Part shown: piece after piece, positions 1 through 64,000 of the stretch
How positions within the stretch are numbered: position 1 is the first letter of the stretch
Layout: the number at the start of each line of letters is the position of its first letter
Source: Sabellastarte sp. h YS-2021
Taxonomy: Eukaryota; Annelida; Polychaeta; Sabellida; Sabellidae
Length of the DNA: 64,000 bases
Reading direction: 5' to 3'
NCBI GenBank assembly: GCA_964017235.1
Contig: OZ024936.1
Location: 53,247,028 to 53,311,027 of the forward strand
Translations under genes and position numbers: made by a program
Notes under the pieces: model-generated
Database searches by the model: none
What the model was told of the DNA's origin: nothing
What the model saw: the letters and a program-made list of their open reading frames with translations, nothing else

Positions 1-388
1 GGAAGAACTCTCCTGATTTGACTGTAGCTGTTAAAAAGCCTCAATGTGACCTTTGACCAACTGGTTAAATGAAACGACAGAAAAATCATCTCATCAGGTG
101 GGTAAGGTAGTACAATTGAAAAATGATCAAATTGGTTAAACCAAAAGACAAAAAAAAATCATCTCATCAGGTGGCTAAGGTGTTACAGTTGAAAAATGTA
201 TGTATAATTATTTTGTTGGGACAAAACCTATTCTCAGAGGAAAATATATGTGTGTTACCAGCAATAAGCTTTGTTACATAGCTCTAGAGCCATTAATAAT
301 TGTGATACAAGTAGACTATTGATATAGTTTCTACAAAATATATCATAAAATATAAAATGTGAAATCTGTAAGAGCCTTGATGTATTAC
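1..388 (-). other. Gene A intron at left edge
   Basis: AT-rich sequence with no recognisable exon. It carries a loose duplicated phrase (ATCATCTCATCAGGTGG, near 86 and 158). Confidence 0.5.
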
Positions 389-487
389 CAATCTATCAGC
401 TATGTATCCCCAGAGTGGAGTTGCAATGGCATACATACTTGGAAGTGCCAAGAAAACCACACCAATGATTGCAGGTGTAAATTGATA
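389..487 (-). CDS. SLC18B1: Gene A exon 9 (TM8 and GYIADR loop)
   Basis: A 99-nt exon, phase 0 to 0, with a TTTTCAG acceptor and GTAATA donor. It encodes YQFTPAIIGVVFLALPSMYA followed by a PLWGYIADRL loop. It has the same length and phase as gene B exon 53300-53398. Further exons would lie left of the window. Confidence 0.87.
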
Positions 488-3400
488 CTGAAAAAGAAAT
501 GACATACATGTTTCCTATGATAAACCACACTGAGGTATTATGAAAGGAAAATATACAATTCCTTTGGCGGCAACAATGTTCATTATACAGATGTAGCGAT
601 GTTTATTTTTTAAACTTGAAGCAACTACATTGAGAGTACAAGTTTTTACCAAGTTTATTACTCATTTATGCATGAACCATTGATCTGCTTACAGGGCATT
701 AAGTAAATGATCTAATTGATTTTGATGGTATAGTAACTGATGCTTGACCATGTTTGATCTGTTTTGTATCGTAATAGGATGCATTTAGTTTTGCATAAGG
801 GTAGGGTGTGTTTGGGGTAATTTAACACAACTCTGAATACATTTTGATTTCGGGATAGCTGTTTTAATATGTTTGGAAGACCAGCCATACCTTCTTACAA
901 GCTGTATCAAGTTTTACACACTGGAAGGATAAAGGGGAGTGGGATGGATATACGGGGCAACTCATTCTTCAGCTTGTACTGACAGCATACACGGTCTCCT
1001 TTTGGAGGCAGAAGACAAGGTTGTTGAGGGAAAGCAAACACATACATAAATGTATCGAAAGGTGTGACCTGGGCATAAGGTACAGGGATAATATTTCTTG
1101 TTGAATAAGATTTTAAAAAGGAATAAAAAGGTGACGACTGGAATATGATGCATGAAAGTCTTTTGGGCTATGTAATCTATATCTCTTGCAGATGTAAAGT
1201 TTTAACTTCCTTCATCATTTTTACATGAGATGAAAAAGCAAACAAGGACAGACATTATACATTTTAACATTTGATGAAATGATTGGACTTAAAAATTGTC
1301 ATTTGTTTTGATTGGGTTTGTTTCTGGCCTGGCTGTGCAAATGGACTAACTCTTACTCAATATGTTTACGATAATTTTATTAGACTAGATTAGGTCTTAT
1401 AAAGTAGCTAAGACATTAACGAATTTTGCAAAAATTCCTGGTTACATATATTTCAAATATATACAATGTATAGTCATATATTAAAATGGCATACCACTTG
1501 TCTTAGCCTAAGAGCAAGGCCTACATTTTGCAGACCGACAGAAACATATGAGGCACAAATGGCTAGCACCATCAAAAGAACAACAGGTAACCTCAGCATG
1601 CTGAACATTTTACTTCCTCCTTGCTGATATATTGCTAAAAGTACATAACACTGAATGGCTGAGACCAATGGATTTTATATCAACAGGAAAACTTCTTGAT
1701 ATGAGTGATATAGATTTTACATCCACCAGAAGGTTAAGTTTTCAGGTTTGTTTACTTGTCTGTCTCTCTGTTTATTTGTCTGTGTCCACAATAATTCCAA
1801 AAGTAATAAACAAATATTTCTGGATTTTTTTTTGTCATGGCCAAAGAAAGAAGTAGATACAATTTGGAAAAGGTCCGGATCATATTCTGGATACTAAAAA
1901 TCCCGAATTTTTAGAAATTTACACTGGTGGAGGTCTGCTCTCTCCTAGAGGTCTGCTCTCTCCTCCGTGTATTTCTAATGGGATATATGTGATGGGATAA
2001 TTTTTAGTATCCACCTTTCTAACCTTTCTAATGATATTTTTATTGTATTTAGCTTACGAATATAATTACAAATATATTTACAAAAATTGGCGTTTATTTA
2101 CGCATTTGTGATGCTGATTGTCTACAGTAGCACAGAGGAAGAAAAACAATACTTCTTATTATGTAGTATACAAATACAGTGCATATTGAGTATTTTTCAT
2201 TCCCTGGTACATCTTTATGTAATTATTTTATTTGGTGTTTTATGTCATGCCTAGAAACTTATGAGCTATACTGTGATGGGTAGATAAAACCTGTACATAC
2301 AGTTGGTCAAGTTTCTGTACTGTAAACTGCTAACCAAGGACAAACAACTACCAGCTTTCCCACATGAGGTCAGGCCGGGATTTGAACTCTGATCTCAGAG
2401 GTGGGAGGTGAGTGTGTAACAACTGCGCCATTCTAGCGTCCTGGTGCCTCTTACTATATGGTTATATTTTCAGATTTTGCATACTTATTTTCTGTAGATA
2501 TTTCTGAAAGTAAGCTATAAACATGTTATATGTATCAATAGAATCTTTTTGTAGGACATACAGGCAGGCAGAAAGGGAGTAGATATATCAAATTAAAAAC
2601 TTCATATTGATGTTATGGAAACATTTCACAACTGAATTTTTCCACACTTTTAAGGTGCATGCTGACTCATAATCACCTGGGGAATGTAATAATATGACAA
2701 TGTAACACCTACAATATTGTAAGTCTGCCTTATTTTTATGTCTACCATGATGCTAAAAACTGAAGTTAAATAATAAAAAATATACTTACAGTCTTGATTG
2801 GGTAAAAAGAACAGACTAAGGGCTCCCATGATAATGTTCACTGAACCACTGAAAAGAAACGGGGTTTTGAAACCACCAGCCTACAAAATGTGCAAAAGAG
2901 TATCTTGTAGATCTAATCATCATACATGGATTCACAAAACATATAAATGGCTGTGTACAACATTAAGCCTGGTCAACAGTATGATATGGCGTTTTCATAT
3001 GATATGACATACTATTCATGCGTTAAAGACATGTAAGATAAACCACTGGTTATATTCCACATTATATGATAATGTGACAAAAGGATCTTGATGTCTCACT
3101 GAGTGTCTGTCTAGCCATATGCTTCTGTTCTGTGTTTATGAGTTAATGTACGTCCGAGTATAATAGTATTGGTCACATAACTTATCTTTTCAGTCTCTCC
3201 CAAAAACTACCAAAACAAAGAGACACCAGGGCTGGGTGCTCTGAATTATTGTTATAAATCGTTGGAGTAATGAGCAGGTGATAAAGTTAATCTCATAAGA
3301 CCGAATGTTTCACTTGGGACATACTGTATTAATTTGAACATTTTCACTAGGCATTAATTTAAGCTATTTTACCTAATGGGGTTGTAGAATAAAAGTTAAT

Positions 3401-6400
3401 TCCGAGTGAAATATTAAATCTGTACTAATCTCTTAAGTAGAAAGTAGCCATTGATGATTGATAATTAATTACAGCGAATTTCTTACAAATAAAGAATTAG
3501 TGAAATTTCGTCTAGCTAAAATTTCTTCTCATACAGTATCAAATGCCTTGTCAGTTTCCTGACTCTTATAACAGAATCACTCATAGCAGCATATTGAGTT
3601 TAAACTTGGCCAATTCTCATAAAATGTATCATGACAGTTAGGCAAGGGTTTTGTTAATGTTTATTTTTTTTGAGAAATTATCTACATATTTTATGCCTCA
3701 CACAGTGTAATCATTTTTTTTACAAATTTCTGTCAAAATTATTTTTAAAACCTAATTAGATAAAAGATGAGTAAGTTCTTACCTTATACAATGCTCCACC
3801 CAGGGGAGGTGCCACAGTGAATCCAAATCCCATGAATAAAGAGAGTGTTCCCTGGAAAATATTATACTTAGTTTTTACTGACAACAGAATATACTAAGCC
3901 TAGACTAAAAGCCCATTGACCAATAACACATGATTCAAGCAGATTCCAAAACTAAAGCTAGAACTCAGTCAGATCACATTTTAAATTCTCCCTTCTGGAA
4001 ACATACTGAAACAGACAAGCTGTTAGGGATCAGTATACTTTCATCATTATAGTTTCACCTAAAATTTTGAAACTCTCTGCAAGTTTGTTATGTATAGGAT
4101 ATGTGCAAATATTTGTTATTTGAAAAGATTGGACATTATATATTTCAGAAATAAATGAAATTGTGCATACCCACAGTATAAAGTTCTATCATAATAGCAT
4201 TTTGTTATAATAAATCCATTGGGTATAAGAAACTGTCAGCTTTAAGCGAGGGCTAATATGATATATCTGCAGTAAAATACTGTGTGAATGTTTGACACTG
4301 ACTCACCATCATGGATGCAGCTTTGTCTGGAAAGGTATTCACCATGATAGCATAACTGGCTGTTGAGTATCCAGCAGTGCCACAGGCCTCAACAGTCCTC
4401 ACAATAATACACATTATTGTAAATAATGGACCAGGAGGACAGTACTCTAAAATTCTGACAAAATGTATAAGTATAAAAACATGAGAAATTGAAGCTCTAT
4501 TGAAAATAATGTTATCTTTGACAGGAGCAACCAGATTATATGTCAGGACCATCACTGAGAGATGGTAACAAGTGTTATTAATTGTTGTTTATTGCAAGTA
4601 ATGTTCTTCACAGCAGGACTAATACCATAATACAAAGACTGGTTAATATCACTGGCGCCGCTTACCAGTTCAAATTGGTAAATTGCCAATTTTTCTGAAC
4701 TATTTCATTAATTATGTAAGCAACAAGTATGCTATATCCTTCACCGGTATTTTTGTACAAAGCTTTTTCTCGTTTTTTTTTTTTGTTGAAATAAAATCTA
4801 TGCAGGAGTAGTTGAAAAAATATCTCAAGTTGAAAATTAAAAAGTTTCTGATCACTGGTGTCTGTGACTATGGTTATATTTCAGAGCTATTGTTTTGCAT
4901 TCTTTGTGTATCTATGGAATTGTTTTATGTTTTTATTGAGGCGACATGGGAGATACTAAAGCTAAAACATACTTCTTGGTGATATCTTTGAACTTTTTTA
5001 TTTCTGAAGAAAACAAATCAAGCAGTCCTTGTCTGGATTTAAAATATATTCATTTCTCCTGTCCCATGATAAAATGAAAAAAAATATGCAAAACTTTAGG
5101 TGATTTTCCTGTTATAGTGTGTCATTAACTATTAAGCAATGTTCAAAATCTAAAGATTGAAGGAAAACAGTGTAGGCAAACTATCCCTATTTATAATGAA
5201 AAGTAGTATGAAGGATTGGTGAAAAAACAGATTCTGAGTCAGATACATCCTGTACCTGGTCTAGAACTCAGACAGTCGCCCATCCAAGTACTAATTTATC
5301 CCATAACTAGCCACGACTAGCAGAGACTAAGCGCCATAAAAGTACAAAATGTAAAAAGTTTATTTAGATGAGATGTAAATTAAAGTAAAGAACATTCTAG
5401 TTTTCATGTGTTCTTTTATATCGTGTTGTCATCCTTTATAACACCTCTGAGGCCAGGGTTCGGTTCCCGGCATGGCCTCAAGTGGGAATGCTGGTATTTG
5501 CAATGTACAGTGTTGAAACCCCAAATAAAACCCCAAATAAATAAATAAATCATCCTCCATAACATAATAACGCCTATGTTGCTTTGTGTTTGTAGGGTTT
5601 GTCAAATGACCACCACACCAATTTTGATGGTTGTAGATTTGAATGTGTCTGATGAAAGGATGCTGTAAAATTAAAATCGGCCATCGCAATATAATCCTAA
5701 CTGTCAAAAAGGATGCAAAATCTTAATCCTAGCTCCAGAAAACTGCTGAACAGATCTTACCCAAATAATACTGAAGATCCACCAGATATGGTTAAGCCCA
5801 TAACATAAAGGTGTTTTGCTCCAATCTTGGTCAGCTGAAATATAGCTATACATGTATAATTATGTATAGATATGCCATGTATGTTAATAAAATTGTACGT
5901 AAGGTGATACTGAATACTTTAAAAGAAATCATTAAGCATTAATATTACCACAAAATAACATTTTAAGACAAATTCTAGTTCAAATGTTAGAAGAGAAACT
6001 ACAATTTCAGGATACTCAGGTAATGGTAGATGATAACTAATATTTCCAATTTCATGATTACATATAGAATGGGGGGCCACAGTGGCAGAGTGGTAAAACT
6101 CTCGCCTCCGACCTCTGAGATCGGGATTCGGTTCCCGGCCTGACCTCAAGTGGGAAAGCTGGTAGTTGCATGCTGTTGGTTGGCAGTTTACAGTACAGAA
6201 CCTTGACCAACTATACTGTTTTTTTTTCTGCCCATAAAAATACCCGTCATGATATCACCTGTACAGTGTTGTAGGTGATGTAAAACCCAAATAAATAAAG
6301 AAATACATATAGAATAAATCAGGAAAGATTAGTCACTTAAATGAATTACAGTATTCTATGTTGTATTCTGTACTCACAAAGGCACCATAAAGTGGAGACA

Positions 6401-9400
6401 TAAATACAATGATCAGCTCAAATTCACTGAACACCACACCAATCAGAGTGGAACTCATTCCTTTCAAGGCTGCCTTTTTTGGAAGTAAAATGACAAAAAT
6501 AAAATACAGGTTAATATTATAACACATGTTTGGGATCATGCAATAGATTAACTAAATGAAGAATAATTTGAGTGAGTGAGTGTCTTCATAATGCATTACC
6601 TCAACAAGCTGTTCACATTGCTGAACAAGAGAGTAACTTACTGACTAACTGAAGGGACATGGTTTTATCTTTGCTTGGCTGTTCAGATGGTTAGCTGGGG
6701 GTTGAAGTAATGGCTGACTGGTCATATATTTGGATCCATTAAGTTTCAGAGGATTTTTTCCAAATCAATCATACATATAGGTTCATGGCCAAGTGTGTGT
6801 CCAATACTTGGAAATAATGGATTGTTTACTAGGTTCCAGAGGAACTGAGTCAAAAGTCCAGTATTTAAAATATTGTGTACTTACGAGGCTATTAACCTAG
6901 TTAAATTATGCCCCTTCCATAATTTGCAATTTTAAAAATGTTGTTAAACACCATTACTTTTTATTTCTATGTTTCTGGTGTGACTTTGTTTTTGTGATCA
7001 GTTTATTTGAAATAAACATAAACAGATTTCTTCGGAATATGTGTAAAGGTTTTCTGTATGGTCACAATCACTGCCCATTAATGAAAGATATTGGACACTT
7101 TTAAAAAAAGAAAAACTCTCAGGTGCAATTTAAATAAAGATACAAGCTTTCAATTTCTCACCTCTTGCGGAAAGAATGGCCCAAGCACAGCATAATATAC
7201 CCCAACACTTAGACCTGCTATGCATAAATTGACAATTGTGAATGTCTCTTTCATTCCCAGCCTTTTCTTCTCCGATTCTTCTGGGTGGTCTTTGGTGGAA
7301 TTTTCAGCTGAATGAAATGGTACAAAACACATAAAACCCCTGTCTAACCAATACATTTGTCTGATCCAATATCTTTTCATTTAGAAAATATAACATAAAG
7401 AAATCAGCAGACACAAATTTGAACGGAGTTTCTGTTGCAATTATAAAATTGTAATTTAAAAAGTTATGATGCATTAATCTCTGTGGTTAGGGTGTTGGAC
7501 TGCAGAGTAGAACCTCTGGGGTTCTTTCTGTGGCCAGGTCAAAGAGATTGTACCCTTGCAAACCATGTTTTATACCCATTTTACACTGCAGGCAATACAT
7601 CCCGCAGTTATAGGTGTTAGGCAAAACACCCCTGTCCTTCAGCTACGTCCTTATATGAACTTGTGATACAGTGGCCGGCCATCCCATTACTGAGAAATTA
7701 TAAAAATTTTAAGATGCTTAAAATTTCTGCCTCTGAATTTCCCACCATGATATTCTGCAGACAAATTTTTCATGCGGTAACTATAAGACTCGGTCGTGTT
7801 TCGGTAGCACATGTTCATCCAACCACCACTGAAAGTGAATTGAGGTTAACGAAGCTCTCCTCTTGTAGCTGTACATTTGTACTACTGTCATACTACCGCC
7901 ATGCTACTGTTATTTCTGGTTACACACTATGTCCCGTCAGTGGCCATGCACATGATACCTTATAGGTACTCCAAATCTGGAAGATATGAGGTGTCCTGGG
8001 AGGTGGTTCTGCCGCCAAGTAAAACCTCTAACATTGGGGTTACCGCCTGTAGTGTGAAAGGGGTATTACCCTGTGTGTCCAGTTTACAGTTGGGAGCCAA
8101 ATTTTGCAGGTTGTATTACTTAATTCGGGGTTCCATATTCCAGATTTTAGTCTTTGCTCTTGGGAACTTTGCATTTGGGATCAAATTTGGGAATCCAAAA
8201 ATATATATTTAAAGTTGGCAGATTTCCTCAATGACTCCAAAAGTTTGAGAATGTTTTCAAAATATTTGATAGATAGCGTTTCAAAAATGCTTTAAAATGA
8301 TGGGTATGAAAACAAGTTGCTATTAAACTTTTGTCAAAACATTTTCCGAGCAAACATTTACAAACATTATCAACAAGTGTTGTTTAAACATTGTATGTGT
8401 ACTATTTATCAAACATATCATGACGAAGGTTTAATGCATTGAAATATAATATTCATTTCTTCAGCTATTTTTTTAAATGTTTAAAATATGTTTTCAACTA
8501 AATAGCATTTGACCAGAGAAAGTATGTGTAAAATAAGGAACATATATGTCAATATTTTGGCTACAAAAAAGGTCACAGGACACAGAAAACCACTGTGATT
8601 ATTTGTTAAACTTGGTCTCAATTAAGATCCCCTTCTGTGAAAACCGTTTGAGACAAAGACTTAGCTGAGCCAAGAGGCTCAGAGTTGACTCAGTGGCTCA
8701 GTCTGAGACTGGGCTAAGTCTGAGACCTTTCATGAAACCCGGCCCTGCAATACTACATTCATTACTTCTTCTAGGATATTGTTGTAGTAATTATACTTTT
8801 TAATTTATAATTTTTATTGTTGCCATGCACATTTAATGCCAACAGGAAAAACATGAAGGAATCGGAAGGACGGCTTACATCGAGAGTACTTCAAAGTTTG
8901 AAAAAGGGGTAACTGTAGAAGAGATTGAGGAGACAGAAGAGGAGCAGAAAGGAGAGTGACAGGTAGAAGAGTCAGTAGAAAGATGAGAGAAGAAAGGACC
9001 GTGAGAAGGGGGTAACAAAGACTGCCTCACAGATTGAAAGGCGTCCTACTTTTGATACCTACAACACTAAATTTTTGCACCTCAAGATGAAGCACATTAA
9101 CATGACAGATGAGTAGCAAGAAGTCATCAGAGAATTTATTTTTAACCAATAAACACTATAAAAATGCAAAACAATACCAAAAATGTTTTAAGAACGGACA
9201 CATCAAGAAAAGACTAAACCAGGGGCTAGATGATAGAATAACCTCAGAGTGATTGACATACACTTAGTTTTCCTCTGGGTGGATGTGCTACGACAAGCTA
9301 TGAGTCTTTTAATTGAAGTCTGGGGATGAATGTACAGATATGACAGTCAGAGTGATATGGCTGGAGGAGTGATTCATCTTTGTGAGATCTCACAAAGTCA

Positions 9401-10853
9401 GAGACATTAAGAGTCTGGCTTTAAATGAAAGTGCCAGCACCACTGTTACTTCCAGTAGGGGAGCCAGGAGAGCCACAACATATCCAGGTGGTCCAGTATT
9501 GCAGGGAATGTAGCACAGACCAGGGACAAGAGTCCACATAACATGCCTACACATGCTTTTGGGGCTGTTCCATTTCTTCGATATATCATAAACCTTGCTC
9601 TCATTTGTCAACTTTCAAAAATCAGGAGCAGAATCTTATTGTTTTTAAAGCCATCTTAAACCTATTATCTATGGAAAGTGCACCCAGGAGTTTATCAGGA
9701 ACAGTTTAAAATAATTTTAAACTGTTTGAAATTATCTCCTGATCTTTATCAGATTTTTATTATCTTAAACCCATGATAAACTCACTTTTGATCTTACAAC
9801 AATCTTAAACCTATCTTAACAATCACAAAGCAATCCTTTCCATTTCATCTTATCTTAAACCTATCTATTTCATCTTAAGTTGATTTTCAAGGGTCGTAAA
9901 CCAATTAAACAGACTGGAAAACTATCACAAACCCATCAGAAGATTTAAGCAATGGCAACGACAATCAGAAAGCTATGGGAAAAGTATCTTATACATCGAT
10001 AACATCATCTTAAACCTATCGTTAACATTACCCCTAGATCAAGCGTTATTTTATTACTTACAGTTGTAAACCTATCAAAAACCAAACTTTCAGAAATGGC
10101 ACAGGCCTATTATCCCTGTAAAATCCAACCCGCGTGGTTGATTGATGGAACATTAATCAAGATAAGATCACTTATGAACACTCTCAGCAATACAAATAAA
10201 ATGGAGAATTCTGGGTCCAGATGAGATTAGTTTTTCACCGTATTATTGAGAAGAATTCTAATTTTGTCAGTCATTATCCATGTGGTACTAGAGCAGGCCC
10301 GTCAAGACCACATTCAGTAGCTTCTGTGCCTTCCTTGGTTGATGCTGAATCAGTTCATAGCATTTCCACCATGTCAAACCTTTCTATGTATCTACAAACT
10401 GACTTAGGAGCCAATGTCAGTAACTAGAATCTTGATAACCAAGCCTGAGGACACTGTCGCACACATATGTATCGTTACTTACAGATCCAACAGAATCAAT
10501 GTCACACATAGCCAGCCACAGTAGACATCAACTAGGCCCTTGGGTCTATGCCTTCATGCCCAGACTCAGGACCTTTTCTGGACCCCTTGAATCTTCCAAA
10601 ATCATAACTGTAAACCAAGGGGAAAAACTAGCTTCGAAAACTTGAATTGAAGAGACAAACTTTTAGATGCTTCCTGAAGTATGTTTATGAGAGTCTGGTT
10701 CCTATGTGGAGATGAGGAGAGAATGAGTTTACCTTAATTTTTAATCCTTTTTAAAATGCACTTACCTGTCATGTTTATACTGACTTCTTTGTTTTCTGTA
10801 GATTCTTTGATGATGCCATCTTGAAGTTCTATTTTTTCTTGATCAGCTGTCAT
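389..10853 (-). CDS. SLC18B1: SLC18B1-like MFS transporter, gene A (nine coding exons, 3' end outside window)
   Basis: Multi-pass transporter of the major facilitator superfamily. The family (SLC18B1) includes a vesicular polyamine/H+ exchanger, so a vesicle-membrane role is inferred. Coding exons, 5' to 3': 10853-10766, 7307-7162, 6473-6378, 5834-5761, 4454-4307, 3851-3783, 2880-2790, 1634-1498, 487-389. All have AG acceptors and GT donors, and phases join without conflict (1,0,0,2,0,0,1,0). They total 948 nt, or 316 codons. The start is an ATG at 10853-10851 inside an exon that itself begins after an acceptor, so a noncoding 5' exon lies upstream. The N-terminus is a short polar cytoplasmic segment, followed by helices such as VNLCIAGLSVGVYYAVLGPF. 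The loop motif GYIADR in the last exon is the MFS signature between helices. The C-terminal helices would lie left of base 1. MFS identity is very likely; the SLC18B1 subfamily is probable from pattern recall, and orthology is untested. Confidence 0.8.
1498..1634 (-). CDS. SLC18B1: Gene A exon 8 (central loop and TM7)
   Basis: A 137-nt exon, phase 1 to 0. The acceptor TTTTAG at 1635-1640 is the one that keeps the frame; the nearer TATATCAG would lead to an early stop. It encodes the start of the second six-helix half (LRLPVVLLMVLAICASYVSV). It is the direct counterpart of gene B exon 53972-54111. Confidence 0.83.
1635..2789 (-). other. Gene A intron 7, with a small duplication at 1925-1964
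   Basis: Apart from a minus-strand SINE (separate entry), the intron is unstructured. GAGGTCTGCTCTCTCCT occurs twice in tandem around 1926 and 1946, a 20-bp duplication. Confidence 0.5.
2270..2452 (-). repeat. tRNA-derived SINE, minus orientation
   Basis: Read on minus, it has an A-box-like head near 2430-2450, a B box resembling GAGTTCAAATCCCGGCC, the family body (AAGCTGGTAGTTGTTTGTCC) and a GTACTGTAAACTGC-like block. It is diverged from the plus-strand copies at 6071 and 25505, and no clear target duplication was seen. Confidence 0.7.
2790..2880 (-). CDS. SLC18B1: Gene A exon 7 (TM6)
   Basis: A 91-nt exon, phase 0 to 1, with a TTGTAG acceptor and GTAAGT donor. It encodes AGGFKTPFLFSGSVNIIMGA and a hydrophobic continuation ending LFFLPNQD. 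Confidence 0.85.
2881..3782 (-). other. Gene A intron 6, no recognised element
   Basis: AT-rich intron with no gene, RNA or repeat that I can support. Confidence 0.5.
3783..3851 (-). CDS. SLC18B1: Gene A exon 6 (TM5)
   Basis: A 69-nt exon, phase 0 to 0, with a TTCCAG acceptor and GTAAGA donor. It encodes GTLSLFMGFGFTVAPPLGGA, which contains the G-x-x-x-G-P-P-x-G-G helix motif typical of drug/H+ antiporter-like MFS proteins. Confidence 0.88.
4307..4454 (-). CDS. SLC18B1: Gene A exon 5 (TM4)
   Basis: A 148-nt exon, phase 2 to 0, with a GTCAG acceptor and GTGAGT donor. It encodes the helix containing VRTVEACGTAGYSTASYAIM, the charged/small-residue helix of MFS vesicular transporters, followed by NTFPDKAASMM. 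Confidence 0.88.
4455..5760 (-). other. Gene A intron 4, unstructured except for a SINE fragment
   Basis: AT-rich sequence with a poly-T run near 4770-4785. The only element recognised is the SINE fragment at 5436-5551. Confidence 0.5.
5436..5551 (+). repeat. Internally deleted tRNA-derived SINE
   Basis: It starts near the B box (GGTTCGGTTCCCGGC), keeps CTCAAGTGGGAATGCTGG, then jumps to the 3' portion (TACAGTGTTGAAACCCCAAA) and ends in AAATAAATAAATAAAT. Most of the middle of the body is missing compared with the copy at 6071-6303. Confidence 0.7.
5761..5834 (-). CDS. SLC18B1: Gene A exon 4 (TM3)
   Basis: A 74-nt exon, phase 0 to 2, with a TTTCAG acceptor and GTAAGA donor. It encodes LTKIGAKHLYVMGLTISGGS and the rest of a short helix. 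Confidence 0.85.
6071..6303 (+). repeat. tRNA-derived SINE, full length, with target-site duplication
   Basis: The head GGCCACAGTGGCAGAGTGGT carries a pol III A box, and GGATTCGGTTCCC is the B box. The body continues through CAAGTGGGAAAGCTGGTAG to TGATGTAAAACCCAAATAAA. It is flanked by the 12-bp direct repeat TACATATAGAAT (6059-6070 and 6304-6315), as expected of LINE-assisted insertion. It sits in gene A intron 3. Confidence 0.85.
6378..6473 (-). CDS. SLC18B1: Gene A exon 3 (TM2)
   Basis: A 96-nt exon, phase 0 to 0, with a GTGAGT donor. It encodes AALKGMSSTLIGVVFSEFEL and the following helix, matching the second MFS helix in position and character. Confidence 0.85.
6474..7161 (-). other. 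Gene A intron 2, no recognised element
   Basis: AT-rich intron with no support for any gene or repeat family. Confidence 0.5.
7162..7307 (-). CDS. SLC18B1: Gene A exon 2 (TM1)
   Basis: This 146-nt exon enters in phase 1 and leaves in phase 0 at a GTGAGA donor. It encodes an acidic/basic linker, then the first transmembrane helix ending in GPFFPQE, a segment characteristic of SLC18B1-type proteins. Confidence 0.85.
7308..10765 (-). other. Gene A intron 1 (3.5 kb), with transposon-like debris
   Basis: At 7480-7640 there is a weak tRNA-like patch (TGGTTAGGGTGTTGGACT). A DNA-transposon-like end is described separately (8600-8752). The phrase CTTAAACCTATC recurs at about 9655, 9810, 9855 and 10010. 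At 8840-9010 there is a purine-rich stretch on plus. Short open frames at 7663-8295 and 9390-9611 have no recognisable domain. Confidence 0.45.
8600..8752. mobile_element. Possible terminal region of a non-autonomous DNA transposon
   Basis: The segment is rich in nested palindromes (CTTAGCTGAGCC, GGCTCAG, TGAGACTGGGCTAAGTCT) and ends CATGAAACCCGGCCCT. On minus this reads AGGGCCGGGTTTCATG, the kind of G/C-rich start seen on many metazoan Harbinger/ISL2EU-type elements. I could not find the opposite end, so the call is tentative. Confidence 0.3.
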
Positions 10854-10868
10854 ATTTTTCACTGATTC
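10766..10868 (-). CDS. SLC18B1: Gene A exon 1 (start codon exon)
   Basis: The exon has 15 nt of 5' UTR, the ATG at 10853-10851 and 29 codons plus one base, ending at a GTAAGT donor. It encodes a charged, helix-free N-terminus (MTADQEKIELQDG...). The AG before 10868 implies an upstream noncoding exon, which I could not place. Confidence 0.75.
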
Positions 10869-11340
10869 CTGTTAAAGTATAAAGAAGGGTGTCAATGTAA
10901 AACCTTATACCTTTAAATTACAGTGATGTAAATGTAACAGCTGATCCTTAAAACAAAGTCAGTGTAAATATAAAATTATTATCCAATTACAATTATTTAG
11001 ACCTCGAGTATTTCCAGGATGCTTCCAAAACTATATTTAACAATAGGTGCCATGCCACAATATATATGGTGGCCATTTGTTCCAATGGTGAACGACTTGT
11101 GTGATAAAAAATCCAATTTTGGCCACAACTCTTTTATTGATTCTAAATTTGGGAAAGAAACATAGGAAACATATATTTCTTTGAGAGTTTGCAAAGTCGG
11201 AATGTTCAGTCAAATTAAAATTATCTTAGACTGGGCCCATTTAAAGTTATTGGGATCATAACACCTTATGTTAAGGTATGGTTTCATATTTAAGGATTTT
11301 ATGATTTCTAAAATGGGGATTGATCAGGTTTAAAATGACA
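10869..11340. other. Upstream flank of gene A exon 1, nothing recognised
   Basis: AT-rich sequence between the first coding exon of gene A and the DIRS relic. A noncoding first exon and promoter may be farther up. No TATA or initiator can be assigned with confidence. Confidence 0.4.
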
Positions 11341-11362
11341 AAAAACCCAAAATGGCACGAAA

Positions 11363-12040
11363 ATGAAAAGCTATCCCAAACATCCCAATCATACTTGTAC
11401 TTTATCCCAAGAGGTCTTCCAAGAAATATGTTCCCACGAGTACCAGCCCCAAGTAGACCTATTTTGTCACCACAGTAAACTGCCTCAGTTTGTATTACCG
11501 GTGCCAGACCCCCTAGCATGGGCAGTGGATGAACTCAGCCTGCCATGGAAGGATCTGGACCCATATGCCTTCCCACCGGTAGTCATCTTGGGCAAGTAGT
11601 GAAGAAGTTACAGGACTACCTGTCAAAAAAGAGAATCATTCTAATTTCTCCAGGGTGGCCCAACATGTGTTGGTCTTGGGACCTAGTGGTCTTGTCGAGC
11701 CAAATCCCATTGGGGCCTTACGGGAATCTCCCAAACCGGAATATCCATGCTCCTAGAACTTCAGCTATCAAGGAGCAGGGATTCTTTGAGGCAGTAGCAG
11801 CAGGAATTGACTCTCCTCAAGAGTCTCAATCAGATCAGTCTATGAAACAAACTGGACCATTTTTACAAAGTGGTGCCACAGTAATCAGGTGGACTTCAGG
11901 GCACCCCCTATAAAGTCCATAGCAGACTTCCTCCTGTATCTGTTCCAGGACAGGAAGGTGCAGCCAAGCACCATTGGCGGCCACAGATCAGCCATTGCAG
12001 ACACACTGGGAAATTCACCCATTAATGTGAGTGAGATTCT
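11363..12040 (+). pseudogene. DIRS-like retrotransposon relic 1 (RNase H/recombinase linker and recombinase N-terminal part)
   Basis: Two overlapping frames (11363-11599 and 11545-11913) plus 11889-12050 read through the segment that joins RNase H to tyrosine recombinase in DIRS-order elements. Motifs are VDLFCHHSKLPQFVLPVPDP, then DLDPYAFPPVVILGK, RIILISPGWPNMCWSWDLV, and an SAM-like recombinase core (DFLLYLFQDRKVQPSTIGGH). The frame shifts twice and the catalytic C-terminal half is missing, so the copy is dead. The same linker motifs recur at 13210 and 23900. Confidence 0.8.
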
Positions 12041-12400
12041 TACAGAGAGTCTACATAGCCAGTCAGATTTACCCCATCACCCCCTCCACCCCCACCGTAT
12101 GGATCAAACTGGGTATACATCTCCTTTATTATTGCTTTTACGGCTTTAGAATGTGTTAAGAGGTATTGAAAAACCATATGTTGAGAGTCTAGATAGTCGG
12201 TAAGATTTACCTGCTGATCCCCCCTTATGGGTCAAACTGGGGCCACAAAGTAGGAGTTTTGATATTTTTTGCTTTATATCTCCTTTCTTATTGTTTTTAC
12301 AACTTTACAATGGATTCCATATATGCAGAGTCTATATCACCGGTCAGATTTACCCCCTGACCCCCTTTATGGGTCAAACTGGGACCATAAAAAACACTTA
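12040..12400 (+). repeat. Tandem repeat, three units of about 140 bp
   Basis: The phrase AGAGTCTA...AGATTTACC...TGGGTCAAACTGGG recurs at about 12047, 12182 and 12326, giving periods of 135 and 144 bp. The array separates DIRS relic 1 from relic 2. Confidence 0.8.
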
Positions 12401-12429
12401 ATATCGTAATTACTATTTCCATTGTCAGA

Positions 12430-14790
12430 CATCACCAATACCTAGACAATTTGCTTATCACTCAGATCATGATAGACACAGTCCTTAGGATGGATAATAA
12501 ATCAGGTGAAGTCTGAAGTCAAACCCACTCAGGTGTTTTCGTTTGTGGGCTACGAATACCATCTAGAGTCAGCGTTTGTAAACCCACTCAAAACAGATGG
12601 CTCCAACTACAGGATTTGATAATACGCTCTGCAAAATGTTTGATGTCGCTAATTGGGTTGCTCGCCTCAATGGAGAAGATGGTCCCAGAGGGTTGCCTTC
12701 ACATGAGACCCTTTCAATGGCACCTCAAGGAGCACTGGAGATATCCTCAGTCACTGGATATCCTCCCTCTTTGGTCATAGACCATTTCAGCTTACGTAGC
12801 ATGGTGGTAAAACCCTGGCAACATGATGAAGGACGCAGACATTCACCCCAAAGACCACAATGTCCAAATCTTTACAGACGCCTCAAACGAAGGTTGGGGC
12901 ACTCACTTAGAGCAGGTCTCTACAAAAGGTCTGTGGTTGAACAGGAAAAACGGCTGCAAATAAATTTTCTGGAGTTGAAGGCTATATCTCTGGCCCTGAA
13001 AAGGTTCAAGGACCAGTGTCAAAATCAGTGTTGGTTGCTACAGACAACTCAAAAGTGATAGCCTACATAGCAAACAGGGAGGAACCCTCTCAGCGGAGAT
13101 GTGTGCTCTTCTGTGGAAAATCATAACCTCGTGTCATCATTACCAGATAACTCTAAGAGCTAGGCACATTCTAGGGTGTCTGAATGTGATTTGTCAAAGT
13201 TGTTCACTCCTCATGTAGACCTATTTGCCACTTGTCTGAACCACAAAGTGCTGTTGTATGTATCTCCAGTCCCAGACCGACATGCTTGGGATATAGATGT
13301 TTGGAACATAAATTGGTCAGGTCTCATTGCCGATGCTTACCCACAACTCTCCATCACAGGGTAATCCATAAATCAGGTAATGTAATTGCCTCATCATTCT
13401 AATAGCCCCTGGCAGGACAGGGATGCCCTGGCTTTGGGACCTAGTGCAGCTTTCAACAGAGATCCCACTCCAGTTACCAGTGTCAACAACATTTCTCCAA
13501 CAGTCCCACAACCAAGTGTTCCACAATAATCCACAACATCTGAAGTTTCAGATCTGGTGTGTAGGAGTAGACAGCTTCAAGAACAAGGCTTCTCTGTGGA
13601 AGTGGCAGAGAGAATTGCTGCCCCACAAAGGTCATCCAGAATGGCCATCTACAAGTCAAGTGGGCCTATTTGGGTCAACTTATCCTCCTTAGCTCATTTT
13701 CTCTTGTGGCTTCTCCATGGTGCCGACCTATTTCTGTCCCTGGACTTTGAATTTGTATATTGCTATTGTCTTGTTGCGCCTTGAGACCATTATTCAGTGG
13801 ATATTAAGCACTATAAAAGTCAAATTAGAATTTAAAAATGGTGCAGAGAAAATTCAGTGGATTTCTCCACTCCCTCTGTGAGACAAGTCTTAGACGTTTT
13901 CATGTACATGTACCAATATCTAAAGAGGTGCCCATCAACCAAAGATGGTTACAGGACTGCCATTGTTGACACCTTTGGCCCAGCGGGGCGCCATATTTCT
14001 CAAAGCTCTGATCTTAACTTGTTACTTTCTAGCTTTCACAGGAATTGTTTCAAATGTTCCAGGAAGCTTCCTAAGTGGAACTTTTTGTTGAACTTAATGA
14101 GCTCATAAAAGCACCCTTTGAGCCTATTAAAAAGATAGACCTCAAACATCTTATCCTCAAAACTGCTTTCTTGCTAACCTTGGCCTCTGACAAAGCACCG
14201 CAATGAAATCCATGCCTGGGTAGCTAACAAAGTGTCAAATTTAGGCCACTGGGAAAAGTTAGCTCTTTTCCCCTCCTCAGATTTCATAGCCAAAAACCAA
14301 CTAGCAAGAGAAGGTTCTGAAAGTGTGTCTCCAGTGACTATTTTGGCTTTGACTACCATTTTGACCACTAATGGATAGACAATTTAAAGAAGACAAGACT
14401 CTGTGTCTAGTACCGGCCCTGAGGTACTAGCTGGATTGAACCAAGGACCTAGTTCCCAATCCCTACTGTTTATATATTTTAAAAAGGACACACCTACTGT
14501 TTATATCTTTTAAAATGGACATACCTCAGACATCCAACCCGATACTCTCTCTTCTTGGTTAAAACAACTATCTTTTTATATTATAAAGAAGTAGATCAAC
14601 AAGCCTTGGATCTGGTCCAGGTGAAGGCTTATGATATTACTGCCTTTGCAGGCTTTCGGGCCTTTCATGGTGGGGTTTCGGTGGACCAAATCATGAAAGC
14701 TTGTCATTGGAAAGTTCACAGTAATTTTACCTAAAAGACCTTACTTGATCAGATAACGACAACAATATGTACCTGGGTCCAGGAGTAGCA
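12430..14790 (+). pseudogene. DIRS-like retrotransposon relic 2 (RT C-terminus, RNase H, tyrosine recombinase)
   Basis: It begins inside reverse transcriptase at HQYLDNLLI (the YLDD box changed to YLDN) and continues through a VGYEYHLES segment. RNase H begins with IFTDASNEGWGTHLEQVS at about 12866, and the linker VDLFATCLNHKVLLYVSPVP lies near 13216. Recombinase starts at 13860 (DFSTPSVRQVLDVFMYMYQY). The C-terminal recombinase reads VKAYDIT...FHGGVSVDQIMKACHWK, then NFT and a stop. The catalytic HxxR is replaced by YDIT and the nucleophile tyrosine position is a stop, so it cannot recombine. Frameshifts are numerous. About 13690-13850 looks like an inserted fragment (TGTTGCGCCTTGAGACC... 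tail). Confidence 0.8.
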
Positions 14791-14829
14791 GTTCAGCAAG
14801 TCCTAGGCCCTTCCCCTCAGATTAGTCAT

Positions 14830-15240
14830 CTTCAGAAAGAAAGAAAGAAATAAAGAAAGGGGGCACATCTGTTGCAACCAAGTCTTCAGGAGTCTTTTTC
14901 TCAGGGTCTAGGTACATGTCTACCTCCTCAGGATATCTGTTAAGGTCTTTTATTTTCTCCTTTAAAACAGTATGTAATGTGTATAATGTATTATTTGTCT
15001 CCCGAGGTGATCCCTATAATCTCATTATTATTTTCACATAATCATCAGTGGCAAATTTCATGAGATTCTTCAAGCCCTAGGCTTGTATTCATGAATAGTG
15101 AAGCCCTTGGGGCTATATATATACATATGTATACATATATATATTATATTTTAAAAAGTCAGCAAAGGCTGCACTTCTTTCTTCATAAATCCAGATATCC
15201 AGACAGTGTAAGACTCAACAGGTAATTTTAACATATATAG
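14830..15240 (+). repeat. Simple-sequence-rich DIRS 3' flank
   Basis: A GAAA/AAAG tract lies at 14840-14866 and a TA/TATACATA-rich stretch at 15113-15153. The rest is probably the non-coding tail of DIRS relic 2. No gene was seen. Confidence 0.5.
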
Positions 15241-15265
15241 ATTTAATTAAATTCAACGTCAGCCA

Positions 15266-15601
15266 TTGCCCAGAAGATCAGCCACTGTTACCACGGAGTC
15301 CCAGAGGGTCGGCCTACTGCCAACAACCACTCCACAGGCGTCTAGTTCCACTCAAGCAGCAGCTAACAGCAGTTTTGTGTACTATACACCAAGCCCCATT
15401 GGCTTCAGCAACCCGACATCTGTCCTAACTGTACAGGATGAAGGGAGCAGACACAATCTGAGTGGAATCTTAAGCCAGCTACCAGATCTGACATCAACAC
15501 AGATGGTTGAGCAGCCTCAGCAGCAGCAGCAACCGCAGCAGCAGCTCTTTACTATCACCACTTCAGCACCGCCTCAACAGCAGCAGCAGCCTCCTCAGTA
15601 G
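15266..15601 (+). CDS. Q-rich ORF, putative second protein of the Harbinger-like locus
   Basis: Open frame of 111 codons (the frame opens at 15251 and there is no ATG at its start), ending in TAG at 15599-15601. The translation begins basic (PRRSATVTTESQRVG). The middle is S/T-rich, and the C-terminus is strongly glutamine/proline-rich, including runs such as QQQQQPQQQ and QQQQQPPQ. No domain is recognised. It faces the HARBI1-like transposase tail to tail, and its stop is followed 32 nt later by a histone-type stem-loop. PIF/Harbinger elements normally carry a second gene for a Myb/SANT-like protein. This could be the C-terminal exon of such a protein whose N-terminus was lost or lies in another exon; that is inference. 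The CAG-rich composition is unlike its surroundings. Confidence 0.5.
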   Translation: MPRRSATVTTESQRVGLLPTTTPQASSSTQAAANSSFVYYTPSPIGFSNPTSVLTVQDEGSRHNLSGILSQLPDLTSTQMVEQPQQQQQPQQQLFTITTSAPPQQQQQPPQ

Positions 15602-15633
15602 CCATCCAGTCAGGGTGGGTCTTTGACCTGCCA

Positions 15634-15649
15634 GGCCCTTTTCAGGGCC
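15634..15649 (+). terminator. Histone-type 3' stem-loop after the Q-rich ORF
   Basis: GGCCCTTTTCAGGGCC forms a perfect 6-bp stem with a TTTC loop, followed by ACCA. It fits every position of the animal replication-dependent histone mRNA 3' stem-loop consensus (GGYYYTTYTNARRRCC), which SLBP binds. It lies 32 nt after the stop codon, the usual histone spacing. No histone coding sequence is present nearby. Confidence 0.75.
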
Positions 15650-15659
15650 ACCAATTCTT

Positions 15660-16300
15660 CCAAAAACAATTATTCAGCTACATGTTATTCCAATTCCCCT
15701 CCCAAAACAAAAAAGTTCAGTACAAATACTTATCACAAGAAAAAAAATTAAAGTCCAACACCTACACCACCCCAAACATGAAACAAATAACCCATGGTAC
15801 CAAACATAACAAAAAAGGCCACATAAAAAAATTTAAAAATAACTCCCAATATGGCCATTAATCAGCCCATTTTTAGATTAAAATCCATGGGATAGTTTGA
15901 AATCTGTAATTGAAAAGTCCAACACTTACACCTTCCCTAGAGTTATAAGGCATTGTCACATACTTAGCAACCCACAAACATAACCCCCAAATGACAAACC
16001 CAGTACCAAACCTAACACCCAACTACCAAAAATAAACCCAACCCCAGTAACCACCAACCAAGAAACGCACAAACCCCAAAGTAAATAGAACCCATGCCAA
16101 CGAACTGACAAACTGTTTTGCAAACACAATCCCCCATTATTGAAAAAAACTAGTTCCATGGTTCCACATTTTTGTGAATAGAAGTGAAAATTTAAAATTC
16201 AAGATTTCCATAAAAACATTTCTGCTACAAATAAATTTCCAACCCATGAACAAAAAAAATTGGTGAAATTAGGATGTGGATTTCAAAATATATAAAAAAA
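15660..16300. other. AC-rich, G-poor spacer
   Basis: The plus strand is strongly depleted in G, with phrases like AACCCACAAACATAACCCCC and ACCAAACCTAACACCC. It follows the stem-loop and switches abruptly to a GT-rich plus strand at about 16310. No gene is supported; the minus-strand frame at 15956-16159 is a by-product of composition. Confidence 0.7.
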
Positions 16301-16388
16301 GTAATTCAGTTTAGGATATTATGTGTGACTTTGTGTTTGGCTTTGTTTAACACTGGGTTTGTATGTTTGTTGGGTGAGTAAGTTGTGT

Positions 16389-16695
16389 TTGTCTGTTTGT
16401 CCGTCTGAACAAGTTATGTTTGGCATGGGGTTTGTCTGCTTGTCCGTCTGAACAAGTTATGTTTGGCATGGGGTTTGTCTATGTGTACAAGTTATGTTTG
16501 GCATGGGGTTTGTCTGTTTGTCCGTGTGTACAAGTTATGTTTGGCATGGGGTTTGTCTGTTTGTCCATGTGTACAAGTTATGTTTGGCATGGGGTTTGTC
16601 TGCTTGTCCGTGTGTACAAGTTATGTTTGGCATGGGGTTTGTCTGTTTGTCCATGTGTACAAGTTATGTTTGGCATGGGGTTTGTCCGTCTGTAG
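16389..16695 (+). repeat. 43-bp tandem repeat, seven units
   Basis: AAGTTATGTTTGGCATGGGG recurs at 16411, 16454, 16489, 16532, 16575, 16618 and 16661. The period is 43 bp apart from one 35-bp unit. Units vary only slightly in the CCGTGTGT/CCATGTGT part. The overlapping open frames at 16420-16712 are artefacts of the repeat. Confidence 0.95.
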
Positions 16696-16732
16696 CAAGC
16701 ATAGCTGATTAATTGTTTTTGGAATATTTGGT

Positions 16733-16748
16733 AGTCCTGAAAAGGACT
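16733..16748 (-). terminator. Histone-like stem-loop downstream of the transposase, copy 2
   Basis: On minus it reads AGTCCTTTTCAGGACT followed by ACCAAA, a 6-bp stem with a TTTC loop. It departs from the histone consensus only at the outermost pair (A-T instead of G-C). The second G-C pair, the three Y-R pairs, the closing T-A and the loop all fit. Confidence 0.7.
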
Positions 16749-16757
16749 GTTATAGTT

Positions 16758-16773
16758 AGTCCTGAAAAGGACT
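16758..16773 (-). terminator. Histone-like stem-loop downstream of the transposase, copy 1
   Basis: An identical AGTCCTTTTCAGGACT hairpin on minus, starting 17 nt after the TAA of the HARBI1-like ORF. The two copies belong to a 25-bp tandem duplication (TAGTCCTGAAAAGGACTGTT on plus, twice). Confidence 0.7.
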
Positions 16774-16790
16774 GTTTACTGCAACAGGAC

Positions 16791-17876
16791 TTATATTCTG
16801 CTATCTTGCCAGGCCACTGCTCCCTCATTATTGAAGTAGTCCTTCAGGTAATCCCTCTGTCTTTTGGCCTCTCTAGCAGGGTTTCTGTCTTGGCCACCAC
16901 CAGCAGCACCACCAATCAATCCACAATCACCAGGCACATCATCATCACCATCCTCCCCAGGCTGCTGACCAGCAGGTTGACCTTGATACTGGCTTCTGAG
17001 TATGTTGTGCAGAACCACACAGGTCATAACCACTTCTCTAACTGTTTCTGGGGGTAGTTCAATGGTGGTCCTCATCACTCTGAATCTTGAAACCAGGATG
17101 CCAAAAGCGTTCTCCACAACTCTCCTGCCCCTTGATATTCTATAGTTGGCAATCCTTTCCTCTCTTGTTAACAGCCTTCTGCCATAGGGTTTCATGAGCC
17201 AGGTCTTCAGGGCTAAGGCATCATCTGCCAGAATGAAGTAGGGGACATCTCTACCACCCTGGGTTATAGGAGCTGGGTCAGGAAAGCCTATCCTGCCATC
17301 TTCAATCCTCCTCTTCAGCTGAGAGGCATTAAATATCTGGGCATCTGAGCAAGATCCAGCTGTACCCACATCCACCCATCTGAACTTGTACTGCCCATCT
17401 ACCAGGGCCAACATCACAATGGAAAAGAACCCCTTGTAGTTGTGGTACAGGGCTCCAGTGTTCTTGCGTTTCTTCAGGGCGACATGCTTCCCATCCAGGG
17501 CTCCCAGGGCATGAGGAACATTCCACCTGATCCTGAATTCCCTCTCCAGTTCTTTCCACTCATCTGGAGTAGTAGGACATTTGAGGTACTCTCTGGTGAA
17601 CTCATCCTGGATGGCCCTGCAGACCTCTGGTAAAAACTTGGAAACGGTGGATCTTCCAACCCTGAACTGACATGATAATGATGTGTATGACTCTCCAGTG
17701 GCCAGATATCTGATGGTGAGGGCTAACTTCTCCCCAACACTGATTGGTGCTCTGTAGTTGGTGGCCTGCCTGACTAGACGCGGTTCCAGTCTGGTCTTTA
17801 TCATTTCAAAGAATTCTGGGGTCATCCTCATGTAGTTGGTGAATCCTGGAATGTCTGTGGCATACAGATCAGCCAT
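16791..17876 (-). CDS. HARBI1: HARBI1-like PIF/Harbinger transposase
   Basis: An uninterrupted 361-codon ORF from ATG (17876) to TAA (16791), close to the ~350 residues usual for HARBI1-type proteins. A helix-turn-helix-like region covers residues ~45-80 (VGEKLALTIRYLATGESY...GRSTVSKF). The DDE nuclease superfamily core (DDE_Tnp_4 type) shows D128 in GALDGKH, D218/D219 in FILADDA and E255 in VVENAFG, so all three catalytic acids are present. The C-terminus is Gly/Asp-rich, then basic (REAKRQRDYLKDYF). The likely true N-terminus extends upstream but is cut by a stop codon at 17909-17907 (see 17907-18092). Its 3' end carries two histone-like stem-loops. It could be a live or recently active transposase or a domesticated gene; the intact core favours recent activity. 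Confidence 0.9.
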   Translation of the reverse strand: MADLYATDIPGFTNYMRMTPEFFEMIKTRLEPRLVRQATNYRAPISVGEKLALTIRYLATGESYTSLSCQFRVGRSTVSKFLPEVCRAIQDEFTREYLKCPTTPDEWKELEREFRIRWNVPHALGALDGKHVALKKRKNTGALYHNYKGFFSIVMLALVDGQYKFRWVDVGTAGSCSDAQIFNASQLKRRIEDGRIGFPDPAPITQGGRDVPYFILADDALALKTWLMKPYGRRLLTREERIANYRISRGRRVVENAFGILVSRFRVMRTTIELPPETVREVVMTCVVLHNILRSQYQGQPAGQQPGEDGDDDVPGDCGLIGGAAGGGQDRNPAREAKRQRDYLKDYFNNEGAVAWQDSRI

Positions 17877-17906
17877 AATGTTATGGTAGGCCCCCCTCTC
17901 CTCTCT

Positions 17907-18092
17907 CTACAGTAGCCATGGCCTGACCCACATGTTGTGCCTTCTTCTAGGTCTCTGTATGGGTGCTGGTGGTGCTGGTGGTGGTTGCTGTGCTTGACAT
18001 AAAAAATGGAAATACATGATTATTTGTAACTGAATAAAAACCAAAAAAGCCCTAAGTTGTTGTTGAATCTGTCTTCCATTAAAAGGTGGCAT
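17907..18092 (-). pseudogene. N-terminal extension of the HARBI1-like transposase, ended by TAG
   Basis: In the same frame as the transposase, 18092-17910 encodes a basic/proline-rich stretch (PPPAPPAPIQRPRRRHN) and then MWVRPWLL. The TAG at 17909-17907 follows, and then REERGAYHNIMADLY leads into the ORF. The R-rich, W-x-R-P-W patch directly before the HTH is typical of Harbinger transposases, so the TAG probably truncates a longer protein. An intron acceptor may fall near the TCAAG at about 17990. Confidence 0.6.
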
Positions 18093-18132
18093 CCTGCTGT
18101 GTTCCTAGAAAAGCAATGGTGATTAGATCGCG

Positions 18133-18135
<3 letters not shown>

Positions 18136-18168
<33 letters not shown>
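18136..18168. repeat. (TA)n microsatellite
   Basis: About 16 uninterrupted TA dinucleotides, just 5' of the transposase gene. A second TA-rich stretch lies at 15113-15153 on the other side of the locus. Confidence 0.95.
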
Positions 18169-18169
<1 letters not shown>

Positions 18170-18179
18170 CAGAAAATCC

Positions 18180-18540
18180 AGCAACTTTGGAAAACAAGAA
18201 TCGGCGATCCTGGTCTGGGGAAGACTGAGGAGGCCTGAGGACGCCGGGAGTTAATCGTGGGTTAGTTGGCTCTTAGTCCCAGGAGGCCTGAGGCATCCTG
18301 GGACCCAGTCGGTATGTGTACAACAGGATCGTGGTTGAAACCAACCTGAAAACTGGCTCAGTCGGTTCTTAGTCCCAGACCAGTCGGGGACTGTCCGGGG
18401 CCACCTGAGGCATCCTGAGGCTTCCTGAGGACGATCTGTACTTAATCCCAGACTTCAATACTGACTCAGTATTCCCGCCCATTTTTGTTTTTTTTCCACC
18501 GATTGTCCACGATTAAGGGTCCCAGACAGGATCGGGCCTT
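18180..18540. repeat. GC-rich block with short internal repeats
   Basis: Repeated phrases include GGCCTGAGGACG/GAGGCATCCTG (about five), CTTAGTCCCAG (two) and TTAATCCCAGAC. The block is much more GC-rich than its surroundings. No ORF or known family is recognised. It may be a transposon end or a small satellite. Confidence 0.45.
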
Positions 18541-18570
18541 AATCTTTTGGTGGAACAGGGGGATAAAATA

Positions 18571-18850
18571 GAAAATTTTAATTACTTAAATGTAGCTTTT
18601 TTAAGCTACAAGGTTACCATTTGGACTGTGTTACACTAGAGGGGGTAGGGGCAAAATTTCCAACTCATGGAAGGAAATCTTGCTGTATTACACTATCCGG
18701 GTCACCTCAGTATTAAAGGCATCAGACCAGTATTATACTTCTATTTTTCCTGGACATTGGTCGGATGCCTGCAGCCATCCAAGATAGCATTCAGTTCCAC
18801 ATGGTAAGCTTGTAGCTTAGAAAAGCTACATTTTAGTAATTGAAATTTTT
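18571..18850. mobile_element. Hairpin/MITE-like element 1 with 41-bp inverted repeats
   Basis: The left arm (18571-18612) and the reverse complement of the right arm (18809-18850) share 38 of 41 bases around ATGTAGCTTTT-TAAGCTACAAG. The arm itself contains a small palindrome (GTAGCTT...AAGCTAC). The ~200-bp interior has no ORF. Confidence 0.7.
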
Positions 18851-18869
18851 AATTTAAATTAGTAACTTA

Positions 18870-20394
18870 AATACATCACTTTTGAGATATTAGAATAATG
18901 GTAGTATTGATATGGTGCAAGTCGGAGGATTCTCACAAGGTTTTCAGAAGATATAATTTGGCAAAGTAAATATGTAGGGTAGGATTGTTTTTTTTATAAT
19001 CACATGGATGAGTACTTGAGATTAATAGGTCATACAGGTGTCAGTTCTGGTTGTTTCATAAATAGTCAATCAGTGATTGGAATGTAAGATGACATTCATG
19101 ACTTCCCAAATAAAAGGACAAGGTTAGAAAATATTTATTAAACACTATTGGTTTAAGATTAAGTACTGCTGTATTTTTTATTCCATCTGCACATTGTGTT
19201 ATTTAGTAATCAGAGATTGTGAAGTAGGAAAAAGAATATTGCATTTCTGACAAAAATATTTTCCACAGTCCTTAAGATGATATATCAGTTCTTCAGAAGC
19301 ATTAAATTCCTTATTACAAATTCGACATTTAACCTGAGGATGATGCTATATAAAGGTAACTAAGTCATTTAACAATTTTTGTGACCTTAAAATATTTAGG
19401 ATTTGAGTTAGGTAATGAAGAGATTCTGTTTAATATTTAATTATAAACGTAAACTATTTGAGTTCTCTGGCTGTTTATTTGTACAAGTGTGAGAATATGG
19501 GGGATAGGTAATGAAAAAGCAAAGTCAAGTGTTGTGGCTATGTCTCTTTAAAGTGAATTAGCAGAAAAGAAAAATGCTTGTTAGTCATTTATTTTGAGTG
19601 GACTGATAAGATGGTTATGGCTTTGTATGTTGGGCCAACTGTCTGTAAGGTAAGGGATCATATTCCTGAATAGGGGTTAAGATATCTTGTTGTGGTTCCC
19701 TTATAAACGTATGGAAACATAGGGGTTAGTTTAAGACTAGGTGCTTTGTTAAACTGCAATGTCAAGTGCTTTGTTTGACTGCTGGTTACTGTAAAGTCGG
19801 GGATTATTTTATCTTATCAGCGCCAGCCATTCAGGTATACATATATGAAGGTTACAAAAACACTTTCTGAGTTTATGAGTGCGTTGTGGATGCGGGTATT
19901 TAAGTTATATTATTGTATTGGGATATATGGTAGATGTAGTGTAACCTAAACAAATAAAGAAGAAATATTGAGGATTTCATCAGGCTTATGTACGTCATAC
20001 TTCTAATTACCGACAGCATTTCTGCCAGTTCAGCATAATTTACATTTGTCATTCTTGCAAATTCAGATTATTTCATTAATTCAATTATTTAAATTAAATT
20101 ATTTGGGTAAGTGATTTGAATATAGTTTAAAATATACACAGTAATTTCTGGCATACAGATCAAATGTTGATATTCTGACCGTATTCCTGCTAGTTCAGCA
20201 TTACATTGATTAATTATATCTGTGATTTCTGCTAGTTCAGTTTTATTTCTTCGAGTATTCTGCAAGTTATGTGTAATTAAGAGTTGATATTGCTGCCAGT
20301 TCAGCATTGTTCCTTAATTAGATCATGCAGGTAGATGAGTTGATTTTAGCATAATATTTAAACAGTGGTTTCCAGTTGATTTGCAAGTAACCAA
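18870..20394. other. Intergenic AT-rich stretch, nothing recognised
   Basis: No ORF or RNA gene was seen. The phrase CTGCTAGTTCAG(C/T) recurs loosely at about 20025, 20190, 20235 and 20300. Confidence 0.5.
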
Positions 20395-20725
20395 TATCTG
20401 CACTGTGGCCTAGCGGGTAACACACTTGTCTAGGAACTCAGAGGACGTGGATTCAATCCCAGGTATACATAGATACATAGTGGCTCGGATGACCACTTAA
20501 AATGGCAGTCCTCTGTCCTTGGATCCTATCCCCAGTGGCAGGTTAAAGAACCTCAAGGACGTTGATAAATGGTCATCCTTGAGCCTCTATCTTCCAGTTA
20601 GGGGAATGTGAGTTACTTGTGAGTTGGGGCTGTGCCTGTACAATCAAATTGGTTAAATAGTGTTTTGAGTCCTGTAGTATATGGAGATATTGCGCTGAGT
20701 ATAAATACATAATAATAATAATAGG
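20395..20725 (+). repeat. tRNA-derived SINE of a second family
   Basis: The head GTGGCCTAGCGGGTAACAC resembles an A box and GGATTCAATCCC a B box. A ~240-bp unrelated body follows, then the tail ATTGCGCTGAGTATAAATAC and (AAT)n. The body and tail differ from the (AAATA)n family at 6071. Confidence 0.7.
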
Positions 20726-20729
20726 ATCT

Positions 20730-21770
20730 ACTGATGTCTTACAGTTAGGTCTGAATATTATTCTTTCCTTCCAATTAACGTTGACGGCAAGACAAGCATT
20801 CAGTCAGATAAATATTAGTATAATTAAAATATTTTAAGATTTTTTCCCAACTGCATTGCTCCTATTTTTAACCTCCAAGTGAGAGGTGTTAAATATAGTG
20901 TAATGATAATGAAGGTCACGAACATGAGAGTACTCATAGGAATGCAAGTTCACCATAATATCTGCATATACAGCATATTCATTCCTTATTTTATTTTTTG
21001 CCGAGTCACGTGATGTAGCTAGTTGCTTGTTAGGAAGCAAAAGAGAGGACATAAGATGAGAGTTTGGCTGCAAGTCAGAGAAAGGATCACGTGATTACAA
21101 ATGGATGGATCATAATTTAAAGGGGAAAGGGATAGATCTGAGGTTAAGTTAAAGTAGATCTATACAGTTCTTTAAAAAAGTGAGAACTTCAAATTTTGAT
21201 GTCATTAGTCTCATTAAAATTTTGAATGATAAGAGTGCATTCTACCTTTTACAGTTAATTAAATTTGGAGATAATAATATACTCAGATCATGCCATGCAG
21301 ACATGAAATGCAAGGGGGTAACGGTTATTTATGTTGGAATTGCGTGTAATAACTAGGTTAAGTAAATAGTTATAAGATGGGAAAGATGCATGGGAAAAGG
21401 TAGTAAATATAATAAATTTCAATGATTATCATAATATTAGTTTAGATAAATAATTTGAGAATGATTTATTTCACATAATGTTGAAAGAGGGTTTTCTTTA
21501 ATGATAGTCAAGTATAAATATATGTGTTTCTTTCTCAGAGATATCCATATGTTGTTAAATTAAATGCAGTAAGAGATGAATAGAGCAATTAAAATTATTC
21601 AGGTATCAAGTTGAGTATTCTCCTAAATTACTATTCATGCATATAAGCTTCAATGTCATATTTACAGGTTGCCATGACGTCACTGCCTCGTTTTGGTTTG
21701 GTGTGAAACAGTTTGGAAGTGTTTCTTAAGTTCAACAGATATTAGATTTTTGTGACAGTTCTTTGTTAGG
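20730..21770. other. Intergenic or DIRS 5' flank, nothing recognised
   Basis: AT-rich sequence. Part of it may be the non-coding 5' region of the DIRS element that starts coding at 21771, but I could not identify a terminal repeat. Confidence 0.4.
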
Positions 21771-22480
21771 TTGTATGGATTTTATTGTGATATCATGGCA
21801 TCATCTGGCCAGAGTACAGGTCACTGTGGCCATATTATGTCGCGTTTCAACATGCATGTTCGCTGTGCACGCTTCCACAATAAAGGGTCAGGAATGGATC
21901 CCTGTGTATTGGGACAGGATAACTGTGCAGCTTGTCTGATTTTCACCAATGAGCTGCGAAAACAGTTGCCCATGCCCACTTACAAAATCAGAAAAGAGAG
22001 GAAGTCTTCAAAAACGGATGTGATCTCTCTCAGATCAATGTGGTCGGTCCAAGTAACGCATCTGTTGAAGACCCCTCTTTGAAGAACGAATGGTCTACAC
22101 GTTTTGCTTGTATTGAAGCTCTTCTGACCATGGGTTCTAACCATTTGTCTGCTACACAACCTACTTCTGCACCAGTTGTTTTCCCGGTCAAGGTCACACC
22201 CCCCACTAGGGGCTTTGTCTGCTTAACCTTTATTGCCTCATACTGTTTTCACAGTGTTTAACCGCTGCATAACTAAATTGCAAACTGACATTCAGGATAA
22301 CCTTAGGTCACTTGAATCCAAGTTGATGAAGTGCAATTCCTCCCAGAAAGCTGAAAAGGCGCTGATGGAGATCCATGATTTGACCGCCTTTAATCAGAAT
22401 GTTAGCTTTTGCATGGGCAAGGTCATACAGCAGATATACTCTTTGTCCAAATGGGCAACATCACCTTGTTAAGGAGAGAT
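21771..22480 (+). pseudogene. DIRS-like element 3, Gag-like ORF (frameshifted)
   Basis: The first frame (21771-22082) carries a Cys/His cluster (CGHIMSRFNMHVRCARFH...DNCAACLIF), the zinc-knuckle-like N-terminal pattern seen in DIRS Gag proteins. The frame then shifts into 22040-22261 and again into 22233-22472, where a predicted helical segment (DIQDNLRSLESKLMKC) occurs. Gag would package the element RNA. The shifts make the copy non-functional. Confidence 0.65.
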
Positions 22481-22559
22481 GCATACCTGGATCTGGGGGT
22501 TAAGCCTGATACATTGTGCGCCTTACCCAACAGCCCTCTCAACTCTTTGGGTATGTTTC

Positions 22560-23400
22560 CAGATGACATGACACATGGGGAGGGGGATGAGATTCCAAAG
22601 ACAGAGGCTGAATCCCGTACCATCCAGCCCAGATCAGCCATGGCAGGTATAGTTCTAGGAAACAGATATCAGCTTTTTCAAGGAGGTTGGAACCGTCAGG
22701 ACGCTAATGACAACAGGTGTAAACTACATGTTTGTTATGATTCTTACACCTCAAGGACTTAGTCCTCAATACCTTAAACTGGTTCCTACAGGTCAAAACC
22801 TTCAAAATGTCCATTCGACTATCCCTTCAGCAAGGAGAGTGGGTCACTTCGTTGAAAATATCTCAGGTTCCATTGTCATGGTCCAGTTTCAGGCTCTCCC
22901 ATTTAGTCTGTCTAAGGCCCCAAGGAGTTCACCATTATTGTCAAGGAGGTCAAACTCATGGCTCAAGGCCAGGAACATAGGGATGCGCCAATACCTGGAC
23001 GACTGACTGATCAGAGCCCAGGACAGAAATATTGCTTCCAGGACACCCAGACCCTTTTAGGCTTGTGCCAGGAATTAGGTTGTGTGGTAAATCTGAAGAA
23101 GTCAGAGCTGGAACCAAAGCAGGTGATTAACTCTGCAGGTTACCAGTATGACTTGACTCAAGGAATGGTCAGGCCCACCCAGAGAGGTGGGGGGCCCTAA
23201 CCTCCAAAATCAAAGCCCTTCTGTCCCAGACAATTTGCTCAGTGAGAGAGCTCATGTCCTTGATAGGCCTGCGACAGACGAACAGGTGCCCTCCGATAGA
23301 CTGCACATGAGGCCTATTCAGTGGCATATGGAGAACTATTACCATATTCCAGAGTCACTGGAAAACATTGTTCCAATCTCAAACTACCTTCATTAACACC
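22560..23400 (+). pseudogene. DIRS-like element 3, reverse transcriptase (broken)
   Basis: Fragments in several frames include FQALPFSLSKAPRSS (the LPFGLS-type box) and RQYLDD, where the catalytic pair is present but the next codon, normally Trp, is TGA. More stops follow at once. VKLMAQGQ-like and LNLKKSELEP-type segments match the DIRS RT palm and thumb. The RT is non-functional. Confidence 0.75.
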
Positions 23401-23464
23401 TGATTTGGTGGTTAAAGGAGGAGAATGTCCTTCAAGTTGGTTAACACCTGCACCCCCTTCGTCA

Positions 23465-24230
23465 CACCGTTCAGATGTTTACAGACGCATCTAACAAAGG
23501 TTGGGGCACATATAGGAGGGAGACTAAACAACAAGAGGCATTCGGTCTATTCCAGAGTGCAAGCTGCATTAAAAATTTCCTGGAATTAAAGGAGTTTTGT
23601 TAACCCTCAAGGAGTTTAAGCCACTTTGGAGAGTTCAGGTTGTTCTGGGGGGCCACCGATAATACTACTGTGGTGGCTTACTTCAACAAAGAGAGAGGCA
23701 TGCGATCAGACTCTGTGCCCTCCTTTGGAGACACTTGTCCTGGTGCAACCTCAGGCAAATTTGTCTGAGGGCACACCACATACTGGGTTGGCTGAATCTG
23801 ATAGTCGACAAGTTGTCCAGACACTGACAGGTCATTCAGATGGAGTGGTCTCTTTATCTGGATGTCTTTGCTCAGATCTGCCACAGGTGGCATCTTCCCC
23901 AGATGGACCTGTTTGCCACCAGGTACAACAACAAACTGCCTCAGTTTGTGTCCCCAGTCCCGATGCCAGAGCATAAGCAGTTGACGCTTTGAGCCTGTCA
24001 CGGAAAAATCTGGACCTGTATGCATTTCCTCAGTCATCAGTGTCAAAGGGTGATCCTAAAAGCTCCGATTTGGCCCAACATGCCCTGGTTCTGGGATCTG
24101 GTGGAGTTTTGTCTCAGATACCATTGTGCCTACCAACCCAGCCAGATCTCTTGACACAGCCATTCAACGGCAGCCTTCACAGGGATCTGCAGAACCAGAA
24201 CCTCCAAGCCTGGCTCCTCTAGCTAAGGCT
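23465..24230 (+). pseudogene. DIRS-like element 3, RNase H and linker (broken)
   Basis: MFTDASNKGWGTYRRE at about 23474 is the RNase H first catalytic region. NFLELKEF and ATDNTTVVAYFNKE follow the DIRS order. The linker (QMDLFATRYNNKLPQFV-like) lies near 23900, and its DLYAFPQS variant at about 24010. Frames alternate and stops interrupt it. Confidence 0.75.
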
Positions 24231-24775
24231 GTCAGGGACCAGGGTTTCTCTGTCCAGGTGGCAGAGAAAAATGAAGCATCTCAGAGATGGTCTACCAGAC
24301 ATGTCTATGAGGCGAACTGGTCCGTTTTTGTTTGATAGTATCTGTAGAGCAAATAGCGGAGAGGAGAGGAAATTACAACATAGCACCATCGATGGGTACA
24401 GGACGGCAATTGCTGAGTAGGGAACCCTGCTGTTAATATCGGCAAAAATTAAAATCTCAACAGGCTTCTCGACAGTTTCCACAGGGATAGGGATAAAGGG
24501 TGCTGAGGTGTCCCATCTTGGAACCTCTTCTTGGTCCTTCATCGGCTGACAAAGCCTCCCTTTGAACCTCTCTTTGAACCTCTTGGGTCACTAAGAATAT
24601 TCGTCACCAAACAGATTGGTCCATGGTCTCGTTATGACCTTCTCCAAGTTTCCTCTCAAAGAAACAACTTGCATGGAAGTGTGGCTCCGGAGGTGATCCC
24701 ATCCCTAGCACCCACTCTAGGTAGATCTCTGAAAAAGACAGACCACTTTATCCAGTTTGGGCTCTGCAGTATAAC

Positions 24776-25138
24776 TTGGACAAAACTTGTGATCTGAGGG
24801 ACAACAAGGAGCTTGTGTTCATCTCCTTCAAGAAGAATTTTGAACAGGATATTTCTCCTTCTACTATTTCTTCTTGGATTAAACAGATGGTGATCCTCTG
24901 TTATCAGTTATCGGATCAAGAGTCTCTTACTCTTCACCAGGTCAGGGCTCATGAAATTAGAGCCGTTGCAGCTTCCAAGGCTTTTCAAGGAAGAGTCTCC
25001 TTGGACCAGATCTTATCAGCTTGCCATTGGAAGTGGCACAACACCTTCACCCAGTCTTATCTGAAGGATGTGGCATGGGCCGACAGAGTTCTATCATCTG
25101 GGGCCAGTGGTGGCAGCCCAACAGATTTACGTTCCTAG
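24776..25138 (+). CDS. DIRS-like element 3, tyrosine recombinase C-terminal catalytic domain
   Basis: This 120-codon open frame preserves the catalytic half of a DIRS tyrosine recombinase. It has a basic Arg-His box VRAHEIRAVA (HxxR), then CHWKWHNTFT with the second His/Trp position, and the nucleophile Tyr in TFTQSYLKD. In the living family this enzyme integrates a circular DNA copy without target duplication. The N-terminal half is in other frames (24126-24797), so the enzyme as a whole is broken, although this part is clean. Relics 1 and 2 have lost these residues. Confidence 0.8.
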   Translation: MDKTCDLRDNKELVFISFKKNFEQDISPSTISSWIKQMVILCYQLSDQESLTLHQVRAHEIRAVAASKAFQGRVSLDQILSACHWKWHNTFTQSYLKDVAWADRVLSSGASGGSPTDLRS

Positions 25139-25490
25139 ATTCCCTCTGCCATTGCCACCAGGTGGTGTGGCTATGTACATAGTGTATATAGACTTGTATA
25201 TAATGTTAGTTTCTGACCTTGGTGATTTTTGGATGTTAGTTTAGACTCCCCCAAAGGGATGGTCAAAGTTTTTAAACCCCCCAGCCAGGTCCCTTAGGGG
25301 TGTGGTTTGTAGCCTTCCTGGCTCCCTCCCCTTGGACTCCGCAGGGAGAGAACTCTTTCTCCCCCCTCTCCCATATCGGGGGAGAAAAAAGTGGGGAACC
25401 CGGTCCAGTAACCGATATGTCCAGTTGGATCCTAGGGCCGGATTATTCCCGTTTAGAGTTCTTTCAGTCCCTCAGACAGCTACTCTCCTG
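25139..25490 (+). other. Non-coding 3' region of DIRS-like element 3
   Basis: A GC-richer tail with a ~20-nt hairpin-like CTCTCCCATATCGGGGGAG, no ORF with a domain, and no gene. It is interrupted by the SINE at 25505. Confidence 0.5.
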
Positions 25491-25504
25491 CCACTGTGTA
25501 GTTA

Positions 25505-25740
25505 GGGGCCACGGTGGCAGAGTGGTAACACTCTTGCCTCCCACCTCTGAGGCCGGGGTTCGATCCCCGCACGGGCTCAAGTGGGAAAGCTGGTAGTTGC
25601 TTGCCGTTGGTCAGCAGTTTACAGTACGCAACCCTAGCGAACTCTATGTACTGGTTTCCTCTGCCCTTCCAACTACCCGTCGTGATATGACCTATACAGT
25701 GTTGAAAGCGACGTAAAACCCCAAATAAACAATAAACAAT
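25505..25740 (+). repeat. tRNA-derived SINE inserted in the DIRS tail, 14-bp target-site duplication
   Basis: The head GGCCACGGTGGCAGAGTGGT, the B box GGTTCGATCCCC, the common body and the tail CGTAAAACCCCAAATAAAC are all present. It is flanked by CCACTGTGTAGTTA at 25491-25504 and 25741-25754. It is the best preserved copy of this family in the window. Confidence 0.92.
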
Positions 25741-25798
25741 CCACTGTGTAGTTATTCTAGCATTAGTCTGTCAAGTATGATTATATTAACGCAAAAAA

Positions 25799-26132
25799 TA
25801 GAAAATTTAATAAGTAAATTAAATTTTTATAAGTTAATATCTTACCTAACAGACGAGGGAGTTCACCCTACCGTCTCCACTTGGTTAGCTGCCTGGGGAC
25901 ATTCTATGGGTGAGGTTATATAGAAAAAGAGGTGTTCACGTCATGGCCACCTGGTGAGTACAGGAAGCATTAGCTCTCTAGTGTGTGGAGAGGGCATTGC
26001 TGATCCGGCCATAGGGGACTCAGGACATCTTTTTCTGACATTTGGCGGACCAGCTCACACTGGGCATATAGCTTTAGTCTATTAGGTAAGATATTAACTT
26101 ATAAAAGTTTAATTTTCTTATTAAAATTTCTA
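25799..26132. mobile_element. Hairpin element 2 with 56-bp inverted repeats
   Basis: The left arm (25799-25854) and the reverse complement of the right arm (26077-26132) share TATAAGTTAATATCTTACCT and flanking AT-rich sequence over 56 bases with few mismatches. The ~220-bp interior is GC-richer and non-coding. It may be the inverted terminal and internal complementary region of a DIRS element or a separate MITE. Confidence 0.75.
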
Positions 26133-26187
26133 GTTTCGTTTGATTAGATATGTGTTTAGGTGCACTGTTTCCAGTTGATTTGCAAAT

Positions 26188-28371
26188 AGAAGCGTGAATC
26201 AGAATTTTGACTTTGAACCTGAATAACACAAAGAGTATTTCATATATTTTCAATGTTAACACCTCACATAATAGGTGTGTTATCCCTTATGCCAAATATG
26301 AATCCCCTAATATTTATGCAAATATTAAAAATATTACTTTTTCTGTCCCTAATTGACCAAAACCCTTGAATCAGTTTTTGGGTCTATTTTGAAAAAAAGG
26401 TAAACACTGAATGAATACTTCAACCATATGAAGTCTACCATATATGGCATTGTTATATGTGGTCAGTAATAAAATAATGAGCCTGTTTAACCAATTTCAA
26501 ATGTGAAGTAGTGTGTGCATGTTTATATTTCTAGAATATGAAGTGTTTCTGGTGGAAGTAGTGATCAGTTCATGGGTCTAATTTTGGTATCTTTTTTAGT
26601 TCAAACCTTAATAACACATCCAGTATTTTCATTTGTTTTCATGGAGATAGCTCAGATGTTATCCCTTTATCATCGTACAAGATATCATTTTCTAAATATT
26701 TGTAGAAATATTGAACTCATAGTTATCTTTGTATCTTATTGCTGAAAACCCAGTGATCAGTGTACGGGTCTATTTTGGAAAAAAATGTTACACTTGACTT
26801 ATCACTTCAGAGATTTACAATATATGTACTGTTACCTGTGGTCACTTAGGACTGACCAAATCATGATTTCAAATTGTCCAAATGCAGGTATTGTTTTCAC
26901 CCATGGCATCTAGCTGTGCTGACAGGTGAATGGATGGGTGGGCAGGTGGGCAGGGGCAAATATCTTGTCTGGCCTGTATCTCAGAATCTGTTCGATGTTG
27001 ATACTTGATAGGGGTAATGATGTGCAATGTCATACTGTGACATTAATCTGACCTTTGACCTTGATTGTCAAAATGTGTTCTACAATAATATTTCAAACAT
27101 ATTTCTCTCATGACAATGATATATAGATTGCTGCACCTGATTATTACTTCCACCAAGGAGGTATCAGTTTTATAATGGGGACCATGGAAGCACAGTGGTA
27201 ACACACTCGCGTCTCACCTCTGAGATCAGAGGTCGAATCCTGGCCTGACCTCAAGTGGGAAAGTGGCTTGCCATTGGTCAGCAGTTTATAGTACAGAAGC
27301 TTGACCAGCTGTATGTACTGGTTTCCTCTTCCCTTCCAACCACCCGTCGTGATATGGCCTGTATAGTGTTGAAAGTGACGTAAAAACCCAAATAAATAAA
27401 TATTTTTATAATTGTCTGCTTGTCTCTTTGTCTGTTTGCTGTTAGCAGGATATTGTAAATACTACTAGTTGGATCTTCCCGAAAAGAAATCAGAAGATGT
27501 GTCCAACTTACATACTGTTAAACTTCTAGATTGATCTGGATCATCATCTGGATACACAAAAATAACTTTGATTTATCTATTTACGTATTATTACATGCAT
27601 TGGCACTCTTGGTATGCACTCTCCAAGTGGTCTAGTTATAGGCAATTCTACCTAAATCTGTGATTTCTATTGACAACAATATTTCAATTAATAAATTTTT
27701 AAGCTTCACAACTTTTAGTTTACTGATTAATGATTTGATACTTTGATACTACTTTTTTGATACTTTGCATACATTTTAGTTGTTATTTGTCTTGCACCTA
27801 TCAAATAATGATTTGATATTGCCTTATTTTGATACTTTGCATACATTTTAGTTGTTATTTGTCTTGCACCTTAGTATAGCTTACAATGCAAGTTCTTTAT
27901 GTAATGTTGTCCAATGCTATTTTCCCAGACTGTTACCCCAAACATAAAAAATATGTGTTTACATTTGTAATTATACATCAAATACACAAAAGTTTTTATA
28001 ACTGAAGTACGTGAAGACACACCACTACACAAAATACTTGACCAAAATAGGCTCACAATTTGGTCAGTGTCCTTGTGTTACAGTCTATATATAGTGAACT
28101 TGAAACAGCTGGGTGTTCAGTCAAGTGTGACATTTTTTCATAATAGACCCAAAAACTGATTCAAGGGTTTTGGTCAATTACAGACAGAAAAGGCAAGATT
28201 TTTAATATTTGTATAAACATTAGGGAATTAATATTTGGCACAGTAATAAAGGGATAACACACCTATTATTTGAGGCATTAACATTGAAAATATATGAAAT
28301 ACTCTTTGTGTTATTCAGGTTCAAAGTCAAAAATTCACCAAAATTAGACCCATAAACTGATTAACGCTTCT
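26188..28371. mobile_element. Fold-back element with ~200-bp inverted arms
   Basis: The left arm (26188-26392) matches the reverse complement of 28136-28371 over about 200 bases, including the outer end AGAAGCGT(G/T)AATCAG. A ~193-bp unit repeats inside the left arm side: GGGTCTA-TTTTGG recurs at about 26380, 26574 and 26766. The right arm holds about two such units (28143 and 28346). It has no ORF. A SINE is nested inside. Tandem repeats within inverted arms resemble fold-back elements. Confidence 0.75.
27177..27403 (+). repeat. tRNA-derived SINE nested in the fold-back element
   Basis: Same family as 25505-25740 (GGACCATGGAAGCACAGTGG head, GGTCGAATCCTGGCC B box, tail AAAAACCCAAATAAATAAA). 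It is flanked by the 9-bp repeat TTTTATAAT (27168-27176 and 27404-27412). Confidence 0.85.
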
Positions 28372-28422
28372 ACCCAATACCCCATCAGAAAAATCTATCA
28401 GACAGTCTTAGAGCTCAGTTAT

Positions 28423-28975
28423 TAACTCATATATTCCGGTTAACTAACTGGTATATTCAAGTTAGCCAACTCGTATATTCCAGTTAGCTAACTGGTACAT
28501 TCCAGTTTACTAACTGGTATATTCCAATTACTAACTGGTATATTCCAGTTATTAACTTGTATATTCCAGTTAGCTAACTTATATATTCAAGTTATTAACT
28601 CGTATATTCCAGTTACTAACTCATATATTCAAGTTAGCTAACTGAAATATTCAAGTTAGCTAACACATATTTTCCAGTTAGTTGACTGAAATATTTAATA
28701 GTCAGTTATATATTCCAGTAAGTAACTTGAATATACCAGTTAGTAACTGTAATATATGAGTAACTAACTCGAATATACCAGTAAGTAATTGGTATATTCA
28801 AGTTAGCTAACTGGTATATTCCAGTTACCTAAGTTGTATATTGAAGTTAGCTAACTGGTACATTCAAGTTAGTTAACTCATATGTTCAAATTAGTAACTG
28901 GTATATTCCAGTTATTAACTCATATATTCCAGTTACCAACTGGTATATTCAAGTTAACTACTGGTATATTCATGT
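28423..28975. repeat. ~20-bp minisatellite with a GTTAGCTAAC core
   Basis: About 27 diverged units of TATATTC(C/A)AGTTAGCTAACTGG, with units at ~20-bp spacing. The core GTTAGCTAAC is a perfect palindrome, so the array can form many cruciforms. Confidence 0.9.
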
Positions 28976-28988
28976 TGGTACAATAAAA

Positions 28989-29027
28989 CTGGCTGTTGAA
29001 CGGGACGTAAAACCCCAACTTTGACCT
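28989..29027 (+). repeat. 5'-truncated SINE, 39-bp tail only, with 14-bp target-site duplication
   Basis: CTGGCTGTTGAACGGGACGT and the rest of the tail up to CTTTGACCTT are the same as the 3' end of the SINE at 52912-53060. The flanks repeat TTGGTACAATAAAA at 28975-28988 and 29028-29041. So this tiny fragment was itself inserted by target-primed reverse transcription. Confidence 0.85.
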
Positions 29028-29041
29028 TTGGTACAATAAAA

Positions 29042-29500
29042 AAAGGTTTGGCACTCCAGAGCTTCCGTAGTGCATAACACAAAAAAAACTCAGACAAGTG
29101 TGTTTTGTTGGATTTGTAAACTTGATAGTCAAAAGAGGGGACGTGGAGATACTAAAATAACGGACATGTGTGTCCGTTTTTTGGAGACAAGAGGTACATA
29201 TGCAGTTTTTCACATAGGTATACTGGTACTTCAGCCCAATTTTAATATTCGTTCCCTGCGTGGGGTGGTTTCTTTATGGCCAATACCATATATAAAGTCA
29301 ACAATGTGTCAGATGTCTCATCCAGCCCTTTAAATTATACCCGAGAGTTTTCCTTTTTGGTTAAAAGTGTCCAATATCCTCCACTATTGGCCACTTTGTG
29401 ATTTTGACCATATATAGAATTCTTTTTAGTACATTTCAAAAGAAACTCTTTACATTTATTTCAACTAAAATTATCATAATAGCCGAAAAATACACACGGG
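29042..29500. other. Intergenic, nothing recognised
   Basis: AT-rich sequence with short open frames that carry no domain. Confidence 0.45.
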
Positions 29501-29504
29501 GTGG

Positions 29505-29735
29505 GGGGCATGGTGGCAGAGTGGTAATACTCTCGCCTCCCACCTCTGAGATTGGGATTCGGTTCCCGGCCCTGGCTCAAGTAGGAAAGCTGGTAGTTGC
29601 TTGCTGTTGGTCTGCAGTTTACAGTACAGAACCTTGACCAACTGTATGTACTGGTTTCCTCTGCCCTTCTAACTACCCGTCGTGATATGACCTGTACAGT
29701 GTTGAAAGCAACGTAAAACACCAAATAAATAAATA
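29505..29735 (+). repeat. tRNA-derived SINE
   Basis: GGCATGGTGGCAGAGTGGTA head, GGATTCGGTTCCCGGCC B box, common body and (AAAT)n tail. No convincing target duplication lies directly at its ends. Confidence 0.88.
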
Positions 29736-29739
29736 AATC

Positions 29740-30705
29740 AACTAGAAATGGAGTTTCATTCCAGAATTTTTACAGTCAGTTCAACATATAATTTGTTTCT
29801 GAAGATTGAGATTTGATTCCTTTCCTTTCATCAGTGATACAATAAATGTTTTCTTCCATATGTTATTTGTATTGTGAATATTAAAAATATTTGTTTATAT
29901 TTTTGTTGCAGGGCAATAAATGTGTAAGGTATATAGCAAAAACTAAAAACAATAATAATTTTGAAATAATAAAAGTGATAAATATCTTTGAAACAGTTTG
30001 TACATTGTACTATTTAACAAGGACTTTTATCCACAATCTCAAAAATGGTTTTGGGCTTTTCTACACAGTCATCAACAAATTGTATGACTTTTCTATGTAT
30101 GAATTTTCTCTGCAGAGCTTTGTTTCTATTTTATGAACTAGAAATATTTTCCAGCGAAATTGAACATTATCAAGAGTGTACACTTTACATGATAAAACAC
30201 CTGGTAATTGTTATTTCTGTAACATGAATAATTTTACACACCACTGAAATATGTATTATCTTTGAATTTGCGAGGCCATTTATGCTAGACTCTGTGAAGA
30301 GAATGCTGGTAGACATGTTTTCAATTATGTTTTCCCAAACTTTAATATTTTAAAAACTCACCCCACACTCTAGTGTATCACATTAATCATTTCAGTGTAC
30401 CAATACGTCTAGCCTTGCCCATAAGACTCTACCAGAGCCCTTAGCTCAATGCATGAAAACACAAAAAACTAGGTCTTTTATCTTAGTCCCTAGCTCATAG
30501 GTTTTGGTTAGAACTCAGTAAAATGTAACTATGGTTAAACATTTTCTGCTAATGGTGGCATAATGCCTTCTGAGCACTACAGTGCTGAACCCTTTTTAAA
30601 ATTAAGCATGTTTTAACAGGCTAGACAGTTTTAAAAAAATCTTATTACATACTTACATGTTTATTTTATCACACTAAGTTCTAGCATTCAATTTGCTATA
30701 TGCAT
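29740..30705. other. Intergenic, nothing recognised
   Basis: AT-rich sequence. The open frames at 29891-30136 have no recognisable domain. Confidence 0.45.
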
Positions 30706-30707
30706 AT

Positions 30708-30850
30708 CTGGGGCCACGGGGGCGCAGTGGTAACACACTTGCCTCTCATATCTGAGGTCTGAGGTTCAAACCCCAGTTTCATCGTTAATGAGCTTAAATA
30801 GGTCTTGTACACCACTGACCACCCATACTACCCTTGCCAGTTATTTCAAG
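30708..30850 (+). repeat. tRNA-like SINE head
   Basis: GGGGCCACGGGGGCGCAGTG with GTGGTAACACACTTGCCTC resembles an A box region, and GAGGTTCAAACCCCAG is a good B box. The body after the B box differs from the common family, so this is a diverged or chimeric copy. Confidence 0.65.
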
Positions 30851-31395
30851 CTCCATCCACATTCCTGTTAAATGATTTTATTGGTAACTCATAAATATGT
30901 CAGTGTACTACCCTAGGTAGGAATGGTGTCAAAGTGGCTGCAGAAGAAGGTAAATATTATATTATATATAGTAATGTTGATGAGCAAATCTCCTGTACTG
31001 TATATTGTACTTCAAGATCACTGAAATGAAAGATGTTATCCAAGTATTAAGAGGGTCCACAAGGATTAAGTTCTAAATTCTTCAAATTTGATGATAAAGG
31101 AAATATGATAAAGTGTTCTAAGATAGATTATTGGATTGCTGATACTCAAAAACATAGGTAAAAACACCAAAGCCATGTCTCTATCTGTCATAGAAGGAAA
31201 GTTATAAGCAAAAGCCTGATTTTTCGAGTTACGCTGGTGGCCATTATGAAAATGGCCTCCAATGGGTAGTTGATCCCAAAATATACCCGTGGGCATCACA
31301 TATTATTGTTTCATAAGGTCACAGGGACTAAAAAAATTGGTCCCATACTGTTATGGGGGGGGGGTGCACGGGGGACCTCTATGGCCCATGGACTA
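30851..31395. other. 5' flank of the Ngaro-like element, nothing recognised
   Basis: AT-rich sequence, with a poly-G run (10 G) at about 31356-31365, no gene. Confidence 0.45.
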
Positions 31396-31550
31396 TATGG
31401 GTATGCTGTGAATGGTCTCTAGGGTGGAAAGGATTGGCATTATTGACAACAGCAATCAACGAATTGGTTCTGCTTGATTGAACCCACGCTTGGGGGTCTT
31501 CTTTCATATAACAAAGAACAATCAATAAGAACACACCACACGTGAGAAAT
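31396..31550 (+). repeat. Ngaro-like direct repeat A1
   Basis: TATGGGTATGCTGTGAATGG, ATTGGCATTATTGACAACA and AATTGGTTCTGCTTG recur in the same order at 37893-38035 with about 75-80% identity by eye. This copy lies 5' of the Gag-like ORF. Confidence 0.8.
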
Positions 31551-31658
31551 TAAAAAAAATGAAGTTCCAGGGATATGTACAAGTGTTACAAGTGTTTTAC
31601 AAGATTTTACAAGTGTTTTATACAAGTTTATGATGTTAGTGCTTAATGATTTTATAAC

Positions 31659-32204
31659 ATGTCTATAAAACCCAAGAAGAATCCAGCAACAAGCAGGAAA
31701 AGGGTGACAGCATTAGCCCAGGTAAAAGTGTCCACGAGGAAGATTCGTAAGGTGAATATGGTTCATGAAGGTTCATTTATCCAACAGAACCATCCTGTAA
31801 GTACTATTTCCACTTCATCACCAAATGAGTCACAATGTCAAACCTCAGGTCATGAAAACGAATCCATGCTCAGCATTCTTAACCAAATTCAGATGTCCAA
31901 CCAGCAACTGACTGATAGATTGGAAAGATTAGAAAGGGGTCAAATTGATGCATTTGTTTCTGCCCCCACCAGTTTGTGGCCACAAACATCAGGCTTATCA
32001 CAAGGAACTAATCCGGTTGTATCTGATTCAGCAGAGCTCTCACATCAGCCCCACATTAATCCACGGGTAAATCACCACAGTTCCTCACAACAGGGCGGAG
32101 TTTCTCCTCAACTAGGTTACCAACAGGATCTCAACCTAAGGTCTGGGGCGACAGAACACCCTCGGGATGCAATAATGCCAAGTCCAATGTTTCAGAAGCA
32201 GTGA
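31659..32204 (+). CDS. Gag-like ORF of the Ngaro-like element
   Basis: Intact 181-codon ORF from ATG. The N-terminus is basic (KPKKNPATSRKRVTALAQ), the middle has a coiled-coil-like heptad stretch (LSILNQIQMSNQQLTDRLER) and the C-terminus is polar and Gln/Ser-rich. DIRS/Ngaro elements begin with a Gag-like ORF of this general make-up, and the position directly after repeat A1 agrees. No zinc knuckle was seen. RT lies about 4 kb downstream because of insertions. Confidence 0.6.
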   Translation: MSIKPKKNPATSRKRVTALAQVKVSTRKIRKVNMVHEGSFIQQNHPVSTISTSSPNESQCQTSGHENESMLSILNQIQMSNQQLTDRLERLERGQIDAFVSAPTSLWPQTSGLSQGTNPVVSDSAELSHQPHINPRVNHHSSSQQGGVSPQLGYQQDLNLRSGATEHPRDAIMPSPMFQKQ

Positions 32205-32558
32205 CAAACATTTGAGCGTCCTATGAACAGCAAGCCAAACAAGAATCACTACAAGGTAAGGCGCCCTGTAGGTCTGGCCACTATAACAACTTTGATACAG
32301 TTTCCAACCCACCAGACATGAGATAGCCCAATGAGGGCTTTTATGGGTCGAATGGCAAGTAGCATTTACTGTACGACAGTATCCTGGTTTGATGTCACAG
32401 CTGCTTATAATGTCTATAAGTGGGGCTAAGGCGATAAGGTAGTTTAATTAGGTTCTTTCTTCTCCAGGTGTATCATTTTTAAGGGGATTTACTTTTCTGT
32501 ATACATCATATAAATTTTGTTTCTTTATCATTTCTAATAGTTTTTTTCCATGCTCCTG
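32205..32558 (+). other. Degenerate continuation of the Ngaro-like element
   Basis: No open frame. It probably contains the junction with the minus-strand LINE fragment. Confidence 0.4.
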
Positions 32559-32559
32559 G

Positions 32560-32992
32560 TTTATTAATATGTTTATAGTTACTACAGTCTAGTTTAGGGT
32601 CTAATTAAGATTTAGGTCTCCCCTTAGTAATATGTAAAAAGTTCCTGCTGATGGAATATGACTCTCTATATTCCGGAAATATTGCGGGGTATCGACATTT
32701 GCAGCACATGCATTTATTACCCACAAACTTGTATCATTTAGTTTTAAATTGATTGATAACAGGTTTCCCTCATTATTTGCAAGTATGCTTGATACTGTAT
32801 ACTCCAAAGTTGGGGCAATTAGTATAGTAATCCCCCCTTGAGTTGGTTTTAGAGCTCATTAATAAAGCAATCTCCTTTCCAGATATTTTTAAGGCTACCT
32901 ATGTCAAGCTCCGCCCAGTGAGCTTCTTGCAAACATGGAATGTTACCTCCCATATTTTCTAAATAGTTTAGTACATCAGTGCTTCAGCAATA
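32560..32992 (-). pseudogene. LINE fragment (APE-type endonuclease)
   Basis: On minus, NIPCLQEAHWAELD (the LQE-x-H-W catalytic strand) is followed by GGITILIAPTLEYTVSSILA. Then comes LWVINACAANVDTPQYFRNI, and finally a GDLNLN strand standing for GDFN. This is the endonuclease of an L1/Tx1-like non-LTR retrotransposon. It has frameshifts and stops and lies nested in the Ngaro-like element. Confidence 0.7.
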
Positions 32993-33399
32993 TCTCATAT
33001 ACTTTTGCAATTTGCTGATAACACCTTTATTACATTCCGTGTTGGTATTATTTTTACTGGCTGGTCCCTCTGTACCTCAAGATTTATTACACATAAATAA
33101 CATTCCTGCCTCTCTGACTTAATTACTATTTATCCACACTGTATCCTCAGTGGTATGTGTTTGTTGCAATAATCACGTGAAAATAACTGAACAACTGAAC
33201 AAAAAATATATATACATTATAAAAAAAGTAAAGACTAATGGAATAATTCATACGCCATCTTGGAAAAGATTTGAATATTTTATAGCCTTCTCTTTCTCTT
33301 GTTAGCAAGACTTGTGGTATTTTGTTGACACAGAGTAAGGATTATTTACTAGGGTATTTTTCTTATATTAGATACATTATTTATTATATAACTTATTAT

Positions 33400-35460
33400 T
33401 TAACTATAGAAACAAGGACAAAATTAACCTCATCTGCTTTCACATACCAATTTAAAATGGTACTGTTATTTTCAGGTAATCCCACTGCAAGTTGACAGGA
33501 TTCTATTTTGCAGAGGACAATATATTTTTACACATTTTGGACTATACTGAAGCCAGTGGTTGACAGTATCACTTAATTACGCATAATACATTTATACTTG
33601 GACTAGCATCGTTGCTTAAGTATAGAACCAAGGATGTAAGTTAACACATCTGCTTTCATATACCAGTTTGGAAATTCTGGTACTCTTATTTTTAGAGAGT
33701 CCCACTGCATGTTATCATTACCTCAGTGACAGGAATCTTTTTAACTGATCTAATCTAACTGATCTAATAAGACGCAATAACTGATAACTGATCTAACTGA
33801 TGTAATATGACACAGTTTTGGACAATACTGAAACAATGGTTAAACTGTATCTCAAAGTTATACCTAATATATTAACAACGAAGAGTAGACAGCGCCACCT
33901 AGTTTCACATAAAATATGTATATTTGAAGTATCCATGTATTGCACCAAGGGGGGAAATTAATGTATCTGCTTTTACAGACAAATTTAGAAATTTGGTACT
34001 CTTATGTTTAGATAATCCCACTGCAAGTTATCATTACTTCAGTGACAGGATTTTATTTCTAAAAGTAAAGATCTAATTTAACACACTTTTGGACCATACT
34101 GAAACAGTGGTTAAAACAGTATCACACAGTTGTACCTAATATATCAACGAATAGTCAACAGTATCATATAGTTACACCAAATATATGTGAAACGAAGTAA
34201 CCAAGTATTGCACCAAGGAGTGGAGTTAACTTCTCTACTTTTTTCTCTTTTTTATCACGACTTCAGTGAAAAGATTCTATTTTTAAATTGAAAGATCTAA
34301 TTTAACACACTTTTTACTATATTGAAACAGTGGTTAAACTGTATCACACAGTTGTACCTAATATAAGAGTCAACAACGCTGTATAGTTACACCTATTATA
34401 TGTGTAATTGAAGTAACCAAGTATTAAATCAAGGAGGGGTGTTTACGTATGTGCTTTTACTCACCAATTGAGATAATACCACTGTAAGTTATCATTACTT
34501 CAGTGACATGATTCTGTTACTAAAGGGATAGCTCTATTTTGTCACAATTTTGGACTCAACTGAAACTGTGGTTAAACTATACCACAAAATTGTACCTAAT
34601 ATATTAACAACGAATAATCAATAATACCACATAGTTACACCTAATGTATGTGTAATTGAAGTAGCCAAGTATTTTACAAAAGAAGGAAGTTAAAATATCT
34701 GCTTTTACACACTGATTAAGAATTTTGGTACTCTTGTCTTTAGATAAACCCACTGCAAGTTATCATTACTTTAGTGACAGGATTCTATTTCCAGAATGGG
34801 AAATCTAATTTGACACAATTTTAGACTATACTAAAACAGCAATTAAAACTATACCACACAATTGTACCTAATATATTAACAACGAATAATCAATAATACC
34901 ACATAGTTACACCTAATGTATGTGTAATTGAAGTAGGGTTTACAAAAGAAGGAAGTTAAAATATCTGCTTTTACACACTGATTAAGAATTTTGGTACTCT
35001 TATCTTTAGATAAACCCACTGCAAGTCATCATTACTTTAGTGACAGGATTCTATTTCCAGAATGGGAAATCTAATTTGACACAATTTTAGACTATACTAA
35101 AACAGCGATTAAAACTATACTACACAATTGTACCTAATATATTAACAACGAATAATCAATAATACCACATAGTTACACCTAATGTATGTGTAATTGAAGT
35201 AACCAAGTATTTTACAAAAGAAGGAAGTTAAAATATCTGCTTTTACACACTGATTAAGAATTTTGGTACTCTTATCTTTAGATAAACCCACTGCAAGTTA
35301 TCATTACTTCAGTGACAGGATTCTATTTCTAAAATGAGAGGTCTAATTTGACACAATTTTGGAATATACTAAAACAGTGGTTAAACAGTATTACAAAGTT
35401 GCACTGATATATCAACAACGGGGAGTGAATAGTGCCACATAGTTACACCAAATATATGAG
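33400..35460 (+). repeat. ~270-bp tandem repeat array, about eight units
   Basis: Each unit contains CCCACTGCAAGTTATCATTACTT-type sequence followed by GTGACAGGATTCTATTT and TTAGACTATACT-like sequence. Anchor positions are about 33482, 33703, 34019, 34478, 34749, 35016 and 35287, plus a weak one at about 34240. The last three are 267-271 bp apart and nearly identical; earlier ones are shorter and more diverged. Confidence 0.85.
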
Positions 35461-36154
35461 TAGTTGAAATAACAATAATTGTTAATTATGAAAAGAATCG
35501 AAAAGTAATGGTTTTTATCTAGTCCCTGTAACAGTTATCAGATCACAGTGTCTCAGATAAGTCAAAATATAGACAAATTACCTGATATACAGGGACATAA
35601 TGTTCAGTATACCAACTTGTATAATATGTTGCCACATTTTCAGATTGCTCACATCATATACATTCTAGATTGTTATTATGCGAACAAGGTCTTTTATTAA
35701 TAAGTGATGTGCATTTTTACAACGGGGCTGTCTGTCACTGTGATGTTATTTCTGGTGGTCCTCTAGAGATTATATATTCCTAATATATGGTTATTGGGCT
35801 TTCACGTTCTCAAATTCAGGTATTATCAGAGTGTGACAAAGCCAATGCTAGCTTAGTTGCAAAGATTTTTTATGAAGATTGTCAGTATTTTGAAAAATAT
35901 CGTGTGTCTTATGAGTAATACATGAATAGGTTAAACTTAAGTTTGATTGATTGATTGAGAGATAAGATAGTTTACTCTCCTAAGACAGGGTTAAAACCAT
36001 GTAGCTGGCAAATAAACCATATAGTAATAATACATATGGTAATGTTACTAACAATACTAACGCAGTTGTTTCACAATTTGAGGATAATCCTAATCCTCAC
36101 TATTTTCACACTCAAATTGGTCACAAACTTGACAGACGTGTATCTGACTTTATT
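35461..36154 (+). other. AT-rich segment 5' of the Ngaro-like RT
   Basis: Degenerate. Around 35770-35930 there may be further element sequence, but no frame is convincing. Confidence 0.4.
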
Positions 36155-37013
36155 TTGAAAGACAAAACTAGAGAATTTGTGAACCTGGAATCCACTGGAT
36201 TTTATTTCATTGGTCCTGACAGAGACCTTATAGAGTATCAAGATATTAAAAATGTCTGTCGTCTGGCAGAAATTATACAATATAATGGTTTGCCTAATTA
36301 CAAAATGGTCAGATATCCAATAAGATCAGGTGTGAACTTACCTGCAAGTGAGGACTATCTGCAAGACTATCCAGATCAAAGGCTAGTTCAATATCTGACA
36401 TTTGGTTTCCCACTAGGTCCTATTGCTCCTGATATGTTGCATAACACTGATGTCACTAATCACTTTTTGAAACTTGAAAAGCAAAATCCTTGGGAACTAT
36501 TTCAGGTCCAGTTTCTGAGGTTAAATTTCCAGATTTTCACTGCGCACCAGTCCAAAGGACCTGTATAAGAGAAGAGTGATAATTAATCTTTCGTATCCAC
36601 ATGGTAACTCATTAAATAATAATGTTGACAAACTTCACTTCGACAACTAAGGATTTTTTCTACATTTTCCTTGATGCTCACATGCTTGGGTATTTGTATA
36701 GAAAAAAACCACCAATACTCTCAAAATTGAAGTCGTATATGGGGAGTGTATCAAAGTGGTTTTCAAACGGTTCATGTCAAGAAAGGCTTTTCAATCCTTA
36801 TAAAGAAAACTTTTATATTGACACAAATATATGAAGCATGCTCAAATATTTGTTAATAGGATCTTTGCCACTTTCAGGAAAAAATCACGATGGGACAAAA
36901 TCCCTGTTTCGGATGGATTCAAGCAGGATATCCAGTGTTTTATTAGATTTTTACCACACTTAAAGGAAAAACAATTCTTAAGAAGCAAAGAATGTTTCCA
37001 ACACTCTTCATAA
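36155..37013 (+). pseudogene. Ngaro-like reverse transcriptase (frameshifted)
   Basis: The first frame (36155-36568) gives FVNLESTGFYFIGPDRDL and YLQDYPDQRLVQYLTFGFPL, the segment that precedes RT in DIRS/Ngaro polyproteins. The frame then changes and KRRVIINLSYPHGNSLNNNV (36569-36630) gives the first RT motif block. Segments at 36622-37013 keep only the finger/thumb parts. The catalytic YxDD is not visible, so the RT is dead. Confidence 0.75.
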
Positions 37014-37029
37014 TGATTCTCCCTCACTG

Positions 37030-37464
37030 GGTTAGGGGGAGTCTTGGGGACAGTGGATTTATGCTACTCCCATTTACCCTATACCTGGTTTACAATTAAA
37101 AATTGTCCATTGGGAGATGCTCAATATATTACTGGCATTGAGGGTGTGGGGGGATGACTTCTGGCAACACTCTACTGCATTTTTGTTCTGTGACAACCTA
37201 GGAGTGGTCCAGGTGGTTGAAACTAGTAAAAACAAAGACCCATTCTTGGCTGCCTGCATTCGAAACATTTGGCTGATAACAGCCACCCTGGACATTGAAT
37301 TACAAATTACCCATGTAAGAGGGGTTGATAATGACATTGGGGATTTTCTGTCCATATTGTGTTCACTTAAATCTATCAACAGAGTCCGGTATCAGGAACG
37401 CAAAGAAAGTTATATTTGGCACAGGATTCCAATATCTTATTTTAACTTGGATTTACATATATAA
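37030..37464 (+). pseudogene. Ngaro-like RNase H domain
   Basis: YATPIYPIPGLQLKIVHWEM, ALRVWGDDFWQHSTAFLFCD, then DNLGVVQVVETSKNKDPFLA and LQITHVRGVDNDIGDFLS form a well-kept RNase H C-terminal half, with the catalytic D of FCDN and the D of the GDFLS region. The N-terminal DAS strand is missing or in another frame. Confidence 0.75.
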
Positions 37465-37530
37465 TTTCAGGTGCAAAACCTTCTTCCCTGCAATTACTAA
37501 CCTCAGCATGACAGAAGATTAATCAAACCT

Positions 37531-37700
37531 ATGGACCTTCTACCTCATCAGCTTAAATATTTCCCCTTTGGTCACGGCTTCCATTCCTTCAGAAGGTCAG
37601 GGGCAACCCTGGCTTTTGATCATAATGCTCCCCTACAGAGCATTATGTCCCATGGCCTTTGGAGGAGTCCGGCAGTCTTGATTTACCTCCAGAATGCAAC
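37531..37700 (+). pseudogene. Ngaro-like tyrosine recombinase, C-terminal end only
   Basis: HGFHSFRRSGATLAFDHNA contains the HxxR box (H-S-F-R-R). Then IMSHGLWRSPAVLIYLQN holds HGxW and a final Tyr. The ~250 residues that should lie between RNase H and this box are missing, so the element has an internal deletion at about 37465-37530. Confidence 0.75.
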
Positions 37701-37760
37701 CAGGCATCTTCTATTATTCCTTCTACTTTCTCCTCTGTTATTGCGTCCTTTTTCTGATGG

Positions 37761-37787
37761 CTTCCCTCAGGGACAGAAAAGTCCATG
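37761..37787 (+). repeat. Ngaro-like repeat B1
   Basis: CTTCCCTCAGGGACAGAAAA and the next 7 bp match 38842-38868 in 24 of 27 positions. It lies between the recombinase remnant and repeat A2. Confidence 0.55.
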
Positions 37788-37892
37788 ACCTTTAGATGAC
37801 CTTTTAAACTTGACCTTTGAACTAGTAGGGAAACTGTGTATGGCACGGCCTGTTAAGGGCCTGCATGGCAGTTTGTCCCTACCTTAAACAGG

Positions 37893-38035
37893 TATGGGTA
37901 TGCTGTGCATGGTCTCTAGGGTTCAAAGTATTGGCATTATTGACAACACCAAAACAATTGGTTCTGCTTGGTTGAACACACGCTTAGAATTTTTTTTACA
38001 AGTAACAATCAGTGAGCATACATGTGGGAACTTAA
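37893..38035 (+). repeat. Ngaro-like direct repeat A2
   Basis: Second copy of A1 (TATGGGTATGCTGTGCATGG ... AATTGGTTCTGCTTGG), same orientation, 6.5 kb downstream. Confidence 0.8.
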
Positions 38036-38099
38036 AACCCACCAACCCACCACTGACACAACTACTGATTTGACAAGTTTTGCCCTGTTGAGACCAAAC

Positions 38100-38640
38100 A
38101 CCTGTCAAGAATGTATTGTGGTTATCTTTCATATCTGTAGCTAGACCTCTTAACCTTGATCTAGCTTTGACAGTTCTCCTCAGATTGATATGGCTCCAGG
38201 CATATCTGGATTATCTTTCGACCATTGAGCTGGACTCCTCGAGACTGATCCACTCAGGGGAGGTCTCCTTAAGTGGATTAATGTGGCTCTTTGCGATTTG
38301 GATTAGGCGGGCCAGACTGACTCTGGTTACCCCTTCTTGATTTAGACTAAGTTTCCCCCTTGGGCACTGACCTTACACAAGGGAGTACTATGGTTTTCCC
38401 TTGACTTTAGAGCTTGACCCCTTGACCCTGATCCAATCATGGGAGTTCTCCTAACTTTGGATTGACATAGCTCTTTGAGATTTTGGATTCTTTCGACTAA
38501 TGAAAAAACTTTTGTTTATCCCAATAGTCTTGGTCCAACTTTGGGTTACTAGCTTATTATGTTAGGATTAGGTAGGGCCAGACCAACTCTGGTATCCCTC
38601 ATCCCGATTTGAGACAGTGCTTACCATTATGACCAACAAG
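38100..38640 (+). repeat. Degenerate internal repeats 3' of A2
   Basis: GGGCCAGACTGACTCTGG (38311) recurs as GGGCCAGACCAACTCTGG (38575). GATCCACTCAGGGGAGGTCT (38247) recurs as GATCCAATCATGGGAGTTCT (38429). No gene; the short open frame at 38116-38340 lies across these repeats. Confidence 0.6.
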
Positions 38641-38841
38641 TGACCACGACAAACTGACAAAAATCCTTATTCAGGATGATGTCTCGTGGATAATGAACTT
38701 TATGATTGTGACGATTGTATTTGGTATTAATTCCGTCTGTATGATAGCCCTTATGTTATTCTTATGACCATGGTGTTGGTTAACCTTTATGGTATTATTT
38801 AGTAATGGTGTTCTAAATTTATTCACCACACATTTTAAAAT

Positions 38842-38868
38842 CTTCCCACAGGGGCAGAAAAGTACATG
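38842..38868 (+). repeat. Ngaro-like repeat B2, probable 3' end of the element
   Basis: CTTCCCACAGGGGCAGAAAA and 7 more bp match B1 with three mismatches. The order A1-ORFs-B1-A2-B2 is the split direct repeat layout of Ngaro elements. Confidence 0.5.
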
Positions 38869-38869
38869 T

Positions 38870-39371
38870 TTTAACTAATAAACTAATATGTAAAATAAAA
38901 TTCCTTTAATGACTTTATGTGCATCATACCCACCACCTTGCTTTGAATCTTGTCTATCTGGGTTTGAATCCTCTAATAGGTCTTATATAATTTTGACCTT
39001 AAAAATGACCTTTATCAACTTGATATTTGAACTATGAGGATATACATTTTTGAAAATGGGTGAAATGAAGTTTTATGATCATGGTCACTGTGTATTGGAA
39101 GCAGTTTTTGTTGAGACATACAGAATATTTAAACAAATTTATAGATCTGCCGTAAGACCATCGCAATTACCTTTTGTTGTGTACATAGTGACTTAACAGT
39201 TTTTATAAATGAAAATATGTTGAGTTGTACAAAGGACAGAGGAGCATGCTCTTTAATCTGACATGAACATTTTGAACCATAATTGGTACGAGAATTGCTG
39301 TTTAAAGAAATCAGTCATGAGTAAACAGGGTGAAAACATCAATCCCAATACACATTAATATTTTAATTATT
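38870..39371. other. Intergenic 3' flank of gene B
   Basis: AT-rich sequence, nothing recognised. Confidence 0.5.
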
Positions 39372-39377
39372 TTTATT
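39372..39377 (-). promoter_or_regulatory. Polyadenylation signal of gene B
   Basis: AATAAA on minus, 42 nt after the stop codon of gene B. Confidence 0.6.
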
Positions 39378-39419
39378 TTGTTCAATCTGCAAGTGCTGAA
39401 TCCTGATCTGTTGTTTGAA

Positions 39420-39536
39420 TTATTCGTCTGCTCCCACATGCGATGTTTGATCCAGTTGTATTAAGGTTAGATCTTCTTGGCCCAATTTATTTCTGTGATA
39501 CCAGAAACTGAGTTGGTAGACAATCATAATGAGCAC
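39420..39536 (-). CDS. SLC18B1: Gene B terminal exon
   Basis: 117 nt including TAA (39422-39420), acceptor ATTTCAG. It encodes the end of the last helix (VLIMIVYQLSFWYHRNK) and a polar cytoplasmic tail ending HVGADE. Confidence 0.8.
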   Translation of the reverse strand: MLIMIVYQLSFWYHRNKLGQEDLTLIQLDQTSHVGADE

Positions 39537-42500
39537 CTGAAATGACAAATACACAACATAGACTTCTTCAGGAAAATGGTTAGTATAAAAACACAGGCCT
39601 GTTCTTGGAAAGGTTTAGATCTATACAAGACACGGACACATTTTTTTAAATAGTTCATATAAATCACGTTGAAAACTGAAGCAGCTGGTTAATCTCTTGC
39701 ACTCACTGGACCTTACTTTCAGCAGAATTCTCGAGTATGTGAGATAAACACTTTTTTTTCAAATCACTGCATTCAAAAATAGTCTTTTACAGCTTAAATG
39801 TGCCAAAAACACACCATTTTTACTAGACCATTGAACCTTACTTTCAGCAGAAATCTGGAGTATGTGAGATAAACATACCTTTTCAAATCACTGCTTCACA
39901 AAAAAGCCTTTTGTAAAAAGAATTGCTGGACTAGTTAAATAGATATTAGGTAAATAAATTATACGTGCAGGAACAGATCCAAAATCAAAGTGTTTCTCCA
40001 TATTTCATGTGAAACTTTGGAATATAATTTCTATAACTTATATTTACTATGTAGATTCCTTTTGATAAATTGTGTCAAATTTTATCAAAAATATAGTTTT
40101 CCATTGTGAAATTTGAATAAATGAATTATATTTGTTGTAGAAGCATTTTCGGAATTTGCTTTAATACAAGAAGCTTTTCTGTAAAATCCTCACATTGTTG
40201 TGTTTAATGATATAGTAGAATTTTTTTATTATAATGCAAACGTCTTTTTGTTACTCATTTATTGATATATGTAGATAGATAATGGCTATGCGGTTAAACT
40301 TTTCCGGTTGTTATCAATTATAACTACACAGAAAGTTGAAGAATACTATATATTATATCTCAAGGTATAGGACTTAAATATACCTTTACTAATTTAGCCA
40401 AAATTTAACTTCCTTCAGTATCAGAGCTGTGCCTCGTAGAGAAAAAACATGGTAATCATGATTCCCTACCGTGAAAAAACATTAAGAAGGCATGGGGGTT
40501 TTATGTGGTAAAACTAACATTTCTTAGAGTACATTATGGCATGGTTATTTAGGGAATAGTGTTTATTACCTAGAGAAGAGAGTATTTCTTTTGCGTATGC
40601 CACAACCAAGCTTAACCAAATTTAGAAAATAATATCCAACACTTTTATGAAATGTAGATAGCCTCTATAGTCTTGTCTGTTTTGTGTCAAAACAACACAA
40701 AAGAAAAAAAAATATTGGCTTAGGTTATTCACAAGTCTTGCACGTTTTCAGCTTTTTGGTGGAATTTTTATGTGTTGTGTAAAAGTGGGAGGTCACGAAA
40801 GTCATGTGGTACAAGGAGACATGAACATCAACAAGTACATGTGTGGTCTTATTTAGTTAAAAGTCTATATTTGAAGATATGGTAAAAATATTGTGAATAT
40901 ATTGATTTTTTGCATAGCAGTATCATTCTCAGTAAACTTTAACATTTTACCAAAAAGTTTGAATATACACCTTTAAATGATATATTATGTGTGTGTGGCG
41001 GGATGGGCCCCCAACCCCTGTGTAACCCCTTAGAGGGTCGAGCTCCCGGTCCAATCACTGATTTCCCACGAACCCAGAGATCCGCTTTGCACAGACGCCA
41101 GCATAGGTGCCTTATGGGCAGGGGCCCCGGAATCACTGTGATGACATGTCCCACAACCAGCGGGTACAGCCCCTGTCAGGCAAAGAGGTCGATGGTACCC
41201 CAGCACCCTACAGACTGGAGGCGCCCCAATCTCGAGTGGCCCAGAGGTGTGACCCCGCTTAATACCAGGGAGACCTATCTGCAGTTCTGTGAATCAGCCT
41301 GCATCCAACATCAGTAAGTTTGTAGATGAGCACATCAAAAAGTATGTCCCCACAACTAAGTCATGCATACGTAATACTCAAGACTTCATCAAGAAAATTA
41401 CTGAATTATGTCCTATCCCTGATAGAGCAATACTAGCTACATTAGATGTCACCTCTTTATATACCAATATCCAGAACCAAGAAGGATTAATTGCTGTAGC
41501 TGACCACTTGAGGAGAGACTTAAGCAAAGGTCCAACTGCTACATACCTCCTAGATTTATTAAAACTAGTCTTGCACAATATGTATTTTGAATTCAATGAT
41601 GAATTCTTCATACCAATTGAAGGTACAGCAATGGGCGCAGTGCTAGCTTCCGATTATGCTAACCTGTTCATGGATAGGTTCGAGACAAAAGCCTTAGAAA
41701 ACTATCCCCTAAAGCCCCTAATTTGGAAAAGATTCATTGATGATATTTTCCTTATCTGGACACATGGAGAAGAATCATTACAACAATTCATGGAATACCT
41801 GAATTATCTTCACCCAATTATTAAGTTCCCATCAGAACACAGTACTGAAAGTATTAATTTCTTAGATACTACAGTCAAACTTGACTCAAACCGACAAATT
41901 ATTATTACACAATATAACAAGCCCACTGACACTCACCTATTCCTGCATCACACAAGTGCATATCCAGAGACAGTCACAAAGAAAGGACCATGTGGACAAT
42001 ACTTGAGAATCAGAAGAATATGTACTCTTGATTCTGATTTCAAAACTAATTCAGATAAACTTACTGAATATTACTTACAAAGAGGGTACCCCCTCAAACA
42101 ATTGAAATCACACTACCAACATGTGACCAAACTATCACAAAAAGATTTTTTGTAAGAGCATGACAAGAAATCCAATGCTAACCCCCAAATCATGGTAACA
42201 AGGTTTAATCCACAAAACCCACCAATCCAAAAAAAATTCATGCACTCAAACTGGAATATTATTGAACACTGTGAAGATCTCAAAAATATCTTCTAATCAA
42301 ACCTTTAATTGCATTTCGTAGACTACCCAGTCTCAGGGGTATTCTAAAAGTAAAATATCCTACCCACCATCAAATACCCTTCCTCCATAGACATACCAAA
42401 AATATGTACAAGACTAGGCAAATGCACATATTGCCCCAAAATATACACGATCACCAAATTTGATAGTCACCACACTGGAAAAACAAAGTGTATAAATCTT

Positions 42501-45500
42501 CCAAAGCACACACATATCACACGCGGGATCAGAAATATAGTCTACTTTATTGAATGTGTGAAATGTGGAATTATGTTTTATTTGGGGTTAGCCCGCCATT
42601 AATCCTATTGGCATCAATCAATTTGTGTAATAAATTTCCTTTCGTTGTTATAGTTAGTACCCCTATACCCCTCTACAGCTATATTATCAGTCAAGTTCTT
42701 GCTTTGCTCTGCAAAGGTCTCAATGGAACAAGATAAGACCAAGTTTCAAAATGTGAAGTCATGGTTCAGACCCTAATACAAATCTGCTTAAGTAAACAAA
42801 GTAACAAGTATTGAAATTCATTATATATATTGACAACAAAAATAGAAACAAGGTAAAAATATGTGTATAAACAGAATATTGAAAAGACAAAGACTAGAGA
42901 TAACAGGTTATTTAACTTTGAGAGAAGAAAAGATGTTCTAAATTTTATGAAGGTAACACTCAAATGTATACGAGTATGGAGTAAAAGATTATTTGAGAAA
43001 TTAAGATATTTAGAGACTGACAAAGGCTAGATTTAATGAAGAACCAGAAACCAAATAATTAAAATTTACAAGAGACTTAAGAAAGGCTACTCAACCAGAC
43101 ACCAAAATTAAGGCTCAAATTAAAAGGTATTTACATTAACTATTTGAGAAATACTTCGAGTAAAACGGGGAATAATCAGTTTTTAATGATAACAAATTTT
43201 GACAGATGGGACTCCAGTACCTGCAAAAAACAAACTTGACACATGGACACACATGACATTTAAACATGGATCAAATAGTGCACACACAAACAGCAAGCTT
43301 AGGCAACATGATAGAAAACAGCACATGATATAACACCAGGCATACAAGTCAAAGCATAATAAAATTATCGATTGTGCAATATATAATATAAAAATAATTA
43401 CACAGAGCCAAAGTAAAACAGACAAGGCTAATAATTTTGAAAAGGTGTAAGAAATGACAGGTGAATATTATGAAAAAGGCTTAAATAAAAGTGAGCAAAG
43501 AGGAAATTTTGGAGTACCAACTGGATCTATTTTTAAGTTATGGAATACTTTTCCAGAAAAGGTTGAATATAATTTTGATATAAGGTACAAGTATTAACAC
43601 AGTGGACAACAATTCAGGTTATGGACCAGAGGAGCCAGGCTAGGAATATTGAATAAGACAAATTAATAACATTAATATAATTAACCATAAAACACAAAAG
43701 ATAAATGTACTGTAAATACTGAAGGAGCCACCGGAAGGCTAATGTTACACAAGCCGCAGAGGAAGGGGAAAACATTTATTTGACAGCCAGTAGTCAAGCA
43801 GTTGAAAGAAAGAGGGGAAGTTTCATAGAAGAAATAATGAAACATACACACATCAGAAATGCAATTCACCAATCATGAAATAGCATCAGATATGCCCGTA
43901 CCCCACTGCCTGGGGAAATAGTTTTCAACACCATGAGATATAGAAGTAGAGAAAAAATACAAAGATCACAATACTTTCAGAGCAGTGTCAGTTATATAAA
44001 GGTCCAAATGATTTTTAAGTAGAGAAAATAACATCTAAAGAGAAAGAAAATGTATGTAAAGATAAAGCATTAAAACAAGACAATTCAATAGCAAGATCAC
44101 AGCATTAATCAGTAAAATAATAAAGATGATGCACACCTACAACCCCTAAGCAATATCCCTACGAACTATCAACTCCCTACACTTTATGGTTTCAGAGATA
44201 TTACCCGGACAAAATTTTAAAGGTCAAGGTTACAACGGGAATATCAAATGTCAAATCAAGGTCACACCATGAGATTGCACAGCTACAACCCCCTACCAAC
44301 CTACCATGTATCAACTTCCTACACCTTACGGTTTCCGAGATATAACCCGGATAAGATTTTGTAGGTCAAGGTCACTACGGCAAGGTCAAAGGTTAAATCA
44401 AGGTCACACCATGACGTTGCACACCTACATCCCCCAACCAATGTCCCCACCAAGTATCTACTTCCTACACCTTACAGTTTTTGAGATATAGCCTGGACAA
44501 GATTTTATAGGTCAAGGTCACTATGGCAAGGTCAAAGGTTAAATCAAGGTCACACCATGACGTTGCACACCTACACCCCCTAATAAATATCCCTACCAAG
44601 TATCAACTTCCTACACCATACAGTTTCTGAGATATAGCCCGGACAATATTCAAACTCAAGGTCAATACGGCAAGGTCAAAGCTCAAATCAAGGTCAGACC
44701 ATGAAGTTGCACACCTACACCTCCTAACTAATGCCCGTAACAAAAATCAACTTCCTACACCTTATGGTTTCTGTTTCTGAGATACAACCTGGACAAACTT
44801 TTTCACGCTGCCCTCTTGGATGCCCGGCCAACCCGCCCATCCATCCAGACAACATGGGGGAAAACAATACCCTGACAGCCCTTAAGGGCTGGGGGTAATA
44901 AAATAATTTAAAAGGATGCATTAATTATTAAAAAAAAAACACAAAAAGCTTAGCTATTTAAGTTTTACCAAAATCCAGATTTTAATGGCTGAAAAACACT
45001 TGACACACAATTTTAGCACCAGAATAAATAAAATTAATCTCTTCAGAATTTTTCAGAAGTTGAGAAATTGTCTTTACAAGTATTTAGAAATTTTCAGTTA
45101 AGGATAGATTTGAGCTTTTGTCAGAAAAACAGTAATCCATTTCTTGGTAAAGTTACAATTAAATGAAATGAATACTTTTAGAAATTAAGATATTAATTTA
45201 CCAGTTATTCCTTAATTATAAACAAAACAGAAAGGTTAAATTACTCTTTTCAACATGAAAAATTACTTTATTTTTAAAATAATACAATTACAGGCACATA
45301 TCAGCCATTAGAGAAAATACACACAAACATAAATACAGGTTTGCCCCCAAATTTACCAATTTTAACCCCAAAATAAAACCTGACCCAATTATCAAAGAAT
45401 TTCCAATACCATCCCAATAAGGGCCCTGCTCTCTGTTCTGGACCATGGGACTGCACACTTGGGAGGGGGTCTCCCAGAAAGTGACTGGAAACCATACCCT

Positions 45501-48500
45501 CTCTGAGATGGCTCCACCACTACTCTAGGTGGAACTACCAAACCAGACGGGATTGTGTGATTATGGATAAGATTATTGGACCAAAAAATAAAACCCCACA
45601 AAACCTGATGATAGATGAACCCATGAATGAATAACATTTGGGCAGTTGCACTCATCTATCGGTACCAGTACTGGTAGCTAACTACCGACCCCTATTACAA
45701 TGACATCTGCTTCAAACAAGCTACATCTACCCCTTGGTTGTAATGGTTCTGTGCAGAGGAGTGGGGCCTCTGCTTAAAGCAGACTGAAAGGGCATAATTC
45801 CTTACTGTTCCAGCCCACCCATGTTGGAGCCCCCCCAAAAAATGTACAATGTGAATGAAAATATTGTTAGGAAAGATTGATGGATTGGAACATACACATT
45901 TCAGTGGCCATCAATAAAAATATAGCCCAAATCCCCACTTACAAATTCAAAATAAAACTCAAGACTATTTAGGTCAAAACTAGGAGTAATAAATTTAAAC
46001 CAAATTTGACAAAATATTCCCCCCTGGGTCTCCCCTACCCCGCCAAATATGTTAGTAAAATAACTTAGATCAAAGCCACACCTTTAAAATATGAGTTTTA
46101 AAAAAGTAATCCAACACAAACACAAAACCACATCCTTTCTGTTTGGTGACCGGAACAAACGAGAATGATCCCCACCCAAAGCCAAGCCAACATCATTTTC
46201 CAAGCTTCCTTATCTAGGGCTGTGATTGGCTAGGATGCCTCAGGCAATGATCACCCCATGATCTCAGCAAGGGGATAGGAAAAGGGGAGAAGCATCCTAT
46301 ATCTCCAGGCTTATCTATTTGGCGCAAAAACTATTTATAGATATAATCCTGGATTACCTCACTTTGTTTACATCCTGGAGGACGCACATGGATGAATTCT
46401 AAAACCAAAACGGGAAATACTGAAAATGTACTGTTGCACGCCCGAAAATACTGCAAAATAGTATAAAATAAACAGGAAACGTCGGCATTTTTAGCCAAGA
46501 TGAAAACAAAACAGGAAAAGCTAAAAAAAAAACCGGGAAATTCCGACGGAAATACCACTAATTTGGGGCCAAACAACCAAGACAAACAAAATAACGGCAC
46601 CCCTACAGAAGTAAAACAGTGACAATGATCCGCAATCGTCATATGTGTTAATATATTATAGTGAAAAGTTACCTTAACAGGGCGTATGCAGCTTTAAAAT
46701 AGGAGAGGTTCATACAAAAAGCTAGGGGGTATGGGGACATATTACCCTTCCCTGAAACAGGTGTATTTTTTTTTACATAAAGTGGTTTTCTGTAAATGTA
46801 AAACCAATCTAATATTTAATATTCTTATATGTTATGAAACAATTATAAACTGGTTAAAAGGAAATATTGTTTTCCAATTTCTAAAAAGACACCAAATGGC
46901 CTGAGACGTGTAAAAGTTTAAGGTTATTTCATGTTGAATGTTTTTGTGATATCTACATTAATATAACCTGATACAAGTATTCATTAGACCTTACTCAGGC
47001 AAGTCTGACTTGATTTTCAATGTAATTTAGATATATATTGAATTATTTTTTAAAAATGAACACAATTTTTATCAAAAAGTTTAATAAATACATGTATGTT
47101 AGCAAATTATGCACAAACAGCACATACATATTTTAGTATAAGATTAGAAAACACTAATAGCACCAGTTCCAAAAAAATGGAAAAAAAAGTCAACCGGAAA
47201 GTCTAAGTCATTGAAAAAACACTTCTTTATTTGGTCCGGCCCTACACACATAGAACTTTCAGAAGGATTCAGTCAATAGTTTTGGACTTATTGAACACAC
47301 AAAAGAAAAAAAAGACAAAAAACCAAAACATAACCTTCCCATGCAGGTAACAATAGGAAAATATAAAGTTTCAGGAAGCCAATTGAAGACCTACCTGTTT
47401 AGACTGGCCTACCTACCACCACAGGCTTCTCTCCCTGGTGAGAACTTACTGAGTTATGATCTCTGTCTTGTTTTTGACTGTCCCTGTTTGAATTCCAGCC
47501 CATTAGAGGATCTTTATAAATTTTGTTCCATGTAAATGTTTCTATTATTTAAATTAAAATAGAATTTCATTTGATATCTTATCAATATTCTTACAACATA
47601 ATTTGTCTGTCAAAAGAAGTAGTTTCTATAACTTTGGAGAAATTGAAATTTTGAAAAGATTATACAAGTTGCAAATAGTACCCGGCATATAAAGGTATAT
47701 CTTAAATGAAATTGAAACGATACAACAGCATTACTTACATTGAGGAATACTAAACTTCCCATAATGAAGGATGCCCATTCAAACTCCACTGTGTCTACCA
47801 AAAAGCCACCAAATAGTGGACCTACCAGAATTCTGCAACAAACAAAACTAATAAACATATAAGCATGTTGAATTACAGAGATATAAACACAATCATATTT
47901 GAGATGTATATAATCATTGATATGCCAAGTGATAAACTGATTTTCTTACAAATATAAACAAAAATCATGCTTGAGACAAGTATCAGCAGATAACTCTATT
48001 AATCTTAAATAAATGGTCCAGGAATCAGTGGTTACACAGTGGTTAGCAAGTTTAATATTTAATCACCTTTGGAATCACCTTTGTTGTCATGGGTTTAAAT
48101 CCAGGTCATGGTAACGTGGGATTATATTGAGAATCTGTACCAAAGTAACACCAGTTTAAAATAGGTCTTTGTCACCTAATACCATACACCTGGCTTCTGG
48201 ATTCACACAAAAGTGGGTCTCATTAAAAATATTGAAACATCCGGGTGGTATGTCCACTTGGGGACTGTTCAAGTCCAATTGGATGTAAATACAACAACTG
48301 GGTTCCTGATGATAGGAAGTTAGGGAAGACTTCAGACCCAAACCATAATTCAAAGAGTCAGGGAAATGTTTATAAATATATTTTCAAAAGGCATTGTCTC
48401 ATACTTATTTTTGGCAGTCTGTTTTGTGAGATTTTTCATTGATATAATATTGTAAAAGTTATCTGGCTCCATATGGAAGAAATGTGCCTATTTATAGATT

Positions 48501-51500
48501 TTTAATGTCACTTGCCCCAAGTGTTGATGCATTAATATTATAGAAATCCACAGAGAGTCATTGACTTTTTTGGTGTCAGAATATGGAAAACAGAATCACA
48601 CAATTGCTTCCAGAGCAATCTTCACCAATATGGACCTAAACAGCTTCACCCAGTTCGAACATTTATCACTAACTGCTCCTGTGTGAACAGGTTAAAAATT
48701 GATTAGTATAAGTATTGTCAATGTACTATAATACTATTACCACTTCCAGAATGATGATGATGAGGATGATGGAAAATTCACTGAGCAGTTTAGACTTTTT
48801 GTTCCAACATAATCCAAATAAATATATAAAAAACAAATAAAAATCACTAGCTCACCCAAAACTTGTAAACATTGTTTTGATGCCAGACAACTGTCCATAT
48901 GTGTCAAGGTTGTTGGGCAAACCTTTTTCTCTGTGAAAAAAAAATTGTATTGAGAACATAAATACTTGGGCTTGGCAGCTGTTTGTGGTGAGTCTGCAGC
49001 TGTAAGACATTAATATCTGGAGGTAACAATGTGTGAGAAATTCATTATGTTGTTATAAGGAGACAAGAAAGATACATTACACCACATTACCAAAAATACA
49101 ATGTTTTCCTTACTAATATTAACCTTCTTATGAATGGTTTTAAAAGTTGTGCAATTTATTGAAAATAGCCGTTGTGTGTAAACTGTCATAGTCTTTTCTT
49201 TCGTTTCGGGGTAATTCACTCAAGATTTCCTGTTTTAAAACTGAATCATTTGTGCCTTCAGAATGTCCAATCACTATGTCATATCACATTCTATGATCTT
49301 ACATTGCTTCTTTGGACATGGCAGGTAGACAATTTGTAATTGTTGCAGATCCAATACCAGTCAGGATTAGTGACATTATCACCAACCATAACTCAGATCT
49401 GTAACACAGAAATCAATCATGTATAGATTGTTTGATAATCACATTAAGAATTATTATTTTTTTCATTTGTGGGTGTGGTTGTCTTTTGTCTGAGTTTACC
49501 ATTCCCCCAAATTACAATTTGAGGATATTTGGCTACCTTGGTGGAGATCTTTTATCTAGAAGGGCTTTATAATTAACAGTTTTAATGTGGATTTAATGTT
49601 TGCAGGCTCTTATGTTGTCATTGAATGTTGTATTTTTAAGTCCATACCAAAACAATGCAAAAGGTGCAGTACTGGAAATGAAAAAACAATGTATAATGGG
49701 GGTTTAAATAGTGCCATTATGGGGGTTTAAATAGTGCCAAATTGATACACATCCAGAGAATGTCATTCATTCGGGTACTGGGAGTCAAAATGGATTAACT
49801 GAGAGACAGTATTGGATTGTCATCAGTAGAATATCTGTACCTTGCAGTAAGCAATTGCAATTAAAATTCTTACATTCTTAAGGTCTATAGCAAACAATCA
49901 CTTCACAAATGTGTGGTAATGGATTCAAATCCAGCTCATAACAATATGTAAGAAATATCAATGACAATTTCACAATATGATATTGGTTATTGAAAGGGAT
50001 CTCTATGTAGTTATTTATTTAGAATGCACTCTCAGTAAAATTTTATGTGTTCATTTAATGAATGTCTTATAATACTGATGTAAGGAATGTATCTAATGAC
50101 TCACTTTTGTATTTGTAGAATGGGTGCTGGACTTAACAACATATATCCTATCCCTGAAGATAACAACCCAATTCCTGTGAAAAGTATAATGCATCTTGGC
50201 TGTAAAGGAAAAAAAAAATCTGTGATCAAGATATGCTTAACATTTACAAGTATTTTTTTCCTGAAATATTTTATTTTATAAATCTAATTTAAAATAATTC
50301 TCTATTTAACAAAATATATCCTTTTAATATGTTTAAATAAAAGAATTATCTCAATGATATTTCACTCTCTACCTTGGAACATTCAGTTGGGTACAGCTTT
50401 CAGCCCAGAAAAATTCAAACAGTAAAGCTACGGAGGGTTTTTTCCACATCATGGCTTGCGGATATATCATGCAGGCATGGTTTGCCACTTGCATTAATTT
50501 TCGGTCAGGGATTGAATATATAGACAGGCACTAGCAATGACAAGGCAGTGAAGGTCAGTCTAACGTCATTTGTTATGGAATTCTGTGCAAGCTACAGTAT
50601 TTTCTCAGTAATTAAAATATACTTGTGATGTCATACTATTGTTAAAAGTGTAGACTATTTTTAAGAACGTACACTTTTCTGTAGATTCTTAAAAAGAATC
50701 CACACTTGGATTTCATGGCCAAGTAATTGCCTCAATCAGTGTTGGCTTTAAGCAGTAGTAAAATTGCATTAGATCTTCAACATCATAAATGTCTTCATAA
50801 TTAGGTTCATAATCTAAATTATTCGCTTCTTTACACACAGTACTCTTATTTTTTTCAGGTTTGTACCAATTCATTGTCAGAAAAAAATATCCAAAAATCT
50901 GGCCAATTGTTATTGCTGGTAGAATTCTGGCATTTTAAGCTGTAATATCTGCATATGTTTTGTCTCCTAAAGAACATGTCTACAGCATTGAAAGCTATAT
51001 CTTTATCAACTGACCTAGCCAAATTCTCTGTAAATGTATACTGAGTAATAAATATATATCATTTGCATCACTATTTTAACCCATTTTAACAATGTCATAG
51101 CAAAATATAAATAGAATGACCACAATACACAGACATGCAAGTGAAGGTTGACTTTTCATGCTTGAATGGATTTAAATAATTCCTCCATGTGGAAATGCTA
51201 GCAAACAGTGCAATGAGCATATCAAAAACAATGAAAACCATTTGCAGACTTTCTGCTCCATTTAGAATAGTTGGCCAAATCATTATAGTATATGAATTTA
51301 CAAATTAACAGAATCTGCCATAACTTAGTATAACTAAAATATAATGTCTTTAATGCATCATAGATATATAACAGTAAGCATGCTGAACAATTTATTATTT
51401 TTTAATACTTTTTTTTATAGTTTGGTGACTCTTTTGGATTTCCATAGATTATATTGTACAATCTAGGCATAATAAATGAATATAATGGTGATCACTCAGC

Positions 51501-54111
51501 AAATCCTTAATTGGTTTAAGTGCTGTAGTAATTTATCTTTAACAATAACATTGAAAAGAATAATTAAATTAACCTCATTGGATTTTCCTATACAAAATAA
51601 TTATTTAAAAGGTTACCTAGCTGGTCACAATTCATAATATATTGGTTAAATATTCCTGGTTAAACATATTTAGTCAAACATATATTTACAAAATGATATT
51701 TATTTACATTAGAGAATGCCCTCAAAAAGAGTGGATTCTTTGATTTCAAAATTAATACCAAGAATGTTAAATTATGTATGGCTGTCTGTAGTATATCAAT
51801 ATTTACTGTTTGCTTTGTATAAGAAACACATAGGAACACCAATTACCGAAGAACAAAGCCACAATCCCAAGCCACCCTTGCATACATGTACTAATAACAC
51901 TAATAACATATCTACTTTTTAAGAGTAGCTTATTTACACAACTTACAACTTTAAAGTATATATGTCACAAAAATATGAAATAAAAGGGTCCATAATTCAA
52001 TGTACATTAATTAATCTTAGATCAAAAGCTAAAGTGTAAACTGTGTGTCCTAATTAATGAAAGAAACTGTAATGACCTCTTTCAGTAAGATCAGCATTCA
52101 TTTTATATGGGGTCAACCCGTAAGTATTGTGAATTGCAACTAACCATTGGGTCCTCTAGAAACACAGGTCCTGAGGTGTGGTAACGACTGGAATATGTGG
52201 TTACAAAGGTTTTGTACATATTTTGTGACAAAATGGATAAATAACAAAACAGTATGCTATGACTTGTAAATCATGATCACTGAAGATGCTATTTATTTAC
52301 AATAAACATATGTTTAATGTCTATTTGATGTTTAAGTTGAAAAAAGATATTTTTAATTGAATAACATAATGTCTAATTCACAATGTGTGAAGTGTATTTT
52401 ACATAAATAAAAGTGTACCAGCATGGTTAATCATTTTAGCAGTATAATATATTGTACTTCTATAAAAATATGAAAATAAAGTGTGAAATAGTGTTTGCAG
52501 TAACCATAAAACATTAAAATACTTTTATGCATGAAAATTTATTTTTCATACATGTTAGTGCCCATTTCATGAAATAGGCAATCAAAGATGCTGGATAAAT
52601 TGCCTATTTCATGAATGGGCAATTCCACAGATTGGGCGTAACATATATATTCTAAGTCTTTTGTAAGGAAACTCTGTTTGATGAAATTATTACCCTATAT
52701 CTCGTAATTCTTTCTAAATGTATCTAGAGGATTTTTGTAAGTGACTTTTTACAAGTGAAAGTTTATTCGCCTGTCTTGGTTTTCAGTGTAATGGCAAAAT
52801 GTGGCCAGAGTGAGGTTTCTACCCTTTCTCGAACTTTAGGAATCCATTATAACACCATGCTCGCATTTTACACATGCAGTGGAACATTCTGTCATGCTAG
52901 AACAACATAGATCCTCAGTGGCCTAGTGGTTAGCAAGTTTGGCATCTAATCATAGGCTGTCACCTCTGTGGGTTCGAGTCCCACAAGTGGCAATTCTGAG
53001 GACCTGTCCCAATATGACCCTGGCTGTTGAACGGGACGTAAAAACCCCAACTTTGACCTTTGCTAGAACAACATAGACCTTTATTTTCTTTGTACGCTAC
53101 ATATTAAATTTTGGGTAAAAATTATGGAGACGCATATAACCTTTCACCAAATTTTCTGCTTCATTTAATGTATTCCAATCTGAGATGTCATTTCATAGAC
53201 CAAGTTATTTCGATATGTGTGAAAATTGTATCCTATAAAACTGATTCCATGAATATGAGGAGCCAGATCTGAAATGTTTTGACTCTTACTGCAACCTACC
53301 TTTTTATCGCCAAGATGTCCCCACAAAGGACAAGCTAAAGCATAAGATCCAGGGGCAAATAAAAATAAAAGACCCATATAAAAGGATGGAAGATTGAACT
53401 GAAAAAAGATGAAAACATAAAATAAAACAACTAAATATATTTTTGGATATCCTTACAATGCAAAGAATCCACAAATATTTGCACTATAGATATATATACA
53501 CATCAGATTAAGATCTATTGGTTGCGCAGAAGATCCCACCAATATTGCACATGACTTAATTTGAAACAAAATGTGGGTACAGTTTAAAATTTATATTTCT
53601 TTAATCAGATTATCAGCTAACAAATAAAGATGCACCTTTATACATAACTAATACATTCAAGTAACCAACAGAGCAAGAATTTATTCATAACAAAAATAAA
53701 CATAATATTGGATATTCAGGTTAGGTCTTCATACATCACTTCAAATTACAATACATCAGTTATGATGGTGTTAATTTTGATATGAAACAAGTGCTATAGG
53801 GTACCCCAGGGCTCTATTCTGGGCCCCAAATTCTTCATTTTGTATATAAATGTTAGCTGTTATATTTCTAATGTACTGAAATTATGATAAACATTTTTCT
53901 TGGTTTTTCTGGTCTTCAGAGTCATACATATAAATTATATATTATTATAGAATATAGAAAGCAGATATTACCGCAGCCCGAATGTGCAATGCAAATGATA
54001 TTTCCAAAAATCCAAAACAGCTGCATATCAAAAAGGCAGTTTGTGCCATCAGCCAAACGACAGGTTGTTTCAAAAGCGTCAAATAATTGATCTTTGTTTG
54101 TTGTTTGAATG
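39420..54111 (-). CDS. SLC18B1: SLC18B1-like MFS transporter, gene B (seven 3' exons)
   Basis: Second member of the transporter family, tandem to gene A and in the same orientation. Exons, 5' to 3': 54111-53972, 53398-53300, 50199-50105, 49398-49303, 48930-48856, 47832-47739, 39536-39420, ending in TAA. Phases chain correctly (in phase 1, then 0,0,2,2,2,0). Product motifs in order are PVVWLMAQTAFLICSCFGFL (TM7), ACPLWGHLGDKK (MFS loop motif), GIGYMLLSPAPILQIQ, SLILTGIGSATITNCLPAMS, NLDTYGQLSGIKTMFTSFG, GPLFGGFLVDTVEFEWASF, then a last helix and a polar tail. This is the C-terminal six-helix half of an SLC18B1-like carrier. The 5' half was not found up to 64000, so it is either beyond the window or lost. 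The final 8.2-kb intron holds a Penelope-like element. Confidence 0.8.
39537..40980 (-). other. Gene B last intron, 3' part, nothing recognised
   Basis: AT-rich sequence. A ~70-bp phrase recurs: ACCTTACTTTCAGCAGAATT with GAGTATGTGAGATAAACA at about 39711 and 39836, 125 bp apart. Confidence 0.5.
40985..41250 (+). other. GC-rich block directly 5' of the Penelope-like RT
   Basis: Much more GC-rich than its surroundings. The open frame at 40991-41317 has no recognised domain and is out of frame with the RT. It may be Penelope-like 5' sequence or an unrelated insertion. Confidence 0.4.
41253..42155 (+). CDS. Penelope-like element reverse transcriptase (5'-truncated)
   Basis: The open frame runs from 41253 to TAA at 42153, about 300 codons. 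It enters at GRPICSSVNQPASNISKFVD, the conserved R-P-I region. LDVTSLYTNIQ holds the first catalytic Asp, GTAMGAVLASDYANLFMDRF is the family-specific block, and WKRFIDDIFLIW is the F/Y-x-DD box. NFLDTTV and a TDTHLFLHHTSAYPE stretch follow. This order is that of Penelope-like elements, whose RT is related to telomerase. The N-terminal part is missing, so it is a fragment, but the RT core is open and keeps its catalytic Asp residues. It lies in the last intron of gene B, antisense to it. Confidence 0.88.
   Translation, partial: PRLIPGRPICSSVNQPASNISKFVDEHIKKYVPTTKSCIRNTQDFIKKITELCPIPDRAILATLDVTSLYTNIQNQEGLIAVADHLRRDLSKGPTATYLLDLLKLVLHNMYFEFNDEFFIPIEGTAMGAVLASDYANLFMDRFETKALENYPLKPLIWKRFIDDIFLIWTHGEESLQQFMEYLNYLHPIIKFPSEHSTESINFLDTTVKLDSNRQIIITQYNKPTDTHLFLHHTSAYPETVTKKGPCGQYLRIRRICTLDSDFKTNSDKLTEYYLQRGYPLKQLKSHYQHVTKLSQKDFL
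42156..42600 (+). pseudogene. Penelope-like linker and start of GIY-YIG region (degenerate)
   Basis: MVTRFNPQNPPIQKKFMHSN is followed, after stops, by LGKCTYCPKIY with the Cys-x2-Cys linker, then TKCINLPKHTHITRGIRNIV and YFIECVKCG. This is the strand leading into the GIY-YIG endonuclease. The nuclease itself does not follow. Confidence 0.75.
42601..44130 (-). other. Gene B last intron, middle part, nothing recognised
   Basis: Purine-rich AT-rich sequence. The minus-strand open frames at 42766-43023, 43183-43425 and 43681-43872 are low-complexity hydrophobic and not supported as genes. Confidence 0.5.
44131..44810 (+). repeat. ~144-bp tandem repeat, five units
   Basis: Units start at GCACACCTACA-type sequence at 44131, 44277, 44419, 44565 and 44709, giving periods of 146, 142, 146 and 144. 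Each contains CAACTTCCTACACCTTA, GAGATATAGCCCGGACAA and GGTCAAGGTCA/AAATCAAGGTCACACCATGA. Confidence 0.92.
44811..47340 (-). other. Gene B last intron, upstream part
   Basis: AC-rich, G-poor segments occur at 45292-45420 and 45900-46140. The minus-strand open frame at 46331-46642 (103 codons, hydrophobic) has no recognised domain. No gene is supported. Confidence 0.45.
47341..47535 (+). pseudogene. Possible C-terminal tail of a LINE ORF2
   Basis: GSQLKTYLFRLAYLPP resembles the (F)KSxLKTxLFRxAY ending common in metazoan non-LTR retrotransposon and related ORFs. It is only 64 codons, with nothing recognisable upstream. Confidence 0.35.
47739..47832 (-). CDS. SLC18B1: Gene B exon with the GPLFGG helix
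   Basis: 94 nt, phase 2 to 0, acceptor TTGCAG, donor GTAAGT. It encodes GILVGPLFGGFLVDTVEFEW and ASFIMGSLVFLN, the second GPxxGG motif of the MFS fold. Confidence 0.87.
47833..48855 (-). other. Gene B intron, with a possible tRNA-like SINE at 48012-48120
   Basis: TGGTTACACAGTGGTTAGCAAG and GGGTTTAAATCCAGG resemble degenerate A and B boxes, similar in layout to the SINE at 52912. The rest is unstructured. Confidence 0.4.
48856..48930 (-). CDS. SLC18B1: Gene B exon with TM11 start
   Basis: 75 nt, phase 2 to 2, acceptor TTCACAG, donor GTGAGC. It encodes EKGLPNNLDTYGQLSGIKTM and FTSFG. Confidence 0.83.
49303..49398 (-). CDS. SLC18B1: Gene B exon with TM10
   Basis: 96 nt, phase 2 to 2, acceptor GTTACAG, donor GTAAGA. 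It encodes KSELWLVIMSLILTGIGSAT and ITNCLPAMSKEA. Confidence 0.85.
49399..50104 (-). other. Gene B intron, with a short direct duplication
   Basis: ATGGGGGTTTAAATAGTGCCA occurs twice in tandem at about 49696 and 49720 (24-25-bp period). GGATTCAAATCCAGC at 49921 is a lone B-box-like motif. Nothing else was seen. Confidence 0.5.
50105..50199 (-). CDS. SLC18B1: Gene B exon with TM9
   Basis: 95 nt, phase 0 to 2, acceptor TTTACAG, donor GTGAGT. It encodes RCIILFTGIGLLSSGIGYML followed by LSPAPILQIQ, a hallmark SLC18B1-like stretch. Confidence 0.85.
50200..52911 (-). other. Gene B intron, nothing recognised
   Basis: AT-rich sequence. GCCTATTTCATGAA and its neighbours around 52560-52620 form a loose inverted repeat (CATTTCATGAAATAGGCAAT and GCCTATTTCATGAATGGGCA). 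No gene. Confidence 0.5.
52912..53060 (+). repeat. tRNA-derived SINE, complete, with 17-bp target-site duplication
   Basis: The head CAGTGGCCTAGTGGTTAGCA is an A box and GTGGGTTCGAGTCCCAC a near-perfect B box. The 3' end CTGGCTGTTGAACGGGACGT continues to CTTTGACCT. It is flanked by TGCTAGAACAACATAGA at 52895-52911 and 53061-53077, identical on both sides, so it is young. It lies in a gene B intron, antisense to the gene. Confidence 0.93.
53300..53398 (-). CDS. SLC18B1: Gene B exon with TM8 and GHLGDKK loop
   Basis: 99 nt, phase 0 to 0, acceptor TTTCAG, donor GTAGGT. It encodes FNLPSFYMGLLFLFAPGSYA and PLWGHLGDKK. Same length as gene A exon 9. Confidence 0.87.
53399..53971 (-). other. Gene B intron, nothing recognised
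   Basis: AT-rich sequence with no supported element. Confidence 0.5.
53972..54111 (-). CDS. SLC18B1: Gene B exon with TM7 (counterpart of gene A exon 8)
   Basis: 140 nt, phase 1 to 0, acceptor TTTTAG, donor GTAATA. It encodes LLKQPVVWLMAQTAFLICSC and FGFLEISFALHIRAA. The length and phases match gene A exon 8 (137 nt). Confidence 0.85.
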
Positions 54112-55029
54112 CTAAAACATAAATTTTATACACAAAAATGAACACACTATTACTATTTTTTTAAATATATTTGAAAACTACTATACATTTGTAAAGAGTG
54201 AATCTGAACTTTCATACTGGCTACATATTTATTTTATATTCATAACATGCCTACTACCTTTCAAGCCAGAATTAATTCCCAGTCTAATGGAGGTCTAATG
54301 GAGGTGTTAGGGTGGTGTTAGTTTTTTTCTTCTCTACACTAGTAATGCATCTAACCTTTACTACACCCAAATTTTTCAAAAATCTAGTTACACATGACAT
54401 ACCAGACGCACAGCCAGATGTATAAGGAATAGTAATATGTGTGAAGGGAAAAGTCAAAGGTGATATCTCATTTGCCTTGTACAAAAAAAGTACCATCTTT
54501 GTATATTTTAAGATTTGATTTAAAAATAGACTTGTAAAACATACAACATTAATTCTAATATCGAAAGGTGTAATTGGAACCATAATTACACAAGATGACC
54601 AATCATACTACAAATGTGAAGACCAAACCTGCCATCAAAGTTAATAGGCCACATAAAGCAGCTTTGGAGGATAGGAATACTGATGAAATTACAAATGTTT
54701 TTAAAACAAAATCATAACAGCCTCATAAAATATATTGTTTCAATTCTAATATGAATATTCTAAATGTTTAACATCAAGATGGTAAAAATGATAGAAACAT
54801 GAGATAATTAGACATTGTACAAAAGTAAATAGCAATACTAAATAGCCTACTATCGAATTGGAAGGCCACATAAAGCAGCTTTGAAGTATAAGAATACTAA
54901 TGAGATTACAAATATACACATTGATGTATGGAATCATAGCTGTAGCTTCAAAGCAAACTAATAATAGATCTGTATACATGTAAGTTTTGAGTAAATTATG
55001 TATAATTGCAAACATTTAAATTCAGATTA
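54112..55029. other. Flank of gene B, with a duplicated ~52-bp segment
   Basis: GGCCACATAAAGCAGCTTTG and the next ~32 bp occur at 54647 and 54863, 216 bp apart. No earlier exon of gene B was recognised here. Confidence 0.5.
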
Positions 55030-56300
55030 CTTTTGATAATTAGTTTATTTACCTTTCAGTTAACCATTGAAGACATCACTTCTCTGGGAGTGTTGATTTG
55101 GGAGTACTTCAGTGAAATACATTACTCAAATACTTTTTGATGTTCTGAGTCATTGTATCTTTTTGGATATAGCAGATGCTTCTTTTGGCATTTTGCAAGT
55201 GAGTAAAGCACTTGTGATAGGAAATCTATTGAATTTAGAGCTTGTTTTGTAAAATACATTGCTTAATTACTTTATGAGTTTTGTTTTTACTAGTTGTCAG
55301 GGTTGTATCACTATAGCTGTATAATAACCGCCTCGATGGCTCACAATTGAAGAAATCACTTTTACTAGGGGATTGTTAGGTTGACACCTTTTTGGTGAAG
55401 TACATTATTTATATACTTTTTGAGGTACTGAGTCATGATAAATGATCGGAGCTCTAGCTCCATAGCTATCTGAGTAATAGCTACTTTGGCATTTTGCAAT
55501 TGATTAAATCACCTGTAACCACAGAACTATTGAGTTTAAAATGTTTTGTGTAAATATGTTGTTCAAATATTTCTCTAAGTACCACGTTTTGTAGAATTGA
55601 CAGACAAAGACAATCCAATAATGCCTCATTTGATACTTCAACTTTGACTAAACCTCTTGTAATTACAAAAATTATTGAACTTAGACTGCTTTTGTTAAAT
55701 ACATGCTTTCACCTATCCTTTGATCTTCTGTGTCATGGTCAATTGTCAGATCTGTAATACCTCATTTGAGAGTGCAACTGGGAGTAAATTACTTGTAACC
55801 ACAAAACTATGGAATTTAGAGTGCTTTTGCTAAATAAGTTGTTCACCTACATGGCCAAATATCAGAACAGAGGCTCTATGGCTGACTGAGGAATGGGTAC
55901 AGTTATAATTTGGTAATAGAAACTTTGACATTTACCCTTTGAGCAACGTGTGAGGGTGTAGCTCTCAGTGTTTCTTAAGAAAACATAACTTATATACTCT
56001 TTGAGTTTCTGTGTCATGGTAAATGTTAAGAAATGTACCTGTATAGCTAACTGAGTAATAGATACTTTGGCTGTTGACAATGTGTACACAGTTTGTAATA
56101 CCAAACTTTTAAAATTTTAGAGAATTAATTCACTAAATACATTCTTGGAAAATATGTTATTCACACACTCTTAGATGTACTATGTTATAGCCAAATACCA
56201 GATCTGTAGCTACATGACTAGATGTGTTATAGCTCCATGGGCTTTTTGGCATGTAGTAACCACCTTCTTTGAAATTATGAAACTACTAAATACAGAGATA
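55030..56300 (+). repeat. ~143-bp diverged tandem repeat, about eight units
   Basis: TACTTTTTGA-(TG)TTCTGAGTCATG-type anchors recur at about 55130, 55270, 55413, 55567, 55712, 55848, 55994 and 56165. Each is followed by AGCT-ACTGAGTAATAG-TACTTTGGCATTTTGCAA-like and AACTATTGA(A/G)TTTAGA-like blocks. Units are quite diverged. Confidence 0.8.
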
Positions 56301-56519
56301 CAATACCTGTAGTTGCAAAACTATTGTCTCTGTCTACAGAGTCTAGAGGTGTTACTATACTTTTCAGTGATAAATTAGACCATAGAAAAACACCTACCGA
56401 AAAAACAACATTGGGAATTTTCTCTTATTAAATATAGAACTTCAAAATGAAAGGATTTGTCTATGTATGTTATACAGACCAAATACAGACAATTTAGGGT
56501 TTACATTAGTTTAAAAACA

Positions 56520-58330
56520 GATTGCTTAAGTTAAATGATACTCCACTAATAATATGTGGAGACTGGAATTTAGTTCCAGATTACTCTGTTGATATATATG
56601 GCTATATCAGAAAAAAATCAGAGCAAAAAGTTACATCTATGATAAATAATCTAGAACTCATTGATGCGTGGGGAACTAACAATCCTGATAACATAAAAAT
56701 ATACATGGGTTAGTGGTTACATCTGGTAAAATGGCCAGACTCGATTTTTGTCCTTATGTCAACTGACATGCATTCCAAAGTCATCAAGTGCATCAACAGT
56801 TTTGGTTATAGAAGTGATCTCTCTTTGGATTAGAGTTAGATATCCAGAAAATAGATGTGGTTAGACTTTGGAAATTCAACAGCTCAAGTTGCCAAAAAAA
56901 GAAATTTTACAAGTTTTGGATGATTACAAAGATAATGTAGAGGGGCAAACAGCACTGCCATTTCCAAACAATTGTTATTGGATATGATTAAACTAAGAGT
57001 CTGATCTCTCTCTATATGTTATTGTATGAGGAAAAAGTTAAGAGGTTTAATGTTAAAACATTAAAACAAAAGCTGACCACTACTTTTATTTTAAAAAGCC
57101 AACAAAGTACTTCTGCAATCTGAAATGACACAATTGCACAAATAACCTAACGTCAAGACTTACTGTGAACAAAATGCTATAACAAAGCAAGAAGAAATAT
57201 TAAAACATAGCTGGCAATTTCTACAAGCGCTTGCTGCAATCTAACAAATATGGAAACCCTCTTAAAATCGATATTTTTTCTACATAGAACAAAAAAAACC
57301 TTGGGTGAAAGTCATAAGAACCAATGTTAGGGACTCGTAACTAAGCCTGAGCTCACTATAAATTCGTGTGGGCAGAGATAGGAAATTTAGCGATGCTTTA
57401 TACTGTAAGAAATATAAAAATATAGAAGGGATAGTTCTAATACTGATTTTGTCAATGCTTTTGATTCCTTAGAACACGACTACCTGAAATTTGTTCTTAA
57501 AGGATATAATTTTGGACATGATTTTTGGCATGATTCTCAATCTTGTTCAATGATGCAATAGCTGCATCATAAATAATGATTTCTTCTGATCCTTTTTTCA
57601 ACAGGGAAGATCGTGTTGGCAAGGGGATCTGTTATGCCAGTATCTTTTGTACTTGCTGTGAAGCCTTTAGCAAGCAAAATAAGACATAGTGATGTAATTT
57701 TATTAGACTATCTGTTGGAAAAGGGTACTAAAGATAGGAATGTATGCAGGTGACACATTTGTAATGTTGAAAGATTAGAATGGTCCAAAAAGGAAGTTTT
57801 ATATATTCTTAATCTATTTTCATGATTAATAATGAGCATCCAAAACACAAGCAGTTTGGGTAGGCAGTACGAAAGAAAAAGTTAATTTAAACTGGGTGAC
57901 ACAATTTGATTTGCTTTGTATAACTTTTCATGTGGTCTAAAAGCCCAAAGTCGGGTGGTCAAAGAGATGTGGAGATTTTCATCCAGGATGAAAACTTTTT
58001 CCTTCAAACAAGATGATAAACTTAAATTTTCAAAAAGGCATCAGTGACATAGAATAGATTTTAAACATTTGCAAAATGTTCAAGCTTAGTGTGTTAGGCA
58101 AGGTAAATATGATAAAATCAATGGCTATCTCAAAACCAGTCTTTTCTTTTCTGTCTACTCCCAAATCCCCAATTGTTATTGTAGATTGCATAGAAAAATT
58201 CTTGAGGTTTATATTTTGTATAAAGGTATGACAGTAAAAAAATTACCTGGAAGAATATTTGGGGTTGAAAGGAAATGTGGCAAGGGACTATTTTATCCTG
58301 GAATGCAGGAAATTGATGGAATAAAGTATA
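56520..58330 (+). pseudogene. LINE relic (L1/Tx1-like): endonuclease end and reverse transcriptase remnants
   Basis: At 56522-56713 the frame LIICGDWNLVPDYSVDIYGY, then NNLELIDAWGTNNPD, matches the end of an APE-type endonuclease (GDxN and D-x-W-R-x-x-x-P region). About 1.2 kb on, at 57736-57770, GMYAGDTFVMLKD corresponds to the RT YADD box with Asp changed to Gly. The stretch between them has many stops. Old and inactive. Confidence 0.7.
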
Positions 58331-58691
58331 GGTCCAAAATATAACTTATTAATAAATAAAAGGGAGATTGCTATCAATAATATTTAAACACTTTATTATG
58401 AAATGGGGTATAAAAACCTTGGTCTATATAGCTTGGGTCAGAACAAAAAAGAAGAGAGGGGAAAAAACAAAAAGACATAGAGGCTACAAATTAGTAAGTA
58501 GAATTATTCTTTGCAAAATTAATTTAATTTTTTGTTTATTATATGACAAGTATATTTAATTGACTTTACACAAAATGTATTGATGATGGATCAATGTTGT
58601 TGGTATGGTTATAAAACAAAATAGTAATTTTTTTCTTTTCTTTTATGAAAATAAAAGTTTCTACTGTCTGAGATAGTCACTTTACTTATAG

Positions 58692-59260
58692 GACAACTGA
58701 AGAAAGATATGGACAAGAGAATGAAGTAGATGAGCTACTAGTTCAATATGAAGTGTTTGTGGTGAGCATGCTCTCCCCTTTTTTATTTGAATGTGATATT
58801 GTGAAAAAGTGACATTAATAATAGGAACAAAACACAAAGCAAATTGTAGGTCTATTTTGTTATAACTTCAGAATTCAGGAGAACTTTCTGACCTGCCTGG
58901 CAATGATACTGTCATGGCAGATGCCCTGAATGTGGTGGTGGAGATGTTTTTGGTGAGTTTTTTTTCCTTTTCTTTTTTTTATCTGTAAACAAATAGATGT
59001 TTTACTTTTGAAGTTAATATACTTTGACAAAAAATGCAAAAATTTCAAATTAACCACAAAAAATCTAATACAGTTATTTTTCAAGCATTTAATTATACAA
59101 TATGAATACAAATATGATAAGGTTATTTTGTAGTCTTACTGTATGTAACATTGTGCAGTAATATTTCATGAATGATATCCAAGCAAACAATTATGTATCT
59201 CTCATTCTTGTCTATTTTCAGGGTACAGATTATTTGAAGAAAACCAGGCCAGAAAAATAA
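58692..59260 (+). CDS. Uncharacterised plus-strand gene, last three coding exons
   Basis: Exons 58692-58761 (acceptor TTATAG, donor GTGAGC), 58872-58952 (acceptor TTCAG, donor GTGAGT) and 59222-59260 (acceptor TTTTCAG, stop TAA). Phases are 2-in, then 0 and 0, all in frame. AATAAA follows 24 nt after the stop. The 63-residue C-terminus reads TTEERYGQENEVDELLVQYE, then a VFVNSGELSDLPGNDTVM block, then ADALNVVVEMFLGTDYLKKT and RPEK. It is acidic, soluble and probably helical. I do not recognise the family. Upstream exons are not found within the LINE and tandem repeat that precede it, so the gene must start farther left or use exons I missed. It runs opposite to gene B. Confidence 0.7.
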
Positions 59261-59284
59261 AGATATTTTAAACAAACTGAATTC

Positions 59285-59290
59285 AATAAA
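59285..59290 (+). promoter_or_regulatory. Polyadenylation signal of the plus-strand gene
   Basis: AATAAA 24 nt after the stop of the gene ending at 59260. Confidence 0.65.
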
Positions 59291-59731
59291 TGGTGTGATG
59301 GTTAAAGTTAAATTAAAATATAAAATAGTTCTTTTTCTTTATTCTTGAATGATCTGGATATGAGAGTGTTCGATATCATTACAGGCAAACTTGGTGAGTG
59401 AAACAAACATACAATATTACACATATACAATAGTTCATGTACTGATGTAATTAGACAAATTGAAACAACTTAGCACTACATAAGGTTATAACTGAACACA
59501 AAGATACAGAATAAAATAAATCTTCCACTTGAAGATTAAACTAATTGATATTCAACAGGTATAGAGTTTAATCTATAATACACAGAATTAACAATTATGA
59601 CTGAAATGCACACAATAGATTTACATTGTATAGACATTATTTACCCATATTTCAGCATTTCAGCAATAGGACATTCACTTTGACTAAGTACAGAATACAC
59701 ATACAACCATCTTTTGTGAGTATAATTGTTT
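59291..59731. other. Flank between the plus-strand gene and the Gypsy LTR
   Basis: AT-rich sequence, no gene or repeat supported. Confidence 0.5.
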
Positions 59732-60073
59732 TGATACTATTTAATAAAAATACAACATATCTACAAAAACAATAAATGGTCAAACTCAGATACACTATAA
59801 TCTATTTAGCAATTTTCAAGCAATCTTGGACTCTTTTTATCAATCTATTAAAATCTGTGTTATGACAGATTAAAATGCCAGCTTTGGGCCTCCGCAAACC
59901 ACTTAAAATACATTTCACAGAAATTACAGACCTTGTCAGTGGATAAGACTCAAAGTGTGTATTCTTTGGGATGGTTGTGTTTGGAGTGAGTAAGGGAGAG
60001 AAAAGTCTGGGTGGGTCAGTTGAGTGCACATTCCTTAGCATTATTGTTTGTTTACAAGTGATTTTCAGTATCA
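59732..60073 (-). repeat. 3' LTR of the Ty3/Gypsy element
   Basis: The 342-bp segment begins TGATACT and ends AGTATCA on plus, a 7-bp perfect inverted terminus of TG...CA type. It sits directly after the polypurine tract. The 5' LTR is outside the window, so the boundary rests on the tract and the termini. Confidence 0.65.
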
Positions 60074-60085
60074 CCTCCCTTTTTC
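60074..60085 (-). promoter_or_regulatory. Polypurine tract of the Gypsy element
   Basis: GAAAAAGGGAGG on minus, between the pol stop codon (60098) and the LTR start. It is the usual primer site for plus-strand DNA. Confidence 0.7.
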
Positions 60086-60097
60086 AAATGATTTCTG

Positions 60098-60250
60098 TCA
60101 AAATTCAGTAACTCTTATTGAATATGTTTCTTCTGTCTCATAAGTATTGTGTTTGTCACTAAAGCCTTGCCACTTAATCAGGCAATGAGCTTTCCCCTTT
60201 ACCATCTTTTTCCCAAGAATTTTCTCAGTGTAGAAAATATCTCCACCTTC
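60098..60250 (-). pseudogene. Gypsy pol C-terminal chromodomain
   Basis: YTEKILGKKMVKGKAHCLIK and WQGFSDKHNTYETEETYSI give the Y-x-V-E-K-I-L...V-K-W-x-G-(F/Y)-...-W-E-P-E pattern of a chromodomain, ending in TGA at 60100-60098. Chromoviruses use this domain, fused to integrase, to bind chromatin when choosing targets. It is separated from the integrase frame by a region with stops. Confidence 0.75.
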
Positions 60251-60484
60251 ATAAATAATTTATGTGTGTTTTGTCTGATCGTTTCATTGTGGATTGTATG
60301 AAGTATGACTGTCAGGAACATCAACAATGCCTGTGTTTGTGGTGGATTCAGTGGTATCATCAGATGCTTCAGGTAGGTTGTTTGTCTGCCATTATCCATG
60401 CACTTGTCATTAATTTGGTCATTTTCCACTTTCTTTCAAGAGTTCTTTGGGCAGTATGGCACAGTTTCAAGTGGTTACTGTGCA

Positions 60485-61460
60485 CTAAAAGGGATTTCCT
60501 CTTCTGTGGTGAACAATTTTGAAATTCACTGAGGATGTCTTTTTAAGAATCTCATAAGGTTCATGCCAGAAATGTAGCAACTTTTTGGTCAACCCCTTCT
60601 TTGGTTTTGGTGTGAATACCCATACTTTGTTGCCAAATTGGAATGTAAGAGCTGCAGTATCTTTGTCATATCTCTCCTTGGAATTCACTTGGCTTTGTTG
60701 TAATGTCTCTTTGCTTCACTCCTAGCTTGAGTAAGTTTCTCCTCTAATTTACCCATGAACTCATGTAGTTCAATTGTTTCTTTTGGCCTTGACAATATGC
60801 TATGGTCCACTGGTAGCTTGGCTTCATATCCATGCATCAAGAAAAATGGTGTGAACCCAGTCCCTGCAGATGCTGAAGTGTTGTAAGCCAATAACACTGC
60901 TTCAAGATACCTGTCCCAGTCTGTGTGTTTTGAATTGGTGTACATGCGCATCATCTCAACTAAAGTTTTGTTCATTCTCTCTGTCAGGGAATTGTACTGG
61001 GGGTGGAAACTTGTAATGTTTATTTTATTAATACTTAGGCATTTGCAGGTCTCTTCTATTATTTTGGACAGGAAGTTGCTCCTATCACTGAGTAATTGCC
61101 TCATTGCCCTAAACCTAAAAATAACATTGTCAACTAGAACATTGGCTACTGTTACACTATCAGTGGCTTTAAGTGGGAATGTCATTGCATATCTGGTCAA
61201 ATAGTCAGTAAATACAATAGTGTACTTACTGCCTCAGTTGCTTTTGACAAATGGGCCGCAGATATCAACTCCGACCCTTTCAAAAACTTCTGATACAACT
61301 GGCATGTTGACCAATGGGGCATTTTTCTGTTGGTGTCTTTTTGGTCACACAGTCTGCACATGTGTCAATCCATTCCTTAGTGTATGCATACATTCCTGGC
61401 CAAAAGTATCGGGTTGCTAATTTTGGGTAAACCTTGTTGATACTCAAGTGCCCACCTATT
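60485..61460 (-). pseudogene. Gypsy integrase
   Basis: From 61420 downwards the frame gives YFWPGMYAYTKEWIDTCADC, the C-x2-C end of the HHCC zinc finger. Then ERVGVDICGPFV (first catalytic Asp), the ORF at 61200-60685 with LLSDRSNFLSK (second Asp) and SFHPQYNSLTERMNKTL (Glu). The 60688-60485 part (FQFGNKVWVFTPKPKKGLTK) is the C-terminal GPY/F-like module. Small frame breaks occur near 61210 and 60690. Confidence 0.85.
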
Positions 61461-62375
61461 AGGTTATCATGGAAACCTGTAAAATCTGGTGTCTCATGGA
61501 CTTCGGAATATACAGCTTTTCTTCTACTTTGGGTTTGGGTAAACCATGACTCTGGACATAATAGAGGACACCATCATTTAACACATATTTGTGTGATTCT
61601 ACTGCTTGAATTGCATCATCTGGTAAAAGTCCATATACAAGGTACTGCAATATGCTTTTGCCCCAACTATCTGCTACTTGAGCCCTTTTGAGTTCCTTTA
61701 GTTTTACATTTTCTTCTGCATCACATTGCATGACATATGAGTCATGTGTGGTCCTGGAAAGTGTATCAGCATTCTGGTGGACCCTCCCTGGCCTATATGT
61801 GATCTCAAAATCATATGCTTGTAGTTTTAATGCCCACCTTTGCAATCTGGAATTATTTTCTTGGTTTTGCATCAGCCACTTCAAACTGTTGTGGTCAGTG
61901 ACTACTGTAAATCTTCTTCCTTCTAGGCAGTGTGAAAATCTTTACACTGCATCTACTAGGGCTAGGCATTCTTTTTCTGTTGTAGAATACTTTAGTTTAT
62001 TTGGCTTGAGATCCCTTTCTGCACAGGCTATTACCTTCTCTGGCAGGTCACCTATTTGTTGGGAGAGCACTGCTGGCAAAGAAAATCCACTTGCATCTGT
62101 GTACAATGTGAATGGATGTTCAAAACTTGGGTACCCTAGGAGTGGTCGTTCTATTAACCTTCATCTCTGTGAATGGTTTGTTTACATTTCTCATCCCAAA
62201 TAAATGGTGTTCCCTTCTTTAAGAGATTGGTTATGTGTTTCGCTATCTCACTGAAATTCTTGGCAAACTTTCTGTGGTAGTTTGCTAGGCCTAACCAGCT
62301 TTGAACATCATGAACCTTAGTTGGCGTTTTGAAATCTCTCACAGCCTTAATGTTATTGGGGTCTGGTTTGATGCC
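61459..62375 (-). pseudogene. Gypsy RNase H and RT connection (frameshifted)
   Basis: VQSWLGLANYHRKFAKNFSE (62310 region) is the RT thumb/connection. FTLYTDASGFSLPAVLSQQI, LKYSTTEKECLALVDAV, FTVVTDHNSLKWLMQNQENN and YDFEITYRPGRVHQNADTLS are RNase H motifs in order, including the TDAS and NADTLSR boxes. An in-frame TAA at 61944-61942 interrupts it. Confidence 0.85.
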
Positions 62376-63175
62376 CTAATTTGACACAATATGACCTAAG
62401 AACTTTACTGATGATTGTGCAAAATTGCATTTTGTGAGCTTCAGCTTCAAGTTGGCAACTCTCAGGATCTCAAAAATCTTTCTTAAGTGACCAAGATGGT
62501 CCTCAAAATTCATTGAATGGCAAATCAGATCATCAATGTACAATAGGCAAATGGATGGTACTAATCCCCTGAATAAGCTTCCCATCAGTCTTTTGTAAGT
62601 TGAGGGAGCATTTGTCAAGACCAAAATGCATCACATTGAATTCCCACAATCCCATATGAGGTGTTGAAAATGCTGTATTTTCTTTGGACTTCTCATCTGG
62701 ATCTATTTAGAAATAGCCTGAGAACATGTCTAGGGTGGTGAAAATAGCTGGTTCACTACCATTGTTCTGGGATAGGGCATCCAGAGTGTCTTCTATTCTT
62801 GGAATCCTGTAACTGTCCTTTTTTGTCAGAAGGTTCAGGTAGCGATAATCAATACTTGCCCTGTATTGTTTGTAAACATCAGCAGGGTCCACATTTTCTG
62901 TGTTTTTAAAGGTAGATTTTACTGCACCATCATCACTTCTTTTCCCAACTACAACAATTGGAGAACTCCATGGTGAACAATTGTGTCTAATTATGTACAA
63001 CAACAATTGGAGAACTCCATGGTGAACAACTGTGTCTAATTATGTTGTTGGCCATTTCCTTAACATGCTCAGTGATAATTCCCTTCTTGAAAGGTGAAAC
63101 TCTGTATGGTTTTTGCCTTACTGGGGGGTGATCTCCTGTATCACTGTGGTGTTTTATCACTGAAGTTCTCCCCAA
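62376..63175 (-). pseudogene. Gypsy reverse transcriptase with 49-bp tandem duplication
   Basis: The RT motifs are SPWSSPIVVVGKRSDDGAVK, YRASIDYRYLNLLTKKDSYR, FTTLDMFSGYF, then LLYIDDLICHS with the catalytic YIDD box and KLTKCNFAQSSVKFLGHIVS. A 49-bp segment (62951-62999) is repeated at 63000-63048, which shifts the frame and gives two copies of the CSPWSSPIVVV strand. Other breaks lie near 62640-62700. The element is inactive in this form. Confidence 0.88.
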
Positions 63176-63426
63176 TTGTCTGGCATCTTCAACAAATATA
63201 TCTGAGAACTAATATATCAAATTTGTGAGACGTCTTTGTCATTTGGGTTCAAATCTGTTTTGTGTAGGTTGATATTCAAGTTTGGTGGTTTACTACCCAT
63301 GTCACCTGTTTCTTGTACACTGCAAATTTTAACATCATTGACGCCTGAAAATCTCCCTATTTTCGCCAGGATTCACTATTAGGACAGGGACCTGTGTGTT
63401 TTGGACTTTGGTCAAGACTTCCCCCG

Positions 63427-63997
63427 CTAACATATTCCACCTATTAGGCAACTTTGGTTGTACAATATCAGTTTTGTTTTCAAAGATTTTACATTTGGGT
63501 GGTCACAATCAACAAGAATGTCATTTTTGGTCAATGGTTCAATGGTAACCATTTTACTAACAACTAAATCAACTTCAAAGCTGAAGTAGATTGGAATTTG
63601 ATACTTCCTGTGAAGCACATTCTCCTAGTGGCACATCTTGACCCTTAATATTTAGAATACCAATGGAGTAATCTAGTTTGGCCTGGTGTTTTGTAAGAAA
63701 ATCAAAGCATAAAATGACAGGGTGATTGATGTTGGTGACATAAAAAGTGTGCTGAAAACCCTTACTGCCCAGTTTAAAATTCAACACAACCTTGCCATGG
63801 ATCTGGAGATTTTGACCATTCACCGTTTTTGCAATCAACCTATCAGTGTAAGTATTCGAATTGATCTTGCTCTGTTTACATAATTCTCTATAAGCTACTT
63901 CCTTTAGAATGGATATAGTTGCACCAGTATCACAAAGAAATTTTACATCTTTACCAAACACCCTTCCTGTAACAACATCACTATGTGAACCTACCAA
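63427..63997 (-). pseudogene. Gypsy aspartic protease and RT lead-in (5' part outside window)
   Basis: GRVFGKDVKFLCDTGATISI contains the D-T-G-A catalytic motif of a retroviral-type aspartic protease. ILCFDFLTKHQAKLDYSIGI is the closing flap/strand region. The open frame runs off the right edge. The 63618-63427 frame continues towards RT after a shift. Confidence 0.8.
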
Positions 63998-64000
63998 TGG

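Follow-up and report, generated by a model that had tools for sequence, protein, structure and literature searches.

Histone-type 3' ends on both genes of a PIF/Harbinger transposon in a sabellid annelid genome

The mRNAs of replication-dependent histone genes are finished by a pathway of their own, in which SLBP occupies a hairpin, the U7 snRNP pairs with a downstream element, and the transcript is cut after an ACCA motif to yield a tail-less mRNA that is abundant in S phase. PIF/Harbinger transposons are recognized, among other traits, by the 3-bp TWA target duplication that is the rule of the superfamily. As described in parts of PMC5371812, cut-and-paste elements can increase in number when replication forks pass.

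Here, we report that the known cis parts of histone 3'-end processing are present at both genes of a PIF/Harbinger element. The copy that drew our attention lies in a 64,000-nucleotide stretch of Sabellastarte sp. h YS-2021 DNA, the whole of which was analyzed and is called the window below.

The element copy and its two gene ends

The window element is a left-truncated copy of a PIF/Harbinger element of ~5 kb with two convergent genes. It occupies positions 15256 to 18563, its left part missing, and its alignment to other copies spans 15256 to ~18564. The complete copies L043 and L044 are ~5 kb long and have short inverted ends, and both show a 3-bp target duplication by eye (TTA in L044, TAA in L043). 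Comparison by eye with these two copies places the right terminal inverted repeat of the window element at 18548-18563, followed by TAA (18564-18566) as the likely target duplication. In L044, the two convergent genes are uninterrupted open reading frames that encode a 405-aa MADF protein (PF10545, E 2e-11) and a 439-aa DDE transposase (PF13359, E 2.4e-32). Near the left end of L044 (positions 1829-1886), and at the same place in L043, we noted a 58-bp imperfect palindrome.

The MADF (Myb/SANT-like) gene is represented in the window by its Q-rich, C-terminal part (15256-15601, plus strand), which ends with a TAG codon (15599-15601); the PF10545 protein of L044 closes with this same sequence. 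The initial annotation rightly placed a Q-rich reading frame ahead of the plus-strand hairpin, but what it treated as a gene in its own right is the C-terminal part of a MADF protein, cut at ~15256. The transposase reading frame (16791-17906, minus strand; PF13359, E 1.2e-28) carries a premature stop near its N-terminus when compared with longer copies. Since the MADF gene is cut and the transposase prematurely stopped, we consider the copy to be damaged; its 3' signals are the same as in longer copies. A splice-acceptor-like CTAG upstream of the transposase start makes an intron in the 5' untranslated region of this gene possible. The spacer that separates the two genes contains a 43-bp tandem repeat (16387-16693), and other tandem arrays occur elsewhere in the window, at 28416-28971 (21/22 bp), 34471-35473 (266 bp), and 44130-44773 (146 bp). 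A weak match to an integrase core (60685-61233, minus strand; PF00665, E 0.0004, below its cut-off) is a possible retroelement remnant.

At each gene end, the order is stop codon, stem-loop, ACCA, and downstream element, as in the replication-dependent histone genes of the host, and all three hairpins lie on the sense strand of the reading frame before them. The stem-loop of the MADF gene, GGCCCTTTTCAGGGCC (15634-15649, plus strand), begins 32 nt after the stop and scores 36.5 bits with the Rfam model RF00032 (Histone3), above the 34-bit cut-off of that family (E 5.4e-7 for the whole window). It is followed by ACCA (15650-15653), which by its letters and its position, both as in histone 3' ends, is the expected cleavage site, and by a downstream element (15660-15679) recognized by its likeness to that of host H4. 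The transposase gene bears the hairpin AGTCCTTTTCAGGACT twice on the minus strand, at 16758-16773 and 16733-16748, that is, 17 and 42 nt after the stop. The first pair of these hairpins is A-U and not G-C. The second copy, scored at 31.5 bits against the cut-off of 34 and with a fold z of -3.7, adjoins a downstream element (16703-16722) whose best match is the host H1 downstream element. The A-U pair and the score under the cut-off both count against the histone-type reading. Both the plus- and the minus-strand hairpins fold into a 6-bp stem with a 4-nt loop. The hairpin, flanking ACCA, and stop distances given in the initial annotation were thus all recovered. Positions 15637-15680 and 16702-16745 are inverted copies of each other over 44 nt (89% complementary), a likeness that runs on for ~30 nt past the hairpin because both gene ends carry the same downstream element.

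The comparison with the host relies on its H4, H3, H2A, and H2B genes on contig C2 and on an H1-like gene that sits in a repeat unit of 1932 bp on contig C4. All five histone types carry the hairpin GGCTCTTTTCAGAGCC, followed by the downstream element CAAAAACAATTA in H1, H3, and H4 and by CAAGAACTTTTA in H2A and H2B. Transposon downstream elements resemble those of the host in 12 of 13 ends, exceeding all 300 shuffles and all 300 random stretches; the MADF end of locus L056 fails this shuffle and random test against host histone elements. The MADF end of the window shares 19 identical nucleotides with the host H4 element, and in L056, L081, and L083 the transposase end comes closest to the H2A/H2B type. 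A downstream element, for which the initial annotation had recommended a search, is therefore present at both gene ends. Its likeness to those of the host may have arisen because histone gene ends were captured more than once, or because both have to fit U7. Rfam yielded no match to U7 snRNA in this genome, nor in 14 control genomes. In the host genome, C4:31445721-31509245, the start of which is covered by L052, holds 32 listed stem-loop sites in tandem array, mostly 1932 bp apart, with an H1-like reading frame in both of the units inspected.

Occurrence in the element family and in divergent relatives

The exact plus-strand hairpin occurs 2277 times (1164 + 1113) in the 1.79-Gb genome to which the window belongs, and its reversed control occurs 0 times in the same genome, which bears out the early impression that the three hairpins are hard to explain by chance. 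MADF-homologous sequence adjoins the exact hairpin in 8 of 8 loci taken from this genome list, and the transposase-side hairpin is present in 6 of the 7 usable ones (L001-L005, L007, and L008).

Thirty loci were chosen by their transposase protein alone, from 113 scored of 21199 candidates. One of them is the window's own and the rest show 97-98% protein identity, and the 30 copies count nearly as one lineage. In all 30, a hairpin of six pairs lies no more than 120 nt from the transposase stop, the number of hairpins being one, two, three, or four in 2, 12, 15, and 1 loci, respectively. At the MADF end, a hairpin is present in 28 of the 30, with six pairs in 26 and five pairs in 2, and was not found in the other 2. 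Other copies of the element, as the initial annotation had anticipated, do carry hairpins at the ends of both reading frames (30/30 and 28/30, the window's own copy included). The two proteins of the element form clusters of 1082 and 1178 members (P0001 and P0121); these figures are pooled and not per-genome counts, and they are in keeping with a recent and large amplification. Seven related proteins from elsewhere, chosen for alignment, are 49-69% identical, a comparison of proteins only, the hairpin being known from one genome. In viral contigs, four matches to the hairpin pattern, one of them at the very end of its stretch, had no related reading frame upstream by eye, and a profile-guided scan of the same contigs found no transposase relative.

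More divergent loci came from a search of the genome with RF00032, in which 75 matches were scored of 382297 candidates; control genomes matched once, under the cut-off. From these matches, we examined 31 single sites (L048-L063 and L065-L079), a histone cluster (L064), and six adjoining stretches (L080-L085). One single site, L052, is an H1 repeat. Among the remaining 30, MADF homology to L044 was detected in 23 by tblastn, weak MADF homology to divergent relatives in L048 and L065, and a related transposase without MADF homology to L044 in L075, L076, and L079; neither MADF nor transposase homology was found in L073 and L078, the region examined being only ~400 nt upstream of the hairpin in L073, L075, and L076. 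In L057 (1870-1960), two tandem hairpins follow the MADF stop, one of the AGTCC type and then one of the GGCCC type, both with a changed loop.

Since it was the MADF-side hairpin that led to the divergent loci, the hairpin on the transposase side is the fairer test. The transposase C-terminus is present in 22 hairpin-found loci and is followed by a perfect hairpin in 17 and by a degenerate hairpin in L061 and L083, whereas 3 have no hairpin there. The transposase of L081 and L082 is not convergently paired with the hairpin by which these loci were reached. Transposase identity among the perfect-hairpin loci ranges from 31% (L081, with a damaged frame) to 100%. The three loci devoid of a transposase-end hairpin, L048, L075, and L076, have AATAAA-type hexamers instead and a transposase that is ~46-55% identical; since the opposite strand does bear a hairpin of histone type, this related lineage constitutes a natural contrast.

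As controls, we took 12 other DDE_Tnp_4 copies, from seemingly distinct families as judged by score and frame length, out of 150 PF13359 matches scored of 10138 candidates. None of the 12 has a histone hairpin (Rfam, E up to 1), and 9 have AATAAA or ATTAAA within 150 nt of the stop, so that the histone-type ends look like the property of one clade and not of all the DDE_Tnp_4 elements of the genome.

Predicted 3'-end processing and competing explanations

Our current working hypothesis is that host SLBP would bind the stem-loop of each gene, that the U7 snRNP would pair with the downstream element, and that the pre-mRNA would be cut after ACCA, giving mRNAs that lack a poly(A) tail and build up chiefly during S phase. 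Among the tandem hairpins of the transposase gene, only the one adjoining the downstream element would direct cleavage. Judging from sequence, we find it probable that both element mRNAs are finished in this histone-like manner by SLBP and U7, tail-less and mainly in S phase. Tail-less, SLBP-dependent mRNAs linked to S phase had been suggested in the initial annotation, and the sequence findings support that suggestion. We hold with a little more reserve, yet still favor, the broader proposal that a transposon clade expresses both of its genes as SLBP/U7-processed, non-polyadenylated mRNAs and makes its transposase and partner protein in S phase. With both proteins made during DNA copying, jumps from replicated to unreplicated sites would be favored and the copy number would go up.

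The ends may instead work in two modes, with the histone signal serving in cycling cells and downstream poly(A) sites in others, at least for the MADF gene, a scheme that we view as unlikely but deserving of attention. Indeed, on the MADF strand, 26 of 26 young copies have at least one AATAAA or ATTAAA past the hairpin, as two modes would have it; the 1-kb spacer is A/T-rich, however, and ~2 hexamers per strand are expected from the composition of the window. Its transposase strand is free of both hexamers in 23 of the 26 young copies, which argues against a second mode for that gene, whereas among the 17 loci that have a perfect hairpin but do not belong to the young set, 12 show a hexamer no more than 400 nt from the stop of the transposase. 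Altogether, the evidence that poly(A) hexamers bring to bear on tail-less ends is weak and mixed.

It is improbable, in our opinion, that the ends are relics captured from host histone genes, with hairpins lying idle on polyadenylated mRNAs. Capture would account for the similarity of the downstream elements to those of individual histone genes (H4, H1, and H2A/H2B types), and the lineage without a transposase hairpin would also suit this view, but lineages with 27-70% identity in the transposase or the MADF protein have retained both ends, and the changes in the aligned stems are paired. The alignment used (A2) combines 5 histone and 14 transposon ends into 19 rows, 18 of them distinct and most of them picked by hairpin score. 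Pairing holds in all 108 of its cells, three pairs have changes in both partners, and the transposon stems differ from the histone stem by paired changes only. The covariation score was reached by 0 of 500 shuffles; the number of double-change pairs was reached by 300 of 500, which weighs against the histone-like reading. Given that the rows were mostly picked by hairpin score and that three stem types (histone, MADF, and transposase) account for their changes, few independent events lie behind the covariation count. Position 7 of the hairpin (G7), which SLBP requires according to parts of PMC10388802, is invariant in A2, and position 6 varies; in the decayed copies L031 and L083, G7 is lost, and one-sided stem changes do occur in single decayed copies. 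Full SLBP affinity needs two 5' flanking adenines (parts of PMC10388802), and the corresponding flank is CA at the MADF end and AC at the transposase end, which counts against the histone-like reading; host H2B has CC. At odds with idle hairpins, by contrast, divergence within the young family is lower in the stem-loop (0.9%) than in the spacer (3.2%), with 1.6% in the 31 nt downstream and 0.6% in the coding tail, as counted in 27 of the 30 loci, the other 3 having been skipped because their end motifs were not found. This difference lends weak support to conservation of the hairpin, divergence being low everywhere.

A role at the DNA level, whereby the hairpins would be binding sites for the transposase or the MADF protein or else the end repeats of an element nested across the spacer, strikes us as very improbable. 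The 44-nt inverted repeat formed by the two ends would suit such a role, but the hairpins keep distances that count from the stop codons (17 and 32 nt) and their downstream elements match host histone genes; the nested-element version is rejected because the true element ends, with their 3-bp duplications, are elsewhere. Lastly, chance or the insertion of a fragment of a histone gene at this single place has next to no credibility, for although the loose pattern with one mismatch to the 16-mer is common in shuffles (1.47 expected per shuffled window), the genome count and the presence of hairpins genome-wide at both gene ends rule out the former, and the lack of histone coding sequence in the window, already stated in the initial annotation and upheld by tblastn with five histone proteins (best E 0.17), rules out the latter.

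Relation to known systems

Should the histone-type processing of the element mRNAs prove true, it would define a class of animal mRNA that shares the histone type of ending without coding for histones and is encoded by very many copies in one genome. It would also establish a link between transposition and DNA replication at the level of mRNA and offer a simple route to expression in S phase, when, according to parts of PMC5371812, cut-and-paste jumps can raise copy number. Among the literature matches listed, consisting of titles and the starts of abstracts with preprints and most subscription journals outside their range, none reports histone-type ends on transposon genes. A word search found the term "stem-loop" absent from the main text of a PIF/Harbinger paper (PMC9710019).

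The element has in common with PIF/Harbinger transposons that encode a MADF or Myb/SANT partner a DDE_Tnp_4 transposase, a MADF partner, short inverted ends, and 3-bp TAA/TTA duplications, and differs from them in the histone-type 3' ends of both genes. With replication-dependent histone genes (RF00032), it shares the 6-bp stem, the 4-nt loop, the ACC flank, the downstream element, and the short distance from the stop. Unlike them, it encodes a MADF protein and a transposase instead of histones, and its transposase hairpins, present in one to four copies, have A-U as their first pair. Finally, as in replication-coupled cut-and-paste elements such as IS10, discussed in parts of PMC5371812, the jumping of the element would concentrate around DNA replication; the link to replication is the DNA methylation state in IS10, whereas in the element described here it would be the processing of mRNA.
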